Shown here: piece after piece, positions 1 to 64,000 of the stretch
Layout of the letters: each line of letters starts with the position of its first letter
Position numbering within the stretch: the first letter of the stretch is position 1
NCBI RefSeq assembly: GCF_029637605.1
Contig: NZ_CP121261.1
Span: 806,001-870,000, forward strand
Reading direction: 5' to 3'
Length of the DNA: 64,000 nt
Source: Achromobacter spanius
GTDB taxonomy: Bacteria > Pseudomonadota > Gammaproteobacteria > Burkholderiales > Burkholderiaceae_B
The notes under the pieces: generated by a model
What the model was told of the DNA's origin: nothing
Databases searched by the model: none
The model's input: only the letters and a program-made list of their open reading frames with translations
Translations under genes and position numbers: made by a program

Positions 1-1
1 G

Positions 2-229
2 GCATCCGGCGTGCTGCCCGGTACGACTTCCGAAGGCGGCCACGCGGCCGCGCCCATGCAGTTTGCCGTGCGCATCGACCTTGAAACGCCGCAGGACATG
101 GCGCTGGCAATGGGCGCGCGCGGCCGGGCCGCCATCTACACAGACAGTCTGGGGATGCTGCATATGGTGCGCAAGGTTGTCGTCCGCGTCTCCGCGAAGC
201 TGGATTACCTGGTCCTTAAGCTTCATTGA
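2..229 (+). CDS. HlyD-family efflux periplasmic adaptor, C-terminal end (partial)
   Basis: The gene enters from the left edge and only its last 75 or so codons are present, in the frame beginning at base 2. The visible tail (a short beta-rich stretch, then VRIDLETPQD and an ending that repeats valine and leucine) resembles the C-terminus of membrane-fusion proteins that link an inner-membrane pump to an outer-membrane channel. The stop codon (227-229) lies 11 bases before the ATG of an outer-membrane efflux factor on the same strand, so the two probably form one operon. The family call rests mainly on this context and on the short tail; the substrate cannot be told. Confidence 0.6.
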   Translation, partial: ASGVLPGTTSEGGHAAAPMQFAVRIDLETPQDMALAMGARGRAAIYTDSLGMLHMVRKVVVRVSAKLDYLVLKLH

Positions 230-240
230 CGGGGGCCTCC

Positions 241-1656
241 ATGCCAGCGCGCCGCCCGATCGCCCCAGGTCTTCTTGCAATGGTGTGCTGCGCCACGGTC
301 TTCATGGTGGGCTGCGCCAACCTGGACCGCCCAGAGGACACCGCCTTGTACGAGCAAGCGATGTCCGGCACGCACGTGCCCGACCAATGGACCGCCAGCA
401 CGGCGGCTGCCGCGTTCTCGCCGCAATGGGCCGGCTTTGCGAATGGCGGCACGCTGACGGCGCTGATCAATGAGGCGCTGGCCAACAACATTGATCTGCG
501 CGTGGCGGCCAGCCGGATGCAACAAGCTGCGTACCAAGCCAGGTTGGCCGGCGCGGACCTCTTGCCCACGGTCGGCGTCGGCGCGCGGAGCGCAACAGAC
601 CCGACACCGGGCAGCGCGTTTTCGGCCAATGGCTACGCCATCCTGTTGAACTGGGAAATCGATTTGTGGGGCAGGGCGCGTGCGCAGAAACTATCAGGCG
701 AAGCCGGATACCGTTCCGCTGAAGCGGACTACGCCTATGCCCGCCAGTCCATCGGCGCCTTGACCGCCCGCAGCTGGCTTGCGGCCTTGGAAGCCAGCGG
801 TCAACTGTCGCTGGCGCAGCAAATTGAAGGCGCCACCGACGAGCAACTCAAGCTGGTGCAGTACCGCCGCCGCATCGGCAAGGTCAGCGACATGGACGTG
901 GCGTATTGGTCGGAGCAGGTGGCGGCGGCGGCGGACGTGGTGGCCCAGCGCGAGCAGGCGCGCGTCCAGGCCTTGCGGGCATTGGAGCTGATATTGGGGC
1001 GCTACCCCGCGGGCGTCGTGCAAGCCAAGGAGACCATTCCCGATGCGCCAGCGCTGTTGCCTCCCGGCCTGCCGTTGGACCTGTTGGACCGCAGGCCCGA
1101 CCTGGTCGCCGCGCGCGAGCGGCTGGTGGCGGCGTACTTTGGCGCCGAGGAAGCAAAGGCCGCGCGCTTGCCCGCCATTTCGATATTTGCCGGGGCCGGC
1201 CGCTTCACGAAAGACTATTCCGGCCTGGCCACCAGCATGCAAAGCTGGGTGTTCCCGGTGGGCGCGTCGCTGGCCTGGCCCTTGTTCGACGCGGGCGCGC
1301 GCCAGATCACGCTGGAACTGCGCACCGAGCAGCAACGCGAAGCCTTGGCGCTATACGCCCGCGCGATCCTGACGGCGATGGCGGAAGTGGAAAACGGCCT
1401 GACGGGCGAGCAGCAATTGGCGCAGCGCGAAAGATCGATACAGCGCCAGTTTTCCGAAAGCCTTCGCGCGTTGGAGCTGGCGCGGGTGCAGCGGCAGATC
1501 GGCCAATTCGATGATTTTGATGTGTTGCAGCGCAAGCGCGATCTGTTGCGGGTGCAGAGCGACCTGATGCACATCCGCGCGCAACGCCTGGTGCAGCGCG
1601 TGAACCTGCATCTTGCATTGGGCGGGCATTTTGTTGTGGAGGCTTCCCCGGAATAG
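241..1656 (+). CDS. Outer-membrane efflux factor (NodT/OprM-type lipoprotein)
   Basis: Predicted outer-membrane channel of a tripartite efflux system, 471 residues, the usual size. The N-terminus has a hydrophobic signal ending in FMVGC at about residues 21-25, a plausible lipobox with the lipidated cysteine. Two long helical repeats follow, with the typical SRMQQAAYQARLAGADLLP and LDLLDRRPDLVAARERLVAA segments seen at the start of each OEP repeat. The ATG at 241 is preferred because GGGGG lies five bases upstream; an in-frame TTG at 226 would lengthen it by five residues. It directly follows an adaptor gene, so it should be co-transcribed with a pump encoded to the left. Substrate unknown. 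Confidence 0.88.
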   Translation: MPARRPIAPGLLAMVCCATVFMVGCANLDRPEDTALYEQAMSGTHVPDQWTASTAAAAFSPQWAGFANGGTLTALINEALANNIDLRVAASRMQQAAYQARLAGADLLPTVGVGARSATDPTPGSAFSANGYAILLNWEIDLWGRARAQKLSGEAGYRSAEADYAYARQSIGALTARSWLAALEASGQLSLAQQIEGATDEQLKLVQYRRRIGKVSDMDVAYWSEQVAAAADVVAQREQARVQALRALELILGRYPAGVVQAKETIPDAPALLPPGLPLDLLDRRPDLVAARERLVAAYFGAEEAKAARLPAISIFAGAGRFTKDYSGLATSMQSWVFPVGASLAWPLFDAGARQITLELRTEQQREALALYARAILTAMAEVENGLTGEQQLAQRERSIQRQFSESLRALELARVQRQIGQFDDFDVLQRKRDLLRVQSDLMHIRAQRLVQRVNLHLALGGHFVVEASPE

Positions 1657-1723
1657 AGCGCCAGCGGAAGCGGTTACGGGACATTCCAGAAGGTAGAACG
1701 TCGTCTTTCTAGGGGCGAACGCC

Positions 1724-3415
1724 ATGGACTACTTTAGCAACTTGCTGCAGCGCTATCCCGAGCTAGCTGTGTTCCTGGCAATCGGGCTGGGCTATTGGGT
1801 GGGTGGATTCAAGTTTCGCGGAGTGGGCTTCGGGCCGGTAACCGGGTCATTGCTGGCGGGCCTGTTGATTGGCTACTTCGTCCGCGTGCCGGTATCCGAT
1901 ACCGCCAAGCAGGTGCTGTTCCTGCTGTTCATGTTTGGCATCGGCTATTCGGTGGGGCCGAGCTTCTTTCGTGGCATGAAGGATGGCGGTTGGCGATGGG
2001 CGGTGCTGGGCGTGGTCGTGCCGGTCGCGGGCTTGCTTACCGCCTGGGGCTTGGCGGCCCTGCTCAAGCTTGAACTCGGGTATGCCGTGGGCCTGATATC
2101 CGGCGGTCTGACCGAGTCGCCAGTGATTGGAACGGGCAGCGAAGCCATTCGGCACCTGCCCATCAGCGTCGAAGAGCAAGACCGGCTGATCGGCCAGATC
2201 GCCGTGGCGGATGCGCTGTGCTACATCTTCGGCACGTTCGGCGTCATCTGGTTCTGCTCAAGCCTGGGGCCCAAACTGTTGGGCCTGGACCTGAAAGCCG
2301 AAGGCGCCCGGCTTGAAAAAGTGTACGGAATTCAGCGGCAGAAAGCTGGCGTGACCTCTGCCTGGCGCAGATTCGAATTGCGGGCGTATCGCATCCAGGC
2401 CGATGGCCCCGCGGTGGGCCAATCCGTGGCCTGGGTCGAATCCCTGTACGCTCCCGAACGCATCTTTGTTGAGCGCATCCGGCGCGATGGCGCAATATTC
2501 TTGCCCACCCCCGCGACAGCCCTGCTGGCAGGGGATGTATGCGCCGTTTCCGGCAAAAGCGAGGTGATACTCAAGCTTCTGGACGCCAACGCGGTCGCGG
2601 AAGCCGACCGAGAGCTGCTCGACATTCCCAGCGCGATGTTCGACGTGGTGTTTTCCAACGCAGATTTCGTCGGAAAGACGGTGGCTCAAATCGCCGAGCA
2701 AGCCGAGGAAGTGCGCGGCGTGTTCCTGCGCCATATCCGGCGGGCGGGGCAAGAAATACCAATCGGCCCGGGTACGGTGCTTCTGCGTGGCGACGTGTTG
2801 AACATCGTGGGGCTTGAGCCAGCGGTTGAGCGGGTGGCCGCCCGTGTCGGCAGCGTGGTTCGCGAATCGGATTCCACGGATTTTGTTGCGCTGGGGTTTG
2901 GCATCTTCGTCGGCGCGGTGGTGGGGATATCGCTGGTGTTCCCCATTGGCAGCATGCATATCGCCCTGGGCAGCAGTGTCAGCACATTGATCCTGGGCTT
3001 GTTGGTGGGTTGGCGGAATTCGGCCAAGCCACTGTTTGGCCGCATATCGCATGGCGCGCTTGAGTTCATGAAGTCGATCGGGCTGGCGGGGTTCGTCGCC
3101 ATGATCGGGCTGAAGGCTGGCCCGCTTTTTGTGGCTGCCCTGCAAGAAGTGGGGCTGACGATATTCCTGGCGGGGATTGTCGTGACGATGGTTCCGCTAT
3201 TCGTTGGTTTGCTGGTGGGCCGATATGTACTGCGTCTTGAACCGCTGCTATTGCTGGGCGCCCTGGCCGGGGTGCAGACCATGACGGCTGGCCTTGCCGC
3301 GGTACAGGAAAAATCAGAGAGCCCCATTGCTGTCATTGGGTATTCCGGCACCGTTGCGTTCGGGCATATCCTGATTACGACGTGGGGAACGGTAATCGTC
3401 TGGCTGATGTACTGA
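1724..3415 (+). CDS. Aspartate:alanine antiporter-like transporter (AAE/AspT family) with TrkA-C domains
   Basis: A 563-residue membrane protein with the layout of the AAE family: about five transmembrane helices, a cytoplasmic middle of roughly 200 residues holding two RCK/TrkA-C-type modules (about residues 205-385), then about six further helices. The family signature TESPVIGTGSEAI lies near residue 130 in the first half, and a related GVQTMTAGLAAVQEKSES segment is in the second half, as expected for the internal duplication. Members exchange dicarboxylic amino acids for alanine or export succinate; substrate is not evident here. It lies 67 bases after the efflux factor on the same strand and may read through from it. 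Confidence 0.85.
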   Translation: MDYFSNLLQRYPELAVFLAIGLGYWVGGFKFRGVGFGPVTGSLLAGLLIGYFVRVPVSDTAKQVLFLLFMFGIGYSVGPSFFRGMKDGGWRWAVLGVVVPVAGLLTAWGLAALLKLELGYAVGLISGGLTESPVIGTGSEAIRHLPISVEEQDRLIGQIAVADALCYIFGTFGVIWFCSSLGPKLLGLDLKAEGARLEKVYGIQRQKAGVTSAWRRFELRAYRIQADGPAVGQSVAWVESLYAPERIFVERIRRDGAIFLPTPATALLAGDVCAVSGKSEVILKLLDANAVAEADRELLDIPSAMFDVVFSNADFVGKTVAQIAEQAEEVRGVFLRHIRRAGQEIPIGPGTVLLRGDVLNIVGLEPAVERVAARVGSVVRESDSTDFVALGFGIFVGAVVGISLVFPIGSMHIALGSSVSTLILGLLVGWRNSAKPLFGRISHGALEFMKSIGLAGFVAMIGLKAGPLFVAALQEVGLTIFLAGIVVTMVPLFVGLLVGRYVLRLEPLLLLGALAGVQTMTAGLAAVQEKSESPIAVIGYSGTVAFGHILITTWGTVIVWLMY

Positions 3416-3496
3416 CGGCAAGCCACTTCCCGTTGGATTTCAACGCTGTCAACGCATCTCATACCAACCCCCAGCTTGCTACCGCCAAGGTGTTTC

Positions 3497-5215
3497 ATGC
3501 CTTATCCGCCGCCTACGGCCACGCCCGTCGACCTGCCCGCCCAGCACTGGCTGCGCTGGCTGCCGGGGCTGGCGGTGTTGAGATCCTATGAAGCGGCTTG
3601 GCTCCCGAAGGACCTGGCCGCCGGCCTGGCGTTGGCGGCGATGCTGGTGCCCGTGGGCATTGCCTATGCCGAGGCGTCGGGCGTGCCTGGGGTCTACGGC
3701 TTGTACGCCACCATCGTGCCGTTGTTGGCCTATGCCATATTCGGCCCCAGCCGAATCCTGGTGCTGGGGCCGGACTCCGCGCTGGCCGCGCCGATTCTGG
3801 CGGTGGTGCTCAGCGTGTCCCTCGGCGACCCCATGCGCGCGGTGGCCGTGGCCAGCCTGATGGCGATCGTCGCTGGCTTGTTCTGCATTGTGCTGGGCTT
3901 GCTGCGGCTGGGCTTCATCACCGAGCTGCTGTCCAAGCCCATCCGCTATGGCTACATGAACGGCATTGCATTGACGGTGCTGGTCAGCCAGTTGCCCAAA
4001 ATATTCGCCATTCCGATCGACGGCGGCGGTCCGTTGCAGGAGCTGTGGCTGTTGGCGCGGGCGGTGATCGCTGGCCACACCAACTGGTATGCCTTCGCCG
4101 TGGGCGTGGCGACCTTGGCGGTGATCTTGCTGCTAAAGCGCTTTGACCGCGTACCCGGCATTCTGATTGCGGTGATTCTGGCGACCGTGGCGGTCAGCGT
4201 TTTGCGGCTGGATGCACAGGGTGTCAGCGTGCTGGGCGAGATCCCGCAGGGGCTGCCGACCTTCACCTTTCCGTGGCTGAGCAATGCGGATTGGGCCACG
4301 ATCGTGCTGGGGGGCTGCGCCGTGGCGATGATCGCGTTCGCGGATACCAGCGTGCTGTCACGCACCTATGCCGCGCGCACGCACACGCGCGTGGATCCGA
4401 ACCAGGAAATGGTGGGCTTGGGCATGGCCAACCTGGCGGCGGGATTCTTCCAGGGCTTTCCCATCAGCAGCAGCGCATCGCGCACGCCCGTGGCCGAGGC
4501 GGCCGGTGCGCGCACCCAGCTTACCGGCGTCGTCGGCGCCGTTGCCGTGGCCGTCCTGCTGTTGCTGGCGCCGAACCTGCTGCGCTATTTGCCCAGCAGC
4601 GCGCTGGCCGCCGTCGTCATCGTCGCCGCCATGGGCCTGTTTGAATTCAAGGACCTGCGGCGCATCTACCGCATCCAGCAATGGGAGTTCTGGCTATCCA
4701 TGCTGTGCTTTGCCGCCGTGGCCGCGTTTGGCGCCATTCCCGGCATCGGCCTGGCCGTGGTCATCGCCGTCATCGAATTCCTGTGGGACGGCTGGCGTCC
4801 GCATTTTGCCGTGCTTGGCCGTGTGCCTAACCTGCGCGGTTACCACGACCTGAAGCGCTACCCCCATGCCGCCCTGATCGACGGCCTGGTGCTGTTCCGC
4901 TGGGACGCGCCCCTGTTCTTCGCCAACGCCGAGCTGTTTCAGCAACGGCTGATGCAAGCCGTCGACGCATCGCCCTCGCCGGTACGAAGGGTGGTGGTGG
5001 CCGCCGAACCCGTTACCAGCGTCGACGTGACGTCGGCCGACATGCTGCGCGAACTTAGCCAGCATCTGGCCAAGCAGGGGGCCGCGCTGCATTTTGCCGA
5101 GATGAAGGACCCGGTGCGCGACAAGCTCAAGCGCTTTGAATTGGCGGAAGTTTTCAGTGACGCGCACTTTCATCCCACGGTGGAGAGTGCGGTGGATGAG
5201 TATCTGAAACCGTGA
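3497..5215 (+). CDS. SulP-family inorganic anion transporter with STAS domain
   Basis: A 572-residue SulP permease. The N-terminal half is a chain of hydrophobic segments starting with the family motif AAMLVPVGIAYAEASGVPGVYGLYATIVP; the PISSSASRTPVAEAAGA stretch of the transport core is present. The last 130 residues form a STAS domain (VLFRWDAPLFFANAELF, then VVVAAEPVTSVDVTSADML). Such proteins carry sulfate, bicarbonate or related anions across the inner membrane. The ATG at 3497 was chosen over a TTG at 3476 because AAGG sits a few bases before it and the extra residues are not conserved-looking. Substrate is inference only. Confidence 0.88.
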   Translation: MPYPPPTATPVDLPAQHWLRWLPGLAVLRSYEAAWLPKDLAAGLALAAMLVPVGIAYAEASGVPGVYGLYATIVPLLAYAIFGPSRILVLGPDSALAAPILAVVLSVSLGDPMRAVAVASLMAIVAGLFCIVLGLLRLGFITELLSKPIRYGYMNGIALTVLVSQLPKIFAIPIDGGGPLQELWLLARAVIAGHTNWYAFAVGVATLAVILLLKRFDRVPGILIAVILATVAVSVLRLDAQGVSVLGEIPQGLPTFTFPWLSNADWATIVLGGCAVAMIAFADTSVLSRTYAARTHTRVDPNQEMVGLGMANLAAGFFQGFPISSSASRTPVAEAAGARTQLTGVVGAVAVAVLLLLAPNLLRYLPSSALAAVVIVAAMGLFEFKDLRRIYRIQQWEFWLSMLCFAAVAAFGAIPGIGLAVVIAVIEFLWDGWRPHFAVLGRVPNLRGYHDLKRYPHAALIDGLVLFRWDAPLFFANAELFQQRLMQAVDASPSPVRRVVVAAEPVTSVDVTSADMLRELSQHLAKQGAALHFAEMKDPVRDKLKRFELAEVFSDAHFHPTVESAVDEYLKP

Positions 5216-5242
5216 AACGCAAGGCTAGGCTGCCTTGCCGTG

Positions 5243-5268
5243 GCAACTTGCTTCATCTGGCAAGTTGC
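5243..5268. terminator. Hairpin after the SulP gene
   Basis: Perfect inverted repeat GCAACTTGC (5243-5251) and GCAAGTTGC (5260-5268) with an eight-base loop, 27 bases after the SulP stop codon. There is no T-tract, so it is either a weak terminator or a leader/operator structure of the broken gene that starts at 5300. Confidence 0.35.
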
Positions 5269-5299
5269 GGTTTGCCAAAACTCTCGTGAGGTACTTGTC

Positions 5300-5750
5300 A
5301 TGTCGCTTCGCCATACTCGTCGTTCGTTCAACCGCCTGACCGTCTACGGCGCGGCGCTTATCGGTAGCCATGCGCTGTGGCCCCAGGCGCGGGCCGAAGA
5401 GAAGGCGGATGTGCCCTGGATCTATGACAACCCCCATCTCAGCGGCAACTTCGTTCCGGTGGAGCGGCGCGCCGGCCGAGCAGTCTTCGGTAGCTTCGCG
5501 CATCCGGCGCCACCCGCGCCATGATTTGGGTAACCAGATTGTGGGTGCGGCGGCATTCGTGCCGAAGCCTGGCGGTGGGACGACGGAGGACGACGGCTAC
5601 CTGGCGGCCTTCACTTACGATCCGGTGCGCCAGGGCAGCAACCTGGTGTTGCTGGATGCAAGCCGGATTGATGAGGCCCCCGTCGCCGTCATCGAGATGC
5701 CCCAGCGTGTGCCGCAGGGACTGCACGGCAACTGGATTTCCCGCGCTTGA
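5300..5750 (+). pseudogene. Carotenoid oxygenase, internally deleted remnant
   Basis: Two pieces of one gene lie side by side in different frames. The first (ATG 5300 to about 5460) has a twin-arginine-like leader and PWIYDNPHLSGNFVPV, which matches the start of the mature carotenoid/lignostilbene cleavage dioxygenases. The second, in another frame from about 5541 to the TGA at 5750, reads EDDGYLAAFTYDP then NLVLLDASRIDE and MPQRVPQGLHGNW, the usual C-terminus with its last iron-ligand histidine. Family members are about 450-490 residues; roughly 350 are missing, including the other histidines of the iron site. The remnant cannot be active. Confidence 0.75.
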
Positions 5751-5751
5751 A

Positions 5752-6621
5752 TCACGGCTTTGCCAGTGCTTCAACCGTGACGTCCAGCAGCGCGCGCAGC
5801 CGCGCTACGCGGCGTAAATCACGGTGATAGCCAATCCACACATCGCGGCCTGGCGGCGCTTCGCCCAAGTCGATACGCTGTATGCCTGGCGTGGCATCGC
5901 CAAGCGGGCACGGTAGCACCGCAAAGCCGGAGCCTTCCGCGCACATGCGTGCCTGCACGCCACGGTTGTTGCTGCCGAACACGACCTTGGCCCTGGGCAG
6001 CATCCGCTTGATCCACTCAACGTCGGGTAGCCCACCGAAGGCGCGGTCCATGCTGATCAGGGTGCAGCCTTCTCCGTCCTCGCGTGATGGGCGCTCCAGA
6101 TCGGCGTGCCCATACAAGGCATAGTCGATGTGCATCAGCTTGCGCTGGATCACGTCGGGTTCGTCGAACGGCGTAATGCGAAACAGCAGATCCGCTTCGT
6201 GCCGCGCCAGGTTGTAAAGGCGTGAATCCGTGAGCAGCTCCAATGAGATTCCCGGGTGCTTTGCCAGAAAGCGCGCGAACACCGGCGTCAGCACGTGGAT
6301 GCCGAACCAGTCCGAGGAAGAGACGCGCAGCAGCCCGCTCAGTTGGGACTCTTTTCCGGCCAGTGCGCGAGTGAAGCCCAGCGCTTCTTCTTCCATTCGC
6401 TCGGCATAGGCCAGCACGGCCGCGCCGTCATCGGTCAGGACGAAGCCATCGCTGGTGCGCTGAAACAGCGTGTGCCCCAGCGCTTCCTCAAGCGCACGCA
6501 ATCTGCGTCCCATGGTCGGTTGGGTCTGGCCCACGAGCTTCGCCGCACCGCCCAGCGTGCCACAGCGGGCAATAGCCAGAAAGACGCGGACGTCGCTCCA
6601 CTCCAGATGCATGTCATTCAT
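5752..6621 (-). CDS. LysR-family transcriptional regulator
   Basis: About 289 residues with an N-terminal winged helix (WSDVRVFLAIARCGTLGGAAKLVGQTQPTMGRRLRALEEALGHTLFQR) and a LysR substrate-binding domain. The pattern TQPTMGRRLRALE is the recognition helix. It is transcribed away from the quinone-oxidoreductase gene at 6731, the common arrangement of a LysR regulator and its target. The start is uncertain: ATG codons at 6621 and 6612 are both possible and a further ATG at 6642 extends the frame; none has a strong ribosome site. The stop lies one base beyond the end of the carotenoid-oxygenase remnant. Confidence 0.88.
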   Translation of the reverse strand: MNDMHLEWSDVRVFLAIARCGTLGGAAKLVGQTQPTMGRRLRALEEALGHTLFQRTSDGFVLTDDGAAVLAYAERMEEEALGFTRALAGKESQLSGLLRVSSSDWFGIHVLTPVFARFLAKHPGISLELLTDSRLYNLARHEADLLFRITPFDEPDVIQRKLMHIDYALYGHADLERPSREDGEGCTLISMDRAFGGLPDVEWIKRMLPRAKVVFGSNNRGVQARMCAEGSGFAVLPCPLGDATPGIQRIDLGEAPPGRDVWIGYHRDLRRVARLRALLDVTVEALAKP

Positions 6622-6730
6622 TTTTGTTTGATAGATGTGCAATAACTTTGATTTACATGCGTTATAGCATGATCAATGATGCAGGCATGGACCTGTTCAT
6701 TCGACGGGCCAGACCCAAAAGGAGTTGATC

Positions 6731-7717
6731 ATGACCATGCAGGCGCTTGTTCTCAACAGCTACAACGGTCCGCTTGAACTGACCGAAATCTCCATGCCGC
6801 AGCCGGGCCACGGCCAAGTACGCGTACGCATCGCCGCAAGCGGCCTTAACCCGCTGGACACCAAGATTCGTGCCGGCAGCGCCGCGCACGCGAAGCATCC
6901 GCTGCCCTTGGTGCTGGGCATCGACATGGCCGGCGTGGTCGATGCCGTCGGGCCCGGCGTAGCCGCTTTCCACGTCGGCGACGAAGTCTACGGCATGACG
7001 GGCGGGGTCGGCGGCATCCAGGGGTCGCTTGCCCAGTATGCGGTGGTGGATGCCGACCTGCTGGCCATCAAGCCGGCGAACCTTTCGATGCGTGAAGCGG
7101 CGGCGTTGCCCCTGGCGTTTATCACGTCTTATTCGGGCATCGTCGACCGCGCGCGCCTGCAGGCCGGTCAAACCGTGTTGGTGCAAGGCGGCGCGGGCGG
7201 TGTCGGCCATGTGTCGGTGCAACTGGCGCGCGCGTTGGGCGCCCAGGTCTTTGCCACGGCTGGTTTACGTGATCACGATCTTGTGGCGCGCCTGGGCGCA
7301 ACGCCTATCGACTACCAGTCGCAGCCGGTAGAAGCTTATGTGGCTTCGTTGACGCAGGGCGCTGGCTTCGACCTTGTCGTTGACACTGTTGGCGGCCCAT
7401 CGCTGGATGCCGCGTTTGTCGCGGTTAAACACTTTGGGCATGTCGTCAGCGCGTTGGGATGGGGCACGCATGCGTTGGCGCCCCTGTCGTTTCGCGAGGC
7501 CACTTACTCGGGCATCTTTACCCTGTATCCGCTTCTCAGCGGCCAGCACCGCGCCCACCATGGTGCCATGCTGCGCGAGGCCACACGGCTGGTGGAAGCC
7601 GGCAAGCTCACGCCGAATCTTGATCCCCGCCGGTTCGACTTGCGGTCAGCGGAAGCGGCCTACGACGCGATCACCGACGCAAGCGCGCGCGGAAAAATCG
7701 TCGTGGATGTGGCATGA
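6731..7717 (+). CDS. Zinc-less MDR-family NADPH:quinone oxidoreductase-like protein
   Basis: A 328-residue medium-chain dehydrogenase/reductase. The GroES-like N-terminal half (ALVLNSYNGPLELTEISMPQPGHGQV, then GIDMAGVVDAVGPGV) is followed by a Rossmann domain with VLVQGGAGGVGHVSVQLARALGA. Cysteine and histidine zinc ligands of alcohol dehydrogenases are absent, which points to the quinone-reductase branch. The start at 6731 has AAAAGGAG seven bases before it; an upstream TTG at 6725 overlaps that site. It is divergent from a LysR gene that probably controls it. The substrate is likely a quinone or an activated alkene; that is inference from the family. Confidence 0.86.
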   Translation: MTMQALVLNSYNGPLELTEISMPQPGHGQVRVRIAASGLNPLDTKIRAGSAAHAKHPLPLVLGIDMAGVVDAVGPGVAAFHVGDEVYGMTGGVGGIQGSLAQYAVVDADLLAIKPANLSMREAAALPLAFITSYSGIVDRARLQAGQTVLVQGGAGGVGHVSVQLARALGAQVFATAGLRDHDLVARLGATPIDYQSQPVEAYVASLTQGAGFDLVVDTVGGPSLDAAFVAVKHFGHVVSALGWGTHALAPLSFREATYSGIFTLYPLLSGQHRAHHGAMLREATRLVEAGKLTPNLDPRRFDLRSAEAAYDAITDASARGKIVVDVA

Positions 7718-7718
7718 C

Positions 7719-8600
7719 CTAAACCGCGATGCTTCCGTCCACGCACGTGACCGACTGACCGCCGATGCGGATGACGTCTACACCGTCGAATGACACCGCG
7801 ATGTTTCCTGCCCGGCCCACCGCGGCACCCTGGGCGCTGAGAAAGCGATTGCCATAGGTCTGGATCTGCCCGGCATCCCGGATAAACGCGGCGACGGAAC
7901 CGTTGCCGCTGCCGCACACCGGGTCTTCGTTGACGCCTAGGCTTGGCGCAAAGGCGCGCACTTCAATCGCGGTGAGAGACCCCTTGTCATGCGGCCCAAA
8001 GACCACGACCCCGGTCGCTGCATTGCGCTTGTCAAACGCGGCCATGCGCGCGAAGTCGGGACGCAACGCCAACACCGAGGCCGCGCTGTCCAGTTGCGCG
8101 ATCGTCCAGACCGGCCCCACATCGATGAACTTGGGAGCGGGATCGCGCCGCACCGGCGTACTCAAAATCGCTTCCAGCTCGACGATCTGTTCGCCGGTCA
8201 GCGCCACCAGCTTGGGTTGCGGCAGGGTTATTGCGATCACCGGGCTGGCCGCGTCCGATTCTGTAACGGTCAGTGGGATCAAGCCCGCCGCGCACTCTTG
8301 GATAAGCGCGCCGTCTTTCGGGGCGATTTTCCCGACTTCCAGCAGCGCGTGCGCGGTGCCAAGCGTGGGGTGCCCCGCGAAGGGAAGCTCGGAATGGGGC
8401 GTGAAGATGCGGACGCGGTAATCGGCACTGTCTTGTGTGGCCGGCAGTACGAACGTTGTTTCCGAGAGGTTCGTCCAGTTGGCAATGCGTTGCATCTGCT
8501 CGTCGCTGAGATTTTCCGCCTCAAGGACGACCGCCACCGGGTTGCCCTGGTAGGGAACGTTGGTGAACACATCAACTTGTTTGAATGGAACCGAGGGCAT
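7719..8600 (-). CDS. PhzF-family isomerase-like protein
   Basis: A 293-residue member of the PhzF/YddE family, two similar halves with the diaminopimelate-epimerase fold. The N-terminus FKQVDVFTNVPYQGNPVAVVL is the family hallmark, and the conserved glutamate of the first half is in NLSETTFV (about residue 47). ELPFAGHPTLGTAHAL and VNEDPVCGSGNGSVAA are the two glycine-rich active-site loops. GGAG precedes the ATG. It converges tail to tail with the quinone-oxidoreductase gene, the stops being two bases apart. No phenazine genes are nearby, so the real reaction is unknown. Confidence 0.88.
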   Translation of the reverse strand: MPSVPFKQVDVFTNVPYQGNPVAVVLEAENLSDEQMQRIANWTNLSETTFVLPATQDSADYRVRIFTPHSELPFAGHPTLGTAHALLEVGKIAPKDGALIQECAAGLIPLTVTESDAASPVIAITLPQPKLVALTGEQIVELEAILSTPVRRDPAPKFIDVGPVWTIAQLDSAASVLALRPDFARMAAFDKRNAATGVVVFGPHDKGSLTAIEVRAFAPSLGVNEDPVCGSGNGSVAAFIRDAGQIQTYGNRFLSAQGAAVGRAGNIAVSFDGVDVIRIGGQSVTCVDGSIAV

Positions 8601-8838
8601 GGGTGTCTCCCTTGAAGGGCCGATTACGAAAAAATCATCATAGATGTCGACGGGCTGACGCGCATGGACTGTCGTTGTGGTTTTTTGACAAACCTGACAC
8701 CGATTCGTCGACTGAAAAATACGTTTCGTCGAAGCAGTAAAGCTCGCCTCCGTCCTGCGTGCTAAAAATCCCCGAGATCAGAATTAATCAGAAAACTAAT
8801 GCGGCCTGTTGTTACGGGCTTGCTGCAAGGGGTTGAAG
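8601..8838 (+). promoter_or_regulatory. Upstream region of the autotransporter gene
   Basis: A 238-base gap between two divergent genes. TTGACA at 8685-8690 is a perfect -35 hexamer for the plus strand, but no good -10 lies 16-18 bases on. The heptamer TCGTCGA occurs twice (8706-8712 and again near 8730), a possible short direct repeat for a regulator. A promoter for the autotransporter is expected here; its exact place is not settled. Confidence 0.35.
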
Positions 8839-11800
8839 ATGAAGAAGGCGACCGCAAAGCGGACTTTGCGCGCAGGGGCCGCTCTGTGCCCTGGTTTTGA
8901 ACCGCGTCGGTCGCTGCCGCGCCCCGCGAACTGGCTAGGGATGTTCTCGGTCACTGCGATCGGCCTGATCCTGGCGCAGCCTGCCGTCGCGGCCTTGAGT
9001 TGCCCGGCGGTCGATACCAACCCTTCCAATTCCACCACCTGCACCATTTCGTCCAGCCAGGGCGGGTCAGGGGCACAGGTAAACGTCACCAATACCGCCA
9101 ACGCCGGCACCGGCGACAACATCGGCGACTACGGTGGCAACTACACGGTAATCAACAATGGCGCAGTGCTACAGCCCAGCGCCCCACAGGGCGGCATCTT
9201 CGTACGCCTGACCGGGGGCATGGGGTCCAGCGACACCAGTAACAACGCAACGAACGGCGGTAACGGCGGCACCATCACCATCAACAACAACGGCGGGACA
9301 ATCACGGTGCAGAACGCGCCGACCGCCAGCGGGCAAGGCAGCGGACCCGGCATCTGGGCGGATTCGGGATCGCAGTTCGGCATCTATGGCGCCTCGGTCG
9401 GCGGTATTGGCGCCAACGCCAGCGATACGGTGATTGGTGGGGGCAACGGCGGCCAGGGCGGCGATGGGTCAGCCGTGACGGTTACGAATAGCGGCAACAT
9501 CAGCGTGTCGAACCTGCCGTATGGCGGCGTGGGTATCTACGGCGCCAGCATCGGCGTCGTGGGCGGGAACCAGGACAGTGCGGCGACGGGCGATCAGAAC
9601 GGCGGCAATGGCGGTGGCAGCAATATCGTCAATATCAACAACAGCGCGACCGTTTCCGTCACCGGCACCGCCGGGCGCTACGCCTGGGGCATCGGCGCTG
9701 AATCCATCGCTGGCGATGGGGGGCATGACAATGGCAGCGGCTCCAGCGCCGGAGCGACCAATTACTCGAATCCAACCCTTATCACCAACACCGGCAACGT
9801 ATCGGTGAACGTCAACGGCTCGGCCCTGGGCAGCGTACGCGGCCTGTATATCCTGAGCCAGGGCGGCAACGGCATGACGTCCTCGGACGGCAGCGACAAC
9901 GGCGGCACCGGTGGCCAATTCGGCGCGATGAGCGTCGTCAACAGCGGGCAGGTCTCCGTGTCCAGCACGTCGATGGTAGCGCCCACCAGCCTGACGAAGG
10001 CGTCTGGCGGGATCGTCGTCATCGGGCTTGGGGGCAATGGGGGCATGGGCCCGCAGACGATCACCAACACCAGCGGCGAGATCGGCGGATACGGTGGCGG
10101 CAACGGCAACACCACGACCGCCGTCACGCTGAACAGCGGGTCGTCGGTCACGACCTCCGGCGACTACCTGCCCGGCGTCAATGTGATCACGCTGGGCGGT
10201 AACGGCGGCGCTGGCCGCGAAGACAGCAACGGTGCGGTCGGCGGCAACGGCGGCACGGTCAACATTGCCATGAGCGGCAATGCCAGCATCCAGACCAATG
10301 GCGTGCAGTCGCACGGCATCTCGGCAATCAGCCAGGGCGGCGCGGGCGGCGGGGTCGAGACCAGCAGCGGCATCATCGACTTCACCCCCGAGAACGCCGG
10401 CAGCGGTGGCGCGGGCGAGGCAGTCACGGTAACAACCACCGGCGGCTCCATCCAGACCAGAAACGATGACTCCATCGGCATTCTTGGCCAGTCCCTGGGC
10501 GGCGTCGGTGGCGTCACCACCGGCAACTTCGAATTGTTCGGCAACGCCGGCGCGGATGCGGGTATCGGCGGGGCCAGCGGCTCGGTCACGATCAACAGCC
10601 AATCGTCGATCTCGACCACCGGCCAGTCTTCGCACGGTATTTCAGCCCAGGCCATTGGCGGCGGTGGCGGAACAGCGGGCGTCAGCAGCGGCATCATCGC
10701 CTTGGGCGGCGCGGGCGGCACGGCGGTGTCTGGCGGCACGGTCAATATCAACCAGTCCGGCGGGCTGAGCACCAGCGGCACGGGATCAATCGGGATGTTG
10801 GGCCAGTCCATCGGCGGTGGCGGCGGGGACGGCGGCGCGGCAAACGGTGTGGCCGTCATTGGTGGCCAGGGCGGAGGCGGCGGTAACGGCGGCTCGTCCA
10901 CCGTCGGCATGAACGGCTACACATTGAATACCAGCGGCGACCATTCCTACGGCATCGTGTCGCAGTCCATCGGTGGCGGCGGCGGGACCGGCGGCGCGGC
11001 GTCTTCCTACGACGCCGGCGTGGGGTTTGCCATCGCCGTCGCGGTGGGTGGCACCGGCGGCAGCGGTGGCGCGGGCGGTACCGCCGTGGGCAATGTTTCC
11101 AACGCAAGCCTGACGACAGGGTCGTCGGGCACCACCAATGGCGACGCGCACGGCGTGGTTGTGCAATCCATCGGCGGCGGTGGCGGAGCAGGTGGCGCCT
11201 CCGTCGCGAAGGCCTTGGCGATTGCCGTTCCGGACGAGGACGCGTCCTTTGGCGTCGCGGTGACGTTTGCGATGGGCGGTTCCGGCGCAACGGGCGGCGC
11301 AGGCGGCACGGCGTCGTCGGCCATCAACAACTCGATTCTGACCACCTACGGCGCCAACTCGCAGGGCGTGCTGGTGCAATCCATCGGCGGCGGCGGTGGC
11401 CTGGGCGGCAGCGCCTCGGCGCTGTCGACGGTGGTTGGCACCGGAGATTCCGTGGGCGGCACCGTTCAGTCGTCAGTGGGTGGCAGCGGCGGGCCGGGCA
11501 GCTATGGTGGCACTGCCACGCTTAGCCTGGCGGGCAGCACCATCACCACGTGGGGAGACTCCGCGAACGCCCTGGTGCTGCAAAGCATCGGCGGCGGCGG
11601 CGGGTCGGGCGGCGTGGGCTCCGCCACCGGCCGTAGCCCCAATGTGGATGCCAACGTATCCATCACGGCGAACGTAGGCGGCATCGGCGGCGCCGGCGGG
11701 CAGGGCGGCACGGCTTCGCTGACCGTCGACCCCTCCAGCACGGTCGTCACCCACGGCGACGGCGCGCGCGCGGTGCTGGTTCAGTCCATCGGCGGTGGCG

Positions 11801-14800
11801 GCGGTTCGTCGCAAGGCGGCCAGGTCGGGCTTGCCGTCAGTAGCGAAAGCGAAGACGGCTCGACCGACGTCCGGGGCACCGTGTCGGTCGGCCGTGGCGG
11901 TACCGGTGGTGGCTACGGCGGCACCATCAATCTGAACAGCGACGGCAGTGTCACCACCCATGGCGCGGATGCAGACGGCTTGCTGGTGCAGAGCATTGGC
12001 GGCTCGGGCGGCCTGGGCGGCGCGGTGGGCGGCACCAGCGAGAACAGCGCATCGGACTCGCTGGGCGATTCCGGCACAACGTACCAGTTCAACGTCTCGG
12101 TTGGCGGCAATGGTGGCGCCGGCGGCAATGGCGGCGCAATCGGAACCTCTTCCACGGCCGCCAGCCTTGGCGCTTCCACAAATACCTTCGGCGACTACGC
12201 GGACGCCGCGGTACTGCAATCCATTGGCGGTGGCGGCGGCGCGGGCGGGGCATCGACCGCGTCATCCAGCATTTCTTCATCCAACGTGTCGATTTCGGTG
12301 GGCGGTTCCGGCGGGTCCGGCGGCGCGGGCGGCAGCATCAATGCCTTCCTGAATGGCAACGGCACCAACAGCTTCAACACGTCTGGCTATGGCGCCATGG
12401 GCATCGTCATGCAGTCCATTGGCGGCGGCGGCGGAATGGGCGCCACCGGATCGCCGCTGGCCAAGGGCTCGCTGCGTGTTGGGGCAACGGGTGGCAGCGG
12501 TGGAGCGGGCGGCAATGTGACGGTAACCGGCGGCAGCTATGCCTCCATCCAGACCAACGGCGACAGCGCCCACGGACTGGTCTTGCAGTCCATTGGCGGG
12601 GGCGGCGGTATTGCAATGGCCGGCAACACGACATCCGCCGCAAGCCCGGGCAGCCAGCAATTCAACCTGCACGCGGGCAGCGCCGGCGTGGGCGGCACGG
12701 GCGGCCCGATCAATGCGTCCGTCGGCCTGAACCTGAACACCTATGGCGATCGGGCGATTGGCGTCATAGCGCAATCAATCGGCGGCGGCGGGGGCATCGT
12801 TTCGTCCGGCACCGCAACCGGCGTGGGCACGACGGTCTTGGGCGGGGGCAATTCCAATGGCGGTTCGGTGAACCTGGACCTGCAATACACCCTGAACACG
12901 CATGGCGCGGGCGCGCACGGCATCGTGGCGCAGTCCATCGCCGACGGCGGCGGCATCCTGGGCGACACGACAAAGCTGATCACCACGAACGCGGCCGGGT
13001 TTCTGCCTAGCACGTTCAACTCCAGCAGCGCCGGCAGCGTATCGGTTTCCTTTAGCGGAAACCTGTCGACCGTGGGCGCCAATTCCTACGGCATCATCGC
13101 GCAGTCCATCGGCGGTGGCGGCGGCCTGGCCGGCGGCCCGCAGGGCGGCTTTGCGGGGTCGGTAAGCAGCAGCGCGGGCTACGCAAGCAGCGTCACCGTC
13201 AACCAAAGCGGAACGCTTAGCGCAAAGGGTTCGGATTCCACGGGCATCATGGCGCAAAGCCAGGGCGGACAAAGCGAACAGAGCGTCACGGTCAACATCA
13301 ACGGCAGCGTGGTGGGCGGCACCAACAGCGGCAAGGGCGTGTGGATACTGGACGGCCGCAACAACGTCGTCAATGTCAACGCAGGCGGCTCACTGAGCGC
13401 GCTGTCGAACACGGCGTTGACGTTCAACGGCGATTCCACAACGGCGGCGGGTTCCTTTCTTACCCTGAACAACTACGGCACCGTCAGCGGTAACGTCTTT
13501 TGCGGCAACAGCGATTCCACCAGTGCCTGCAACTACTACGTGCAACCAGGCGGCGTTGCCAACGCGGCCGTTGCCTACCAGGCCAACGTCGTCAACGCCG
13601 GCCTTATCGTGATCGGCTCGCCAGGCCAATTCCAGACCCTGACCGTAAGCGGCAATTTCCGGCAGGCCGATAGCGGTGTCCTGCGCGCCGACGTGGATTT
13701 CGACAAGATGCGCGCGTCACGGATGGTGGTGCAAGGCAATGGCGACCTGAACGGCAAAGTCGACGTGCTTGCCGCCGCGCTGCTGCCCGACCGCGAGCTG
13801 ACAGTGCTGACGGTGCAGGGCGATTCCCAAGGCAGCGCGGACGCCATGGACAGCCCCGTCTTCGATTACACAACGCGCCAGGTCGGCCAGGACACCCGCA
13901 TTCGCGTGTCTGCCGCCGACCTCAATGCGCCGGCCATGCAACTGAAATCAAACCAGGGGCAGGTGGCGAATCACCTACAGCGCATCTGGGACGCCGGCGG
14001 CAATTCTGCCCTGGCGCCGCTGTTCGGCCAGTTGGACCAGGCTTCGCGCCTGGGGGCAGGCGCCTATCAAGACAGCGTGGCCAACCTGTCGCCGGGCGTC
14101 ACGGCCGCGCCCGCCGTGCAGTCGGCCGCAAACCTTGGGCAATTTACCGGCGCAATGATGTCGTGCCCCACGTTCACCGGCGTCGACGCATTTACCGGCG
14201 AGCAGAATTGCTTCTGGGGCCAGGTCACGGGCCGCACTACCGACCAGGACGGCAGCAAGGGCACGACGGGTTTCAGCTACGACACGGTGACCTACCAGTT
14301 TGGTGGCCAGCGTGAAGTCAGCCCGGGCTGGTTCGTGGGCGGCTCGGCTGCCTATGAAAACAGCAAGGTGCGCGCCACCAACGGCAACGTGCGCGGCGAT
14401 GGCGACAGCGGCTATATCGGCGCGGTGGTCAAGCGCGAGGAAGGGCAGTGGGTATTCTCGGCGGCAGTCGGCGGCGGCTACGGCGGCTATCGCATGGATC
14501 GCAACATCGACATCGCGGGATACCAAGACACCCTGACCAGCCATCCCGACGTCTACGGCTTCAACGCGCGCCTGCGCGCCGCCCGCACGTTTGCTTACGA
14601 CAATATGTATGTGAAGCCCTACCTAGATGTCGACGCCAGCTACACCCGCATGCCGGGATACCAGGAGTCGGGATCAAACCCGCTGGCCTTGTCAGTGGAC
14701 GGCAGCGACCAGTTCATCATGGGCCTGTCACCCATGATCGAATTCGGCGGACGCGCCGAGCTGCCAGACGGTGCCGTACTGCGGCCGTTCCTGTACGCGG

Positions 14801-15036
14801 GTGTGTCGTTTCTGTCGAAGAATGATTGGACGTCCAGCGCACGCTTACGCGGCGCGCCCGCCGGGACGGGGTCGTTTGATACGACGCTGCCTATTGATGA
14901 TGTGGTGGGCAAGGTGGGGGCGGGGCTGCATGTGATGCGAGCAGGGGGCGTGGATTTTCGGCTGCAGTACGACGGGCAGTTTTCCGAGCACGTGCGCAGC
15001 CATAGCGGGACGTTGAAGGTGATGGTGCCGTTTTGA
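8839..15036 (+). CDS. Giant glycine-rich autotransporter (type Va), beta-helix passenger with SIGGGGG repeats
   Basis: 2065 residues. Residues 1-51 form a long signal (basic start, extended stretch, hydrophobic core WLGMFSVTAIGLILA, cut after AVA). The passenger runs to about residue 1770 and is built from about 23 repeats of 60-85 residues, each carrying a core like VLQSIGGGGGAGG; the first eight are degenerate (for example GIYGASVGG, GVNVITLGGNGG), about 14 in the middle are regular. The last 280 residues are an autotransporter beta-barrel ending in a terminal phenylalanine. ATG 8839 is chosen for the AAGGGG upstream and the MKK start; a TTG lies at 8809. Role: surface-exposed, probably adhesion or aggregation (inference). 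It stands alone, without operon partners. Confidence 0.9.
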   Translation: MKKATAKRTLRAGAALCPGFEPRRSLPRPANWLGMFSVTAIGLILAQPAVAALSCPAVDTNPSNSTTCTISSSQGGSGAQVNVTNTANAGTGDNIGDYGGNYTVINNGAVLQPSAPQGGIFVRLTGGMGSSDTSNNATNGGNGGTITINNNGGTITVQNAPTASGQGSGPGIWADSGSQFGIYGASVGGIGANASDTVIGGGNGGQGGDGSAVTVTNSGNISVSNLPYGGVGIYGASIGVVGGNQDSAATGDQNGGNGGGSNIVNINNSATVSVTGTAGRYAWGIGAESIAGDGGHDNGSGSSAGATNYSNPTLITNTGNVSVNVNGSALGSVRGLYILSQGGNGMTSSDGSDNGGTGGQFGAMSVVNSGQVSVSSTSMVAPTSLTKASGGIVVIGLGGNGGMGPQTITNTSGEIGGYGGGNGNTTTAVTLNSGSSVTTSGDYLPGVNVITLGGNGGAGREDSNGAVGGNGGTVNIAMSGNASIQTNGVQSHGISAISQGGAGGGVETSSGIIDFTPENAGSGGAGEAVTVTTTGGSIQTRNDDSIGILGQSLGGVGGVTTGNFELFGNAGADAGIGGASGSVTINSQSSISTTGQSSHGISAQAIGGGGGTAGVSSGIIALGGAGGTAVSGGTVNINQSGGLSTSGTGSIGMLGQSIGGGGGDGGAANGVAVIGGQGGGGGNGGSSTVGMNGYTLNTSGDHSYGIVSQSIGGGGGTGGAASSYDAGVGFAIAVAVGGTGGSGGAGGTAVGNVSNASLTTGSSGTTNGDAHGVVVQSIGGGGGAGGASVAKALAIAVPDEDASFGVAVTFAMGGSGATGGAGGTASSAINNSILTTYGANSQGVLVQSIGGGGGLGGSASALSTVVGTGDSVGGTVQSSVGGSGGPGSYGGTATLSLAGSTITTWGDSANALVLQSIGGGGGSGGVGSATGRSPNVDANVSITANVGGIGGAGGQGGTASLTVDPSSTVVTHGDGARAVLVQSIGGGGGSSQGGQVGLAVSSESEDGSTDVRGTVSVGRGGTGGGYGGTINLNSDGSVTTHGADADGLLVQSIGGSGGLGGAVGGTSENSASDSLGDSGTTYQFNVSVGGNGGAGGNGGAIGTSSTAASLGASTNTFGDYADAAVLQSIGGGGGAGGASTASSSISSSNVSISVGGSGGSGGAGGSINAFLNGNGTNSFNTSGYGAMGIVMQSIGGGGGMGATGSPLAKGSLRVGATGGSGGAGGNVTVTGGSYASIQTNGDSAHGLVLQSIGGGGGIAMAGNTTSAASPGSQQFNLHAGSAGVGGTGGPINASVGLNLNTYGDRAIGVIAQSIGGGGGIVSSGTATGVGTTVLGGGNSNGGSVNLDLQYTLNTHGAGAHGIVAQSIADGGGILGDTTKLITTNAAGFLPSTFNSSSAGSVSVSFSGNLSTVGANSYGIIAQSIGGGGGLAGGPQGGFAGSVSSSAGYASSVTVNQSGTLSAKGSDSTGIMAQSQGGQSEQSVTVNINGSVVGGTNSGKGVWILDGRNNVVNVNAGGSLSALSNTALTFNGDSTTAAGSFLTLNNYGTVSGNVFCGNSDSTSACNYYVQPGGVANAAVAYQANVVNAGLIVIGSPGQFQTLTVSGNFRQADSGVLRADVDFDKMRASRMVVQGNGDLNGKVDVLAAALLPDRELTVLTVQGDSQGSADAMDSPVFDYTTRQVGQDTRIRVSAADLNAPAMQLKSNQGQVANHLQRIWDAGGNSALAPLFGQLDQASRLGAGAYQDSVANLSPGVTAAPAVQSAANLGQFTGAMMSCPTFTGVDAFTGEQNCFWGQVTGRTTDQDGSKGTTGFSYDTVTYQFGGQREVSPGWFVGGSAAYENSKVRATNGNVRGDGDSGYIGAVVKREEGQWVFSAAVGGGYGGYRMDRNIDIAGYQDTLTSHPDVYGFNARLRAARTFAYDNMYVKPYLDVDASYTRMPGYQESGSNPLALSVDGSDQFIMGLSPMIEFGGRAELPDGAVLRPFLYAGVSFLSKNDWTSSARLRGAPAGTGSFDTTLPIDDVVGKVGAGLHVMRAGGVDFRLQYDGQFSEHVRSHSGTLKVMVPF

Positions 15037-15058
15037 GGGTGGGCGGCTGTTGGGGTAG

Positions 15059-15094
15059 GGTGTCAGACTAGGATAGGGCGTGGAGTCTGACACC
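15059..15094. repeat. Dispersed palindromic repeat, family A copy 1
   Basis: GGTGTCAGACT (15059-15069) and its exact reverse complement AGTCTGACACC (15084-15094) around a 14-base loop, followed by ATTGTTCC. It lies 22 bases after the autotransporter stop and just before the converging cytochrome b561 stop, so it could also act as a bidirectional terminator. Related copies are at 16015, 37669, 41496, 56661 and 58835. Confidence 0.8.
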
Positions 15095-15122
15095 ATTGTT
15101 CCAGGATTGCCCCCAACGAACG

Positions 15123-15674
15123 TCAGCGCCGTCCAGGCAGCATGCGAACGAGCGTATTGTCCCGAAGAATATAGTGGTGCAACAGCGCCGCGGCGGCATG
15201 CAGGCCGACGAGGAAGTAGCCCACCGTGGCCAAGGTTTCGTGCAGTTCCTTCACCTGGCCCGCCAAGGCCTTGTCGGCGCCCACCAAGGGAGGAACGCTC
15301 AGGCCAAACAGCGGAATCGGCTTTCCTGCGGCGCTGAGCGTCAGCCATCCCAGAATGGGGGTGGCGATCATGAAGGCATACAGCGCGTAATGCATTAATC
15401 GTGCGAGAACGTCTTGCCATTTTGGCATCGGCGGACGGACAGCAGGCGCCGCACCTGCGCCTAGTCGGATGATTATCCGCAGGACCACCAGCCCAATCAC
15501 ACACAGCCCGAGCGAGAAATGCAGGGCCTTGATGTTGTTGTACAAATCGCTGCCTTTCGTGGCCAGCCCGCGTAATTCCATACAGGCGTAGACCAACGCC
15601 AGGACCACGAGCATGAGCCAGTGAATTGCTATCACAAGGCTGCCGTACTGCTTTTCTGAGTTCTTGATTGTCAT
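15123..15674 (-). CDS. Cytochrome b561 (CybB-type di-haem membrane protein)
   Basis: About 183 residues with four hydrophobic helices. Haem-ligand histidines are recognisable in SLVIAIHWLMLVVLALVY (helix 1), IKALHFSLGLCVIGLVVLR (helix 2), and VKELHETLATVGYFLVGLHAAAALLHHY (helices 3-4). These proteins pass electrons from quinol or superoxide in the inner membrane. The start is uncertain: ATG 15674 gives the usual short lead before helix 1 (chosen); ATG 15695 and codons further up keep the frame open. It faces the autotransporter tail to tail, separated by a family A repeat. Confidence 0.85.
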   Translation of the reverse strand: MTIKNSEKQYGSLVIAIHWLMLVVLALVYACMELRGLATKGSDLYNNIKALHFSLGLCVIGLVVLRIIIRLGAGAAPAVRPPMPKWQDVLARLMHYALYAFMIATPILGWLTLSAAGKPIPLFGLSVPPLVGADKALAGQVKELHETLATVGYFLVGLHAAAALLHHYILRDNTLVRMLPGRR

Positions 15675-15758
15675 GGTTTTCCAATTTTTTTCCATGGTCC
15701 CGCCAGGGACGACGGGCATTGGTGCCCGGCCGGTTCTAAGAATATTGCGTCCACGCAC

Positions 15759-16014
15759 CCCGCGATTTGCCGGGGATCAACATGGGTCACGGACTGTGTT
15801 CATGGTCCTCTGGGTCGTCCAGCGGTGGCTGAAAAGCGGTCATGGTCAATGCTCCAGGTCTTGGAATTTCGCCTTGCGGCATTCGGGCTTGAAGCATAAG
15901 GACCGCAACCTGAACCAATGATGAACAGCGCGGGCCTCTCTACCTTGCGCGTCGGCTCCTCGGCCGATATCCGAATCGATGTCGGCGTGTCGGACCGCCC
16001 GTCGACTTCGATTA
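15759..16014. other. Spacer between the cytochrome b561 and AraC-type genes
   Basis: About 256 bases. I see no convincing gene; short open frames have no recognisable product. The family A repeat begins immediately to its right. Confidence 0.5.
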
Positions 16015-16055
16015 GGTCAGACTGCAATTTCGCCGCGAGTTCGCGGTCTGACACC
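16015..16055. repeat. Dispersed palindromic repeat, family A copy 2 (overlaps a gene end)
   Basis: GGTCAGACTGCAATTTCGCC at the left and GTCTGACACC (16046-16055) at the right, an imperfect inverted repeat around a CGCGAGTTCGCG hairpin. The minus-strand stop of the AraC-family gene (16017-16019) falls inside the repeat, so the last dozen codons of that gene are repeat sequence. Confidence 0.75.
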
Positions 16056-16949
16056 ATTTGGCTGCTCGCCCCGAATGGTTTTCGTGGCCTTTGCAAGGTC
16101 CTGGGACGGCGGCAATCCGAACAAGCGGGAATACTCCCGACTGAACTGGTTCGGGCTTTCGTAGCCGACGCCAAACGCAACCGACGTTGCGTTGCCTTGG
16201 CCTGAAAAAAGTAGTGACCGCGCGTGTAGCAGCCTGATGCGCTTCTGATACTGCAACGGGCTCAATGCCGTCACGGTCTTGAAATGGCGATGGAAGGCCG
16301 ACACGCTCAGCGCCGCCATATCGGCCAAGGCCTCGACCCGTATCGGTTCGGCAAAGTGGCTGCGTATCCAGTGAATAGCCACGCCAACACGCGAAAGCGC
16401 TGTGTCTGGCGTGGCGATGTCTCGCAGCATCCAGCCAAGCGGCCCTTGCAGCACCCGAAACAGAATCTCGCGTTCATAGCCGGGGGCAAGAACCGCGATC
16501 TCGTTCGGCCGCTCCATCAACCTAAGCATTCGGATCCACGCGTCAAGAAGTTCGCTATTCACGGGCGCAACCGAGAACCCGGAATCAAATAGCTTGCTGC
16601 ATACCTCTACCGGCAGGTCGCGGATAAGCGATGCCAGGATTGCGGGGTCCAGCGTCAAGCTCACGGCCAGATACGGCGCCCCGTTCGCGTCGGGGTGGAT
16701 AGCGCCAACGGCGGGCAGGTCCACCGACATCACAAAGTAGGTGGCCGGGTCATAGCGGAAGGTTCTGTCGCCAACCGTCATCGTCTTCGACCCGGTCAGA
16801 ATCAGGTTGATCATCGGGTCGTAGACGGCGGCCAGCAGGTGCTCGGGAATTTCACCCTGGACCATGGCGACACGCGGAATGCCGGTTTCCGTGGGCCGGT
16901 TCTCTGCCCGGCTAGCCAGCGCCCTTAGTTCTTGCAATTGCTTTTCCAT
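16017..16949 (-). CDS. AraC-family transcriptional regulator (AraC_N type)
   Basis: 310 residues. The N-terminal two thirds match the AraC_N cupin-like domain (IPEHLLAAVYDPMINLILTGSKTMTVGD). The C-terminal HTH pair is clear: IRVEALADMAALSVSAFHRHFKTVTALSPLQYQKRIRLLHAR, then VAFGVGYESPNQFSREYSRLFG. The last dozen residues, from about GVRPRTRGEIAV, are encoded by a family A palindromic repeat and are probably not original. It is divergent from the saccharopine-dehydrogenase-like gene at 17107, so that gene and the two NTF2-like genes behind it are its likely targets. Confidence 0.88.
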   Translation of the reverse strand: MEKQLQELRALASRAENRPTETGIPRVAMVQGEIPEHLLAAVYDPMINLILTGSKTMTVGDRTFRYDPATYFVMSVDLPAVGAIHPDANGAPYLAVSLTLDPAILASLIRDLPVEVCSKLFDSGFSVAPVNSELLDAWIRMLRLMERPNEIAVLAPGYEREILFRVLQGPLGWMLRDIATPDTALSRVGVAIHWIRSHFAEPIRVEALADMAALSVSAFHRHFKTVTALSPLQYQKRIRLLHARSLLFSGQGNATSVAFGVGYESPNQFSREYSRLFGLPPSQDLAKATKTIRGEQPNGVRPRTRGEIAV

Positions 16950-17106
16950 GGGCCGACGCTAACAGAGGCCAACCCGCCCTTCAAGGAAAAAGCAGAAATA
17001 GGCAATGTTCGGGCAGGATCCGGTGAGTGGGGAGTGGGGTCGAAACGTATTCTGATTTCATTAGGCAATCGCCTGAAATCTGTCTACAAGGAACGGCACC
17101 ACTGAT

Positions 17107-18090
17107 ATGAAAACGCTCATGATTTATGGCGCGACGGGCTACACCGGCCGCATGGCGGCGGAACACGCCCGGGCGGCGGGTACACCGCTAATTCTGGCCG
17201 GTCGCAGCAAGGCAAAACTGGAAACGCTGGCCGCGCAACTCGGCGTGGAGTATCGCGTGTTTGCGCTGGACGACACTACCGTCATCGACCATGCGCTGCG
17301 AGATGTCGGCGTGCTCTTGAACTGCGCCGGCCCGTTTGCCTGCACCGCCGATGTGCTGATGCGGGCGGCCATCCGCAATGGCGTCCATTATCTCGACGTA
17401 GCTGCGGAACTTGACGGCTACCGCCTGGCCGAGCAGCTCGATACCGAGGCCAAGACGGCCGGGGTCATGCTTCTGCCAGGCAGCGGCGGCAGCGTCGCCA
17501 TGCTTGGCTGCCTGGTCGCGCATGCCGTGGCACGGGCAAGCCATCCCGCACACATCAGCGTGGCTATGAGCGTATCGGGCGGCCTGTCGCGCGGCTCGGC
17601 CATCAGCGCCATGGGCAGCGTCACCACTGAAACCCTGGCCCGCGTCGACGGCAAGCTGGCGTCCGTGCCCGCTGGGTCCACCCGCAAGCTCGACTTCGGC
17701 AAAGGCGCCGTGGATTGCTTTCAGGTGACGCTGCCTGACCTCATCACCCTGTGGCGGTCGACGAACGTGCCCAACATTGAAACGTTCGTCCACGTGTCGA
17801 GCGGCGGATTTCCCCAAGGCGATCTTTCAGCACTACCCGACGGACCAAACGAAGAAGAACGATTGGCCAACCGGTATCAAGCGGTTGTGGAGGTTACCCA
17901 GTCCAACGGCGAAAACATTCGGTCGGTGCTCGATACCGTGAACGGCTACACGTTCACCGCCACCGCAGCCGCCGAGGCCGGCAGGCGCGTGCTAGGCGGA
18001 GAAGTCCGCCCGGGTTTTCAGACGCCGGCAGCGCTGTTCGGCAAGGGCTTTGCCGAAACCATCGCCGATACCACCATCGTCCAGAGCTAA
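17107..18090 (+). CDS. Saccharopine dehydrogenase-like NAD(P)-binding protein
   Basis: 327 residues opening with a Rossmann nucleotide-binding motif, MIYGATGYTGRMAAEHARAAG, followed by LAGRSKAKLETLAAQLG; this is the saccharopine-dehydrogenase-like (trans-acting enoyl reductase-like) family. LLNCAGPFACTADVLMRAAI and GVHYLDVAAELDGY are typical of the middle. Substrate unknown. It leads a probable operon with two NTF2-like genes (gaps of 11 and 24 bases), divergent from an AraC-type regulator whose inducer may be the pathway substrate. Confidence 0.82.
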   Translation: MKTLMIYGATGYTGRMAAEHARAAGTPLILAGRSKAKLETLAAQLGVEYRVFALDDTTVIDHALRDVGVLLNCAGPFACTADVLMRAAIRNGVHYLDVAAELDGYRLAEQLDTEAKTAGVMLLPGSGGSVAMLGCLVAHAVARASHPAHISVAMSVSGGLSRGSAISAMGSVTTETLARVDGKLASVPAGSTRKLDFGKGAVDCFQVTLPDLITLWRSTNVPNIETFVHVSSGGFPQGDLSALPDGPNEEERLANRYQAVVEVTQSNGENIRSVLDTVNGYTFTATAAAEAGRRVLGGEVRPGFQTPAALFGKGFAETIADTTIVQS

Positions 18091-18101
18091 GAAGCCTACA
18101 C

Positions 18102-18428
18102 ATGAAAGCCCCTACGGAATCATTCCTTCGCTGCACCAACGCCTTCGACGTCGACGGCGCGCTGCGCCTCTTCACGCCCGACGCCATCATTGACGACGTA
18201 TCGGTTGGTGACGCCTTTATCGGCGCCAAGGGCATACGCCGGTATCTGGAGCAATTCTTCGTCGGCTACAAAACCGCCAGCAGGCTGTTGTCGATCCAGC
18301 AGTTGGACGACCGCACTACCGTCGCCCGCGTCGATTTCACAGGCGACTTCGGCCATGAGATCGGCGTCCTTAAATTCGCAGTCAACGCCGATGGTTTGAT
18401 TGAACGCATCGACGCCGATCTTGAATAA
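18102..18428 (+). CDS. NTF2/SnoaL-like protein
   Basis: 108 residues with the cone-shaped NTF2-like pattern: an N-terminal helix (ESFLRCTNAFDVDGALRLFTPDAIIDDVSVGDAFIGAKGIRRYLEQF) and beta strands ending in FAVNADGLIERIDADL. Proteins like this act as isomerases, cyclases or hydratases on small ligands, or as binding proteins. It begins 11 bases after the upstream dehydrogenase-like gene, so it is almost certainly co-transcribed with it. The exact reaction cannot be read from the sequence. Confidence 0.8.
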   Translation: MKAPTESFLRCTNAFDVDGALRLFTPDAIIDDVSVGDAFIGAKGIRRYLEQFFVGYKTASRLLSIQQLDDRTTVARVDFTGDFGHEIGVLKFAVNADGLIERIDADLE

Positions 18429-18452
18429 CCCTCTTGGAATAACAACGACTCT

Positions 18453-18926
18453 ATGACGACTTCCCCCACGCTTTCCAACGCAACCGCCGACAAGCTTGCG
18501 ATCATCGACGCCCTGCATCGTTTCACCGCCGGCATCGACCTTCGCGACCAGCACCTTCTTGCCTCATCCCTGGCTGAAAACGCCATCTCGGACTTCGGCC
18601 CCGCCGCCGCCAAGGCCGGCTTCGATTTTCCCGTTATCCAGGGCAGGGAACACATCGTCTCAGCGCTTGCCGGGGCGCTTGCGAAGCTGGAAACCACGCA
18701 TTCGGTGAGCAATCAACGCATTACGATCGACGGCGATCACGCGCGCATGGACGCACTGGTGGAAGCCCAGCATGTTTCCCAGAGCGACCCCACCCGCCAC
18801 TATTTGATGAAGAACCGCTACGACGTTGAACTGGCTAAAGAGGGGGAGGGCTGGGTGATCACGAAGAACACGGTTTACAACGTGTGGCGCACGGGGGATT
18901 CGGCGGTGTTGTTGGGTGCTGTGTAG
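18453..18926 (+). CDS. SnoaL-like (NTF2 superfamily) protein
   Basis: 157 residues, third gene of the small operon. The SnoaL_4-type start (DKLAIIDALHRFTAGIDLRDQHLLASSLAENAISDFGPAA) is followed by GREHIVSALAGALAKLETTHSVSNQRITIDGDHARMDALVEAQH, where the TTHSVSN segment with its histidine is usual for the ligand-binding pocket. It probably works with the two upstream products on one small aromatic or terpenoid-like molecule; that is inference from family and neighbourhood. Confidence 0.8.
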   Translation: MTTSPTLSNATADKLAIIDALHRFTAGIDLRDQHLLASSLAENAISDFGPAAAKAGFDFPVIQGREHIVSALAGALAKLETTHSVSNQRITIDGDHARMDALVEAQHVSQSDPTRHYLMKNRYDVELAKEGEGWVITKNTVYNVWRTGDSAVLLGAV

Positions 18927-18937
18927 GGGGGCGTCGC

Positions 18938-19336
18938 TTAGAGCCCCGCATTGCCCGGCTGTCCAGAAGCGTGATCCCGCGAGAACTCCCTTAACGCCAT
19001 CAGCACCGGCATCAAGCCCATGCCTGCCTGGGTCAGCCGGTATTCAACGCGCGGCGGCTGCACGTTGAAGTCCTCACGCTTCACCAGCCCATCGGCTTCC
19101 AATTCCCGCAAGTGCTGCGTCAACATCTTCTGCGAAATATCGGGGATGTCGCGTAGCAACTGCGAACTGCGCAGCGACGGATCGGCGAACAGACGGAACA
19201 GAATCGGCAGCTTCCATCGCCCGCTAATCATGCGCAGCACGCGGGAAACATGGGCTACCGATCCATCCGCACCCAGGCAGGTGTCTCGCTGTTCTTCGTC
19301 CATAGGCACCTTTAAGTGCGTAATTGCCTGACTCAT
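18938..19336 (-). CDS. HxlR-family transcriptional regulator
   Basis: 132 residues with the HxlR winged helix: MISGRWKLPILFRLFADPSLRSSQLLRDIPDISQKMLTQHLRELEADGLVKREDF, then PPRVEYRLTQAG. There is an early cysteine (about residue 20, TCLGADG) in the place where redox- or aldehyde-sensing HxlR proteins keep theirs. It is divergent from the SDR gene at 19386, with about 50 bases between, so it probably represses it. Confidence 0.87.
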   Translation of the reverse strand: MSQAITHLKVPMDEEQRDTCLGADGSVAHVSRVLRMISGRWKLPILFRLFADPSLRSSQLLRDIPDISQKMLTQHLRELEADGLVKREDFNVQPPRVEYRLTQAGMGLMPVLMALREFSRDHASGQPGNAGL

Positions 19337-19385
19337 TCAACTGTCCTTAAATGTGGCGCTGGCGATAGTCATGGGAAATTATGCG

Positions 19386-20195
19386 ATGGATTTGCAGTTG
19401 CACGGAAAAGTTGCGCTGGTCACAGGCAGCAGCAAAGGTATCGGCCACGGCATTGCCCAAGCACTGGCCCAAGAAGGCGCCATCGTCGTCGTGCACGGCC
19501 GCAACAAAGCCAAGGCCGAGGAAGCGGCCAACGACATCGTCGCCCAGGGCGGACGCGCTTACGTCGTGGTCGGTGACCTGACCACCGAAGACGACGTGCA
19601 ACGCCTGATAGATCAAGCACAGTCCTTCGTAAAACCCGTACAGATCGTCGTCAACAACGCCGGCGGGTCAGGACCATCAGAGGACTGGACCACAACCCGG
19701 CCTGACACCTGGGCGCTAGGGTATGACAAGAATGTGCTCGCGGCGGTCAGGGTTACGACACGCCTGCTGCCCGGCATGCGGGGATTGCAATGGGGCCGCG
19801 TCGTCAACATCTCCAGCCTGGCCGCGCTGATGCCGCCTGCCAAATGCCCCGACTACGCGGCCGCCAAAGCCGCCATGATCGCCATGACGGCGTCGTTGGC
19901 GAAGTCCGTTGCCAAGGATGGAATCACCGCCAACTGCGTGTCGCCCGGAACGATACGCAGCGTCAGCCTGGAAGAGGCTTTTCGTGCGGCGGCGGCTACC
20001 CAGGGATTGGCGATCGATGCACCATGGAGCGACATCGAGAAGACCGCGCTGCCTATGTTCGCCGACGTGCCGATGGGGCGCGTCGGCACGCTGGAAGAGA
20101 TTGCGGACACGGTGTCGTTTCTGGTCAGCCCCAGGGCCGGCTATATCACGGGGGCGAACATCAGGCTGGATGGCGGGATGTGGCCGGGGCTGTAG
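19386..20195 (+). CDS. Short-chain dehydrogenase/reductase (SDR)
   Basis: About 269 residues, classical SDR. Cofactor motif VTGSSKGIGHGIAQAL near the start, NNAGG at about residue 90, catalytic serine in VVNISSLAAL, and the YAAAK tyrosine-lysine pair (PDYAAAKAAMIAMTASLAKSVAKDG). The end GYITGANIRLDGGMWPGL is the usual C-terminus. The ATG at 19386 gives the normal length before the cofactor loop; in-frame ATGs at 19371 and 19353 exist. It is divergent from an HxlR regulator. Substrate unknown. Confidence 0.87.
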   Translation: MDLQLHGKVALVTGSSKGIGHGIAQALAQEGAIVVVHGRNKAKAEEAANDIVAQGGRAYVVVGDLTTEDDVQRLIDQAQSFVKPVQIVVNNAGGSGPSEDWTTTRPDTWALGYDKNVLAAVRVTTRLLPGMRGLQWGRVVNISSLAALMPPAKCPDYAAAKAAMIAMTASLAKSVAKDGITANCVSPGTIRSVSLEEAFRAAAATQGLAIDAPWSDIEKTALPMFADVPMGRVGTLEEIADTVSFLVSPRAGYITGANIRLDGGMWPGL

Positions 20196-20222
20196 TGCGG
20201 GGCAGGGGGGCGTTGCGGCCGG

Positions 20223-20558
20223 TCAGGACGGGATGGGGCTGGCTGCATGGCGCAGCGACCGATCCATTCCCGCGTCGGTACTTGTTGAGCGGGCTTGATC
20301 CAACATCGCTTCGGTCAGCGTGCCAACGTAGTCACACATGCTTTGCACCCCGCCCATTAGTGCGGCGATGGTCCATGCGTCCAGGGGTTTGCTGCCGGTC
20401 GCGTCAGGTTCGAATGCGCTGTTGCCGACCAAGCGCGCGATGGCGTCGATGGCGTGGCGGGTGCGGTCGATGTGATGGAGGTGCGCCAGGGGGACGAGGC
20501 CGAGTTCAGGGTCGGTGTCGATGGACCAGGGGTTTTGGGTGAGAGGGTGGTGGGGCAT
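20223..20558 (-). CDS. Small protein of unknown function with a structured leader
   Basis: 111 residues, acidic and helical, no signal peptide: early PLTQNPWSIDTDPELG, then HHIDRTRHAIDAIARLVGNS and a last helix CDYVGTLTEAMLDQA. The size and helix layout recall small DUF3077/DUF6124-type proteins, but I do not recognise it with certainty. The start ATG (20556-20558) has AGGAGG at 20565-20570, and that site can pair with a sequence about 80 bases upstream in the leader. It stands alone between an SDR gene and the defence-like island. Confidence 0.6.
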   Translation of the reverse strand: MPHHPLTQNPWSIDTDPELGLVPLAHLHHIDRTRHAIDAIARLVGNSAFEPDATGSKPLDAWTIAALMGGVQSMCDYVGTLTEAMLDQARSTSTDAGMDRSLRHAASPIPS

Positions 20559-20800
20559 GGGTGCCTCCTATAGTGGCGACGGACCCGCTCCCCGCTTCCA
20601 AACGGGGTGGGCGGGCACGAGACAAGGTTGGAAGACCGGAGCTATAGGACCCGGCGTGCGCAAGCGCACCCCCGTCAAGGCCCGCCCATAGGGACGTGCG
20701 AAGACGCGCGAACGTAAAAACGCCGCCTGAGCGGCGGCTGTCCGCCTATAGCTTTTCGGCTTCCACACCGAGCTACCGTTGGTGCGGTAGTGGGGGGAGT
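20559..20800 (-). promoter_or_regulatory. Structured 5' leader, candidate cis-regulatory RNA
   Basis: Read on the minus strand the leader holds, in order: a hairpin CTACCG/CGGTAG (20772-20789), a terminator-like hairpin with a T5 tail (20716-20736), a possible long-range stem of GGGCGGGC with GCCCGCCC (about 20688-20681 and 20615-20608), an inner GTGCGC/GCGCAC hairpin (20657-20668), a CCCG/CGGG hairpin (20592-20607), and TCCTATAG (20649-20642) complementary over eight bases to CTATAGGA (20573-20566), which includes the Shine-Dalgarno. This would allow both transcription attenuation and ribosome-site masking. I do not recognise a known riboswitch class; the fold is read by eye. Confidence 0.5.
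20716..20736 (-). terminator. Intrinsic-terminator-like hairpin inside the leader
   Basis: On the minus strand CGCCGC-TCAG-GCGGCG is followed at once by TTTTT. It lies about 160 bases before the start codon of the small gene, so it would stop transcription early unless another fold forms. Confidence 0.55.
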
Positions 20801-20978
20801 ATAGGGGAATGGGTGGGGGAGTGGTGAGGATTGCGTGATGGTCGGGGTTCGACCTAGGGCGGCCTTTCATCTCTGCCTTTCAGGCGTCGGCTTTGCAGCG
20901 CTAGTCGACGATTAAAAGCCCCCTCTTCCGGCCGTAGAACATCGTTCAGCGGGATTTAATCTTGCCAGAGGCACAATT
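20801..20978. other. Gap between the structured leader and the defence-like island
   Basis: About 180 bases with no gene. The minus-strand promoter of the structured leader should lie in the left part. Base composition starts to fall from about 20900, which I take as the left edge of the island; I see no tRNA and no direct-repeat attachment site. Confidence 0.4.
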
Positions 20979-20987
20979 TGTTACACT
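20979..20987 (+). promoter_or_regulatory. Extended -10 promoter candidate for the nitrilase/ATPase/nuclease set
   Basis: TG-T-TACACT fits the extended -10 pattern (TGnTAnnnT). TTGCCA at 20962 is a -35-like hexamer but is only 14 bases away. Transcription would start near 20994, about 80 bases before the GTG at 21074. Confidence 0.4.
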
Positions 20988-21073
20988 GACCCGGCAAGGT
21001 CATGACGATCTACCGCGTGTGTCCTAACAGGAGCGTAGAGGTGTGTCGTGGGCATCCATGGATAGGAGGCAGT

Positions 21074-22894
21074 GTGGCGATAAACATCGTAGATGTGGAA
21101 GAGGTGCTGCGCCGGCAGTCGCATCGTCTGACGCTCGTGAGCTTGGAAGCCCTGAATCCAGCACGCGAGCCCTACAGGGCAATCTTGCTTCAGCCAACCG
21201 GCATGGTCGAGGCCAATGATGTCCGAGTTGGCCACGCAGACGCAGCCCAGGGGCACGCCTTATGCAGTGGATTTCTTTTGTCCGCGGCACAGAGCCATTC
21301 GGACTTGGCAGTAGCACCTGAGTATTGTGTCCCTTGGTCAGTCGTACAAGAAATCGTAGCGGGGCACTATCGGCCCCCACAAGGTGCGATATGGGTGCTC
21401 GGATGCGAAAGCATCTCTCCGACGGATTTCCAACAATTGGCTAAACAGTACAACGCGGCTGGAGAGTGCGTTTTTCACTATGAGCCAATCAACCCACGGC
21501 AAGCAGTACAACGGCGCTATGTCGACCCGCTGCTCTACGTCTTCTGGACTCGAAACCAGCAGGGGCAGCCTGTGTTGTTCCTTCTCGCGCAACTCAAGAC
21601 TGTGGCCTGCCGGGACTACCGGGACGTGGAGCAAACCTCACTGTGCCTCGGCGAGACGGTATACGCCTTCAACCGCGGCATCAACTCTTTGAGTCTAGTT
21701 TCAATTATTTGCTCCGATGCTTTTGACTTCGTTGAGCACATTGACGCGGTCCATACCAACTGCCTTCTAATTCATATTCAACTCAATCCGAAGCCGGCAC
21801 ATACCGACTATGCGGCCTACCGAACCAGGCTGTGTTCAGTGGGAACCAACAGTCACGTCGAACTGCTCTGCCTGAATTGGGCGAAGAGCATCCAAGAAGT
21901 GAAGGGGGCAGGCAAGTATGCAGATTGGAATAATGTCGCCGGATCGGCTTGGTATGCACCGCCCGCGAAATTCAGCGCTGATGATGGGCTCATCGATTCG
22001 CTACACCGGGATGGTCTTTATTACTGCTTGCTGGCCCAACGATGGCACTCGTTCTTCCTGAACTACGAAGGCCAGATTATTCAGTTGCAAAAGCAGAAGC
22101 TCTATTTTCCCGGCGAGCAAGCGCTGGCCCCGAAGAATTTCGTTGCAGTGGAAGATCGCTGGTCGTGGAACCCAGGCAGCAAGAGTTGGGATCCTGGCGC
22201 GATTGCGAATGACGGCTTTGCCGAAGCTCTAACCGGTTATCAGGCGATTGCGGAACACCTCCACTCAGCTTCACAGACCAGTCCACTCGCGGTCGAACGC
22301 GCGATCGAGATTCTCATGGGACCTCGCGGAAACCCTGCATCCTGGTACACAGTCAAGGAGCTTGATGCGGTCCATCTGGACAAGGATGAGGAATCCATAC
22401 GCCGGGTGACAGTCCACCAAGACCCAGACCTCACTCGGCCGGGATCGTCGTACCGTCTGCAAAGATTGCAACGTGCGCACGATGCTATCGGACTTGCCCA
22501 AAACGATGTTCCGTGGCCACCGCCGGTGCAGGATTTGGCGAAGGGCTTTACGCTCTCGTGGAAACGTGTTTCCCCGCACCATAATGTCGAACCGACCACC
22601 GGTGGGCGCGGGCCTGCAGCACTTGTCTACCTTTCGGACCAGGCGAACAACTCAGCGGTCGAAAGCACGCACCAGAAGCTTAGGCAGGCCATCATCTCTC
22701 ATGCTGCCAATGAGGCCTGTGAAGCAGGCAAGAACGGAGAAGAACTAAGCGACGCCATAGTGCGTGCTCAAGACCGGCTTTGCGTGGTGTTCCGGCGTGA
22801 CAACCGCTTTGGCGCACGCGGGCCCGAAGGCACGAATCTCATCGACACTCCCGCCAGCGCATCACCGGTAGACTTCTCAGAGGACAGATCATGA
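21074..22894 (+). CDS. Nitrilase-fold (carbon-nitrogen hydrolase-like) protein of a putative defence operon
   Basis: 606 residues. The first 230 residues carry the three catalytic positions of the nitrilase superfamily in order: Glu83 in APEY, Lys175 in AQLKT and Cys213 in IICSDAF, following a typical first strand RAILLQPTG. The remaining 370 residues (WNPGSKSW, the RLQRAHDAIG segment) match nothing I know. The GTG at 21074 is chosen because AGGAGG lies four bases before it; an ATG at 21002 has a poor site. The stop overlaps the next gene's ATG by four bases, so translation of the two is coupled. Nitrilases cut or form C-N bonds of amides and nitriles; here the substrate is unknown. Lower GC than the flanking chromosome. 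Confidence 0.72.
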   Translation: MAINIVDVEEVLRRQSHRLTLVSLEALNPAREPYRAILLQPTGMVEANDVRVGHADAAQGHALCSGFLLSAAQSHSDLAVAPEYCVPWSVVQEIVAGHYRPPQGAIWVLGCESISPTDFQQLAKQYNAAGECVFHYEPINPRQAVQRRYVDPLLYVFWTRNQQGQPVLFLLAQLKTVACRDYRDVEQTSLCLGETVYAFNRGINSLSLVSIICSDAFDFVEHIDAVHTNCLLIHIQLNPKPAHTDYAAYRTRLCSVGTNSHVELLCLNWAKSIQEVKGAGKYADWNNVAGSAWYAPPAKFSADDGLIDSLHRDGLYYCLLAQRWHSFFLNYEGQIIQLQKQKLYFPGEQALAPKNFVAVEDRWSWNPGSKSWDPGAIANDGFAEALTGYQAIAEHLHSASQTSPLAVERAIEILMGPRGNPASWYTVKELDAVHLDKDEESIRRVTVHQDPDLTRPGSSYRLQRLQRAHDAIGLAQNDVPWPPPVQDLAKGFTLSWKRVSPHHNVEPTTGGRGPAALVYLSDQANNSAVESTHQKLRQAIISHAANEACEAGKNGEELSDAIVRAQDRLCVVFRRDNRFGARGPEGTNLIDTPASASPVDFSEDRS

Positions 22895-25800
22895 TCAATG
22901 CGCAACGCGTTGAAGCGCTGCTCAAGGACCGCTACCCGGATCTTGAAAGTGTTAGCCGGGGCGTGTTTCGAGGCGTTGACCGCTTCGGCGCTCGCGACTA
23001 CGCGATTCGCTACTTCGACCTGAACGATCGGCTAGCAACGACTGCCAATTCGTTGAGGAGCTATCAGGAACAAGTTCTCTCGCCAATGTACTTTTCCAGC
23101 GACGTTGCGACCGATTTGCGCTGGAATCATTACCTGTACTTCATCACCAGCGACGACGAAGCCGATAGGAGCGAATTCAGCCGCCTTAAGGCAAAGGTGG
23201 AGGCAGACCGAGAATACGCGCGTAAGCATGTTGTGCGAGAAGGCGAGATTGCCAGTTGGCTTGCTAACGCACAAGCGCTTGAGCCTCCGAGATCTCTGCC
23301 GATAGACCTTGCTACATCATGGTCAAACACTTTGGAACAGCACGGCCTTTCCTTCATTTTGGATAACGACATTACCGTTCCTGAAGCTGTTCGGAGAATC
23401 GTTGCAGGAGCGAAGGATAAAGCGTTACGTCCAATTTCGCCTGTGTCTCTACTAGCTGCCGAACGGGCAGCTGCAAGTTGCTTCATCGAGCACTTGACCA
23501 TCAAAGGCTTCCGCACGCATCCCGAGGAAAAGGAACACCTGCTAGGTCGAGTAAATCTGATTGTCGGCAGCAATGGGGTCGGCAAGACTTCACTGCTTGA
23601 AGCAATTGAGTTTGCGTACTGCGGAAAAAATCGCCGATCGTCCCCCCTGCTCGACAGTACGTCGATAACTTTGGACCTTCTCGGCGTCGGTGACAAGCTG
23701 TCTTCGACCACTGATTCCGGGCGACTTCGCGCGCGTCACTCAAACTGGTATGCCAAAGCCGAACTGAAGGCCATCACCATCCAGGACAGTTTCGGAAAGT
23801 TTAACTTTCTCGACACTGATGCTGCGGTGGATCTCAGCGTATCGGCAAGTTCGGAACAAATTGGAACGGACGTCACCCGTTTGGTGTTGGGTGCGACGGC
23901 AGAAAGTCTGGCGGACAGGCTGCGCCGGGTTCTCAAGCAGTTGCAGGACGAGCTGAAGGGTCTGCGGCGCGACAGAGAAAGCAATCGTCAAATGAAGGTG
24001 GCCGCTCAGATTCGCGTTGATGCCATCAAGGCTGCCCCAAAGTTATCCGACAGCTTGTTCCTCGAACTTCTCGTGGCTCTGAGGGGCCAGGGATGGAGTC
24101 AGCCTCCAGAAGAAAAGAGTCAACTCGAATTTTTGCGACAACGTCTCCAGGAGGCTACTTCTGCAATTGCACTGGTCCGACATGCGTCAATCAACGTGCT
24201 TCACTCCGAGCCCGAATCGGCGCTTCGACTATTGACGAACCTGAACGACGAAGCCGGCAAGGCCGAAGACCTGGATCAGCGGGCCAAAGCGGCCCGGTTG
24301 GCACAGGTCAATGCACGCCGCGAGGCGCAGGCAGCAGCGGCACTAAGTGCCGCTACGGAGGCGCTTATTCCCTATGCACGCACCAACTTTCCGCAACTTG
24401 TCAAGAAAGCATCGGAGTGTCGGGATAGAGTCCGCACGTGGACCACAAGGCTGAGCCCAGTCCCCGACCTCAGCGATACGAGCGCAATTCAGGAGTTTCT
24501 GGGAACGCCCGTCATAGACGCCATTGACTCAGTCGAGTCAGATATCGGCACGCATCAGCGTCGGCTCGAAGCCGCGCAAACTTCACTCCAAGCTCTGGAA
24601 AAGACACAGAGCACGATGACAGTTCTGAGGCAGCGCCTACTGGGAGCCGCGCAGGACATCCTGCAGCGGTCGGCCATGCCCGACCAGTGCCCTTTGTGCA
24701 GAACCGAGTTCGAGGAAGGTCAGTTGGTTGCGCGAATGATGGCCGATGTCGAGGTCGGTGCATCTGAACAAGCCAGCCTGCTTCAGGCAGAAATATCGTC
24801 GGCAAGCGAAGCGATAGTGAACGCTCGCGCAGTGATGGCCACGTTGCACCCACTGCGTGAGTTTTTCGGAAACGGTGCGCTGACCATCACGGTTGCCAAG
24901 GCGTTCGAACAGGTCAAGGAAGAACGAACTGCATTTGAGCGTGATCGACAGGAGCTGGACACAATCCATGCTCAGGCTCGGCAGTTGCAGTCCGATGGAC
25001 TTTCCTCCGAAGACCTTTCCAGCAAGTTATTAAATGCAGGCATGGCGGAGTTGCCCCTGTATGAGGAGTTGCAACGAATCCAGTCGAATCACAAACAGAG
25101 GCTGGAAATACTGCAACGCGCTGAAAAGACCGCCGTTCATGAGTCGGAGGTTGTGAGGCAGGAATGCGATGCGATGGCCGAACGCCTGTCGATTGAGGCG
25201 CTCGGAGATACTGACAACCTCGCTAAATTAGTCAAAGGGCTGATCTCAGATGCAGAAGCTGCTTTGGGAGCACGACAGATTCTTGCTTCAATCATGACAA
25301 TCAGCACGGAGAAGACCGCAGAAGAAATCGCGCTCAACCTCGCCAATATCCAGCAATTGCTCGCTCAGGTCACTACGGGCCTAGCGCAGGAGGTTTCGAA
25401 CGACAAGGCTCTCAACGACGAGACCGGGAATGTCGATAAACTCGCCAAGAAGATCGAAGGCAGCGACGCGAAGATCACGCGCGCGAGCGACACAGAGCGA
25501 GTGCTGGCTACGCTAGCCGAACAAAGCTCGGGAGGTGAGTTGGCCAACCAGATCCTAACCGAGAACGCAGCAGAGATTGCTCGCACGTTTGCGAGCATCC
25601 ACATGCCCAACGAGTTTGAGATTCAGATCGCTCAAGGAAAACTCGTCATCATTCGCAGAAGCACTGGCGCAGAGGTCCAACTCGACCATATGAGCACAGG
25701 GCAGCGTGCCGCGTTCGCCCTGTCGCTGTTCTTGGCGATGAATGGCCGCCTCCGGTCAGGTCCTCCGGTATTGCTCTTTGATGATCCCGTTGCGCACATC

Positions 25801-25971
25801 GATGACATAAACATGCTGTCCTTCCTTGATCATCTTCGCCAGCTTGTCATCGGCGGGTCGAGGCAAATATTCTTCGCTACGGCGGACACCAAGCTTGCCG
25901 GGCTTTTTCGTCACAAGTTCCGTTTCTTGGGCGATGAATTCAAGGAGTTGCGTTTATCGCGTACCTCGTAA
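22891..25971 (+). CDS. Rad50/SMC-like ATPase with zinc hook and a distinct N-terminal domain
   Basis: 1026 residues. Residues 1-195 form a separate domain (DYAIRYFDLND, RWNHYLYFITSDD, EADREYARKHVVREGEI) that looks like modules fused or linked to ATPases of three-component conflict systems, though I cannot prove it. The ATPase head starts at FIEHLTIKGFRTH with Walker A GSNGVGKT at 226-233. Coiled coil fills the middle, broken by a CPLC zinc hook at 600-603. The signature STGQR is at 935-939 and Walker B VLLFDDP at 960-966, then HIDD. Such proteins dimerise on DNA ends or tether DNA. It overlaps the nitrilase-like gene by four bases and precedes a nuclease gene. Confidence 0.85.
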   Translation: MINAQRVEALLKDRYPDLESVSRGVFRGVDRFGARDYAIRYFDLNDRLATTANSLRSYQEQVLSPMYFSSDVATDLRWNHYLYFITSDDEADRSEFSRLKAKVEADREYARKHVVREGEIASWLANAQALEPPRSLPIDLATSWSNTLEQHGLSFILDNDITVPEAVRRIVAGAKDKALRPISPVSLLAAERAAASCFIEHLTIKGFRTHPEEKEHLLGRVNLIVGSNGVGKTSLLEAIEFAYCGKNRRSSPLLDSTSITLDLLGVGDKLSSTTDSGRLRARHSNWYAKAELKAITIQDSFGKFNFLDTDAAVDLSVSASSEQIGTDVTRLVLGATAESLADRLRRVLKQLQDELKGLRRDRESNRQMKVAAQIRVDAIKAAPKLSDSLFLELLVALRGQGWSQPPEEKSQLEFLRQRLQEATSAIALVRHASINVLHSEPESALRLLTNLNDEAGKAEDLDQRAKAARLAQVNARREAQAAAALSAATEALIPYARTNFPQLVKKASECRDRVRTWTTRLSPVPDLSDTSAIQEFLGTPVIDAIDSVESDIGTHQRRLEAAQTSLQALEKTQSTMTVLRQRLLGAAQDILQRSAMPDQCPLCRTEFEEGQLVARMMADVEVGASEQASLLQAEISSASEAIVNARAVMATLHPLREFFGNGALTITVAKAFEQVKEERTAFERDRQELDTIHAQARQLQSDGLSSEDLSSKLLNAGMAELPLYEELQRIQSNHKQRLEILQRAEKTAVHESEVVRQECDAMAERLSIEALGDTDNLAKLVKGLISDAEAALGARQILASIMTISTEKTAEEIALNLANIQQLLAQVTTGLAQEVSNDKALNDETGNVDKLAKKIEGSDAKITRASDTERVLATLAEQSSGGELANQILTENAAEIARTFASIHMPNEFEIQIAQGKLVIIRRSTGAEVQLDHMSTGQRAAFALSLFLAMNGRLRSGPPVLLFDDPVAHIDDINMLSFLDHLRQLVIGGSRQIFFATADTKLAGLFRHKFRFLGDEFKELRLSRTS

Positions 25972-26106
25972 CAAGTGCCGTTTTATGGACCAAATCAGTT
26001 CACGCAGCGATTATCCCGGTCTGACATGTAAGGCGCCTCCCACTGCCCCTAGATTGAGCGACGGGAAATTATGCAAGAATTCCCGCTATAAAAAAGGATC
26101 ACTTCC
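25972..26106 (+). promoter_or_regulatory. Spacer with interrupted palindrome before the nuclease gene
   Basis: CGGGAA (26062-26067) and TTCCCG (26080-26085) form an inverted repeat with a 12-base centre, ending 21 bases before the ATG. It may be an operator or a leader hairpin that sets the nuclease level apart from the two upstream genes. The 135-base gap is long compared with the four-base overlap before it. Confidence 0.4.
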
Positions 26107-27630
26107 ATGCAAGAGCGCATCGCAAGGCTGAAGACCTATCAGGACGCGTGCCAAATGGCTAAAAACGCGGAGTCGCTGGGTCGACCTGACGTTGCGGCCG
26201 CCGCACTGGCGCGAGCGGCTGAACTTCGAGCGATAGAGGACGGATTCATCACTCCCGCCGAACAGGCAATCGCCGCGGCAGTGTACGCATATGAGGATCG
26301 GCAGAGCGAATTGACTGGACGCGATAACTACAAAGCTAATCGCACTTGGCCAATGTTGCGCAAGAACGGCAGTCCTGTCCGTGCGGTCGAAGAGCTCATT
26401 ATCCATCGTCGACCGACTCCCGGCTACGAGGTCCTTGCGCAAGCCAATCTGAAACATCACAGTTTCGAAGCCGTCATTCTTCGGTTCCCCGGCGAGTTTT
26501 CAGAAGACGCGGTAGTCGCTGCGAGGGCTAGGCTCAGTGAAGGTCGTGAGGCTTTTCCCGAGGCCGCAGCGGAGCCGGTACGGCGTCGCACTCATCCGGT
26601 GTTGGACGCCGAGGCGCAAGCATTCCTGCATGGATTCAACACGTCCACGAATTGGTGTCGAAATGATTGGTTGCCGCGCTACCGAGAGAGTTTGGCGATC
26701 GTGCAGAACGCGCGATCAGACGGACGGCCTGCTGATGTCTTTGAACTGCTCTGGAAGAAGCAGGATAATTCGATAAGCCACGCAGGCCTAGGCCTCTTGA
26801 AGTCCGATGTCGTCGACGATCTCCGCGATGAACTCATCGTGATAACGGCGGACATTTTCAACGATGGCCGCCCCAATCAGCATCACGCTGTCGTGAAGCG
26901 GTTCGAAGCGTGGCGGGTTCAAGGGCGGATAAGCATGGTGCCTCGCCTGCTAATTGCTAGGGTATTTGCTGCTATTCATCCTGACCTCTATCACACCACC
27001 GTGGACAACAGTAGTCACGATGAAGTACTGATATGGTTCAAGCGGCATACAGGATTCGTTTACAAGACGGCGAACAGCTGGGCGGAGAAGGCGCATGCGC
27101 TGGTTGTCCACCTCGACGAGTTCAAAGTCTTTGGCAAGGACCTATTAGCGCGAAATATCTTTCCGTGGTTTGTCATTGATCAATTGCGGGCGGGTGATCC
27201 GGGGCGTGTTCGGCCAGGCCACAGGCCTCGTGCGGAGTCTTCATTTGCGTATCTTCCTGCGCAAGAAAGGGAAATTGCGCTGCGACACAATGCCCTCTTA
27301 ACGAAACTTTATGCGCAGTTGGTCGAGGAATATGGGGAACCACAAGTCTTCACGGAATATCCGACCGGAACAGGCGGTTACGCTGATGCTGTTGTTCGTT
27401 TCCCCGATGGACAAAGCTTCGTGTACGAACTGAAAATTGCGCCAACTGCCTCATTGGTGGTCCGCCAGGCGATGGGCCAATTGCTGGATTACGGATATCG
27501 GGGCGAAGGCTTAAAGCCCAAGGGCCTGTTCGCCGTCGGAGAACCCATTCTGGACTCAGGAATGCAAACCTATCTTGAGCGACTGCGTAGTCAGTTCGGC
27601 TTGAACATCCAGTACCTTCAGGTCTCATGA
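26107..27630 (+). CDS. PD-(D/E)XK nuclease-domain protein of the same putative operon
   Basis: 507 residues. The C-terminus has the restriction-endonuclease-fold pattern: Asp427 in GGYADAVV, then Glu441-Leu-Lys443 in VYELKIA, followed by VVRQAMGQLLDYGY, a helix common after this core. The middle (VPRLLIARVFAAIHPDLYHTTVDN, then LIWFKRHTGF) resembles the part that precedes effector domains in McrBC-like restriction proteins; the N-terminal 170 residues are helical and unrecognised. AAGGA lies about ten bases before the ATG. The gene follows the SMC-like ATPase by 135 bases, so it is the likely DNA-cutting effector. The family call rests on short motifs. Confidence 0.7.
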   Translation: MQERIARLKTYQDACQMAKNAESLGRPDVAAAALARAAELRAIEDGFITPAEQAIAAAVYAYEDRQSELTGRDNYKANRTWPMLRKNGSPVRAVEELIIHRRPTPGYEVLAQANLKHHSFEAVILRFPGEFSEDAVVAARARLSEGREAFPEAAAEPVRRRTHPVLDAEAQAFLHGFNTSTNWCRNDWLPRYRESLAIVQNARSDGRPADVFELLWKKQDNSISHAGLGLLKSDVVDDLRDELIVITADIFNDGRPNQHHAVVKRFEAWRVQGRISMVPRLLIARVFAAIHPDLYHTTVDNSSHDEVLIWFKRHTGFVYKTANSWAEKAHALVVHLDEFKVFGKDLLARNIFPWFVIDQLRAGDPGRVRPGHRPRAESSFAYLPAQEREIALRHNALLTKLYAQLVEEYGEPQVFTEYPTGTGGYADAVVRFPDGQSFVYELKIAPTASLVVRQAMGQLLDYGYRGEGLKPKGLFAVGEPILDSGMQTYLERLRSQFGLNIQYLQVS

Positions 27631-27717
27631 CTGATGCTGCGGACAACAGCACTGCCGGCACATTCTGTGCGCTTCACCACAAGAGAACGACAATCGCTAA
27701 AAATGGGGGGATTACCA

Positions 27718-28105
27718 TCGCATCGACACGGATCACCGCAGCCACTCACGTAGCCACGCCACGCAGGCGCCCGCCTCGCTCTCCGACCACTGCACCGTTG
27801 CTTGCACGGGACCGCGCGACAAGCGGATCTCGATATGGCGACCCGCTGCGGGTACCGCCGACAGCGCGACTGGCACGAATGCCGGCGTCGTGCCGTCCTG
27901 CTGCTCGGCTTGACGGATCCACTTATGCACCAGGTTCGCATTCACGCCGTGCGCCAGCGCCACCCCGGCGATGGATATCCCCGGCTGCCAGCACTCGGCC
28001 ACAATCCGAGACTTTAGCGCCCTCGGATAAGACCGGCGCTTAGGTACCTGTGCTAATTCTGTCTTCGACATGGTGTCCACCTAAAAGTGGTGGACACTAT
28101 CGAGG
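27718..28105 (-). mobile_element. IS66-family remnant (tnpA end only)
   Basis: The left part of an IS66-type element: a complete tnpA, then the first few codons of tnpB (a GTG start reading IRVDAM, overlapping the tnpA end), after which the sequence departs near 27718. tnpB and tnpC and the other end are missing. Upstream of tnpA, TGTCCACC and GGTGGACA form a near-terminal palindrome (28071-28096) that may be the element tip. It sits just downstream of the nuclease gene, an 87-base gap from its stop. Confidence 0.65.
27733..28080 (-). CDS. tnpA: IS66-family accessory protein TnpA
   Basis: 115 residues. The N-terminal helix-turn-helix (YPRALKSRIVAECWQPGISIAGVALAHGVNANLVHKWIRQAE) and the C-terminal strand segment ending CVAWLREWLR are those of IS66 TnpA, a DNA-binding helper of the transposase. 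Without tnpB and tnpC it cannot move by itself. The first ATG (28078-28080) and a second one three codons later are both possible. Confidence 0.78.
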   Translation of the reverse strand: MDTMSKTELAQVPKRRSYPRALKSRIVAECWQPGISIAGVALAHGVNANLVHKWIRQAEQQDGTTPAFVPVALSAVPAAGRHIEIRLSRGPVQATVQWSESEAGACVAWLREWLR

Positions 28106-28287
28106 ACAACGCACGCGCTCAATATGTGTTCGCCGGGCGTTTACAAAGCGGGCGCCAGCCGCCGAGGTCAAGCAAATATCTCTGTTCGCGAAATCAACGG
28201 GCCGGCATGCTCAAGCTGCCCTATGCCGTAGGCATCTTGATGGTCTCTTGCGCCGGTACTACCGTCCGTTTCTGCAGCTTCGTAGGC

Positions 28288-29535
28288 CTACCAAGCCATG
28301 TCCGCAGCCTGCTCGAACCGACGAGTCACGCCGTCGACGAAACTGAGCATGTCCTCCTCGGACTGCAAAGCGCGTGCGTAGGTACCATCAGCCGCGTACG
28401 ACAGAATGCTAGGAAGGACACTGAAGAGATAGTGCCTTGCGGGCGCCAGTGCTCCCGCCCATAGGTGGTCAAGAAACGAACCGATCTCCGTTATCGCCGA
28501 CGCCTCATCGAAGGCGACGCGGCCTGTGAAGCTAACTTGATGGTCTCGGTCGTTGGTCAGTAGAACGGAAACGGAGCCCGCACCCGAGTGGAAACGAAAC
28601 GCTTGGCCCTCTTTGCCGAACGCCCCGTGAGCCACGAAGTTCCTTACCTGTGCACGAAGATCCAAGAGCTTGTCGTAGTGCGCTTTGGTGTCTTTATCCG
28701 AGATGTCGAGTGCGGCCTTGAATTTCGCATTCCAGTTGCCCTCGGCGAGCTCTGCAACTTGCGTGCCCACGGTCAGCTTTCCCTGAAGTATCGCGAGATG
28801 AATAAACGCATGCTCAGTCCAACTGAAGAAAGCTTCGATGGCAGCCAGCGCATACCAGTTCACTTGCTTGCTAACGGACAACCACGATGAGATGAGCTCG
28901 AAGTTGAACGTCCCCGGAAATTCGCTTCCTCTGTCCTTCGCCTTACTTGCCAGCTCATTGCTTTCAACGACCTGTGCGTTGAACTGGTCGCGAAAAAACT
29001 CGTAGCGTTCGAACAGATCAGAGTTTTTGTTGACGACGTTCAGATCTGATGTCGCAATTGCTTGGTGTGCACGCCACTGGAAGTATGGGGCCGCAACTGA
29101 GACGGCCTTTTTGATCGCTTCGACAATAGCGGTCGCGTCCTTCTCGCCTTGCTGACTTGGCCGAGCGCTCATTCTCGCGTTGGGGTCGAGATTCGGTTCG
29201 AAGACGCCGAGCCCCATCTTTCGATGCTCTATGCCGTACAGGCGACCGCGGAACCTGACGGGTACCGTCCACGCGGTCTTTTCCCATTGACCAAGCCTCG
29301 GGAACTTGAGTAGATCAACGAGAAGAAAATAGACAAGGTAGTTGGGCGGAAGGCCTCGACCAGCCTCTGTTCGCGCCGACAACATCAGCCCGCGTCCTTC
29401 CTCAGGCGAACGCGGAGGCCCGGCGGGCTCCAGCTCTTGGAGTGCGGCTCGTGCCATGTCGCTCATATTTGCAGGCAGTTCCGGTGCAGCGATCGTCTTT
29501 CTGGCTTTCACGCCTATTCCCTTTTCTTGAGCCAC
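28288..29535 (-). CDS. Protein with HEPN-type RX4H motif
   Basis: 415 residues, mostly helical, no signal peptide. The stretch LLDLRAQVRNFVAHGAFG carries R298-N-F-V-A-H303, the RX4H motif of HEPN RNases, preceded by long helices as in that fold (QVNWYALAAIEAFFSWTEHAFIHLAIL). HEPN proteins often serve as RNA-cutting toxins in defence and toxin-antitoxin systems. The start is a GTG at 29535 with only AGG upstream, so it may be wrong. It follows the Avs-like gene on the same strand after 283 bases. The motif is short, so a different helical role is possible. Confidence 0.55.
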   Translation of the reverse strand: MAQEKGIGVKARKTIAAPELPANMSDMARAALQELEPAGPPRSPEEGRGLMLSARTEAGRGLPPNYLVYFLLVDLLKFPRLGQWEKTAWTVPVRFRGRLYGIEHRKMGLGVFEPNLDPNARMSARPSQQGEKDATAIVEAIKKAVSVAAPYFQWRAHQAIATSDLNVVNKNSDLFERYEFFRDQFNAQVVESNELASKAKDRGSEFPGTFNFELISSWLSVSKQVNWYALAAIEAFFSWTEHAFIHLAILQGKLTVGTQVAELAEGNWNAKFKAALDISDKDTKAHYDKLLDLRAQVRNFVAHGAFGKEGQAFRFHSGAGSVSVLLTNDRDHQVSFTGRVAFDEASAITEIGSFLDHLWAGALAPARHYLFSVLPSILSYAADGTYARALQSEEDMLSFVDGVTRRFEQAADMAW

Positions 29536-29817
29536 GGTTCAGACCTGCGCGTCTACTGGATTCCACCCAGCAGAGCGCTTCCAGACATTGCGCGCGCCGA
29601 GAAGACTGTGTCGGGCAACACGGCAAGGATCACACGCTACTGCAAAGCTGGAATCACCAGTCGCGAAATCCGACGTTTCTTGGGAGAAACCTGATGGTTT
29701 CTAAGATCAAGAAAAACTCATCGCGATACCTCAGTCGCACGGCGTTGGCAGCTGCAGTACTGGACGCCCTCCACTCTAATAGACATCCCCAGCCTATGTT
29801 CGCTTTTCGTTAATAAG

Positions 29818-32800
29818 CTAGCTTGTAGCTTTTCCCCAAGGACCAATTCCCTCAATGATCGTCCGACCTAAAAATTTCCTATCTAGCTGGTTCTCGTGCT
29901 TTTTAATTGCAGATTTCAAGTTGCTTGCATTGTAATTGGCATGTGCCAAACGACTCTGGAGAGTGGGAGCGAACTCATCGAGTTCATCTGTTTCCAATCT
30001 CATCCAGCCATACGCCCGCCGATCTGCTGATTCCATGAAGAGAATCCACGCTGCGAATGCATGTTCATCGCTCTCTGATTTCCAGTAAGAGCTCCACCAA
30101 TAGCGCGCGCAGGCTTCTTTGTGTCGCCATTGTGCTGCTTCATTTCTTCGTGATATTTGAAGAGTCTCTTCTGGCCCCTGAGGCCAAACATCGAGAAGCG
30201 GATTCCCGCTTTTGAAGCCATACAGTTTTTGCGCTCGTTGACGCCGCCAGACCACCCCAGAAGATTCGTCAGTCTGAATGATACGATCTAGCCACGCTTC
30301 TTTGCCGTTCATGCTGGCTGCAATCGCTACCTCAAATAGTTGCTGATCGTTACTAGCATTATCCACCACCTCCTTAAGCAGCCTTTCAACTTCTTCCGAT
30401 TCAGGTACGCGAAAGAGCATTTGAGTCATTTCTTCAATTTGAGCTTCCCCAACGAAACGAGTTATCAGAGCCTCACTCAGGGCCCGCCACAACATCGCCC
30501 CTTGTTTAGGCGATGCAATAAGCAGAGCTTCGCACAGCGCAAGATAGAGACCTTCGGCCAAGCGCACGCGCCGCTTGAAGTCGGCCGTAGCCTCACTCGC
30601 TCCCTCAATCCAAAGATCCACAGCTGTGGGCACGTGTTCGATGATTGGTACAAGGTCATCGGGTTCTAGATCGTGAAGGTACAGGGTCGCGCCAGCTTGG
30701 TGTGCGGTCCTAATCCGCTCAAGGGCCGTATCGACGGCACGACGTCGATCCGCAAGTTGTTTCTCAGCATCCATTGCATCTCGTAGCTCCTCGAGTGGAT
30801 CATGAGTAGCCGGTTTAGGGGTCAACGAGATGGAGAATGGGTACTGCTTGCGATGCTCTCTATTAATGGAAAGGTAGGAGCCGGGGTCAGGGACCTGGAT
30901 CTGGGGCGTATGAAGAAGTCCCCCAACAATCTCAACTGCCTGGTGCGCGTCAGCAGCAGAAGCTCCTCTAATCTTAACTGCCTTGAACAACAGCCAAGGT
31001 GCTACTGACGAAGCGATTTGATCGAAAGGAAGTCCTTTGGTAGCAGCAATTAATGCTAGAGACCCAAAATGGTTCTTCTCGACGACTTCGTCGGCCTGCC
31101 ATTGCCAGTCAGCATTTACCAGCACTCGTCCAAAGCGCTCATCGTCGGTGGTTGCCAGCAGCTTGAATACCTCAGTTTGGGATTTGAACTCAGGATCAAA
31201 GCCCAAAGGTTCCAACCACTGCCATGTACGGTCACCAATTTCTCTGGAGATGTACAACAGAAGAGAGATTAAATCTTCGATTTGCTTGGTCGTTCCACCA
31301 GCGTATCGATCAACTAATGCATCCGTTTCATCCGCAGTCAATGGTTTCATGACCTCCGCGAAGTCTCGGAAATGAACCGGTAAATCGGCTTCAATGACCG
31401 CAGTTACTTGCGCCAGAGCTGAAAGTTGTTGAATCTCCGTTAACAACAGCTGACTCGCCACTGTTGCCTCATGTTCATCATTGAGCTCTTGAGATTTCAG
31501 TCGCGTAACGCGTGCTGATCCAGCGCACGCATCATCTACCAATAGCAGCTGCTCGGTGATTCCGATGGCGTTCGCTAAACGCTGTTCAGGCGGCCGGTTG
31601 GCAAAGCCGACTATTTTTGTGCGTAACAGATGAGCAAGCAGATCTGGAGCACACCGTGCAAGCACAGGAGCCAGGGAGCTGAACGCATGATCCTCAACTG
31701 TTTGCAAGCGGCTGGTATCGAGAGTGCTGACCTCGATATCCTGGCAATCCTTTCGCAGCGCCTCGATAAACGATGGTGGGGGAGCGAATTCTGGATCCAG
31801 CCAGAACGCTTTGGTGCGGTCAATTTTTCGCCGGAGTGAAAGGCTCGCATCGAGCAACACTTGCTCTGCATGACGGCGTTCTAGCTTAAATATGCTTCGG
31901 CCAGGATCATTTGCATAATCGGCGTCGTAGGAAAACGACTGATCCAGAGCTGGATTTTGCTGTACTGCAGCTGCCTCGTTATCCTCGTCACCAGAAAGCC
32001 ACAACAAGAGGGCAGCAACCCGTAAGGGAAGCTCTGGATGGATACCATGCTCTGGAACTCTGGCTGCTATTTGCCCAGACTTTAATCTCAGCCCTTTCGC
32101 GGTTTCGGTGAAGTCTTCGTTATTCAGCAGACAAAGCCATTTCAAGCCGTCCCAAAAGTCGCAGCGCCCCCGGAGTGCCAGTACCAATGCAGCAACCTCA
32201 AAGACCGGCACAACCGAGACCAGGGGAAATCCTTCAAGCAACGAAGGAATGGTGCGTAGCACCTCATCAGATCGTCGTTCCACAAGAAAAATCTGGTTCC
32301 CGAGCACAGTGCATGGGCCATCGATGTCGACTCCTAACCGTTTCATGAAACGCGCTGACCGCGCCTTTTCAGAGTCCTCATGACGTTGTGCCGGATGATC
32401 GACATCACGGGACACGGTTCTGAGCCAGGTAATGACGTGGCTGATGATCGTTGAAAGCGCCGTGGTATCGCTTCTTGGGATTGCGCGAAGCGCATTCACG
32501 GCCCAGACCCTTGCAGACCTTTGTGCTCCCTCACCTTGAAGCGCGACGGTATCAAGCAACGGATCGGGGATGGCAACAGCAATACGAGTGAGCTCGGTAC
32601 GGTGTTCATCTGGAATGTTCTGCGACCGTAGCCACTCAGAAACCAAGCTCGACGCCACGGCTGACGCGGTAGCACTATCCCGCTCAATCATGATTGAAAC
32701 TGCTGCACGAAGAATTTCTGCGCGCTCATCTAGGCCAGAAATAGGATCAAGCCACTCAGCGAACTGAAGATCAGCCTTATCGCGATCCGTAATGCCAAGC

Positions 32801-34476
32801 TCATCCATATGGCTAAGGAGAGCTGCTCCCAGCGCATGAGCCACAAGCGTCGATGAGAGTTCAAGCTGGCCTGGCGCTTTCGTGATTGCGAACCGAGTAT
32901 CTATTATGTCGCTCAGCCGAAGAAACACTTGATTGCTGGAAAGGTCTGCCCGCTCCGTCGTCTCGCCAAGACTCCGCATGCTGTACCTTCGGATGCCATC
33001 GATGTGTAGCTGTGCTACTTCCTGCAACCAGGAACGCCACTCATCCTCGCTGAAAGACTTTCCTGCACGAGCTCCAAGCGTGTCGCGACCATACTCCCAG
33101 AGCAAACGATGCACCGTGACTTGCCCCGGGTCGGTGAGCCGCTTGTGAAATCGAATAACAAGACTAAAGAGCCGCGGGGTTCTGGCGAATTTAACAAGAT
33201 CCTCATGAAGATCTGCACGAGTCAGCCCCTCCGCAGCTAGACGCTGATCTAGTTCGCCGCCAGGTAGGTCATCGTAAATATCGACAGTAATTTCATTTGG
33301 TCGAACAACGAGACCTCGAAGGGATCCTAACCGCTCCTTCATGTGTAAATTTCGGGTCGTCACGATAACTCGCACCCGACCAGCGAAGGGCTCATCTTGT
33401 AGATAGCGCAGAATCTCAATCCAAGGGGCTGATGGTTCCTGATTCAAGCCATCGAAAAAGATCGTGAGAACCGGCCCCTCCTCGATAGGACGACATAGCA
33501 GTCGATCCAATCTCTTCCGCCAATGCGCCAGATCTCGTACCTGCGTCAACTCATAAAATCGGGCTGCAATCAGATCTTTTAGGGATGCTTGCGAGACAGC
33601 GTTGAAACCAGCCACTGAACCCGAAGGCACAACCAGAACGATAGGAAGGTCGCTACTGCGATCCGTAAGCCAGTCGAGGGTCGCCCATGTTTTTCCGACT
33701 CCCTCCCAGCCCACTACAGCAGCAGGTGCTTCAGTCGTATCTCTGCCAGACCACCAGTGGGTCAGCGCTGCGAAGCTGCTCGCTCGCCTGATCGTAGTTG
33801 AATAGTGACCGCCCGCTGTGTCCTGCCCAAGGACTGCCGCAGATGCGAAAGGTTTAGTCCACAGCTTTTTCAGATGGTGTATCGACAGCGAGCGCAAGCG
33901 TTCGAAGCCCAGATGCCAACTTTCAAGATCGCGAGTGAGTGACGCCAAAACGGCTGCACCATCCACCTGCAGCTCGCGTGCGAGATTTTCGGCTTCAGTC
34001 GAGACAAACGTTCCGAGGACCTCGGGATCCGCAGTGCAGAGTGCGGCCAATGCAGGGAATGAATTCGGTTTCCAATCAATAACGATGATGGGAACCCCAA
34101 TCTGATCACTCTTGCTCAAGAGCGCCATTTCGAGCTGCTCGGGGGCCGCACGAGTAGCGACAAGAAACCATCCTTCCAGCGAGGGATCACGCGACAGAGC
34201 GTCATCGACCTCTCCTTGCAGCTCTCGGTCACTCAGACTCGTTGTGTCTCCGTAGCGCTTAGTCTCAATTCGAAAGCGACGCCCTTGACGCCCAGCAGGG
34301 CCAGCATCGCCCCCAGATTGAAAGCCCGATTTGGCGACCCCGATCCCGACCTGGGTGAGCGAACTAATCAATGCCGCAGCTAATTTCTCCAACTGGGCGG
34401 GATTAATTTCATCCTGAAGGATCTCTTTCAAACGCATCAAACGGTCTTCGAGAGTAAGGGGTGGAGTTTTAGTCAT
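29818..34476 (-). CDS. Avs-like STAND NTPase with N-terminal PD-(D/E)XK nuclease domain
   Basis: 1552 residues. Residues 40-140 look like a PD-(D/E)XK nuclease: Asp57 in GGDAG, then Glu71-Thr-Lys73 in FRIETKRY. A STAND NTPase follows: Walker A GWEGVGKT (256-263), Walker B VLTIFFDGLNQ with Asp342, and a sensor-1 VIVTTRN near 370-376. The last 1000 residues are helical repeats, the usual place for target sensing. This order and size match AVAST (Avs) proteins, which bind a phage protein and then cut DNA. The ATG at 34476 (GGAG ten bases upstream) is preferred to codons further up. GC is clearly lower than in the flanking chromosome. The Avs subclass cannot be fixed from motifs. Confidence 0.72.
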   Translation of the reverse strand: MTKTPPLTLEDRLMRLKEILQDEINPAQLEKLAAALISSLTQVGIGVAKSGFQSGGDAGPAGRQGRRFRIETKRYGDTTSLSDRELQGEVDDALSRDPSLEGWFLVATRAAPEQLEMALLSKSDQIGVPIIVIDWKPNSFPALAALCTADPEVLGTFVSTEAENLARELQVDGAAVLASLTRDLESWHLGFERLRSLSIHHLKKLWTKPFASAAVLGQDTAGGHYSTTIRRASSFAALTHWWSGRDTTEAPAAVVGWEGVGKTWATLDWLTDRSSDLPIVLVVPSGSVAGFNAVSQASLKDLIAARFYELTQVRDLAHWRKRLDRLLCRPIEEGPVLTIFFDGLNQEPSAPWIEILRYLQDEPFAGRVRVIVTTRNLHMKERLGSLRGLVVRPNEITVDIYDDLPGGELDQRLAAEGLTRADLHEDLVKFARTPRLFSLVIRFHKRLTDPGQVTVHRLLWEYGRDTLGARAGKSFSEDEWRSWLQEVAQLHIDGIRRYSMRSLGETTERADLSSNQVFLRLSDIIDTRFAITKAPGQLELSSTLVAHALGAALLSHMDELGITDRDKADLQFAEWLDPISGLDERAEILRAAVSIMIERDSATASAVASSLVSEWLRSQNIPDEHRTELTRIAVAIPDPLLDTVALQGEGAQRSARVWAVNALRAIPRSDTTALSTIISHVITWLRTVSRDVDHPAQRHEDSEKARSARFMKRLGVDIDGPCTVLGNQIFLVERRSDEVLRTIPSLLEGFPLVSVVPVFEVAALVLALRGRCDFWDGLKWLCLLNNEDFTETAKGLRLKSGQIAARVPEHGIHPELPLRVAALLLWLSGDEDNEAAAVQQNPALDQSFSYDADYANDPGRSIFKLERRHAEQVLLDASLSLRRKIDRTKAFWLDPEFAPPPSFIEALRKDCQDIEVSTLDTSRLQTVEDHAFSSLAPVLARCAPDLLAHLLRTKIVGFANRPPEQRLANAIGITEQLLLVDDACAGSARVTRLKSQELNDEHEATVASQLLLTEIQQLSALAQVTAVIEADLPVHFRDFAEVMKPLTADETDALVDRYAGGTTKQIEDLISLLLYISREIGDRTWQWLEPLGFDPEFKSQTEVFKLLATTDDERFGRVLVNADWQWQADEVVEKNHFGSLALIAATKGLPFDQIASSVAPWLLFKAVKIRGASAADAHQAVEIVGGLLHTPQIQVPDPGSYLSINREHRKQYPFSISLTPKPATHDPLEELRDAMDAEKQLADRRRAVDTALERIRTAHQAGATLYLHDLEPDDLVPIIEHVPTAVDLWIEGASEATADFKRRVRLAEGLYLALCEALLIASPKQGAMLWRALSEALITRFVGEAQIEEMTQMLFRVPESEEVERLLKEVVDNASNDQQLFEVAIAASMNGKEAWLDRIIQTDESSGVVWRRQRAQKLYGFKSGNPLLDVWPQGPEETLQISRRNEAAQWRHKEACARYWWSSYWKSESDEHAFAAWILFMESADRRAYGWMRLETDELDEFAPTLQSRLAHANYNASNLKSAIKKHENQLDRKFLGRTIIEGIGPWGKATS

Positions 34477-34737
34477 CAGGTGATTGCTCCAATTGCATAT
34501 ATTCAAACGGGGTCTGCAGCGCCATCGAGCCCATCTCAGCGGAGTTGCGGCAGGAAGGGATAAATAATCCGCCAAAAAGCGATTTATCAAGATTCAGTTT
34601 AGATAGGCGTAGGGGAAGCTTATACACCACCCGATGTCTCCGGGCAGCCAAGTATGTGAGGTGCCCCAACCTACGTGAGCATGTTCACGCCCACTTTTGG
34701 CCAGTGTGGAGTCTGACGTATGTGAGTAGCAGCTCCT
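34477..34737. other. Gap between the Avs-like gene and IS1182
   Basis: About 260 bases with no recognisable gene. It should hold the minus-strand promoter of the Avs-like gene. TGGAGTCTGAC at 34707-34717 matches half of the family A repeat and may be a worn copy cut by the IS insertion. Confidence 0.4.
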
Positions 34738-36339
34738 GGCCGATTCTGTTGAAAAACTCGCGGCCGTCTCCGTCGTCTGGCAGAATTTGCAAAGCGCCAG
34801 CGAGTTCGGAGAGCACCGACATGATGGGTCATCAAGCGAGCTGGCAAGAGCGGTTGTTCTACGCCTTTAATCTTGAAGACCTCATTCCGCCGACTCACCT
34901 TCTGAGAGCAATTGATCGCTGTTTAGATCTGAGTGAACTCCACCGACACCTGGCAGAGCACTACAGCCATACTGGCCGCCCCTCCATTGATCCCGAACTC
35001 ATGATCCGCATGTTGATCGTTGGGTATTGCTACGGCATCCGCTCCGAGCGTCGTCTGTGCGAAGAGGTTCAACTGAATCTTGCATATCGATGGTTCTGTC
35101 GTCTCGGCCTCGAGGATGCAGTGCCTGATCACTCGACCTTCTCCAAGAACCGACATGGACGTTTCCGCGCCAGCGATACCTTCCGCTGGTTGTTCGATGA
35201 AGTGGTCCGTCGTTGCATGGCTGCGGGCCTAGTCAAAGGCGAAGGCTTCGCTGTCGATGCCAGCGTCGTGGCTGCTGATGCGAGCCGCCAGCGCGGTGTT
35301 CCTGCCAGTGAGGCCACCGACTGGTCGAACCCGGCACTCAGCACGCGTGCCGTGCGCGAGTATCTCGAAGCGCTCGACGACGAAGCGTTCGAACAAACCG
35401 TTCCCTGGCGAATCTCGCAGACCGATCCGCAGTCACGGTGGACGGCCGCCCCTGGCGGTCCCGCATTCTTCGCTTATTCGACAAACTATCTGATCGATAC
35501 CGAGCATGGCGTGATCCTCGACGTCGAAGCCACCCCTGCACATTGCACCGCAGAAGTGGACTCTACCAAGGATCGTGTCGAGAAACGATTCGACATCATC
35601 CCTGATCGGCTCATCGGCGATACCGCTTATGGCACGGCGCCGATGCTGGCGTGGATGGTGCAAGACAAGGGGATAGAGCCGCACGTCCCCGTCTGGGACA
35701 GAACCCAGCGCAAGGACGACAGTCTATCGAGCAGCGACTTCGAATGGGATGGCGAGGCCAACGAATATCGTTGCCCCGAGGGCCATGCACTGCGCAGCGA
35801 GCGGCGCATGTTCAGGATCGAACGCACTCACGTCACCAAGGCGGGCACCGTGATCTACCGGGCCAGCAACACGGACTGCGATAAGTGCGCGATGAAGCCG
35901 CGATGCTGCCCCAATACGCCGATGCGCAAGATCGCTCGCAGCATTCACGAGGATGCACGCGATGTAGCCAGGCGTATCGGCGCCACCGTGCAGTACCAGC
36001 GCTCACGTCACGAACGAAAGAAAGTCGAGGTGCTGTTTGCACACCTCAAACGTATTTTGAAGATCGACCGCTTGCGGTTGCGCGGACTTACTGGTGCAGC
36101 AGACGAATTCACGCTTGCAGCAGCCGTTCAGAACCTACGTCGTCTTGCGATGCTTACCTCTCCGGGGCCACCGGTTCAGGGCACAGGTGCGCCCAGTTGA
36201 GGCGAAATCCACCGATTAACAAGGCAACCGGGCATCAGTACCCGGTTCCAATCGAAAAAATGGCGAAAGCCGCCAGGTCATCGGCCTTGTAAGCGCGACC
36301 AATCGCGACGCGCAATCGAGTTTTTCAACAGAATCGGCC
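34738..36339 (+). mobile_element. Intact IS1182-family insertion sequence
   Basis: A 1602-base element with perfect 23-base inverted ends: 34738-34760 begins GGCCGATTCTGTTG and 36317-36339 is its exact reverse complement. One transposase gene fills it and has no frameshift. I do not see an obvious target-site duplication beside the ends. It sits between the Avs-like gene and a row of gene fragments, so it probably took part in the deletions there. Confidence 0.85.
34821..36200 (+). CDS. IS1182-family transposase (DDE)
   Basis: 459 residues from the ATG at 34821 (GGAGAG seven bases upstream). The start SWQERLFYAFNLEDLIPPTHLLRAID and the block GRPSIDPELMIRMLIVGYCYGIRSERRLCEEVQLNLAYRWFC are the conserved N-terminal domain (DUF772) of this family. 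DDE residues are likely in GFAVDASVVAADA, LIGDTAYG and, after a cysteine cluster (DCDKCAMKPRCCP), the HLKRIL/C-terminal glutamate region. It looks complete, so the element may still be mobile. Confidence 0.88.
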   Translation: MMGHQASWQERLFYAFNLEDLIPPTHLLRAIDRCLDLSELHRHLAEHYSHTGRPSIDPELMIRMLIVGYCYGIRSERRLCEEVQLNLAYRWFCRLGLEDAVPDHSTFSKNRHGRFRASDTFRWLFDEVVRRCMAAGLVKGEGFAVDASVVAADASRQRGVPASEATDWSNPALSTRAVREYLEALDDEAFEQTVPWRISQTDPQSRWTAAPGGPAFFAYSTNYLIDTEHGVILDVEATPAHCTAEVDSTKDRVEKRFDIIPDRLIGDTAYGTAPMLAWMVQDKGIEPHVPVWDRTQRKDDSLSSSDFEWDGEANEYRCPEGHALRSERRMFRIERTHVTKAGTVIYRASNTDCDKCAMKPRCCPNTPMRKIARSIHEDARDVARRIGATVQYQRSRHERKKVEVLFAHLKRILKIDRLRLRGLTGAADEFTLAAAVQNLRRLAMLTSPGPPVQGTGAPS

Positions 36340-36353
36340 GATTACCGTTGTAG

Positions 36354-36560
36354 CGGAAGTTCGATTGGATAGCCAAAGGCAAGCTCAGAGTGCTTATCAG
36401 AGGCGAGTATCCACTTGCCCAGGCCACAAGGGCCCCGGCAAATATGGCAAGCCGTTCCACCGTAGGCAAGCTGCTACTACACATGGCTTGCAACTGAAAA
36501 CGCTTCAGCGCGCGGGCGCATGAGTCAGATGTGGGCTGGTTTGAGCAACCGCCGAAATCC
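36354..36560 (+). pseudogene. 3' fragment of a quinone oxidoreductase gene, duplicate of the 55-kb locus
   Basis: From 36360 to a TGA at 36497 the frame reads FDWIAKGKLRVLIRGEYPLA then NMASRSTVGKLLL, closely matching the last 45 codons of the intact gene ending at 55924. Similarity continues past the stop (AGTCAGATGTGGGCTGGTTT and on), so flanking DNA was copied too. The gene body is missing and the fragment begins about 15 bases from the IS1182 end. Confidence 0.8.
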
Positions 36561-36693
36561 GGATAAGTCCAGCCTGACCCCATTGTTTCGCATCCGACCA
36601 TCACCATGGCTCGAATTGCCGTGTATTCGACATTCCCGCCAACGCGCCATTGGCCTATTCTGCGCTCGCCCAGAACCGTCTTCGAGTGCCGTC

Positions 36694-37667
36694 ATGACCG
36701 CGCAGACCGATTCCCGCAGCCGTGACGTCCAGACCGAGCGCCTGCTGACCGCCCCAATTTTGCCTGTGATGTTGTCGCTTGCCGGCCCGACACTGCTGGT
36801 GATGCTCAGCCAAACCTTAGTCGGACTGATGGAGGTGTGGTTTCTCTCCCAGCTTGGTGAAGACGTGCTCGCTGGTGTGTCGGTTGTGTTTCCATTGCTG
36901 GCGTTGACGACGGCGCTTGCGACCGGCTCGGTCGGTGGGGGAATGCTTGGGGCGGTTGCGCGGGCGCTGGGGCGCAACGACCGCGTGCAAGCCAACGCGC
37001 TGGTTTGGCATGCTGTCGCCATTGCGGTGGCGTTTGGGCTTGTCACGGCGGGGCTCGTCTTGGCTTTTGGCACCGTGGCTTTCAGTGCCATGGGGGCCAG
37101 CGGCGCCGCGCTTGCGCACGCCGACCACTATGCCGCCGTCGTCTTTGGCGGGGCACCGCTGATTTGGCTGTTCAATGCACTGCTGGCGGTCATTCGGGGC
37201 AGTGGCAATGTGCGCTTGCCGATGCGGGTGGTGTGCGGCGGCGGCGTCATCCTGATACCGGTATCGTGGCTGCTGATCTTTGGCGTGGCCAAGGGGTGCT
37301 GCAGCCGGCCGCCAGACCGGTGCGGCTGCAACGTCGGCTATTTGCCGACATTCTCAAGGTCGGCGGCGTGTCGGCCCTTATCGCGACAAGTACCAATCTC
37401 ACCATCGCCATCGTCACCGGCTACGTTGGGGCGTACGGTCTGGCGGCCGTGGCCGGGTACGGCGCGGCTGCGCGATTGGAATTCTTGTTGGTGCCGCTCA
37501 GTTTCGGCATCGGCGGGCCTGCCGCGATCCTGATTGGCACCAACGCGGCTGCGGGCAGGATCGATCGCGCACGCCGCGCAACCTTGATCGCAGCCTGTCT
37601 GGGGTTCGGCGTTGCCGAGGCTATTGGGTTGGTGGTTGCGATATGGCCCGAGTTATGGCTGGATTAA
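36694..37667 (+). pseudogene. MATE-family multidrug exporter, frameshifted and truncated
   Basis: The N-terminal half reads in one frame from the ATG at 36694 (MLSLAGPTLLVMLSQTLVGLMEVWFLSQLG to LIFGVAKG near 37295); the rest continues in another frame (RRLFADILKVGGVSALIATS, then RLEFLLVPLSFGIGGPAAILIGTNAAAG). At the join about 80-100 residues of the family are missing. The end stops at WPELWLD, about 80 residues early, where a family A repeat begins at 37669. MATE proteins are about 450 residues and export cationic drugs with Na+ or H+; this copy is surely dead. Confidence 0.8.
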
Positions 37668-37668
37668 T

Positions 37669-37710
37669 GGTGTCGGACTGCAATTTCGCCTCGAAATCGC
37701 AGTGTGCCAA
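37669..37710. repeat. Dispersed palindromic repeat, family A copy 3
   Basis: GGTGTCGGACTGCAATTTCG at the left and CGAAATCGCAGTGTGCCA at the right, an imperfect inverted repeat. It directly follows the truncated MATE gene and has the same TTTCGCCTCGAAATCGCAGT centre as the copy at 41496. Confidence 0.7.
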
Positions 37711-37748
37711 AATTTGGTTAATTGCTAACCCTCAACTAGGAGAGGCAG

Positions 37749-38099
37749 ATGGAAAAGAAATTCAAGCTGACCTCGGAAGAAATCAAACCCTTGGTTATCG
37801 GCCGAGGTGGATGCATTGCCACCGACCGGATAACAGTAGAAGGTTTTCCGGTTCGGTTCATGTACCGAGAGGCACCAGACAACAGTGTTGATAGCGGTTG
37901 GCGGTTCTTGAGCGGTTTTGAGGATAACGCGTATATGGACGATCCCAAGAATCATGGAGCCTATGACGTCAATACGATTGCCAATTACGACTCGAGTATC
38001 GTTCCGCTCCTTGATGCCCCAGTGGGTAGCGTCTTTGAGAAGCGTCCAGAATCCGAGCGGTTCCTCGCCGTCCATGATTGGTCTCCCCCGGAAGAGTGA
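37749..38099 (+). CDS. DUF2185 protein (Imm33-like immunity family)
   Basis: 116 residues. GRGGCIATDRITVEGFPVRFMYREAP, then DSGWRFLSGFEDNAYMDDP and YDVNTIANYDSSIVPLLDAPVGSVFEK are the conserved blocks of DUF2185, a family classed among immunity proteins of polymorphic toxin systems. AGGAG lies five bases before the ATG at 37749, so translation looks sound. No toxin gene is nearby, so it is an orphan immunity gene or has another role. Confidence 0.82.
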   Translation: MEKKFKLTSEEIKPLVIGRGGCIATDRITVEGFPVRFMYREAPDNSVDSGWRFLSGFEDNAYMDDPKNHGAYDVNTIANYDSSIVPLLDAPVGSVFEKRPESERFLAVHDWSPPEE

Positions 38100-38169
38100 G
38101 GTGAGACCAAGAGTCTGCGATGCAGTTTGTTGATGCCAATTTTGTTCAGCAGGCTGTCTGGACTGAGCA

Positions 38170-38195
38170 TGGCCGCTCCTGGCCGGAAGCGGCCA
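38170..38195. terminator. Hairpin between the two immunity-type genes
   Basis: TGGCCGCT (38170-38177) and AGCGGCCA (38188-38195) form a perfect eight-base stem with a ten-base loop, 70 bases after the DUF2185 stop. No T-tract follows, so it is only a candidate terminator. Confidence 0.35.
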
Positions 38196-38296
38196 AGTGA
38201 ATCAAGTATCACAGGCACCATTTCGACGGAACTTGTGGCTGCGCTAAAGCCCCGTTAGCATCGGCTCTCCTGCATTCCCGTTCTGCGCCCACATCC

Positions 38297-38962
38297 ATGA
38301 TAGAAGCCACCGTGACCGAACCCACCGCCATTGAAGTTTCAGGTGAAGCCGCATCTCATAAGGGCAAATTTTTCCTGATCGACGCCAGCTTCTTGGGAAA
38401 CGGCAGGGTTCCGGGCATAGAAATCGCCAACGAACAGAAGCTGATCGATCCGGGGATGAATGTCGTCTCGCGTCCTAATGGAATGCCAGATCAGTATCCG
38501 GAGCGTCCGCACCTGGTTCATGTACCGGAGAAGGGCGGAATGCCACGCGATCTGGAAGAGCTCGCTGGCATATGGATTGTGTCGGAGCCGTTGAAGCAAC
38601 TGTTTGAGCAATTGGACGCCGAGGCGTTTGCATTTGTGGCATGCGACTTCAGCCTTGCTGACGGCAGCTCCGCCCCTCAATACTACCTAGGCAATGTGCT
38701 GCGCACACTCGATGCCCTGGATGAAGCCGCTTCTCGCGTGAGGATCAAGCTCAGCCACAATTATCAGACCGGCGAGGACGAGAAGCTTTATAGCCTCGTT
38801 GGCGGAGCCAGCTTGGTGTTCAATCAGGATGTTGTGGGAGGTGCCCATATCTTCCGCCAGGATCGCATGGGAGGACCTCCCATCTGCGACCGCGCGATGT
38901 TTGATGCATTGAGTGCGGCCAACTTCTCCGGCGTACGGCTGCGCGATGTAGCCGATATTTAG
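38297..38962 (+). CDS. Imm11-family (DUF1629-like) immunity protein
   Basis: 221 residues, soluble. The run IWIVSEPLKQLFEQLDAEAFAFVACDF, YYLGNVLRTLDALDEAAS and, near the end, AHIFRQDRMGGPPICDRAMFDALSAANFSGVRLRDV follows the order of blocks in the Imm11/DUF1629 family, where the C-terminal part (F-R then a dispensable sensor-like helix and G-x-x-F/L) is the most constant. These proteins neutralise partner toxins or survive as orphans. It comes 197 bases after the DUF2185 gene. The ATG at 38297 lacks a clear ribosome site. Confidence 0.68.
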   Translation: MIEATVTEPTAIEVSGEAASHKGKFFLIDASFLGNGRVPGIEIANEQKLIDPGMNVVSRPNGMPDQYPERPHLVHVPEKGGMPRDLEELAGIWIVSEPLKQLFEQLDAEAFAFVACDFSLADGSSAPQYYLGNVLRTLDALDEAASRVRIKLSHNYQTGEDEKLYSLVGGASLVFNQDVVGGAHIFRQDRMGGPPICDRAMFDALSAANFSGVRLRDVADI

Positions 38963-39166
38963 AGCTGATACGGGAGGGGAGGGTTATGGCCGCTGCGGGA
39001 CCCTAAGCGGCCACGCTCGGATGTCGGTGCGGTGACGCGAATGCTCGCTTTTAGCCGGGACCGGACGTCGATGACGGGTAGCTTCCGACCCATGGCGATC
39101 CTAGTATTCGAACAGAAAAAGCCCAAGCCAATTGACGCGCTCCCTGTGCGTATGACGGCAATACGC

Positions 39167-39463
39167 TCACAGCAAGAGCAGAGCGCCAGCGGGCACAGCA
39201 GTGGAACACAGCGCCCAAAGCAGCAGCCCGCCGATGCTGATCGTCTCATCGGAAAACCCGCGCATCAACAGTGCGACGCCAGTTGGATTGGGGGCATTAG
39301 CGATGACGGTTAAACCTCCACCCGCGACTGCGCCCGAAACCAGCATGTATTTTGATTCGTCGGATACCCACAGCGACGGGTACTCGCTGCGCGATTCCTG
39401 CACCAGGCGCACTGCGCGCTCGCGCACTTCCGGGGAAAATTTGTTCGCGTTGTTCTTGCTCAT
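39167..39463 (-). pseudogene. Chimeric ORF: IS3 OrfA start fused to the tail of a cation antiporter
   Basis: 98 codons of one open frame with two origins. The first 33 ([20 protein letters not shown] to about YPSLWV) are the start of an IS3-family OrfA; the rest ([32 protein letters not shown], then two hydrophobic helices) is the C-terminal end of a putative Na+/H+ antiporter family. The IS start region upstream, to TGAACCGC at about 39514, looks like the tip of the element. So an IS insertion in the antiporter gene was followed by deletion of the IS body, leaving an in-frame join. Not expected to function. Confidence 0.7.
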
Positions 39464-39514
39464 GGCTCGAATTCTCTCAAGAGTTGGAGCCTCCTCGATA
39501 GCCGGAGCGGTTCA
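39365..39514 (-). mobile_element. IS3-family left-end remnant
   Basis: About 150 bases: a terminal TGAACCGCTCCGG at the high-coordinate end, a leader with GGAGGCTCCAAC, and the first 33 codons of OrfA. OrfB and the other end are missing; the remnant is joined to antiporter sequence. Confidence 0.55.
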
Positions 39515-39558
39515 CACGGCCACCGCAGATTTACCCCCTTCGGGTACGCCCATCTCCT

Positions 39559-40422
39559 TCAAGCTTGTTCCGACATCGCTGCGCGCTCACGGAACCAGTG
39601 TGCCGTGGCCTCGTCAGCCGGAAAGAACGATTCAATCCGCAACTCGTGCACCGTCACGTCGTGCGGAGTGCCCATGGTGGCAATTGAAGTGAACAAGTTC
39701 AGCGCGACACCATCCTTGCGAATCTGCATCGGTAGGAAGGGCAGCGCACGCGCATCCAGGTTGGCCACGCGGGTCGTTTCGCTGATCCCTGGCAACGCGG
39801 TCAATTCATCGAGCAAGTTCGCCGCCTCGCTCCCGAGGCCGTCGCTCATCGCTTCACGCTGAATCCAATGCAGCAGATCAGCGCAGACGTCTTCCCAGTT
39901 CTGCAGGTGCTTGCGAACCCCATTCGGATCGAGCATCAGTTTCAGCACATTGACGCCCTCGCTTGGCAAGGGGGCGCCGTTCGGCATCTCGAGCAGCCAG
40001 CGCATCATCATTGCCGCCGGCGCATTGGCCATCACGAGATTCCACAGCCGATCGACCACCAGCGCCGGATACGGGGCTTGCTGGGCCAGCATGAAGTCCA
40101 AGGCTTGCTTCACCGCGGCTAGTTCCGGGTCGGACAGGCGGCGTTCCCGGTAGGCCGGCGCATAGCCGGCCGCCAGCAGCATCACGTTGCGCTCGCGCAG
40201 CGGGATGTCGAGGACGATTCCAAGTTTCAGAACCATCTCGCGGCTCGCCTGCGAACGGCCGCTTTCAAGGAAGCTGATGTGTCGCTGCGAGATACCGCTC
40301 TCGCTCGACAGCCGAAGCTGGGTATAGCCACGCTTGTCGCGCCAGTAGCGCAGTGCCGTGGCGAAATCGGCAAAGTAACGGCTGTCGCCCGCACTCCGCC
40401 GGACGTGGTCTTGTTGTTCCAT
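39559..40422 (-). CDS. XRE-family regulator with MmyB-like ligand-binding domain
   Basis: 287 residues. The HTH (FATALRYWRDKRGYTQLRLSSESGISQRHISFLESGRSQASREMVLKLGIVLDIPLRERN) is followed by the MmyB-like domain (AAGYAPAYRERRLSDPELAAVKQALDFMLAQQAPYPALVVDRLWNLVMAN, PNGVRKHLQNWEDV), which in the family binds fatty-acid-like ligands. The ATG at 40422 has GGAG five bases before it; a GTG at 40449 lengthens the frame. The adjacent NTF2-like fragment reads in the same direction and was perhaps its partner. Confidence 0.87.
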   Translation of the reverse strand: MEQQDHVRRSAGDSRYFADFATALRYWRDKRGYTQLRLSSESGISQRHISFLESGRSQASREMVLKLGIVLDIPLRERNVMLLAAGYAPAYRERRLSDPELAAVKQALDFMLAQQAPYPALVVDRLWNLVMANAPAAMMMRWLLEMPNGAPLPSEGVNVLKLMLDPNGVRKHLQNWEDVCADLLHWIQREAMSDGLGSEAANLLDELTALPGISETTRVANLDARALPFLPMQIRKDGVALNLFTSIATMGTPHDVTVHELRIESFFPADEATAHWFRERAAMSEQA

Positions 40423-40464
40423 GCTATCTCCATGCTGACTAGCTGCCACACGACACGTCCGGCT

Positions 40465-40690
40465 TCAAGAAGGCATCTTGTCAAGAAAGCCCGTGATCCG
40501 TTCGATGCGTCCGTCCGGCGCTACTACGGCAATATCGGTGCCAGCCGCCAGGTGTTCGGCATCCTCTGCACCAAGGGACCACGAAAAGCGAACGACGTCA
40601 TGATGTCCATCCGGCGTTCCGGACACGTGAAAGCGTAAGCCGGCAAATTGTGCTTGGACGGGCATTTTCGCTCATGGGAATCTCCTTGGA
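40465..40690 (-). pseudogene. NTF2-like (SnoaL-type) gene, N-terminal part deleted
   Basis: The C-terminal 60 or so residues (GLRFHVSGTPDGHHDVVRFSWSLG then IAVVAPDGRIERITGFLD) match the end of NTF2-like proteins. A well-formed start (GGAG then ATGAGCGAAA near 40672) is joined to it out of frame, so about 60 codons were lost together with the reading frame. An internal ATG at 40665 could give a 66-residue peptide lacking half the fold. Confidence 0.65.
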
Positions 40691-40998
40691 AAAATGGCTG
40701 GGTTGCTGCGGACACGCATTGTCGAATGCGATAGCGTGATGTTGCTGCAGCGTGCGATCTCGGTCGATTACGTGCCAGGTAATAACGCTATTCCGCGCTT
40801 GACGTAGTCAGTGGCTGGCACGGCAACCGGTAAGCCTCGGTCGTTCGCGCGATTGGAAGTACGACAGCGGATGGCACACGACGTGATTACCTCCGACGTC
40901 ATCGACGCACGGGATCGCCCAGTCAACAATGACTTCACATCGCCGCAACACATTGCATGGTTGCGCAGCTATTAACGCCGTCATTTCAGGAGTCATTC
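40691..40998. other. Gap with a possible short gene tail
   Basis: About 308 bases. A plus-strand frame ends in PVNNDFTSPQHIAWLRSY and a stop at 40973-40975; it looks like a protein tail of about 34 codons but I do not recognise it. Otherwise nothing is evident. Confidence 0.3.
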
Positions 40999-41319
40999 AT
41001 GCCAGCTTATGCCGTCGCCATCATTTCCGAAACGCACCTGAACGACGAGATCCGCGCTTATCTCGAGCAAATCGACTCGACACTCCAGCCGTTCGCAGGC
41101 CAGTTCATCATCCACGGCGGGCCGTATCTTTCGTTGGAGAGCGAGCCGACGGCAGACCTGATCGTCGTCAAGTTTCCCGATCTGGAGCGTGCGTCGCGCT
41201 GGTATGAGTCACCGGCCTACCAAGCGATAAAACCATTAAGGACGGCAAACAGCGTTGGGGCAGTGTTTCTCGTCCAAGGTGTGCCGGAAGACCACCGCGC
41301 TACGGACATTCTTGCTTGA
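40999..41319 (+). CDS. DUF1330 protein
   Basis: 106 residues with the ferredoxin-like dimeric fold of DUF1330: AVAIISETHLNDEIRAYLEQIDSTLQPFAGQFIIHGG, then LIVVKFPDLERASRWYESPAYQAIKPLR. The WYxSPAYQ segment is the family mark. AGGAG lies six bases before the ATG at 40999. Function is unknown for the family; related folds include small monooxygenases. Confidence 0.85.
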   Translation: MPAYAVAIISETHLNDEIRAYLEQIDSTLQPFAGQFIIHGGPYLSLESEPTADLIVVKFPDLERASRWYESPAYQAIKPLRTANSVGAVFLVQGVPEDHRATDILA

Positions 41320-41635
41320 GAGGTGCACCAACTGCCTGATGCAGCTATATCGCGCACTGCTTGTTTGTGCACTGGCGACGGCGCATTCAATAGTGCTCGA
41401 TAAAGCCATCCCTGGCTACATCGTGTTCTTGGTACCTCAAAAGGGTCTGCTTCTGGCCGGCAAGCGACCGCTCGCGGACCGGGATGCATCAAACCTCCGC
41501 CTCGAAATCGCAGTCTGACACCATTGTTCCGTTGCGATATCAACGTCCGTTGGGACGCACAATTGCCACGGATTCTGGACCGAGTGACCAGGGGCCTCGG
41601 GGTTCACGCGCAGCGCGAGTTCGGCTGTCCCCGCC
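41320..41635. other. Gap with a family A repeat half
   Basis: About 316 bases between the DUF1330 and aldehyde dehydrogenase stops. Apart from the repeat at 41496-41530 I find no gene or clear terminator. Confidence 0.45.
41496..41530. repeat. Dispersed repeat, family A copy 4 (right half)
   Basis: TCCGCCTCGAAATCGCAGTC then TGACACCATTGTTCC. It matches the centre and right arm of the copy at 37669 and the flank ATTGTTCC of copy 1; the left arm is missing. Confidence 0.7.
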
Positions 41636-43054
41636 TCATGCCTTCAGCAGCGCCTTGGGTTCCAGATACGCGCTCATCCCCCATCTGCCCATTTCGCGGC
41701 CAAGCCCCGAATGCTTGAAACCGCCGAACGGCGCGCGTGGCTCATGCGCAAGCGTATTGATCAGCACCCGCCCTGAATCGATCTGACGCGCCACGCGTTC
41801 GCAACGCTCGACATCCTGACCCAGCACCATCGCGTTCAGACCGTAGCGCGTGTCGTTGGCGATCGCGATCGCATCGGCCTCGTCCTCGTAGGCAATCACG
41901 GTCAGCACCGGACCGAAGATTTCCTCACGCGCAATACGCATCTGGTTGGTGGCGTTCGTGAAGATCGTCGGCTTGACGAACCAGCCGGCCTGCAATCCGT
42001 CCGGCCGGCCCTCGCCGCCCGCGAGCACCGTCGCACCTTCGTCGATGCCGATACGAATATAGTTCTGGACGCGTTCCCATTGCTTCGCACTCACCATCGG
42101 GCCGATAGTGGTCTCTGGATCGCGCGGATCGCCGGATTTGTACTGCAAGAGAGCTTCTTTGGCGGCGCGCTCGAATGCTGCGAGCCGGCTACGCGGCACC
42201 AGGATGCGGGTGCCGGCGATACAGGCCTGGCCGCTGTTCATGAAGCCGGCGTTCAGCACCAGCGGCATGATGCTGGCGAAATCGGCATCGTCGAGCACCA
42301 GGGTCGGCGACTTGCCGCCGAGTTCCAGCGTGACACGCTTCATGGTGGCCGCACCGGTTGCCACCAGATGCTGGCCGACCGCGGACGAACCGGTGAACGA
42401 TATCTTGGCGACATCCGGATGGCGCGCGATTTCCTCGCCAACTACGTCGCCGCGGCCATTGACGATATTGAAGACGCCCTTGGGCAAGCCAGCCTCGTGC
42501 AGCGCCTCGATCACGATCTGCGTCTGCAGGGCGCTCATCTCGCTGGGCTTGATGACGGCGGTGCAGCCCGCTGCCAGCGCTGCCGAAAGCTTGTTGCAGA
42601 TAAAGCCCGCATTGCTGTTCCACGGCGTAATCAGGCCGGCCACGCCCACCGGCGTGAGGATCACGCGTGCGATCCCGACCTGTTCCTCGAACTCGAAGGA
42701 CTCCAGCGTCTCGATGGCCTGGGCGAACACATCGGCCGGGTAAGTCGCCATCCAGCGTCCGCGCGCCGCAGGCGCACCGTACTCCTTCACGATCGCTTCC
42801 ATCAGATCATCCTCGCGCGCGGCGATGGCCTGATGCATGCGGTGCAGCGCAGCCAGACGCTCTTCGCGCGTGGTGCGTGACCAGGCCGGCAGGGCGGCCT
42901 TGGCGGCTGCGATAGCTCGCTGCGCATCGTGCTCGTCGCCAAGCCGCACTTGACCGATGACTTCCTCGGTGCTCGGGTTGTAAAGATCGAACCACTCCTG
43001 GCCGTGCGGCGTCACGAATTCGCCGTCGATATAGATATGTTCAATGCGCTGCAT
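41636..43054 (-). CDS. NAD(P)+-dependent aldehyde dehydrogenase
   Basis: 472 residues, full length. Landmarks: LITPWNSNAGFICNKLSAALAAGCTAVIKPSE (cofactor strand with the N-K pair), FTGSSAVG (cofactor loop), LELGGKSP with the general-base glutamate, and SGQACIAGTR with the catalytic cysteine near residue 284; the ending FGGFKHSGLGREMGRWG is usual. It oxidises an aldehyde to an acid in the cytoplasm; the substrate is unknown. It is divergent from a LysR gene (116 bases between), its probable regulator. Confidence 0.9.
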   Translation of the reverse strand: MQRIEHIYIDGEFVTPHGQEWFDLYNPSTEEVIGQVRLGDEHDAQRAIAAAKAALPAWSRTTREERLAALHRMHQAIAAREDDLMEAIVKEYGAPAARGRWMATYPADVFAQAIETLESFEFEEQVGIARVILTPVGVAGLITPWNSNAGFICNKLSAALAAGCTAVIKPSEMSALQTQIVIEALHEAGLPKGVFNIVNGRGDVVGEEIARHPDVAKISFTGSSAVGQHLVATGAATMKRVTLELGGKSPTLVLDDADFASIMPLVLNAGFMNSGQACIAGTRILVPRSRLAAFERAAKEALLQYKSGDPRDPETTIGPMVSAKQWERVQNYIRIGIDEGATVLAGGEGRPDGLQAGWFVKPTIFTNATNQMRIAREEIFGPVLTVIAYEDEADAIAIANDTRYGLNAMVLGQDVERCERVARQIDSGRVLINTLAHEPRAPFGGFKHSGLGREMGRWGMSAYLEPKALLKA

Positions 43055-43170
43055 CTCGACTCCTTTGAGGGAACCCGCGTTTGCCCGTCAGCAGACGGTG
43101 CTTGGCCTTGGGTTCGGATGGAAAGAAGTCTAGGCATGGTTTATTGTTCTGATAAGCCACCTTATGGTGG

Positions 43171-44124
43171 ATGATGTATGCCGAAAATCAGGATAATCAA
43201 ATGCATCGCACAGGGATGACGGAACTCGAAGTGGTACTGGCAGTCGCGCGGCGCAACAGTTTCCGTGGTGCGGCGCAGGAACTCGGCATGTCCACCACGG
43301 CGGTAAGCAGCGCCGTGGCCGGGCTGGAGGCGCGCCTCAAGGTGCGCCTGTTCAACCGCTCGACGCGCAGCGTCGCGCCGACCGATGCCGGGCAGCGTTA
43401 TATAGAGCGAATTGCGCCAGCGCTGGCCGAAATCCAGAGCGCCGGTGAAGAGGCGGGCAGCGGGCCGGATATACCGAGCGGCACGCTGCGGATCAACGCA
43501 CCGCAGGGCGCGGTGCTACTGCTGATGGAATCCTTGATCGGCGAGTACGCGCGGCGCTACCCGCAGGTGCGCGTGGATATCGTGAGCGAGTCGCGGATGA
43601 TTGATATTGTCGGCGAGGGCTTCGACGCGGGGATTCGCCTCGCCGAGTCCGTGCCGCAGGACATGATTGCGGTGCCGCTGACTGGCGACGTCCGCATGCT
43701 GGTGGTGGCAACGCCCGAGTATCTGAAGCTTCATGGCACGCCTATTCATCCGCGCGATCTGCTCGGGCATCAGAGCATCGGCATGCGTATGTCGCACGGC
43801 GGCATCTACCGGTGGGAGCTTGAGCGCGATGGCGAGAAGCTGCAGATGGATTTGCCGGTGCGGATGGCGTTCAACGAATTGCCGGTCATCAAGGAAGCGG
43901 TGCTGCAGGGACACGGGATCGGTTTTATCGCCGAATGGTTTATCGAGTGGGAACTGGCCTCAGGCGCGCTGGTACCGGTGCTGACGCCGTGGTGCCAGCC
44001 CTTTGGCGGATTGCGGCTTTACTATCCAGGACACCGCTTCGTGCCCGCGCGTCTGCGCGCGCTCATCGAACTGGTTCACGGACTGCGTCCAGCGGGAGCA
44101 GTACGCACGCCGGAAAAGCGCTGA
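43171..44124 (+). CDS. LysR-family transcriptional regulator
   Basis: 317 residues with the HTH LEVVLAVARRNSFRGAAQELGMSTTAVSSAVAGLEARLKVRLFNRSTRSV and a substrate-binding domain (SGTLRINAPQGAVLL; VPLTGDVRMLVVATPEYL). The pattern belongs to the AaeR/DmlR-like group that often works beside oxidoreductases. ATG codons at 43171, 43174 and 43201 are possible; the one at 43201 gives a more usual lead before the HTH. Divergent from the aldehyde dehydrogenase gene. Confidence 0.88.
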   Translation: MMYAENQDNQMHRTGMTELEVVLAVARRNSFRGAAQELGMSTTAVSSAVAGLEARLKVRLFNRSTRSVAPTDAGQRYIERIAPALAEIQSAGEEAGSGPDIPSGTLRINAPQGAVLLLMESLIGEYARRYPQVRVDIVSESRMIDIVGEGFDAGIRLAESVPQDMIAVPLTGDVRMLVVATPEYLKLHGTPIHPRDLLGHQSIGMRMSHGGIYRWELERDGEKLQMDLPVRMAFNELPVIKEAVLQGHGIGFIAEWFIEWELASGALVPVLTPWCQPFGGLRLYYPGHRFVPARLRALIELVHGLRPAGAVRTPEKR

Positions 44125-44422
44125 CCTAAAAATGCTCTCAAGCAGATTGGAGGGCTAGCCCCGGGTCGCCTCCGCCACGCTGCGCCGACGATCCCCTCGT
44201 CTCAGCGATGCACGTGCTCAACCGAGGTGGCAAACGTATTTACATGCGACTCGATTGAGTGTCCGCATTCCGGCTGCCACGGACGCCGCAATGTCCGGTT
44301 GACGATCACGGTTAATGACGCATGGTGGCCGGAAGCGGACGCCCGAGGACGTCCACTCCCGCCCCGACGCCCGCTAACCCAACCCCTAGTATGAAAATAG
44401 CGAGTCGAATCCGATTCCGTCG
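44125..44422. other. Gap between a LysR gene and the beta-lactamase stop
   Basis: About 298 bases with no recognisable gene, repeat or clear terminator. Short runs of open frame have no start or ribosome site that I would trust. Confidence 0.4.
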
Positions 44423-45313
44423 CTATCTAACACCGCCAGAAATCGCAGACTGCGCACCCTGCGGCGTTGACCCGGCAGGCCCGGCCGACAGCAAGCCCAG
44501 GTCGCCGAATACAGCGCGCACGATTTTCATGCGGGCAGCGGCATCCTGGCTTTTCTTCACGTCAATGTTGAGCGCGAAGTAGAAAACCTTTCCCTGCCGT
44601 TCCAGGTAGCCTACAAGCCAGCCCGTTTGCGGCGCGCCTGGTTCGCCAAGTCCGGCCCATCCCGTCTTGCCACTCAGACGGTAGTCCGGTGTCTGTTCCA
44701 GGATGAGCATGTCTTTGGTCATCTGCACCGTGCGCTCGGACAGCCCGAATTGATTGACGTAGAACCGACGCAAGAATTCCACCTGCTCGTTCGCCGAAAT
44801 TCTCAGCGCACCAGTTAGCCAAAATTGATCGATGCCTCCAGAAATGTTCCGATTGCCATAGTTGAAGCGGTCGACATATGCCTGCATACGTTCCGCGCCA
44901 ATGCGCCTGGCGATTTCCTGGTAGTACCAGACGGCGGAGTTTTGTAGCGCCGATTCAAGCGTATGGTTTTGCGCCCATGCCGCCGGCCACCATGGCTGGC
45001 GAGGGACGCGTTTACTGTCCCACTCGATTTCGAAGTCCTTGCTTTTCGCTTCACCTGTTTCCAATGCAATAAGCGAATGGGGAATTTTGTAGGTAGACGC
45101 TGGCAAATACCGTTTAGCGGCTCTGACCTCGTCATAGCGCCGAAACTCTCCGGTCTGTCCGTCAAGAAGGACGAGGGTGCCCTCGACTTGCTGCTCTTGA
45201 AATCGCGCACCGATATCGACCACTGGTAGTTCGGCATGAGCACCTGCCGATCCGAGCAAGGTCATTAACAGCGGCAAGGCTGCTTTGGCAAACCGACGAA
45301 ATTTTGACTTCAT
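44423..45313 (-). CDS. Class D beta-lactamase (OXA type)
   Basis: 296 residues. The signal peptide ends AHA at residue 27. All class D motifs are present: S73-T-Y-K76 (active serine and the lysine that is carbamylated in the family), S126-A-V128, Y152-G-N154, W165, and K216-T-G218. It hydrolyses beta-lactams in the periplasm; spectrum cannot be read from the sequence. GGAG lies six bases before the ATG at 45313. From memory it differs from the intrinsic OXA-114 group of Achromobacter (STYK rather than STFK, and a longer C-terminus) and is nearer the OXA-10/OXA-2 side; that comparison was not computed. No integron or IS borders it. Confidence 0.92.
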   Translation of the reverse strand: MKSKFRRFAKAALPLLMTLLGSAGAHAELPVVDIGARFQEQQVEGTLVLLDGQTGEFRRYDEVRAAKRYLPASTYKIPHSLIALETGEAKSKDFEIEWDSKRVPRQPWWPAAWAQNHTLESALQNSAVWYYQEIARRIGAERMQAYVDRFNYGNRNISGGIDQFWLTGALRISANEQVEFLRRFYVNQFGLSERTVQMTKDMLILEQTPDYRLSGKTGWAGLGEPGAPQTGWLVGYLERQGKVFYFALNIDVKKSQDAAARMKIVRAVFGDLGLLSAGPAGSTPQGAQSAISGGVR

Positions 45314-45414
45314 GTTATCTCCGTAATTGTCATGCGGGATGCATGTGGGCGCCAGAATATGCGTGTGTCTCATGGGCGCCAATCAGGTTGCCGTAACCCC
45401 TGTAACATGGCGGA
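45314..45414. promoter_or_regulatory. Divergent promoter region of the beta-lactamase and the 537-residue protein
   Basis: About 100 bases between two start codons facing away from each other. Both promoters must fit here, so the two genes may share control. I see no consensus -35/-10 pair good enough to place. Confidence 0.4.
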
Positions 45415-47028
45415 ATGACTCGGAAAATCCAAATCGATTTAGGCCGTCCACTGCTTGTGGACGGCGTGCCTGCGCGGTATCAGTCGGTTTGGCTGCTGCT
45501 AAGAATCTGGTACGCGCAGCAAACAGGTGAGGTGTCGGTGCCCGGGTCGTCACTGCAGGCCCGATACCCGGGGAACTCCAACCTTCGCATGCTGGTTTCT
45601 CGCGCTTTTCGTGATTTCGCAACGTGGGGGGTGGAAGTGGGGTGGGGAAATTCCATTGACCTGCCCCCTGCGCTACTCGATGCATCACGCCGCAGCCAGG
45701 GGCCATTCTGGATGACGCAAGCGCAGGCAGATAAGGTGCTGTGGCGCCACGGCGCGGAGCTTGCAAGCCTGGACCTTGTAGCGAACTTTCTCGGCCTGAA
45801 GGGTCATGTACCCCCGCGCGCGGACCTTCTGCAATACGTGACCCAGGATGGGGAGTACTGGAATCACCTGACCCAGGCCATGCGCCTTGCGCGGGATGGC
45901 ATGGCGACGACGGGTATGAGTTGGGCTGCGAGTTATCGGGCCGCTGACCGAACGGCACTGGACGACTTTCAGCGAGCCTTGGCCATACTCAAAGAGAGTC
46001 TGGCATGGCGTCGTCACGGTAACGTAAGGCGCAGCGAGGCCGCGTTAAACAGGCTGGGGCGTATTCTCCAGTCAGAATCTGTCTGTCCTTCCATGCCGAC
46101 CCTGTCGGCAATGGCGTCGGTCGCCTCGGCCTGGAATAGCTATGCGCGCGGGGATATCAGGCAATCTCATGCTGGACTGGACCGCCTGGTGGCAGACCAG
46201 TTTCTGGCGCCTGTAATTCGCTACAACCCCCGCGTGCGCTTCGAATATCTGAATTTGCGTGCCTTGCTGCACAAAGGCAGCGCTCTTGAGGACAAGAGTG
46301 CTGATCGAGTCTTGAGAATGAATGAAGCGGAGAAGGCGATTTGCGCCTTGTCAGAAGCACTGCAGGCCGCTTACGAGGCGGACTCTGTCGAGGCTGCTCA
46401 GGATGTGGCGGCAAACATCGGATGGACGTTGTGGTTATTTTGGCAACAGCGACTGCTTGCTGTACTCAACGATCAGGACGTTCATGCGGTGCAAGGATTA
46501 TCGCTACGCTGGCTGGGGCTATCGGAATGGATATGCGACCGCTTTGGCGTCGGCGGCAGTTCTGCCTGGAATACGGTGTTCGTACTCCGCATCGCTCGCG
46601 GTAGCTGTGATGACAAAAGCGGGGACCTGAAGCGCTTTCAAGCGCAGTCGCCCCTTCCCGTGGGCAAAATGCTAGAGGCAGTCAAGCCGTTCCAAGCCGC
46701 CTTTTCGCGGGCCAAGGGCTACGAAGACTGGTCGAATGTCGCGGCCTTCACGCTTGAGGAGAATGATGCTGGCCGAGTTTTCTACGGGGCTCATCAAGTG
46801 GCTAACCTGCTGCTTGAATTCATTTGGTTTCGCACCCATAGCGAGGGTCTGAGTCGCCAGGTTTTCGCCGCGGTGGAGCGGCTTGCACACGTAGTGCAAG
46901 GATTGGCTTCGGGGCAACGACGCTTTTTCAGGGAAAGCCTCAAAGCCTTACCTAAGCCGCTCCAGATCGCCGCAAAGGATGCAGTGGCCTCACGCGACGC
47001 CGAGAAGCCGGCATCTCGCCGAAGATGA
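45415..47028 (+). CDS. Unrecognised 537-residue protein, helical repeats
   Basis: 537 residues, soluble, no signal peptide. The first 75 residues (SVWLLLRIWYAQQTGEVSVPGSSLQARYPGNSNLRMLVSRAFRDFATWGV) could be a winged-helix-like domain. The rest is helical with a TPR-like look (ALAILKESLAWRRHGNVRRSEAALNRLGRIL; SAWNSYARGDIRQSHAGLDRL; AICALSEALQAAYEA). A DNA-binding head with a helical-repeat sensor is one reading. It is divergent from the class D beta-lactamase gene, which raises the possibility of a regulatory link, but the sequence does not show one. Confidence 0.6.
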   Translation: MTRKIQIDLGRPLLVDGVPARYQSVWLLLRIWYAQQTGEVSVPGSSLQARYPGNSNLRMLVSRAFRDFATWGVEVGWGNSIDLPPALLDASRRSQGPFWMTQAQADKVLWRHGAELASLDLVANFLGLKGHVPPRADLLQYVTQDGEYWNHLTQAMRLARDGMATTGMSWAASYRAADRTALDDFQRALAILKESLAWRRHGNVRRSEAALNRLGRILQSESVCPSMPTLSAMASVASAWNSYARGDIRQSHAGLDRLVADQFLAPVIRYNPRVRFEYLNLRALLHKGSALEDKSADRVLRMNEAEKAICALSEALQAAYEADSVEAAQDVAANIGWTLWLFWQQRLLAVLNDQDVHAVQGLSLRWLGLSEWICDRFGVGGSSAWNTVFVLRIARGSCDDKSGDLKRFQAQSPLPVGKMLEAVKPFQAAFSRAKGYEDWSNVAAFTLEENDAGRVFYGAHQVANLLLEFIWFRTHSEGLSRQVFAAVERLAHVVQGLASGQRRFFRESLKALPKPLQIAAKDAVASRDAEKPASRRR

Positions 47029-47133
47029 GGCTGGTTGCTTCGTTGCATGAATTCTGGGGCCTCGCGTAGCGCGCAGACTCGTGAACGTCCACACCGGATC
47101 TTTCCAGGAAGCGATACGAACGGCCCCGCCGCG

Positions 47134-48018
47134 CTATGTACTGCTGCCCCCAGCCAACGCTTTAGCCACTTCATGCCTGGCTTGGTCCCAGCCCGAGGCC
47201 GGGCTCATCTGGCCAGCCTGATCCTGCACATCCGCCAACTTTGCCGGCAGCGTAACGGCGGGATCCTTGCCGTCGGCGATATGTATGCCTTGTGTCATGG
47301 TGATCTGGGCGCTTTCGAAACTGCCGCCGCCCGCCAGAAGAATCATGCGCGTGGGAGCGTCCTCACCCACCAAGGCCAACAGCGCGGTACTAACGCGTTC
47401 CGGCGTCATTACCGCCTGCGCCTCGGGCGGCAGCAGTCCTTCCGTCATGGCCGTGACCGCGCTGGGGGCAAGGCAGTTCACCCGCACATTCCTTGCAGCG
47501 CCTTCCAGCGCCAGCGTCTGCATCAGCCCCACCAGCGCCATCTTCGCCGCACCGTAGTTGGACTGACCGAAGTTCCCATATAGCCCTGACGAAGAGGTCG
47601 TCATGATGATGCGGCCATAGTTCCGTTCGCGCATTCCCGACCACACCGCCTTGGTGGCATGGACCGTCCCCATGACATGCACATCGAGTACCAGGCGGAA
47701 TTCTTCCAGCGACATCTTGGCGAAGCTACGGTCACGCAACACCCCAGCGTTGTTCACCAGGATGTCCACCCGTCCGAACTCAGCGACGGCATGCGCAGCC
47801 ATGGCTTCCATGTCTTCGTAACGGGTAACGTCGCCCTGATGCGCGATGGCCTGACCGCCTGCTCGCCGAATTTCCTCGGCCACGGCCTGTGCGGATTCGC
47901 CCAGGTCATTCACGACGACCTGGGCGCCGTGACGCGCCAGCTCCTGCGCATGTGTGCGCCCCAGCCCGCCGCCTGCGCCGGTGACTATCGCCACCCGGTT
48001 TTTCAAGAAGTTCGACAT
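47134..48018 (-). CDS. SDR-family oxidoreductase (beta-oxidation-type)
   Basis: About 294 residues. VAIVTGAGGGLGRTHAQELARHGAQVVVNDLG is the cofactor site in the form seen in the dehydrogenase part of peroxisomal multifunctional enzyme type 2; NNAGVLRDRSFAKM, TTSSSGLYGNFGQSNYGAAKMALVG give the active-site serine, tyrosine and lysine. The ATG at 48018 has AAGGGA six bases before it. It is the third gene of an operon with acyl-CoA ligase and DUF1254 genes, so it likely oxidises a hydroxyacyl-CoA or related intermediate. Confidence 0.86.
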   Translation of the reverse strand: MSNFLKNRVAIVTGAGGGLGRTHAQELARHGAQVVVNDLGESAQAVAEEIRRAGGQAIAHQGDVTRYEDMEAMAAHAVAEFGRVDILVNNAGVLRDRSFAKMSLEEFRLVLDVHVMGTVHATKAVWSGMRERNYGRIIMTTSSSGLYGNFGQSNYGAAKMALVGLMQTLALEGAARNVRVNCLAPSAVTAMTEGLLPPEAQAVMTPERVSTALLALVGEDAPTRMILLAGGGSFESAQITMTQGIHIADGKDPAVTLPAKLADVQDQAGQMSPASGWDQARHEVAKALAGGSST

Positions 48019-48073
48019 TGCTTTCCCTTGCGCCGTGGAGATGACAAAGACATCTTTTGCATGGATTCTTCCT

Positions 48074-49342
48074 TCATGCCATACGCCGTACCGGCGGATA
48101 AGCAAACGTCCCTTCCAGGTGTGCGCGCGCTGGGGTATAGAGGCGCAGTGTCAGGTAGAAGCCTTCACCCGCGGGCGCAGGCAGCCAGTTGTGCCCCTGG
48201 CCGGGATCGTCAGCTTGGATGCGTATGCGCAGCCCGCCATCGGCGTCTTGCAGCAAACCCTGTGTACGATCGCCGATCGAATGACGGCCTATGGGATTCG
48301 CCACCAGCAGGCAATCGCTGCGCCGGTACAGGGTGATGGACCAAAAGGATGCTACCTGCGGCAGGCCAGAGCGTGGAAAGTGCAATTCATAACGGTGCGC
48401 CCCGCTCAATGCCAGCCCCTGTTCATCGACTTCCGCCATGATGTACATGGCTTCGTCGATACCCAATGTGCCTATCCAGTTCCGCGCGATGCGGGCTCGG
48501 GTAACGAAGTCGTCGCCGAAGTTGTCGCGCACGTTGACGGCGGTCGTCCAGCCTCCACCAAGTTCAGAAGACTGCGCGACGTCACGCAGTTCCGTGTATA
48601 CGTCATCCAAAGCCTGCTGAAGCAAATCGGGCGCGATCGGCCAGGCGGGCAATGGATGCGCGGATGGATTGCGGGCCAGCATCGTGTCGACCACGCGCGC
48701 ATACTCCTGTGCCTGGGGCACGCCGGCGCCTCGCTCGTCGATCAAGGTATCGATGCGTGAAAGCGCCGGCGTACCGTCCATGCGAAGTAGGGCGAAACGG
48801 TCTTGCAACGCATGGACTTCCGCCAGATCTTGCGCCGTTGCATCGACCAGGATGCGGCCGATGACCCAGACATCATTGCTAGGAGCGCTGATTTCATGCA
48901 TCCCCGCGGGCACGTTTCCGCGCCAGGCCGGCCCGTGCACGAAGAGTCGCTGCGCCTCGCACCCAGTCATGCGGCGGCCGGCGTAGGCCCAGGGGTTGGT
49001 CCAGGCGTCCAGAAAACCCAAGACCCAATAGCGTTGACCCATGGCGGGAACATCAATGACGACGGGGCCTTCGGATAGATCCAGCCAGGCATTGGTGAAT
49101 AAGGTGTCATTGTTTGGCGTGACGACCTCTTTGTCGTCCGGGCCCCGCAGGCGCCTCGTGTGGGTGAACTGATTCAGCCAGCGCATGCGTGATGAAGGGC
49201 TATCGCCGGCAAACCCCCGGGCCGGATGCTTGCGCGCCGTGTTGGCGGCGCGCATGCGGGCCATCTCGAACAAGGGCAATGTGATCATGACGGCATGGCG
49301 AGCGGCCGATTGCTCGCTGGATGCTTCGATATCGTTGTTCAT
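48074..49342 (-). CDS. DUF1254/DUF1214 protein
   Basis: 422 residues. TPNNDTLFTNAWLDLSEGPVVIDVPAMGQRYWVLGFLDAWTNPWAYAGRR is the DUF1254 core, and the end FWSITLYRRSDCLLVANPIGRHSIGDRTQGL with GHNWLPAPAGEGFYLTLRLYTP is DUF1214. The function of the pair is unknown. No signal peptide is seen although many relatives are exported. The ATG at 49342 lies 13 bases after the upstream ligase stop; a TTG precedes it by two codons. Confidence 0.85.
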   Translation of the reverse strand: MNNDIEASSEQSAARHAVMITLPLFEMARMRAANTARKHPARGFAGDSPSSRMRWLNQFTHTRRLRGPDDKEVVTPNNDTLFTNAWLDLSEGPVVIDVPAMGQRYWVLGFLDAWTNPWAYAGRRMTGCEAQRLFVHGPAWRGNVPAGMHEISAPSNDVWVIGRILVDATAQDLAEVHALQDRFALLRMDGTPALSRIDTLIDERGAGVPQAQEYARVVDTMLARNPSAHPLPAWPIAPDLLQQALDDVYTELRDVAQSSELGGGWTTAVNVRDNFGDDFVTRARIARNWIGTLGIDEAMYIMAEVDEQGLALSGAHRYELHFPRSGLPQVASFWSITLYRRSDCLLVANPIGRHSIGDRTQGLLQDADGGLRIRIQADDPGQGHNWLPAPAGEGFYLTLRLYTPARAHLEGTFAYPPVRRMA

Positions 49343-49355
49343 GGTCAAACGACTC

Positions 49356-51554
49356 TCAGAAAGAAGTGGAAGGCGCCAATGCCGGCGAGCTTGCGTTCGT
49401 TGTCGCCGGCGGAGCCGTCAGCAATACGGCGTCAAGCGCCAGCGCGCCCTGGCCCGCGGGCAGTACGACAAACGGATTCAGTTCCACCGATTCGAGCGAG
49501 TCTCCCGCAGTCAGCGCAAAACGGGACAGGCGGACGATGGCTTCGGCCAAGGCCTCGACGTCGCAGGGGGGCTTGCCCCGAAAACCTTGCAACAGCCTTG
49601 CGGTCTTGAGCTCACCGACCATCGCGCGGGCCTGATCGATATCGACGGGCGCCAGGCGGAACGTGACGTCGCCCAGCAGTTCGACCGTCACGCCGCCTGA
49701 ACCCAGCATGACGACAACGCCCAATGCCGGGTCGCGCCGCGCGCCTAGAATGCATTCGACGCCGCCGCGCACCATGCGCGCGACCAGCACGCCATCTATC
49801 CGGGCGTTTGGCGCAAAGGACCGCGCGGCATCCAGGATGCGGGCATAGGCGGCAGCGGCTTCGTCCGCATCATGGATGTTGAGGACCACGCCGCCGACAT
49901 CGCTCTTGTGCGTGATGTCGGCGGAAAGAACTTTCATTGCCACGGGGAAGCCCAGCGACTGCGCGCCGGCAATGACGTCGTCACGGCTGTTCGCGCGATG
50001 AAACGGGACGATGGGAATACCGTGTGCCGCGAGCGTTCTCAGGGCATCGGCTTCGTTGTGAGCCCCGCGTCGCAAGGGACCAGGCGCGGTGCTGGCGTCC
50101 TCGGGCGCCGGCATCGCTGCAAAGGCGTCAGACCATGGAGTTTCCGCGTCGGGGCGGTTGACGCGCTCTTGTTGGCGGATGAAGAACTGCATGGCGGCCA
50201 TGACCCGCACTGCGCGCGCCGGATCGGTAAAGGACAGGCACCCAGCGGCTTCCAGCGCGCGTTGTTGCGCCGTGTCCGCCAGGGTGCTGAAGATGATCAA
50301 GCGTCCGGGAAAGTCGTTGCGCAGCGCCTGCGCCATCTGCTGCTGCAATATCCGCATGGCCGGCGTGGCCCCAAACGCCGCAAGGAATATCAGCAGGCTG
50401 CCGTGACCGGCTTCGCCCAGCATGATGCGCGCCGTGGCCTCCAGCAGATCCGGCTCGGCGGTGACCTGGCCGGTAATGTCCACCGGGTTATGAGTGGCCG
50501 CCAGCGGCACCCGGGCATGGATCATCGCTTGCGCGGCGACAGGAAGCGCCGTGACCTCCAGTGCCGCGTCAGCGGCCTCGTCGGCCATCATGACGCCCAC
50601 ACCGCCGGACACCGTCAACAAGCCGACCTGCTTGTTGGGTGGCAGCCCGGCCACCGCCAGCCCATGGGCAACGTCGAAGAACTCCTCGATAGTGCGGGCG
50701 CGATAAGCGCCGTGTTGCCGGAAAAGGGCATCGAAGACCGCGTCGTCGCCCGCCAGCGCGGCGGTATGGGACGCCGCGGTCAAGGCGCCCAGTTCAGTCC
50801 GGCCCACCTTGACCACCACGACGGGTTTGCCTGCGGCTTGCGCCAGGTCGAGCGAATCTCTCAGCTTACGGCCATCCTTGCACCCCTCCAGGTAGGCCAT
50901 GATCACCCGCGTGGCTGGATCGCGTGCCATCCATGCAATGCAATCGGCAACACCGATATCCGACTCGTTGCCGGTGGTGATCCAAGCCGACAGGCCCAGC
51001 CCGCGTTCGCGCGCCATCGCGTAGGCATAGGCACCAAAGGCACCGCTCTGGCTGACGATGCCGACGCAGCCCGACTCGTTCGCGCCGGTGGCAACCACGG
51101 GCGAAAAGGTGGCATAGACCGCCCGGGCCACATTCATGAAGCCCAGACAGTTCGGCCCCAGCACGCGTATGCCGGCGGCCTTGGCCCTGGCGGCAAACGC
51201 AGCCTGGGCCTGCTCGCCTTCCTTGCCCATCTCGGCGAAGCCAGCCGAGAACATGACGATATTCTTCACCCCGGCGGCGATGGCATCATCCAGCGCCGCG
51301 TCCACACTGGATGCTGGAATGGCGAAAACGGCAAGATCGATGGGGGCTTCGACCGCCCGCAACGATGGATACGCCCGCCGGCCTTCGATCTGGTCCGCGC
51401 GGGCGTTGATGGGATAGATGGCGCCGTCGTAACCGTGCTCCACCAAATAGCGGACGGGCACGGCGCCGATCTTGGCGGGGCTGGAAGACGCACCCACGAT
51501 CGCAATGGAACGGGGTGAGAGAAAAGAATCAAGGTCCGGCAGCGTCATGGGCAT
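49356..51554 (-). CDS. ADP-forming acyl-CoA ligase (acetate--CoA ligase family)
   Basis: 732 residues in the fused alpha-beta order. The N-terminal CoA-binding domain starts FLSPRSIAIVGASSSPAKIG; the ligase domain carries ISQSGAFGAYAYAMARE and SHTAALAGDDAVFDALFRQHG with the phosphorylated histidine of the family in SHTAAL; the C-terminal ATP-grasp part has GFPVAMKVLSADITHKSDVGGV. It makes an acyl-CoA from an acid, ATP and CoA, or the reverse. First gene of a three-gene operon and downstream of a LysR gene on the same strand. The start (51554 or 51548) has a weak ribosome site. Confidence 0.87.
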   Translation of the reverse strand: MPMTLPDLDSFLSPRSIAIVGASSSPAKIGAVPVRYLVEHGYDGAIYPINARADQIEGRRAYPSLRAVEAPIDLAVFAIPASSVDAALDDAIAAGVKNIVMFSAGFAEMGKEGEQAQAAFAARAKAAGIRVLGPNCLGFMNVARAVYATFSPVVATGANESGCVGIVSQSGAFGAYAYAMARERGLGLSAWITTGNESDIGVADCIAWMARDPATRVIMAYLEGCKDGRKLRDSLDLAQAAGKPVVVVKVGRTELGALTAASHTAALAGDDAVFDALFRQHGAYRARTIEEFFDVAHGLAVAGLPPNKQVGLLTVSGGVGVMMADEAADAALEVTALPVAAQAMIHARVPLAATHNPVDITGQVTAEPDLLEATARIMLGEAGHGSLLIFLAAFGATPAMRILQQQMAQALRNDFPGRLIIFSTLADTAQQRALEAAGCLSFTDPARAVRVMAAMQFFIRQQERVNRPDAETPWSDAFAAMPAPEDASTAPGPLRRGAHNEADALRTLAAHGIPIVPFHRANSRDDVIAGAQSLGFPVAMKVLSADITHKSDVGGVVLNIHDADEAAAAYARILDAARSFAPNARIDGVLVARMVRGGVECILGARRDPALGVVVMLGSGGVTVELLGDVTFRLAPVDIDQARAMVGELKTARLLQGFRGKPPCDVEALAEAIVRLSRFALTAGDSLESVELNPFVVLPAGQGALALDAVLLTAPPATTNASSPALAPSTSF

Positions 51555-51652
51555 CCGATGGCTAAAAGCGGCGACTACCGTTAGCGCGATGACGTCATGT
51601 TTTGGCGCGCGGCAGGTCTCCGGGAATAGGCAAAGATACCGAGGGCGCTTCT

Positions 51653-51669
51653 ATCACACAAACTGTGAT
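51653..51669. promoter_or_regulatory. Operator-like inverted repeat before the acyl-CoA ligase operon
   Basis: ATCACA-CAAAC-TGTGAT, a perfect six-base inverted repeat with a five-base centre, 99 bases before the ligase start. A second repeat, ATAAG-CTAAT-CTTAT (51683-51697), overlaps the LysR stop. Either could bind the LysR protein made from the gene just upstream. Confidence 0.5.
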
Positions 51670-51693
51670 TTCTGAATTTTCTATAAGCTAATC

Positions 51694-52596
51694 TTATTTA
51701 TCGGCGTTGCGGCTGCCGAAGCGCAAGGCATGGTCCAGAAACCCTTCCACCGCGGGCGAAATCGAACTGCGGGGCCGCACGAAGATGGCGATCCGCCAGG
51801 TCACTACCGGCTGCAGGATGGGGCGAAACGCCAGTCCAAACCCTTCGACCAGGGGTCGAGCCATGGATGGGCAGATCACGTATCCGGACCGTACCCGCAA
51901 CATCGACAAGGCTGTGTTCACCCGGTGGACCGCGACGATATCCCGGGGATGACGGCTAGAGGGCACGTTGGCCAGGACATTCAGCGCCAGGTTGGGCATG
52001 TAGTTGATCAAGGGCCGCTCACGCAAATCTTTCCAGGTCACCGATTCGCCGCTTGCCAAGGGGTCGTCCGCACGCAGCGCTGCCCATAAGGGATCCGCCC
52101 GCGCCACGTGCACATCGATTGCGTCACCCGTCAACACACCGGCGGGTCCAAAGCCGATATCCGCGCTGCCATTTTGCAGATTGGTCAACACCTGTTCGAT
52201 CGGAATGTCGTCAAAACGCACTTCTATCCCTGGATAAGCCTCGCTGTAACCGGCGATCAGCTCGGGCAGCAACGTGCAGGACAAGGGCTCGGGCGCGGCA
52301 ACCCGCACCAGCCCGCGCCGCAGCGCCTTCAGATTACTGACACCCTCCAACGCCTCGTCCAGGTCCGCGAGTACCCGCCGCACCATGGGTTCGAATGCCT
52401 CGCCGATTGCCGAGGCGCTTACGCTGCGGGTGTTGCGATCCAGCAGCCGTACGCCCAACCGGCTCTCCAGCTCCTTGACCAAGCCGCTCAGCGCCGCCTG
52501 CGAAAGATGCAGGGTTTGCGCCGCCTCGGAAAAGCTGCCGCATTCCCGCACGGCCAGGAATGCACGCAACTGCCTGAGCGTTACCTCGATTGCCAT
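51694..52596 (-). CDS. LysR-family transcriptional regulator
   Basis: 300 residues. LRQLRAFLAVRECGSFSEAAQTLHLSQAALSGLVKELESRLGVRLLDRNTRSV is the HTH; the binding domain follows. GGAGG is four bases before the ATG. It lies between two possible targets: the acyl-CoA ligase operon downstream on the same strand and the TTT binding-protein gene at 52780 that is divergent from it. Confidence 0.9.
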   Translation of the reverse strand: MAIEVTLRQLRAFLAVRECGSFSEAAQTLHLSQAALSGLVKELESRLGVRLLDRNTRSVSASAIGEAFEPMVRRVLADLDEALEGVSNLKALRRGLVRVAAPEPLSCTLLPELIAGYSEAYPGIEVRFDDIPIEQVLTNLQNGSADIGFGPAGVLTGDAIDVHVARADPLWAALRADDPLASGESVTWKDLRERPLINYMPNLALNVLANVPSSRHPRDIVAVHRVNTALSMLRVRSGYVICPSMARPLVEGFGLAFRPILQPVVTWRIAIFVRPRSSISPAVEGFLDHALRFGSRNADK

Positions 52597-52779
52597 GACG
52601 CCTCCTTTATTTCGCCGATTTCCGGCGGCCTGGAATTTATAACTTTAACCTTTGAATTATCAAGAAAATGAAGTTTGTACTGATAGATTTGCGCCCCTAA
52701 TATTCCAAAAGATCGCCTCCCCACGCCATCGGCACGGTGCCGGGACGGCGATCACATACCAATAAATCAGGAGACTCTT

Positions 52780-53760
52780 ATGAACATGACCAGGCGGGCT
52801 TTTATCGGCACGGCCGCGGCAGGGCTGTGCGGCGGCGTGGCGCCGCGCGTTTTCGCTCAGGGCGATTGGCCCGCACGCCCCGTCCGCATCATTTCCCCGT
52901 ATGGCGTCGGCGGCCCCAATGACCTGTCGGCCCGCCTGATCGCGGAATACCTTGGCCGTCGCCTGCACCAGTCCTTCATCGTCGAAAACAAGACGGGGGC
53001 GGGCACCCGGGTGGGCAATGAATTCGTTGCCCACGCACCGGCCGACGGCTACACACTGCTGTATGGCGCGGCGCCATACGCCACGTTGGAAGCCCTGTAC
53101 GGCAAGCTTGGCTACGACCCCAAGAAAGACCTGCAGGCGGTCGCCATGGCGGCGACCGTGCCATTGTTCTTGATCGTGAATGCCGAGTCACCGGCACGGA
53201 CAGCGCAGGAGTTGGTTGCTTTAGGCAAATCGCAGGCCAACGGACTGACTTTCGGTACACCGGGCACCGGTTCGCTTCCTCACCTTGCCGCCGAACTGTT
53301 TCTGCGTGACGCCGACGTCAAGGGTCTGAGCGTGCAATATCGCGGCGACGTCCCTGCGTATACGGATCTGCTTGCAGGCCGGCTCGACGCGACGCTGACC
53401 GCCATCACCGCCGCGCTACCGCATATCCAGGCAGGCAAGCTGCGGGTATTGGGCGTGGCGTCGGCGGCACGCAGCAAGATCTACCCGGACGCACCCACCT
53501 TGCGCGAACAAGGCCTGGCCAACGTGGTCGCCTCTGGCTGGTACGGCTTCCTGGCGCCTGGCGGAACGCCTGCCGCCGTCGTCAGCCGCCTTGACATGGA
53601 AATCAACGGCGCGCTCAAAAACGCGGACATCCAGCGCAAGTTGTTGGCGCAGGGCATGGAACCCTATCCCGGCAACGCAGCGGACTTTGCCGGCTTCATC
53701 GATAGCGAAATGAAAAAGTGGAGCGGAGTCATCAAAGAGGCGAAGATCAAGGGAGAGTGA
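52780..53760 (+). CDS. TTT-family (Bug) periplasmic solute-binding protein
   Basis: 326 residues. The leader TRRAFIGTAAAGLCGGVAPRVFA is a signal with a twin-arginine pair, cut after VFA. The mature part has WPARPVRIISPYGVGGPNDLSARLIAEYLG and IVENKTGAGTRVGNEFVAHAPADGYTLLYG, the two Bug-family ligand loops. Such proteins catch carboxylates; many are orphans without transporter genes nearby, as here. GGAG is seven bases before the ATG. It is divergent from a LysR gene and near an acyl-CoA ligase operon, so a shared carboxylate substrate is likely. Confidence 0.9.
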   Translation: MNMTRRAFIGTAAAGLCGGVAPRVFAQGDWPARPVRIISPYGVGGPNDLSARLIAEYLGRRLHQSFIVENKTGAGTRVGNEFVAHAPADGYTLLYGAAPYATLEALYGKLGYDPKKDLQAVAMAATVPLFLIVNAESPARTAQELVALGKSQANGLTFGTPGTGSLPHLAAELFLRDADVKGLSVQYRGDVPAYTDLLAGRLDATLTAITAALPHIQAGKLRVLGVASAARSKIYPDAPTLREQGLANVVASGWYGFLAPGGTPAAVVSRLDMEINGALKNADIQRKLLAQGMEPYPGNAADFAGFIDSEMKKWSGVIKEAKIKGE

Positions 53761-53918
53761 GCGCCAAGCCTGGCGAGGATGCTCGCTGGCTCCCTATCCT
53801 CGCATCCGTTCACCTTGAGCTTTCGGCCCAGCTTCCGGCGATTGCTTTAGAGGCCGCATCGCGCGTCGCGGAGTGAGGCACCAGCCGATGGTTTTGGGCG
53901 CATCGTCGCAAGCCCACC

Positions 53919-54833
53919 TCACCCCGACTTACCACCCCTACGAAACTCCGCCGGCGTCACCCCCATTTCACGCCGAAATATCCGACTGAAAGCCGCCGCC
54001 GATTCATAGCCAACTTGGCTAGCCACGTCCGACAGAGCGTGATTCTCTTGAAGCAACCGGCTCGCGCAGTGCATCCGCCAGCGGGTCAGATAGTCCAGCG
54101 GTGATTGGCCGACCACAGCCTTGAATCTGGCCGCAAAACCAGAGCGCGACATGCCAGCCGCGCGCGCCAGCGACTCTACCGTCCAGTCCTGGGCCGGGGC
54201 GTCGTGCATTGCTTCCAATGCCAACGCCAGGTGGCGGTCGGCAATAGCGCCCAACCATCCCTGAGTGGGGCCGCCGGGCTGCGCGGCATATGCGCGTATC
54301 GCATGCACGAACAGCAACTCGAAGAGTCGGCTGACCACGGCTTCGGAGCCCAGCCCCGGAGACTCGGTTTCCAGCGCCAGCATTTCCAGCACCGACTGAA
54401 AGGCCAGGCTGCGATGCTGATCCAGCTTCAAATGCAATAGCGACGGCAGCGCGCGAAGCAGGGGCCTGGCGTCGCGCTCGTTCAGATCGAACGACCCGCT
54501 GACGAAGGTGGTAATTGCGCCGCCGCCGCCGACTTGGATGTAGTTGCCGACACGCAATTTCTCGACTTCCACACAATCGATCTGGACAGAGTCTTCGTGG
54601 TCGTACAGGCGGTAGGGCGTGTCGTCCAGCTTGATGAAGACATCGCCACTGCGCATCGATATGGGATGCGGACTGTCAGGCGTAGTCAAAATGGCCGACC
54701 CGCGCACCAGCAGCACAAAGTTCACGCCACGCTCACCAGGGGAATTGAGCCCCCACGGCGCGCTGGCGTCCAAGCGCGTGAAGTTGGCCGTGCGCACGCG
54801 CGAGCCCATGAGGATATTGGCTAGGGGATCCAT
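53919..54833 (-). CDS. AraC-family regulator with cupin N-terminus
   Basis: 304 residues. The N-terminal half is the cupin_6 type (GVNFVLLVRGSAILTTPDSPHPISMRSGDVFIKLDDTPYRLYDH); the C-terminal HTH pair reads WTVESLARAAGMSRSGFAARFKAVVGQSPLDYLTRWRMHCASRLL and LSDVASQVGYESAAAFSRIFRREMGVTPAEFRR. Divergent from the quinone oxidoreductase gene at 54953, its probable target. Confidence 0.9.
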   Translation of the reverse strand: MDPLANILMGSRVRTANFTRLDASAPWGLNSPGERGVNFVLLVRGSAILTTPDSPHPISMRSGDVFIKLDDTPYRLYDHEDSVQIDCVEVEKLRVGNYIQVGGGGAITTFVSGSFDLNERDARPLLRALPSLLHLKLDQHRSLAFQSVLEMLALETESPGLGSEAVVSRLFELLFVHAIRAYAAQPGGPTQGWLGAIADRHLALALEAMHDAPAQDWTVESLARAAGMSRSGFAARFKAVVGQSPLDYLTRWRMHCASRLLQENHALSDVASQVGYESAAAFSRIFRREMGVTPAEFRRGGKSG

Positions 54834-54952
54834 GGCTTCCAGATATTTGGACGATCAGTGCATAAAAATGGACTGATAAGGCTTGTTCGTCTAATTATGC
54901 CTGCATACGATAGACACCATTGAACTCATGGATTCTTTTTGAAGGAGCGGCA

Positions 54953-55924
54953 ATGAAAGCGGTGGTGATGAACGGAATAGGGGACGTCGATGTGCTGGCG
55001 CTTACGGACTTGCCGGACCCCGTGCCCGGCCCTGGACAAGTGCTGGTCCAGATATCCGTAGCCGGTATCAATTTCATGGATATCGGGGTGCGGCGGGGAA
55101 TGGCGTGGAACGAGTTGCCCAACCCGAAGATTCTGGGTGTCGAGGGCGCGGGTCGCGTGTTGGCGCTCGGCGCGGGCGTCGAGGGTTTCTCTATTGGCCA
55201 GCGCGTGGCCTGGGTCTATGCGCCCGGCAGCTATGCGCAGAAGATCGCCATTGCGGCAAGCTCATTGGTGCCAATACCCGATGGAATCGACGACAAGACC
55301 GCTGCGTCGGTGATGATGCAAGGCCTGACAGCCAGCCATTTCGCCACCGACTTTTATGCCACCCAGCCGGGCGACATCGCGTTCGTCCATGCGGCGGCAG
55401 GCGGCCTTGGGCTGTTGCTGACCCAGATCATCAAGCTACGCGGCGGCCGGGTTATCGGCCGCGTTTCGTCGGCGGATAAGGTGGCGGCGGCAAGGGCCGC
55501 GGGTGCGGATCATGTCATCGTCGATGCCGAGGGCAAATTCGTCGAAGAAGCTAAAAGCTTGTCTGGCGGCGAGGGGGTGCATGTGGTGTTCGACGGGTCC
55601 GGCCCCAGCACTTTTCAGGGGTCGATGGACGTGCTGCGCCGCTCCGGAACATTCTGCTGGTACGGCCCTGTGCTGGGTGGACCCGGCCCCCTCGACATCA
55701 TGAGCCTGCCCAAGAGCATCAAGCTGGGCTACGCGGTTTTCTCTGACCACATTCACACGCCGGAACTCTTGCGCGCGCGTTCCAAGCGACTGTTCGATTG
55801 GATTGCCGAAGGCAAGCTCAGGGTGCATATCGGAGGCGAGTATCCGCTCGCCGAAGCCGCGAGGGCGCACGCAGAGATGGCAAGCCGTTCTACGGTGGGC
55901 AAGCTGCTGCTGCGAATGCCTTGA
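54953..55924 (+). CDS. MDR-family quinone oxidoreductase
   Basis: 323 residues. MKAVVMNGIGDVDVLALTDLPDPVPGPGQVLVQISVAGINFMDIGVRRG is the quinone-reductase start; VHAAAGGLGLLLTQIIKLRGG is the nucleotide-binding loop. No zinc ligands. GGAG is five bases before the ATG. Divergent from an AraC gene. Its last 45 codons and the sequence beyond the stop also occur as a fragment at 36354-36560. Confidence 0.9.
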   Translation: MKAVVMNGIGDVDVLALTDLPDPVPGPGQVLVQISVAGINFMDIGVRRGMAWNELPNPKILGVEGAGRVLALGAGVEGFSIGQRVAWVYAPGSYAQKIAIAASSLVPIPDGIDDKTAASVMMQGLTASHFATDFYATQPGDIAFVHAAAGGLGLLLTQIIKLRGGRVIGRVSSADKVAAARAAGADHVIVDAEGKFVEEAKSLSGGEGVHVVFDGSGPSTFQGSMDVLRRSGTFCWYGPVLGGPGPLDIMSLPKSIKLGYAVFSDHIHTPELLRARSKRLFDWIAEGKLRVHIGGEYPLAEAARAHAEMASRSTVGKLLLRMP

Positions 55925-56072
55925 AACTGAAGGCGGTTTTGCTCGTGGGCGCGAGAGTCAGATGTCGGCTGGTTTGGGCAACCGGGGGAGGGGGCATCCG
56001 GGTTGGTCCAGTCGGGCACTATTTATTGAGCAACGTAAAATGGCAGTCTTTCAGCCACCACATGCTTCCCCT

Positions 56073-56363
56073 ATGAACCTTGAACGACTGCGTCGCGAAT
56101 TTCCCAACTTCGACGTAACCACGCTGCCTACCCTGCCCGAAGGGTATTTCGACACGTCGAGCTACATCGATGCCGCTCCTTCATTCGAGAACGCTGAGCG
56201 CGGTTTGAAAGTGTATGTGGACTACGCCAACTACGCCGACCGCGAATCCGGCAGGAGCGAGCGCTTCTGTGTTTCCCGCTATGACGAGGAGGAGGGCGAC
56301 TATGAAGACGTCGCCCTGTCGACTAACGATTGGGCCGAAGTCGTGCGCTTCCTGACCGCCTGA
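56073..56363 (+). CDS. Small acidic protein of unknown function
   Basis: 96 residues, acidic, no signal peptide: FPNFDVTTLPTLPEGYFDTS, VYVDYANYADRESG, ERFCVSRYDEEEGDY, NDWAEVVRFL. I do not recognise a family. An in-frame ATG at 56040 adds 11 residues; neither start has a good ribosome site. The frame is open further upstream but that part runs into the quinone-reductase copy and is not credible. Confidence 0.5.
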   Translation: MNLERLRREFPNFDVTTLPTLPEGYFDTSSYIDAAPSFENAERGLKVYVDYANYADRESGRSERFCVSRYDEEEGDYEDVALSTNDWAEVVRFLTA

Positions 56364-56400
56364 AATCCTTCGCCAGGAGCGGTCGGTTTCAATGGTCTTA

Positions 56401-56595
56401 CCGCTGCTTGATGGGTTTCGCGCGGCAGGCGTTGCGGTCTTTGCGAATGCCTACTCGCGCTGCACCCATCCTACGGCCGTGAATTGTGGGATGGGTGCAG
56501 CGCGCTCTATCAATGGCAAGAACATCGCTGCGCATCGCGCGAAACCCATCACACGGCGGCGGCGTCAGGGCTGGATTGACGATCTATCCACCGCC
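56401..56595. repeat. Dispersed nested palindrome, family B copy 1
   Basis: Outer arms GATGGGTTTCGCGCG (56410-56424) and CGCGCGAAACCCATC (56536-56550); inner arms CGCGCTGCACCCATCCTAC (56457-56475) and its near reverse complement at 56486-56504. The RNA would fold into one long hairpin. The same modules occur three and a half times at 58945-59285. Confidence 0.8.
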
Positions 56596-56660
56596 GTTTG
56601 ATTGGTTTCGCGCGTTGCGTTCAGACGGAACGTGACACAAGCTCACCCAGTACCGTCCAG

Positions 56661-56683
56661 GCGGCAGTATTGCAGTCTGACAC
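56661..56683. repeat. Dispersed repeat, family A copy 5 (right half)
   Basis: GCGGCAGTATTGCAGTCTGA then CAC, matching the right arm of the copy at 58835-58890. The left arm is missing. Confidence 0.65.
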
Positions 56684-56741
56684 TGATTTTTGGACGAGAA
56701 CCGGACGTTCCGCGGTCGCGTGCGTGATCGACTGGGGTATG

Positions 56742-58220
56742 TCACCGAATTTTGCAGTACCGGTTCAGGTGCTCTTGCAATACGGCCGCCCGATCCCTGG
56801 CAAAGACACCCGCCAGGTACCCGTCCGGCCTGACCAGCGCGGCGGCGCCCTCAGCCAAACCGTAGAACCGGGCGAACTGGTCCAGGTGGTCTTCGATCTC
56901 CATGCCGGGTCCAATGCTGTGGATGTGCAAGCCGGCGCTTGGCAGAAAGCTTGAGGGGCCGTTGACCAGCAAGGTCCAGTGCGTGCCCTTAAGCAGCGTG
57001 AACAGGCGCGTGGGGCTGCCGCCCGCGCCACGCACAATGGCATCGGGCACTCGGTTGCCCGGGATAAGTCTGCTGTCGGCTTGCGACGGAAGCGATAGCG
57101 GCGAAGTGGGATACCCGATGTCCAGTTGCTGGACTTCACGGGTCCGCCTGTTGTCCTCCGTTTTGAAACCAGCAAGCAGCCGTGTGGACAGGCCGAGCAC
57201 GTCCGCGGCCACGGGCCGGCGTTCGGCTTCGTAGGTCTCCAGTAGCCCTTCGGGCGCGCCGGCAAGCACGGCCGCTAGCTTCCAGCCGAGGTTGTAGGCG
57301 TCCTGCACGCTGGTGTTAAGGCCTTGTCCGCCGGTGGGAGGATGAACATGTGCGGCATCACCGATCAGGAACACGGGGCCGTCCCGGTAACGGTCGGCCA
57401 GCCTGGCATTCATGTTGTAGGTCGAAGCCCAGGCAACTGAATGGACGGTAATGTCCGTGCGCGCGGTGTGCAGGGCGACGCGTTCAGTCAACGCAGCAGC
57501 GGAAAGGTTGATGTCGCCCTCCAGAGGAACGGGCGCCTGGATCTGAAACAGGTCGGTGCCCGCGAGCGGGCAGATGGCCAGGGGGCCTGCGCCGTTACCG
57601 TCGAACCGGTGCCACATACCGCGCGACAATCCTTCCAGCACGACATCGGCCACGATTGCACGCACGCCTAAAGTTTTGCCCGGAAAGCCTATGCCCAGGG
57701 TGCGGCGAACCAGGCTGCGCCCGCCGTCGGCGCCGACCAGGTAGCGGGCGTGGAGCCTCTGTTCGCCCTCCGGGGTGGCCAGCACGGCTTCTATCCCGTC
57801 GGCGTTGACGTCCATCCCGACCAACTCCACACCACACTCAGGCGCATGGCCCAGTTCCATCAGGCGCTCGCGCATGATCGCTTCGGTCTTGAACTGCGGA
57901 ACCATCAACGGAAGCGGGTAGGGCTCGGCAGGCGTAGGTGCGGCGACGGTCGTCACTTCCTGATCCACGTGACCGCGGTCGACCGAGTATTTGCGAACCG
58001 TGGGATAGATGCCACCCGCAGCCATGGCTCGGTCCAGGATCCCCAGGTCTTCAAAGACCTCTTGGGTGCGCGGTTGAATCCCTTTCCCGCGCGAGCCCGG
58101 AAAGGGTGATGGGAGCTTTTCGATAAGGGCAAAGCGCACGCCGCGCCGCGCCAGTTCTATTGCCAGGGTCAGGCCGGCGGCACCGGCACCGCAGATCAGG
58201 ACGTCAACGGGCTTACGCAT
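56742..58220 (-). CDS. FAD-dependent aromatic hydroxylase-type monooxygenase
   Basis: 492 residues. Motifs in order: VLICGAGAAGLTLAIELARRG for FAD-ADP, YLVGADGGRSLVRRTLG (the DG motif), and FLIGDAAHVHPPTGGQGLNTSVQDAYNLGWKL (the GD motif), with the C-terminal thioredoxin-like part of the phenol-hydroxylase/MhpA branch. It adds one oxygen to an aromatic ring using NAD(P)H. The ATG at 58220 has GGAG upstream. Divergent from a MarR gene, with a palindromic site between them. Substrate unknown. Confidence 0.88.
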   Translation of the reverse strand: MRKPVDVLICGAGAAGLTLAIELARRGVRFALIEKLPSPFPGSRGKGIQPRTQEVFEDLGILDRAMAAGGIYPTVRKYSVDRGHVDQEVTTVAAPTPAEPYPLPLMVPQFKTEAIMRERLMELGHAPECGVELVGMDVNADGIEAVLATPEGEQRLHARYLVGADGGRSLVRRTLGIGFPGKTLGVRAIVADVVLEGLSRGMWHRFDGNGAGPLAICPLAGTDLFQIQAPVPLEGDINLSAAALTERVALHTARTDITVHSVAWASTYNMNARLADRYRDGPVFLIGDAAHVHPPTGGQGLNTSVQDAYNLGWKLAAVLAGAPEGLLETYEAERRPVAADVLGLSTRLLAGFKTEDNRRTREVQQLDIGYPTSPLSLPSQADSRLIPGNRVPDAIVRGAGGSPTRLFTLLKGTHWTLLVNGPSSFLPSAGLHIHSIGPGMEIEDHLDQFARFYGLAEGAAALVRPDGYLAGVFARDRAAVLQEHLNRYCKIR

Positions 58221-58235
58221 CTCAGTTCTCCAAAG

Positions 58236-58254
58236 TGTGTGTAATATGCACACA
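58236..58254. promoter_or_regulatory. MarR-type operator in the divergent promoter
   Basis: TGTGTGTA-ATA-TGCACACA is an inverted repeat with one mismatch. It fills the 49-base gap between the monooxygenase and marR starts and contains TAATAT, a likely -10. Binding of the MarR product would shut both genes. Confidence 0.65.
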
Positions 58255-58269
58255 TTAAGAGGGCAGTCT

Positions 58270-58752
58270 ATGGCCACAAAAAAGAAAGTGCAAGATACAC
58301 ATATCTCGGCGCAGTTGAAGGACCTTCATCGGTCCTTGATCACGATCGTGAGCGTGATGAACCGTCCTAGGAACGACGAACGGCTGATCGCGGAAGCCGG
58401 TGTGCAGTTGGACCAGGCGCTCTTTCGCCTCTTGGTGGTGATCGAGAGGGTGGGCCCGATCGGCGTGGTGGATCTGGCGGATCGCCTTGGCAGGGATTAC
58501 ACGACCATCAGTCGCCAGGTCGCCAAGCTGGAACGGATGGAGATGGTGAAGCGGCACGAGAATCCGGAAGATCGCCGGATGCGCGAAACGGTGGTGTCTT
58601 CCAAGGGCAAAGCCGTGACTGACAAGCTTGACCAGGCCCGCGAGCGTCTGGCACGGGGAATCTTTCAGGACTGGGCCACAGAAGACGTCGCGGATTTAGT
58701 GCGTTTGATGCGAAAGTTCGCAGAGGCGCTGGAGCAGGGTACTCAGGCTTGA
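58270..58752 (+). CDS. MarR-family transcriptional regulator
   Basis: 160 residues. QALFRLLVVIERVGPIGVVDLADRLGRDYTTISRQVAKLERMEMVKRHENPEDRRMRETVVSSKGKAV is the winged helix with its D-x-R wing. GAGGG lies before the ATG at 58270. It likely represses the monooxygenase gene and itself and is released by an aromatic ligand. Confidence 0.9.
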   Translation: MATKKKVQDTHISAQLKDLHRSLITIVSVMNRPRNDERLIAEAGVQLDQALFRLLVVIERVGPIGVVDLADRLGRDYTTISRQVAKLERMEMVKRHENPEDRRMRETVVSSKGKAVTDKLDQARERLARGIFQDWATEDVADLVRLMRKFAEALEQGTQA

Positions 58753-58834
58753 GGTGGCTAGCGTTGAGGCATGGAGCGCGTCGAGCGCTTGGACTTGCCA
58801 CATTGCTGCCGCGCTGTGCCCCGTAAGGAGATAA

Positions 58835-58890
58835 GGTGTCGGACTGCAGTATCAGGGAGATATCACGCGGCGGTATTGCAGTCTGACACC
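58835..58890. repeat. Dispersed palindromic repeat, family A copy 6 (both arms)
   Basis: GGTGTCGGACTGCAGTA (58835-58851) and TATTGCAGTCTGACACC (58874-58890), a 17-base inverted repeat with two mismatches. It is the fullest copy in the window and is followed by GCTTTTTCG, so it may also stop transcription of marR. Confidence 0.75.
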
Positions 58891-58942
58891 GCTTTTTCGT
58901 AATGGGTCCCTTGGATAAGCCACTAATGGCGGGCTGGCGGCA

Positions 58943-59290
58943 CCGCTGCTTGATGGGTTTCGCGCGGTAGGCGTTGCGGCATTTGCGGATGCTTTCTCGC
59001 GCTGCACCCATCCTACGGGTTGATGGATGGTGGCGGGGCGTGGATGGTTTCGTCGTGGTCTCACCGCTGCTTGATGGGTTTCGCGCGGCAGGCGTTGCGT
59101 CATTTGCGAACGCCTACTCGCGCTGCACCCATCCTACGATGGGTTTCGCGCGGTAGGCGTTGCGGCATTTGCGGATGCTTTCTCGCGCTGCACCCATCCT
59201 ACGGCCGTGAATTGTAGGATGGGTGCAGCGCGCCCTGTCAATGGCAAGAACATCGCTGCGCAACGCGCGAAACCCATCACGCGGCGGCTT
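58943..59290. repeat. Dispersed repeat, family B, tandem cluster
   Basis: Three left-half units start with GATGGGTTTCGCGCGG at 58952, 59073 and 59138; each ends with CGCTGCACCCATCCTACG. The third is closed by the right half (59216-59279), ending CGCGCGAAACCCATC. Units one and two differ at a few bases (GGTAGG or GGCAGG; GGATGCTTT or GAACGCCTA). The cluster fills the gap between the converging marR and receptor genes. Confidence 0.85.
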
Positions 59291-59314
59291 GGACCGCGCC
59301 GCAGCCCCCCCGTT

Positions 59315-61780
59315 TCAATACTGATACCGCAACGTCAGCATCACACTACGCGGTTGCCCGTAGTAATTCTGTCGCGACGCGCCGCCGAGCTTCTCGTAGT
59401 ACTTGCGATCGAACAAATTATCGACCGTGAGCGTGCCCTCAACGTGGCGGTTGTAGCGGTAACCAATCTGAGCCGACACGACGGCATAACTGCCCTGGTC
59501 CCAGCGCACGTTGCCGCTTTGCAGATAATTCCCGCTGTTCCAGCGCACGCCCGTGCCCACGCTGAAGCCTTGCAGCGTCGGTTCAGTAAACCGATAACGA
59601 GTCCACAAGTTGATGGCGTGGCGCGGGGTGATCGTGCTGTACGACAGTCCTTCCGTGGCCGCGGCCGCTTCCAGGTACTTGGTCTGCGTGTAGGCATATC
59701 CCGCCACGATGTCCCAGTTTGGCAGCGGCGAACCGCTGATCTCGGTCTCGAAGCCCTGGCTGCGCACCTTGCCCGCCGCCACCGAATACATCGGATTGTT
59801 CAAGTCGCTCATCGCGCGGTTGCGGTCCACGATCTGGAACAGCGCGGCATGCGCGTTCAGCCTGCCATCCATGAACGCGCCTTTCAGGCCGGTTTCGATC
59901 TGGCGTCCCACGCGCGGTGACAGCGTATTGCCCTGCGCGTCGATGTCGGTTTGCGGCTGAAAGATGCTGGTGTAGCTGGCATAGGCGGACACTTGCGGAG
60001 TCAGGTCGTAGACCAGGCCGGCGTACGGCGTGGTGCGCGCGGCGATGCGCGTTTCGGTCTGGCTGAAGTCGCCGAAGTACTGGTTGGCGTTGCGCGCGTC
60101 GTTCTTCCACCAGCCCAGGCGGGCACCCGCGATGAACTTCAAGTTGTCGGTCGCCTGGAAATTTGCTCGGGTATAGAGGCCGAACTCGCTGGTGCGCCCG
60201 TCATTGCCGTTGACCTGTTCCATCTCGGGCATGGGCATGTCGATGACCGGCTCGTAGACGTTGGTCGGGAACAGTGTGCCGCCACCGTAATTGAACTGCT
60301 TGCGCGTGTAGCTGTAGTCGGCGCCCACCAACAGGCTGTGTTCACGACCGAAGGCTGCAACCGGCAGGTTCAGGTGGGCGTCGGCACCGGTGGTTTTCCA
60401 GTGGTTGCGGTACGACCAGGCGATAAGGTTGGTATCGCCGGTAAGCGGGTCGACGGCTCGGTTGGACCAGGTGGTCTGGCGCGTGGGCGTATCGGTATCG
60501 CGATGGAACACGCTTGCCTTGACCACGCCGCCGCCTTCAAGCCGGTGCTCCAGGTCGGCAAAGAACTCGGTGGATTCCTCTTCGATGCGGTTCCATTCCG
60601 CGCTGAGGTTGGTGCTTCGGCGCACGTCCAGCAGCGAGCCATCGGCATACGCCGGCAGGCCGAACGCGGGGGTTGTGCGGGAGCGTTGATGCGTGATGCC
60701 GGCCGCCAGTGTGGTGTACGGCGTAAGGTCGGCCTCGATGATGCCGTAGAGGGTGGGGCGCTCTGAACTTACACGGTCCACGAACGAGCCGCGATCTTCA
60801 TAGGCCGCGATGAAACGTCCGCGAAGCGTGCCCTCGCTGTCGAAAGGCGTGCTCAGGTCGGCCACCGCCCGGTAGTAATCCCACGAGCCGACGCTGGCCT
60901 GCGCGCTGAAGGCGAATTCCTGCAGCGGGCGCTTGCGCACCAGATTCACGCTGCCGCCAGGTTCGCCGGTGCCTTGATACAGGCCGGAGGGGCCGCGCAG
61001 CACTTCAATGCGGTCGTAGATGGCAAGGTCGAAGCCCGCCGACAGGTTGCCGGCCCCGGCTGGCGCGCGCAGGCCGTCAAACTGGATCGTATCCAGCGTA
61101 TAGCCGCGCGAAATAAAGCTGGAAATATTGCCGCCGCTGGAAAGCGTTTCAACGGTGATGCCGGTCACGTTGCGCATTGCGTCCGACAGGCTGTTGAGGT
61201 TCTGGTCATCCAGCTGCTGGCGCGTCACGACCGACACCGACTGCGGAATTTCCTTGAGCGTCTGCGTGCTTTTGCCGAGCGTGACCGCGTTGCTGGTGTA
61301 CGAGTCGGTTCCTTCGCTGGTGGCGGACGTTGCCGCGCCCATGACGGTCACGGCCTCTAGCTGGGTGACGCCGCCTTGCGGCACGGCCTGCAAGGCATAG
61401 GTGCCCGCGGCGCTGGGCACGGCGCGATAGCCGGTGTCCGCAAGCAGGCGGTCGAAGCCTTGCTGCACGCTCATCTCGCCCGAGATGCCGGGGCTCTGGC
61501 GGCCCGCCAGCCAGGCGGGGTCGTAGACGATCTGTACGCCGGCCGCGGCCGCATAGCGCGCCAGCACGGTATCGAGCGCGCCCGCGCCGACCGCCACGGT
61601 GCGGACTTGCGACGATGGCGCCGTGCCGCTTTGCGCTGCGGGCTGTGTCGTTGGTTGTGCGGCTGATTGTGCCGCGGATTGTGCGCCCGCCGTCGCACTC
61701 GCCATGGCCGTGCACCAAAGCGCCGACCAGATCATCGCCTTGCGGGGGGCTTTGCCCCGCGTTGCGCGTACACGTGCCAT
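59315..61780 (-). CDS. TonB-dependent siderophore receptor with STN signalling domain
   Basis: 821 residues. After a signal and a linker rich in AAQ repeats, residues 60-135 form the STN domain (LDTVLARYAAAAGVQIVYDPAWLAGRQSPGISGEMSVQQGFDRLLADTGY) that talks to FecR. The plug has IPQSVSVVTRQQLDDQNLNSLSDAMRNVTGI; the barrel ends LFDRKYYEKLGGASRQNYYGQPRSVMLTLRYQY, with terminal aromatic residue. It imports a ferric siderophore. Start at 61780 (GGAAGA upstream). It follows fecR- and sigma-type genes on the same strand, a standard cell-surface signalling set. Confidence 0.92.
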   Translation of the reverse strand: MARVRATRGKAPRKAMIWSALWCTAMASATAGAQSAAQSAAQPTTQPAAQSGTAPSSQVRTVAVGAGALDTVLARYAAAAGVQIVYDPAWLAGRQSPGISGEMSVQQGFDRLLADTGYRAVPSAAGTYALQAVPQGGVTQLEAVTVMGAATSATSEGTDSYTSNAVTLGKSTQTLKEIPQSVSVVTRQQLDDQNLNSLSDAMRNVTGITVETLSSGGNISSFISRGYTLDTIQFDGLRAPAGAGNLSAGFDLAIYDRIEVLRGPSGLYQGTGEPGGSVNLVRKRPLQEFAFSAQASVGSWDYYRAVADLSTPFDSEGTLRGRFIAAYEDRGSFVDRVSSERPTLYGIIEADLTPYTTLAAGITHQRSRTTPAFGLPAYADGSLLDVRRSTNLSAEWNRIEEESTEFFADLEHRLEGGGVVKASVFHRDTDTPTRQTTWSNRAVDPLTGDTNLIAWSYRNHWKTTGADAHLNLPVAAFGREHSLLVGADYSYTRKQFNYGGGTLFPTNVYEPVIDMPMPEMEQVNGNDGRTSEFGLYTRANFQATDNLKFIAGARLGWWKNDARNANQYFGDFSQTETRIAARTTPYAGLVYDLTPQVSAYASYTSIFQPQTDIDAQGNTLSPRVGRQIETGLKGAFMDGRLNAHAALFQIVDRNRAMSDLNNPMYSVAAGKVRSQGFETEISGSPLPNWDIVAGYAYTQTKYLEAAAATEGLSYSTITPRHAINLWTRYRFTEPTLQGFSVGTGVRWNSGNYLQSGNVRWDQGSYAVVSAQIGYRYNRHVEGTLTVDNLFDRKYYEKLGGASRQNYYGQPRSVMLTLRYQY

Positions 61781-61905
61781 CACTCTTCCATCCTTTCGTC
61801 GTCAAGCAAGATGCGCCCGCATCCCCTCGATGCGGTCTTACTTCCTACTCCGTACGACAACGAAAAAGTGATCACCCTGATGCAGTTATTTTTCTGCGCG
61901 GTAGC

Positions 61906-62883
61906 TCAAGCGCCCGCCGGCCCGACCGACACCCAGTAGCGCGTGACACGTTGCACGGCAATCGGCAGGCGTTCGGCCAAGGCGCGCAGGGCCGCATCGG
62001 TGTCGCGCAGCGATAGCGCGCCCGACACCCGCAGGTTCGCGACCTGGGGCGAGCACCGCAGGATGCCCGGGCGATGCCGCGCCAGCTCGGCCACCACATC
62101 GGCCAGGCGCTGGTCGCGCACGACCAACATCCCCTGTTCCCAGAGCGCCGCGCTGTCGTCCACTGGCGCCAGCGCGCCGGCCTGGGCAAGCGTGAAGCTG
62201 CCACGTTGACCCGCGTCGATGCGCAAGGCAGGGGCGTGCGCGGGGCGTGCCAGCACAGCGTGTTCAAACACCATGACCTCGGTACGATCGTCGATCAAAC
62301 GCACTGAAAAGCGCGTGCCCAAGGCCTGAACCTCGCCCTGCGGGGTCTGCACGACGAACGGTCGATACGTGGGCTGGGCTTCCTGGCCGGTGGTCACCAG
62401 AACTTCTCCGGCCATCAGCACCAGCCGGCGTTCGGCAGTGCCAAAGCGCAGGTCGACGGCGCTGCCGCTGTTCAACACCAGCCGCGTGCCATCGTCCAGC
62501 ATGCGTGTCAGCTGTTCGCCCGCGGCAGTGCGCAGATCCGCGCGCCAGGCGGGGGCTTCGCGCCACGCCATCCAGCCGACCGGCGCCACGACACCCAGGC
62601 CCAGCGCCACGCGCAGCACGGCACGGCGGCCTTGCCGCTTGCGGGTGGCGCGCAGCACGTCATGTCCGATCTGGGCGGGCAGGCCGTCGAACGCGCCCAG
62701 CACCTGCTCGGCGCGTGCCCAGGCCTGCGCATGAGTCTCGCCCTGGGCAAGCCAACGTTCGAACGCCCGTTGTGTGCTGGCATCGGCGGGCTCGTAGCGC
62801 AGACGGATCACCCAGTCGGCCGCTTCTTCAAGCAGCCGGTCGTTGGGGGCGGCCGTCATGGCGTTGCTACCCAGCGTGCTCAT
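61906..62883 (-). CDS. FecR-like anti-sigma/signal transducer
   Basis: 325 residues. Cytoplasmic start LLEEAADWVIRLRYEPADASTQRAFERWLAQGETHAQAWARAEQV (DUF4880), one membrane helix (VLRVALGLGVVAPVGWMAW), then the periplasmic FecR domain (RTAAGEQLTRMLDDGTRLVLNSGSAVDLRF; ALGTRFSVRL). ATG 62883 overlaps the sigma-factor stop (ATGA), so the two are translated together. It passes the signal from the receptor to the sigma factor. Confidence 0.9.
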   Translation of the reverse strand: MSTLGSNAMTAAPNDRLLEEAADWVIRLRYEPADASTQRAFERWLAQGETHAQAWARAEQVLGAFDGLPAQIGHDVLRATRKRQGRRAVLRVALGLGVVAPVGWMAWREAPAWRADLRTAAGEQLTRMLDDGTRLVLNSGSAVDLRFGTAERRLVLMAGEVLVTTGQEAQPTYRPFVVQTPQGEVQALGTRFSVRLIDDRTEVMVFEHAVLARPAHAPALRIDAGQRGSFTLAQAGALAPVDDSAALWEQGMLVVRDQRLADVVAELARHRPGILRCSPQVANLRVSGALSLRDTDAALRALAERLPIAVQRVTRYWVSVGPAGA

Positions 62884-63389
62884 GCGGCCACGGCCATGCA
62901 GGCCATCAAGGCCTTGCGTAGATGGCGTCGTACCGTGATCACGGGTTTGCCGGTTTGTTCGGAAATCTCTTGCAAGGTCAGGCCGTCCAGCTGCGCCAGC
63001 AGGAACATGTCGCGCGTGGCGGCAGGCAGGCGCTGCAACATGGCGTCGATGGCCACCAGGGTCTGCACGATGATGAGTCCCGTCTCCGGCGGCGGCACCT
63101 GGGGTTCGGGCAGATGCGCAATGGCGTCCAGATACGCCTGCTGGACCGCGCGGCGGCGCCAATGGTCAACCAGCAGCCCCTTGGCAATATGCGTGATCAG
63201 AGCGCGTGGCTCGTCGCGCAATGCGGGCGGCCGGCGCGCAGCCATCAGCCGCACGAACGTGTCCTGCGCCAGATCGGCCGCGTCGCCGCTGTCGCCCAGC
63301 TTGCGATGGAGCCAGCCTTGTAGCCAACCATGGTGATGGCGATAAAGCTGCTCGACGGCGGGGAGGGTAAGAGAGTCGGGTAATTGCAA
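62880..63389 (-). CDS. ECF sigma factor (FecI type)
   Basis: 169 residues with region 2 (YRHHHGWLQGWLHRKLGDSGDAADLAQDTFVRLMAARRP) and region 4 (LQRLPAATRDMFLLAQLDGLTLQEISEQTGKPVITVRRHLRKAL). It should drive transcription of the receptor gene when the siderophore is outside. The stop overlaps the FecR start. Upstream, 63405-63440 is AT-rich and might hold an iron-box, but the match to a Fur site is weak. Confidence 0.9.
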   Translation of the reverse strand: MQLPDSLTLPAVEQLYRHHHGWLQGWLHRKLGDSGDAADLAQDTFVRLMAARRPPALRDEPRALITHIAKGLLVDHWRRRAVQQAYLDAIAHLPEPQVPPPETGLIIVQTLVAIDAMLQRLPAATRDMFLLAQLDGLTLQEISEQTGKPVITVRRHLRKALMACMAVAA

Positions 63390-63490
63390 GATGCCCGGAA
63401 GTTTACCGAATGCGAATAAGAAATACTATTACTTAGATTGAGAGAGGGGGCGGGCGCGGCGTGCGCACAACAGGCCGCGTCCGGGCAGGG

Positions 63491-63512
63491 TGGCGCCCCG
63501 CGCCAGGGCATT
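63491..63512 (+). terminator. Terminator-like hairpin with T-tract
   Basis: TGGCGC-CCC-GCGCCA followed by GGGCATTTTTTT. It points rightward, but no plus-strand gene ends here, so it may stop antisense transcripts or guard the small gene that starts at 63583. Confidence 0.4.
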
Positions 63513-63582
63513 TTTTTGTAAAACCTTGGGCAAGCCCTAAAGCAGACCCTTCGACTTGCCGTCAATGCAGGGTGTCCGATTC

Positions 63583-63834
63583 ATGGATGGATTTCCCGTG
63601 ATCCGTAAATTTTTTCCAATGACGTCGGCCTTGCTGATGGTGGGCGGGATGGTTGTCCCGGCCAATCACGCCAATTCGTCGCCCGTGACGTCCATGAGGG
63701 TGTCGTTCACCGTGCTCAGCCAATGCACGGTCGCGCACCACGACGGCAGCCACCCGATCGTGCGCTGCGCGCACCCGACGCCTTCCAGCATCCAGCGCAG
63801 ACCCGACGCGCAATACTGGACAGTGGTTTTCTGA
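63583..63834 (+). CDS. Small secreted protein, unknown
   Basis: About 83 residues with a signal peptide (IRKFFPMTSALLMVGGMVVPANHANS). The mature part has two cysteines (LSQCTVAHHDGS, IVRCAHP), which may form one disulfide, and an end DAQYWTVVF. I do not recognise a family. It converges with the Csu-type pilin gene at the right edge and could belong with it. ATGs at 63565 and 63583 are both possible. Confidence 0.5.
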   Translation: MDGFPVIRKFFPMTSALLMVGGMVVPANHANSSPVTSMRVSFTVLSQCTVAHHDGSHPIVRCAHPTPSSIQRRPDAQYWTVVF

Positions 63835-63837
63835 AAC

Positions 63838-64000
63838 TCAGAACTCGATCGTGGCGGTCACCACGTCGGAATACTGTCCCGGCGGCGGCGCGGTCTGTGC
63901 CGGCACTCGGCCATAGACTTGCACCTGCTGCGGGTTGCCGGTGCCTGTGCCCGTGACAAAGGCCGTGCCCAAGGTGCCGTCTCCCCACGGAATCGTGCGC
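63838..64000 (-). CDS. Spore coat U-domain (Csu-type) pilin, C-terminal part
   Basis: The gene runs in from the right edge; only the last 53 codons are seen. The end VQVYGRVPAQTAPPPGQYSD then VVTATIEF is the conserved C-terminus of SCPU-domain subunits, used in chaperone-usher Csu pili for attachment to surfaces. The rest of the operon should lie to the right. Confidence 0.82.
   Translation of the reverse strand, partial: RTIPWGDGTLGTAFVTGTGTGNPQQVQVYGRVPAQTAPPPGQYSDVVTATIEF

Follow-up and report, generated by a model that had tools for sequence, protein, structure and literature searches.

In Lamassu, ABC-3C, and DdmABC, an effector gene is located upstream of the gene for an SMC-like ATPase of the LmuB type with a zinc hook, which many but not all members of Lamassu/ABC-3C possess. 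The middle component of ABC-3C (MC1) is usually encoded by a separate gene, and some members of this group are without LmuC. Their effectors (LmuA) consist of an N-terminal enzyme and a C-terminal docking domain. According to two papers, LmuA is freed and tetramerized upon activation (PMC12409362, addendum; also PMC12799240), and Lamassu type I has a two-gene layout (PMC12409362). A review names “C-N hydrolase” among the LmuA effectors of Lamassu/ABC-3C and describes a Glu-to-Gln exchange in the Walker B motif as “generally” present in LmuB, which makes it a general and not a defining feature (PMC10586767). Nitrilase domains are also used by an RT-nitrilase system and by DRT1, a class 3 UG/Abi reverse transcriptase with a nitrilase domain (PMC13275509 and PMC9122126). 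The paper on DRT1 presents nitrilases as uncommon in antiphage defense and the nitrilase of DRT1 as a proposed abortive-infection effector that requires a tetramer and the substrate of which is not known (PMC13275509).

The window analyzed here is a stretch of 64,000 nucleotides from Achromobacter spanius (contig NZ_CP121261.1, positions 806,001 to 870,000). A first-pass annotation had grouped three of its genes, designated N, S, and P in the following, into one candidate defense set and had stated that a nitrilase-like partner is not known from any named system. The latter statement was only partly right, given the precedents of the C-N hydrolase LmuA, DRT1, and the RT-nitrilase system in the literature; among the literature matches listed, nothing beyond the C-N hydrolase of PMC10586767 named the N-S pair. 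The sequence features that had been claimed (a triad in N, an ATG overlap, the ATPase motifs, and residues of P) are real, and the positions are as follows.

21064..21069, forward strand: AGGAGG, Shine-Dalgarno-like, 4 nt upstream of the GTG of N, read directly
21074..22894, forward strand: N, GTG start, 606-aa nitrilase-like protein, proposed LmuA-type effector
21173..21982, forward strand: nitrilase (CN_hydrolase-like) domain, N residues ~34 to 303, from hhalign to CN_hydrolase sequences
21320..21322, forward strand: Glu83, candidate nitrilase general base, invariant in 14/14, in register with the nitrilase Glu
21596..21598, forward strand: Lys175, invariant in 14/14, matching the nitrilase Lys by motif order, inexact in the hhalign output
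21629..21631, forward strand: Glu186, candidate fourth (structural) nitrilase residue, invariant in 14/14
21710..21712, forward strand: Cys213, candidate nucleophile, in IICSD, invariant in 14/14, in register with the nitrilase Cys
21983..22894, forward strand: C-terminal region of N, residues ~304 to 606, proposed docking domain, outside Pfam families
22891..25971, forward strand: S, 1026-aa SMC/Rad50-like ATPase, LmuB type (PADLOC LmuB, E 1.8e-35; Pfam SMC_N, 9.7e-13)
22891..23475, forward strand: probable fused middle-component-1-like domain, S residues 1 to 195
23566..23589, forward strand: Walker A, GSNGVGKT, S residue 226
24688..24699, forward strand: zinc hook, CPLC, S residue 600, CPxC in 14/14
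25690..25707, forward strand: ABC signature, MSTGQR, S residue 934, [MV]S[TS]GQR in 14/14
25765..25788, forward strand: Walker B, PVLLFDDP, S residue 959, Asp replacing the usual catalytic Glu
26107..27630, forward strand: P, 507-aa PD-(D/E)XK-like protein, neighbor judged to be outside the system

The start position of N was the same in the aligned relatives, and the junction between N and S in the window is a 4-base ATGA overlap. P follows on the same strand after a gap of 135 bp. The GC content was 0.55 to 0.57 across the three genes and 0.58 to 0.70 in segments located wholly outside about 20 to 36 kb of the stretch.

N adjoined S at all 14 loci (the window and 13 others, 11 bacterial and 3 archaeal sequences), always upstream and on the same strand, and the start of S overlapped the end of N at 11 of them. 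The identities of N and those of S were correlated with r = 0.99 over 91 non-independent pairs, and a plasmid search with S alone yielded four records, the same four that were reached with N or an archaeal N homologue. P was found at none of the 13 other N-S loci, neither in eight whole genomes carrying N and S, with a query that recovered the genome of P itself, nor in five stretches of 13.7 to 19.6 kb (L010, L011, L019, L020, and L021). The adjacency proposed for all three genes is thus kept by N and S only. At L012, L014, and L015, the C-terminal module of P occurred with neither N nor S, and it was also present in G903, a genome that had been searched for N without success. Among 199 further genomes sampled from the order, a single one had this module, and no more of P than that. 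Neither the phage records nor viral contigs nor 42 congeners yielded P.

A three-gene system with P as the DNA-cutting effector and N as a signal maker or modifier would agree with the short distance and shared strand of S and P, and with the D...ExK active-site motif of the PD-(D/E)XK superfamily in P, the Asp427, Glu441, and Lys443 of which were indeed invariant in four aligned sequences. The P homologue at L014 matched PDDEXK_9 at 8.1e-5, just under the cutoff, and P itself had no match in Pfam. The absence of P from the other N-S loci and the independent occurrence of its module make this arrangement extremely improbable, and P was judged to be an apparently unrelated neighbor outside the system. 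None of the ORFs flanking N and S in the window recurred beside them at the other 13 loci, and, apart from N and S, an ORF was shared by 3 of the 14 loci at most.

Judged from its sequence, N is very likely a member of the nitrilase superfamily. Glu83, Lys175, and Cys213 were found where the first-pass annotation had placed them; together with Glu186, a further nitrilase-type residue absent from that list, they correspond to the Glu-Lys-Cys triad plus second Glu of the superfamily, present in all 14 sequences. Compared by eye, Glu186 sits in an “E..L..G” similar to the “E..(x)F..G” of nitrilases. An hhalign comparison of N with 28 CN_hydrolase sequences (from 30 loci, with L047 and L061 dropped as cut or partial) gave a score of 43.1, a probability of 63%, and an E value of 6.8e-5, and the highest score of 50 column-shuffled controls was 20.6. 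The probability of archaeal N alone against nitrilases was only 3.5%. In Pfam-A, NCBIfam 20.0, and PADLOC-DB 2.0.0, no family matched N above the cutoff, including LmuA and CN_hydrolase, and the PDB sequence searches with N returned chance-level matches only. The mean pLDDT of an AlphaFold2 model of N (nine sequences) was 36.9, and the nitrilase fold assigned earlier should be taken as a prediction. No C-terminal region of the six scanned matched a Pfam family above the cutoff, including the CTD families of ABC-3C. A diverged CTD2 was also considered for this region and was not supported, with no similarity to the CTD2 of one ABC-3C effector, that of L088.

With its Walker A motif, CPLC hook, signature, and Walker B motif, S is the zinc-hook SMC/Rad50-like ATPase that had been described. 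Among the best 25 of 88 PADLOC families, LmuB was the top match of S, followed by mad3 at 5.5e-18, and LmuB was also the top match of two distant S homologues that were scanned. The first ~195 residues of S resemble the MC1 of ABC-3C, so that S is probably a LmuC-LmuB fusion. Pfam MComp1 matched the same N-terminal segment of S in all three bacterial lineages scanned (4.1e-4, 6.3e-4, and 0.023, all below the cutoff), with short similar segments of 29 to 50 columns, and no separate middle-component gene was seen with N and S. A profile of this N terminus matched stand-alone proteins at L071 and at L088, a bona fide ABC-3C operon (MComp1, 1e-8; CTD2, 2.8e-75), and did not match the other four of the six stand-alone ORFs tested in the LmuC position, those of L067, L068, and L072 having been taken as LmuC from their position alone. 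The proteins at L071 and L088 did not match each other when compared directly, and the archaeal S N termini did not match MC1. The predicted structure of the first 200 residues of S had a pLDDT of 57.6, and Foldseek returned nothing for it at an E value of 0.001 or better. Several weak matches, to African swine fever virus (ASFV) RNA polymerase chain E, TIP26, Mus81-Eme1, EcoO109I, and BamHI, are to proteins with restriction-endonuclease-like folds; no weight was placed on them.

N and S share with Lamassu/ABC-3C the gene order, the hook, and probably a middle-component-like domain, and the position and two-part layout of N would fit an effector; with Lamassu type I, they share the two-gene layout. 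They differ in the C-terminal region of N outside the Pfam CTD families, in the failure of all PADLOC LmuA profiles to match N, in the apparent fusion of the middle component to the ATPase, and in the Walker B motif of S, which has Asp (DDP in 11 bacterial sequences) or Glu (DEP in 3 archaeal sequences) instead of Gln. S also exceeds the ~650 aa that the review states as the length of LmuB, although the LmuB of L088, which is unfused, has 1012 aa. These differences could mean that N and S are a separate two-gene class that has only a generic SMC/Rad50 ATPase in common with Lamassu, a reading that partly overlaps the preferred one without excluding it. It is unlikely, because LmuB was the best match of S by 17 orders of magnitude and the N terminus of S resembles middle component 1. 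DRT1, in contrast, is a single polypeptide with a reverse transcriptase; in N-S, the sensor would be an SMC-like ATPase encoded by a separate gene, and no reverse transcriptase family was among the Pfam and NCBIfam matches of N, S, and P.

Examination of 12 stretches with other matches of the LmuB profile revealed no adjacent nitrilase- or N-like ORF. On visual inspection, several of the stretches were not Lamassu operons; L075, for example, looked like a chromosomal SMC. A longer LmuB profile gave 10 matches in 180 genomes. Eight of these started at profile position 1 to 20 in frames of 1109 to 1261 aa and also looked like chromosomal SMC; the remaining two were the gene of L072 again and the ABC-3C operon L088.

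N and S form a small, mobile module, as indicated by their sporadic distribution and their presence on plasmids. They were found in Acidovorax, Bordetella, and Pseudomonas and, at the far end of their range, on haloarchaeal plasmids, and the pair of Pseudomonas donghuensis (85/79% N/S identity to the window) was as near to that of the window as the Acidovorax pair (87/76%) and nearer than the Bordetella pair (72/64%). The pair was found in none of 36 congeners, in none of 397 other genomes sampled from the phylum, and in 1 of 398 others sampled from the order. In the viral and phage collections, nothing relevant to N or S was found apart from one S match, L089; this was rejected as an N-S locus, with no ORF matching N, nitrilases, or MC1, and looked by eye like a phage SbcCD-like Rad50. 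Genes for Hachiman, type I restriction, IetS, SIR2, or McrB-like proteins were located within about 8 kb of N-S loci. Ten neighbor proteins were hand-picked, without a random control, from six of the eight genome-collection relatives (all but L003 and L008); 8 of the 10 matched PADLOC at an E value of 0.001 or better and 8 matched Pfam at 1e-4. The defense role suggested earlier for the locus is supported as probable, and N and S would probably act against phages.

Alternatively, N and S may be a Rad50-like complex for DNA repair or housekeeping with an amidase partner. S shares the zinc hook, both Walker motifs, and the signature with Rad50/SbcC, and Rad50 (3qkt, E 5e-7) was the nearest solved structure by sequence; the N-S pair differs in its nitrilase-like partner and the MC1-like domain, and an Mre11-type partner was not apparent. 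The scattered, mobile occurrence and the neighboring defense genes render such a function very improbable.

From the pairing, conservation, motifs, family relationships, and sporadic distribution observed here, we consider it likely that N and S constitute a two-gene, mobile immune module resembling Lamassu/ABC-3C, with S as sensor carrying the fused LmuC/MC1 and N as nitrilase effector. Of the roles assigned before, that of the ATPase as likely sensor can be retained, and the nitrilase is a likelier effector than the nuclease. Complex formation, DNA trigger, release and oligomerization, substrate, and abortive infection are inferred in the following scheme. S, an LmuB-type zinc-hook ATPase with LmuC/MC1 fused N-terminally, would keep N inactive in the resting state, by analogy with characterized Lamassu systems, with N in the LmuA position and the region C-terminal of its amidohydrolase probably docking on S. 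On contact of S with a DNA end or with a DNA structure of the phage or plasmid type, N would be released and should self-assemble, as activated Lamassu effectors do and as nitrilase activity requires. Active N may then attack an essential metabolite that carries an amide or amine group, which would arrest the growth of the infected cell.

N may instead make or destroy a small-molecule signal, as an amidohydrolase acting on a nucleotide or amino-acid derivative, or may be a non-catalytic regulator, with another cell component doing the killing. In favor of this, the authors of the DRT1 paper leave open that their nitrilase produces a toxin (PMC13275509). That a third ORF recurs at 3 loci at most speaks against it, and the invariant tetrad argues against a catalytically dead enzyme, so we hold this possibility to be quite unlikely.

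A C-N hydrolase among Lamassu effectors was already known from the review (PMC10586767); the probable MC1-LmuB fusion, the unrecognized C-terminal region of N, and the spread of N-S across bacteria and archaea look new. Pfam-A, PADLOC-DB 2.0.0, and NCBIfam 20.0 all missed this proposed effector. Tentatively, and with somewhat less than even confidence, N-S may represent a distinct Lamassu branch common to bacteria and haloarchaea, with a middle component fused to LmuB and a nitrilase activated only upon release from the DNA sensor and oligomerization. Enzymes of the nitrilase type have received little attention as weapons of bacterial immunity. The compact N-S pair, with an unrelated sensor and the nitrilase as its sole recognizable enzyme, offers a second route to the substrate of the DRT1 nitrilase and a test of whether Lamassu effector release serves metabolic enzymes besides nucleases. 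If N-S is such a branch, nitrilase chemistry would have been put to immune use a second time through an independent assembly, besides the systems linked to reverse transcriptases, and the effector-release logic of Lamassu would be joined to an oligomer-dependent nitrilase activity.

The frames of the nitrilase-like protein N, the SMC/Rad50-like, LmuB-type ATPase S and the PD-(D/E)XK-like protein P were confirmed where the first-pass annotation had placed them, and the genes in and around them are:

21074-22894: N, 606 aa, start codon GTG
22891-25971: S, 1026 aa
26107-27630: P, 507 aa
27733-28080, (-): short transposase-type ORF directly behind P (HTH_Tnp_1, E 4.2e-11), apparently a trace of a mobile element
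28288-29535, (-): 415-aa protein between P and the STAND-like gene; no match in Pfam, PADLOC or NCBIfam
29818-34590, (-): 1590-aa protein, a probable Avs/STAND-type defence gene; weak AAA match only (AAA_25, E 0.008)
38297-38962, (+): Imm11 immunity protein, matched at E 4.2e-68 and located downstream of the low-GC region

GTG was taken as the start of N because AGGAGG lies four bases upstream and the aligned relatives begin at the same place. N and S reside in a low-GC stretch together with the large STAND-like gene, whose product, by eye, has a P-loop and, near its N-terminus, a stretch resembling a nuclease (IETKRYGD).

The annotation had also joined all three genes into one candidate undescribed defence system; their adjacency held across loci for N and S and not for P. 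A scan of the genome collection with N yielded eight relatives, with S directly behind N in 8/8, and further pairs came from G987, a genome belonging to the window's order, from the Polaromonas plasmid pPNAP01 and from three haloarchaeal plasmids. P, the 415-aa ORF and the STAND-like gene were found in 0/8 of the relatives' fetched stretches (search at E 1e-5), and a whole-genome query with P gave no positive among these eight genomes, while the identical query recovered the own genome in other scans. P was also not found in the stretches fetched around N and S of G987, pPNAP01 and the haloarchaeal plasmids. P is a neighbour and not a member of the N+S system, because N+S occurred at 14/14 loci and P at 1/14 (five of these loci covered as fetched stretches), and because its C-terminal nuclease-like module occurs by itself on plasmids of Vibrio and Pseudoalteromonas and in a single genome from this order. 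P itself had no match in Pfam or PADLOC and a single NCBIfam match at chance level. In an all-against-all comparison, no flanking ORF was common to more than three loci out of 14, and the neighbours of N+S in the window did not recur at any other locus.

N and S move as one unit. A plasmid search with S returned four records, identical to those reached via N or its archaeal homologue, and pairwise identities of N and S correlated with r = 0.99 (91 non-independent pairs). The N/S identities to the window were 87/76% in Acidovorax, 88/80% in Variovorax, 72/64% in Bordetella and 71/64% in Thauera. The Pseudomonas donghuensis pair (85/79%) ranks with the first two, well above Bordetella and Thauera, and Pseudomonas belongs to a different order from all four; this closeness despite the different order points to horizontal transfer. 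The pair is rare: in samples that partly overlap, it was present only in the own genome among 61 relatives, 369 class and 398 phylum genomes, and once besides the own genome among 399 order genomes. Two of the haloarchaeal plasmids, L011 and L020, carry related integrase genes that adjoin N+S, each on the opposite side from the other:

L011, 7030-8397, (-): integrase gene
L020, 11058-12434, (+): integrase gene

Neighbours within about 8 kb of N+S, picked by hand with no random control, include:

L002: Mrr-type nuclease
L004: nSTAND3 and CHAT proteins
L005: IetS and SIR2
L007: McrB-like AAA protein
L009: type I restriction R subunit and IetS-like subtilase
L010: Hachiman, as annotated

At L009 (5674-21822), N+S and an IetS-like pair lie between the R subunit with an HsdS-like gene and an apparent HsdM on the other side, HsdS and HsdM being identified by eye; this looks like a defence insertion within a type I restriction locus.

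N very likely belongs to the nitrilase superfamily, judged from sequence comparison. The triad E83-K175-C213 of the first-pass annotation held, since these residues and E186 were invariant in 14/14 sequences, and their surroundings (PE; K; E..L..G; IICSD) follow nitrilase order and context; seven genomes from the window's order supplied 28 CN_hydrolase sequences for comparison, in which PE, K, E and C.(D/N/E) mostly follow one another in the same order. Profile against profile, N matched CN_hydrolase with a score of 43.1 (probability 63%, E 6.8e-5), compared with at most 20.6 (0.61%) for 50 column-shuffled N alignments, 15.6 for the reversed alignment, 19.4 for S and 14.4 for P. Three divergent bacterial rows alone reached 82%, archaeal rows alone 3.5%. 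In the profile alignment, E83 and C213 were in register with nitrilases, K175 not exactly aligned. Plain searches with N gave nothing above the cutoff in Pfam, nothing in PADLOC or NCBIfam even at E 1, no Pfam family for its C-terminal ~300 residues, and, with a HMMER nitrilase profile, a weak match to G987 only (E 0.0049) among the 13 other N proteins. For the fold, the AlphaFold2 model reached a pLDDT of 36.9 only.

S matched LmuB (PADLOC, 1.8e-35) and SMC_N (9.7e-13). In its Walker B (residues 959-971), the position of the catalytic Glu is occupied by Asp in all 11 bacterial proteins and by Glu in the three archaeal ones, which suggests different ATPase rates. A low-confidence model of residues 1-200 (22891-23490) gave weak Foldseek matches, none at E 0.001 or better, several of them to proteins with restriction-endonuclease-like folds; this hints that a degenerate nuclease fold may underlie middle component 1. 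The same genome also encodes an ordinary three-gene ABC-3C/Lamassu operon (L066, G000:C1:1780520-1782469) with a CTD7 effector, MC3 and LmuB (E 1.9e-120). Another ABC-3C operon (L088, G541:C100:44000-60000) has a 651-aa effector with CTD2 at 303-632 and no Pfam match in its first ~300 residues, which is another uncharacterised effector.

A C-N hydrolase effector with Lamassu is of a known kind, because PMC10586767 names C-N hydrolase among the LmuA effectors, citing two papers. New, so far as the literature searched shows, are the middle component apparently fused to S, an effector N outside the profiles searched (Pfam, PADLOC, NCBIfam), which may belong to the family of those LmuA C-N hydrolases, and the occurrence of this gene pair in both bacteria and haloarchaea. 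The two papers cited for C-N hydrolase are presumably Millman et al. and Krishnan et al.

According to reviews, LmuB senses DNA ends or DNA structures (PMC12904381), and LmuA is released and tetramerised upon Lamassu activation (PMC12409362 addendum). The DRT1 nitrilase protein is reported to be neither protective nor toxic as a monomer but rendered active as a tetramer, with ATP, GTP or NAD+ suggested by its authors as possible substrates (PMC13275509). By analogy, S would sense DNA ends or structures, and release of N from S, followed by oligomerisation, could itself switch on the nitrilase, because LmuA release and tetramerisation fit the tetramer-dependent DRT1 enzyme. We infer that active N would then act on its substrate, which may lead to cell death.
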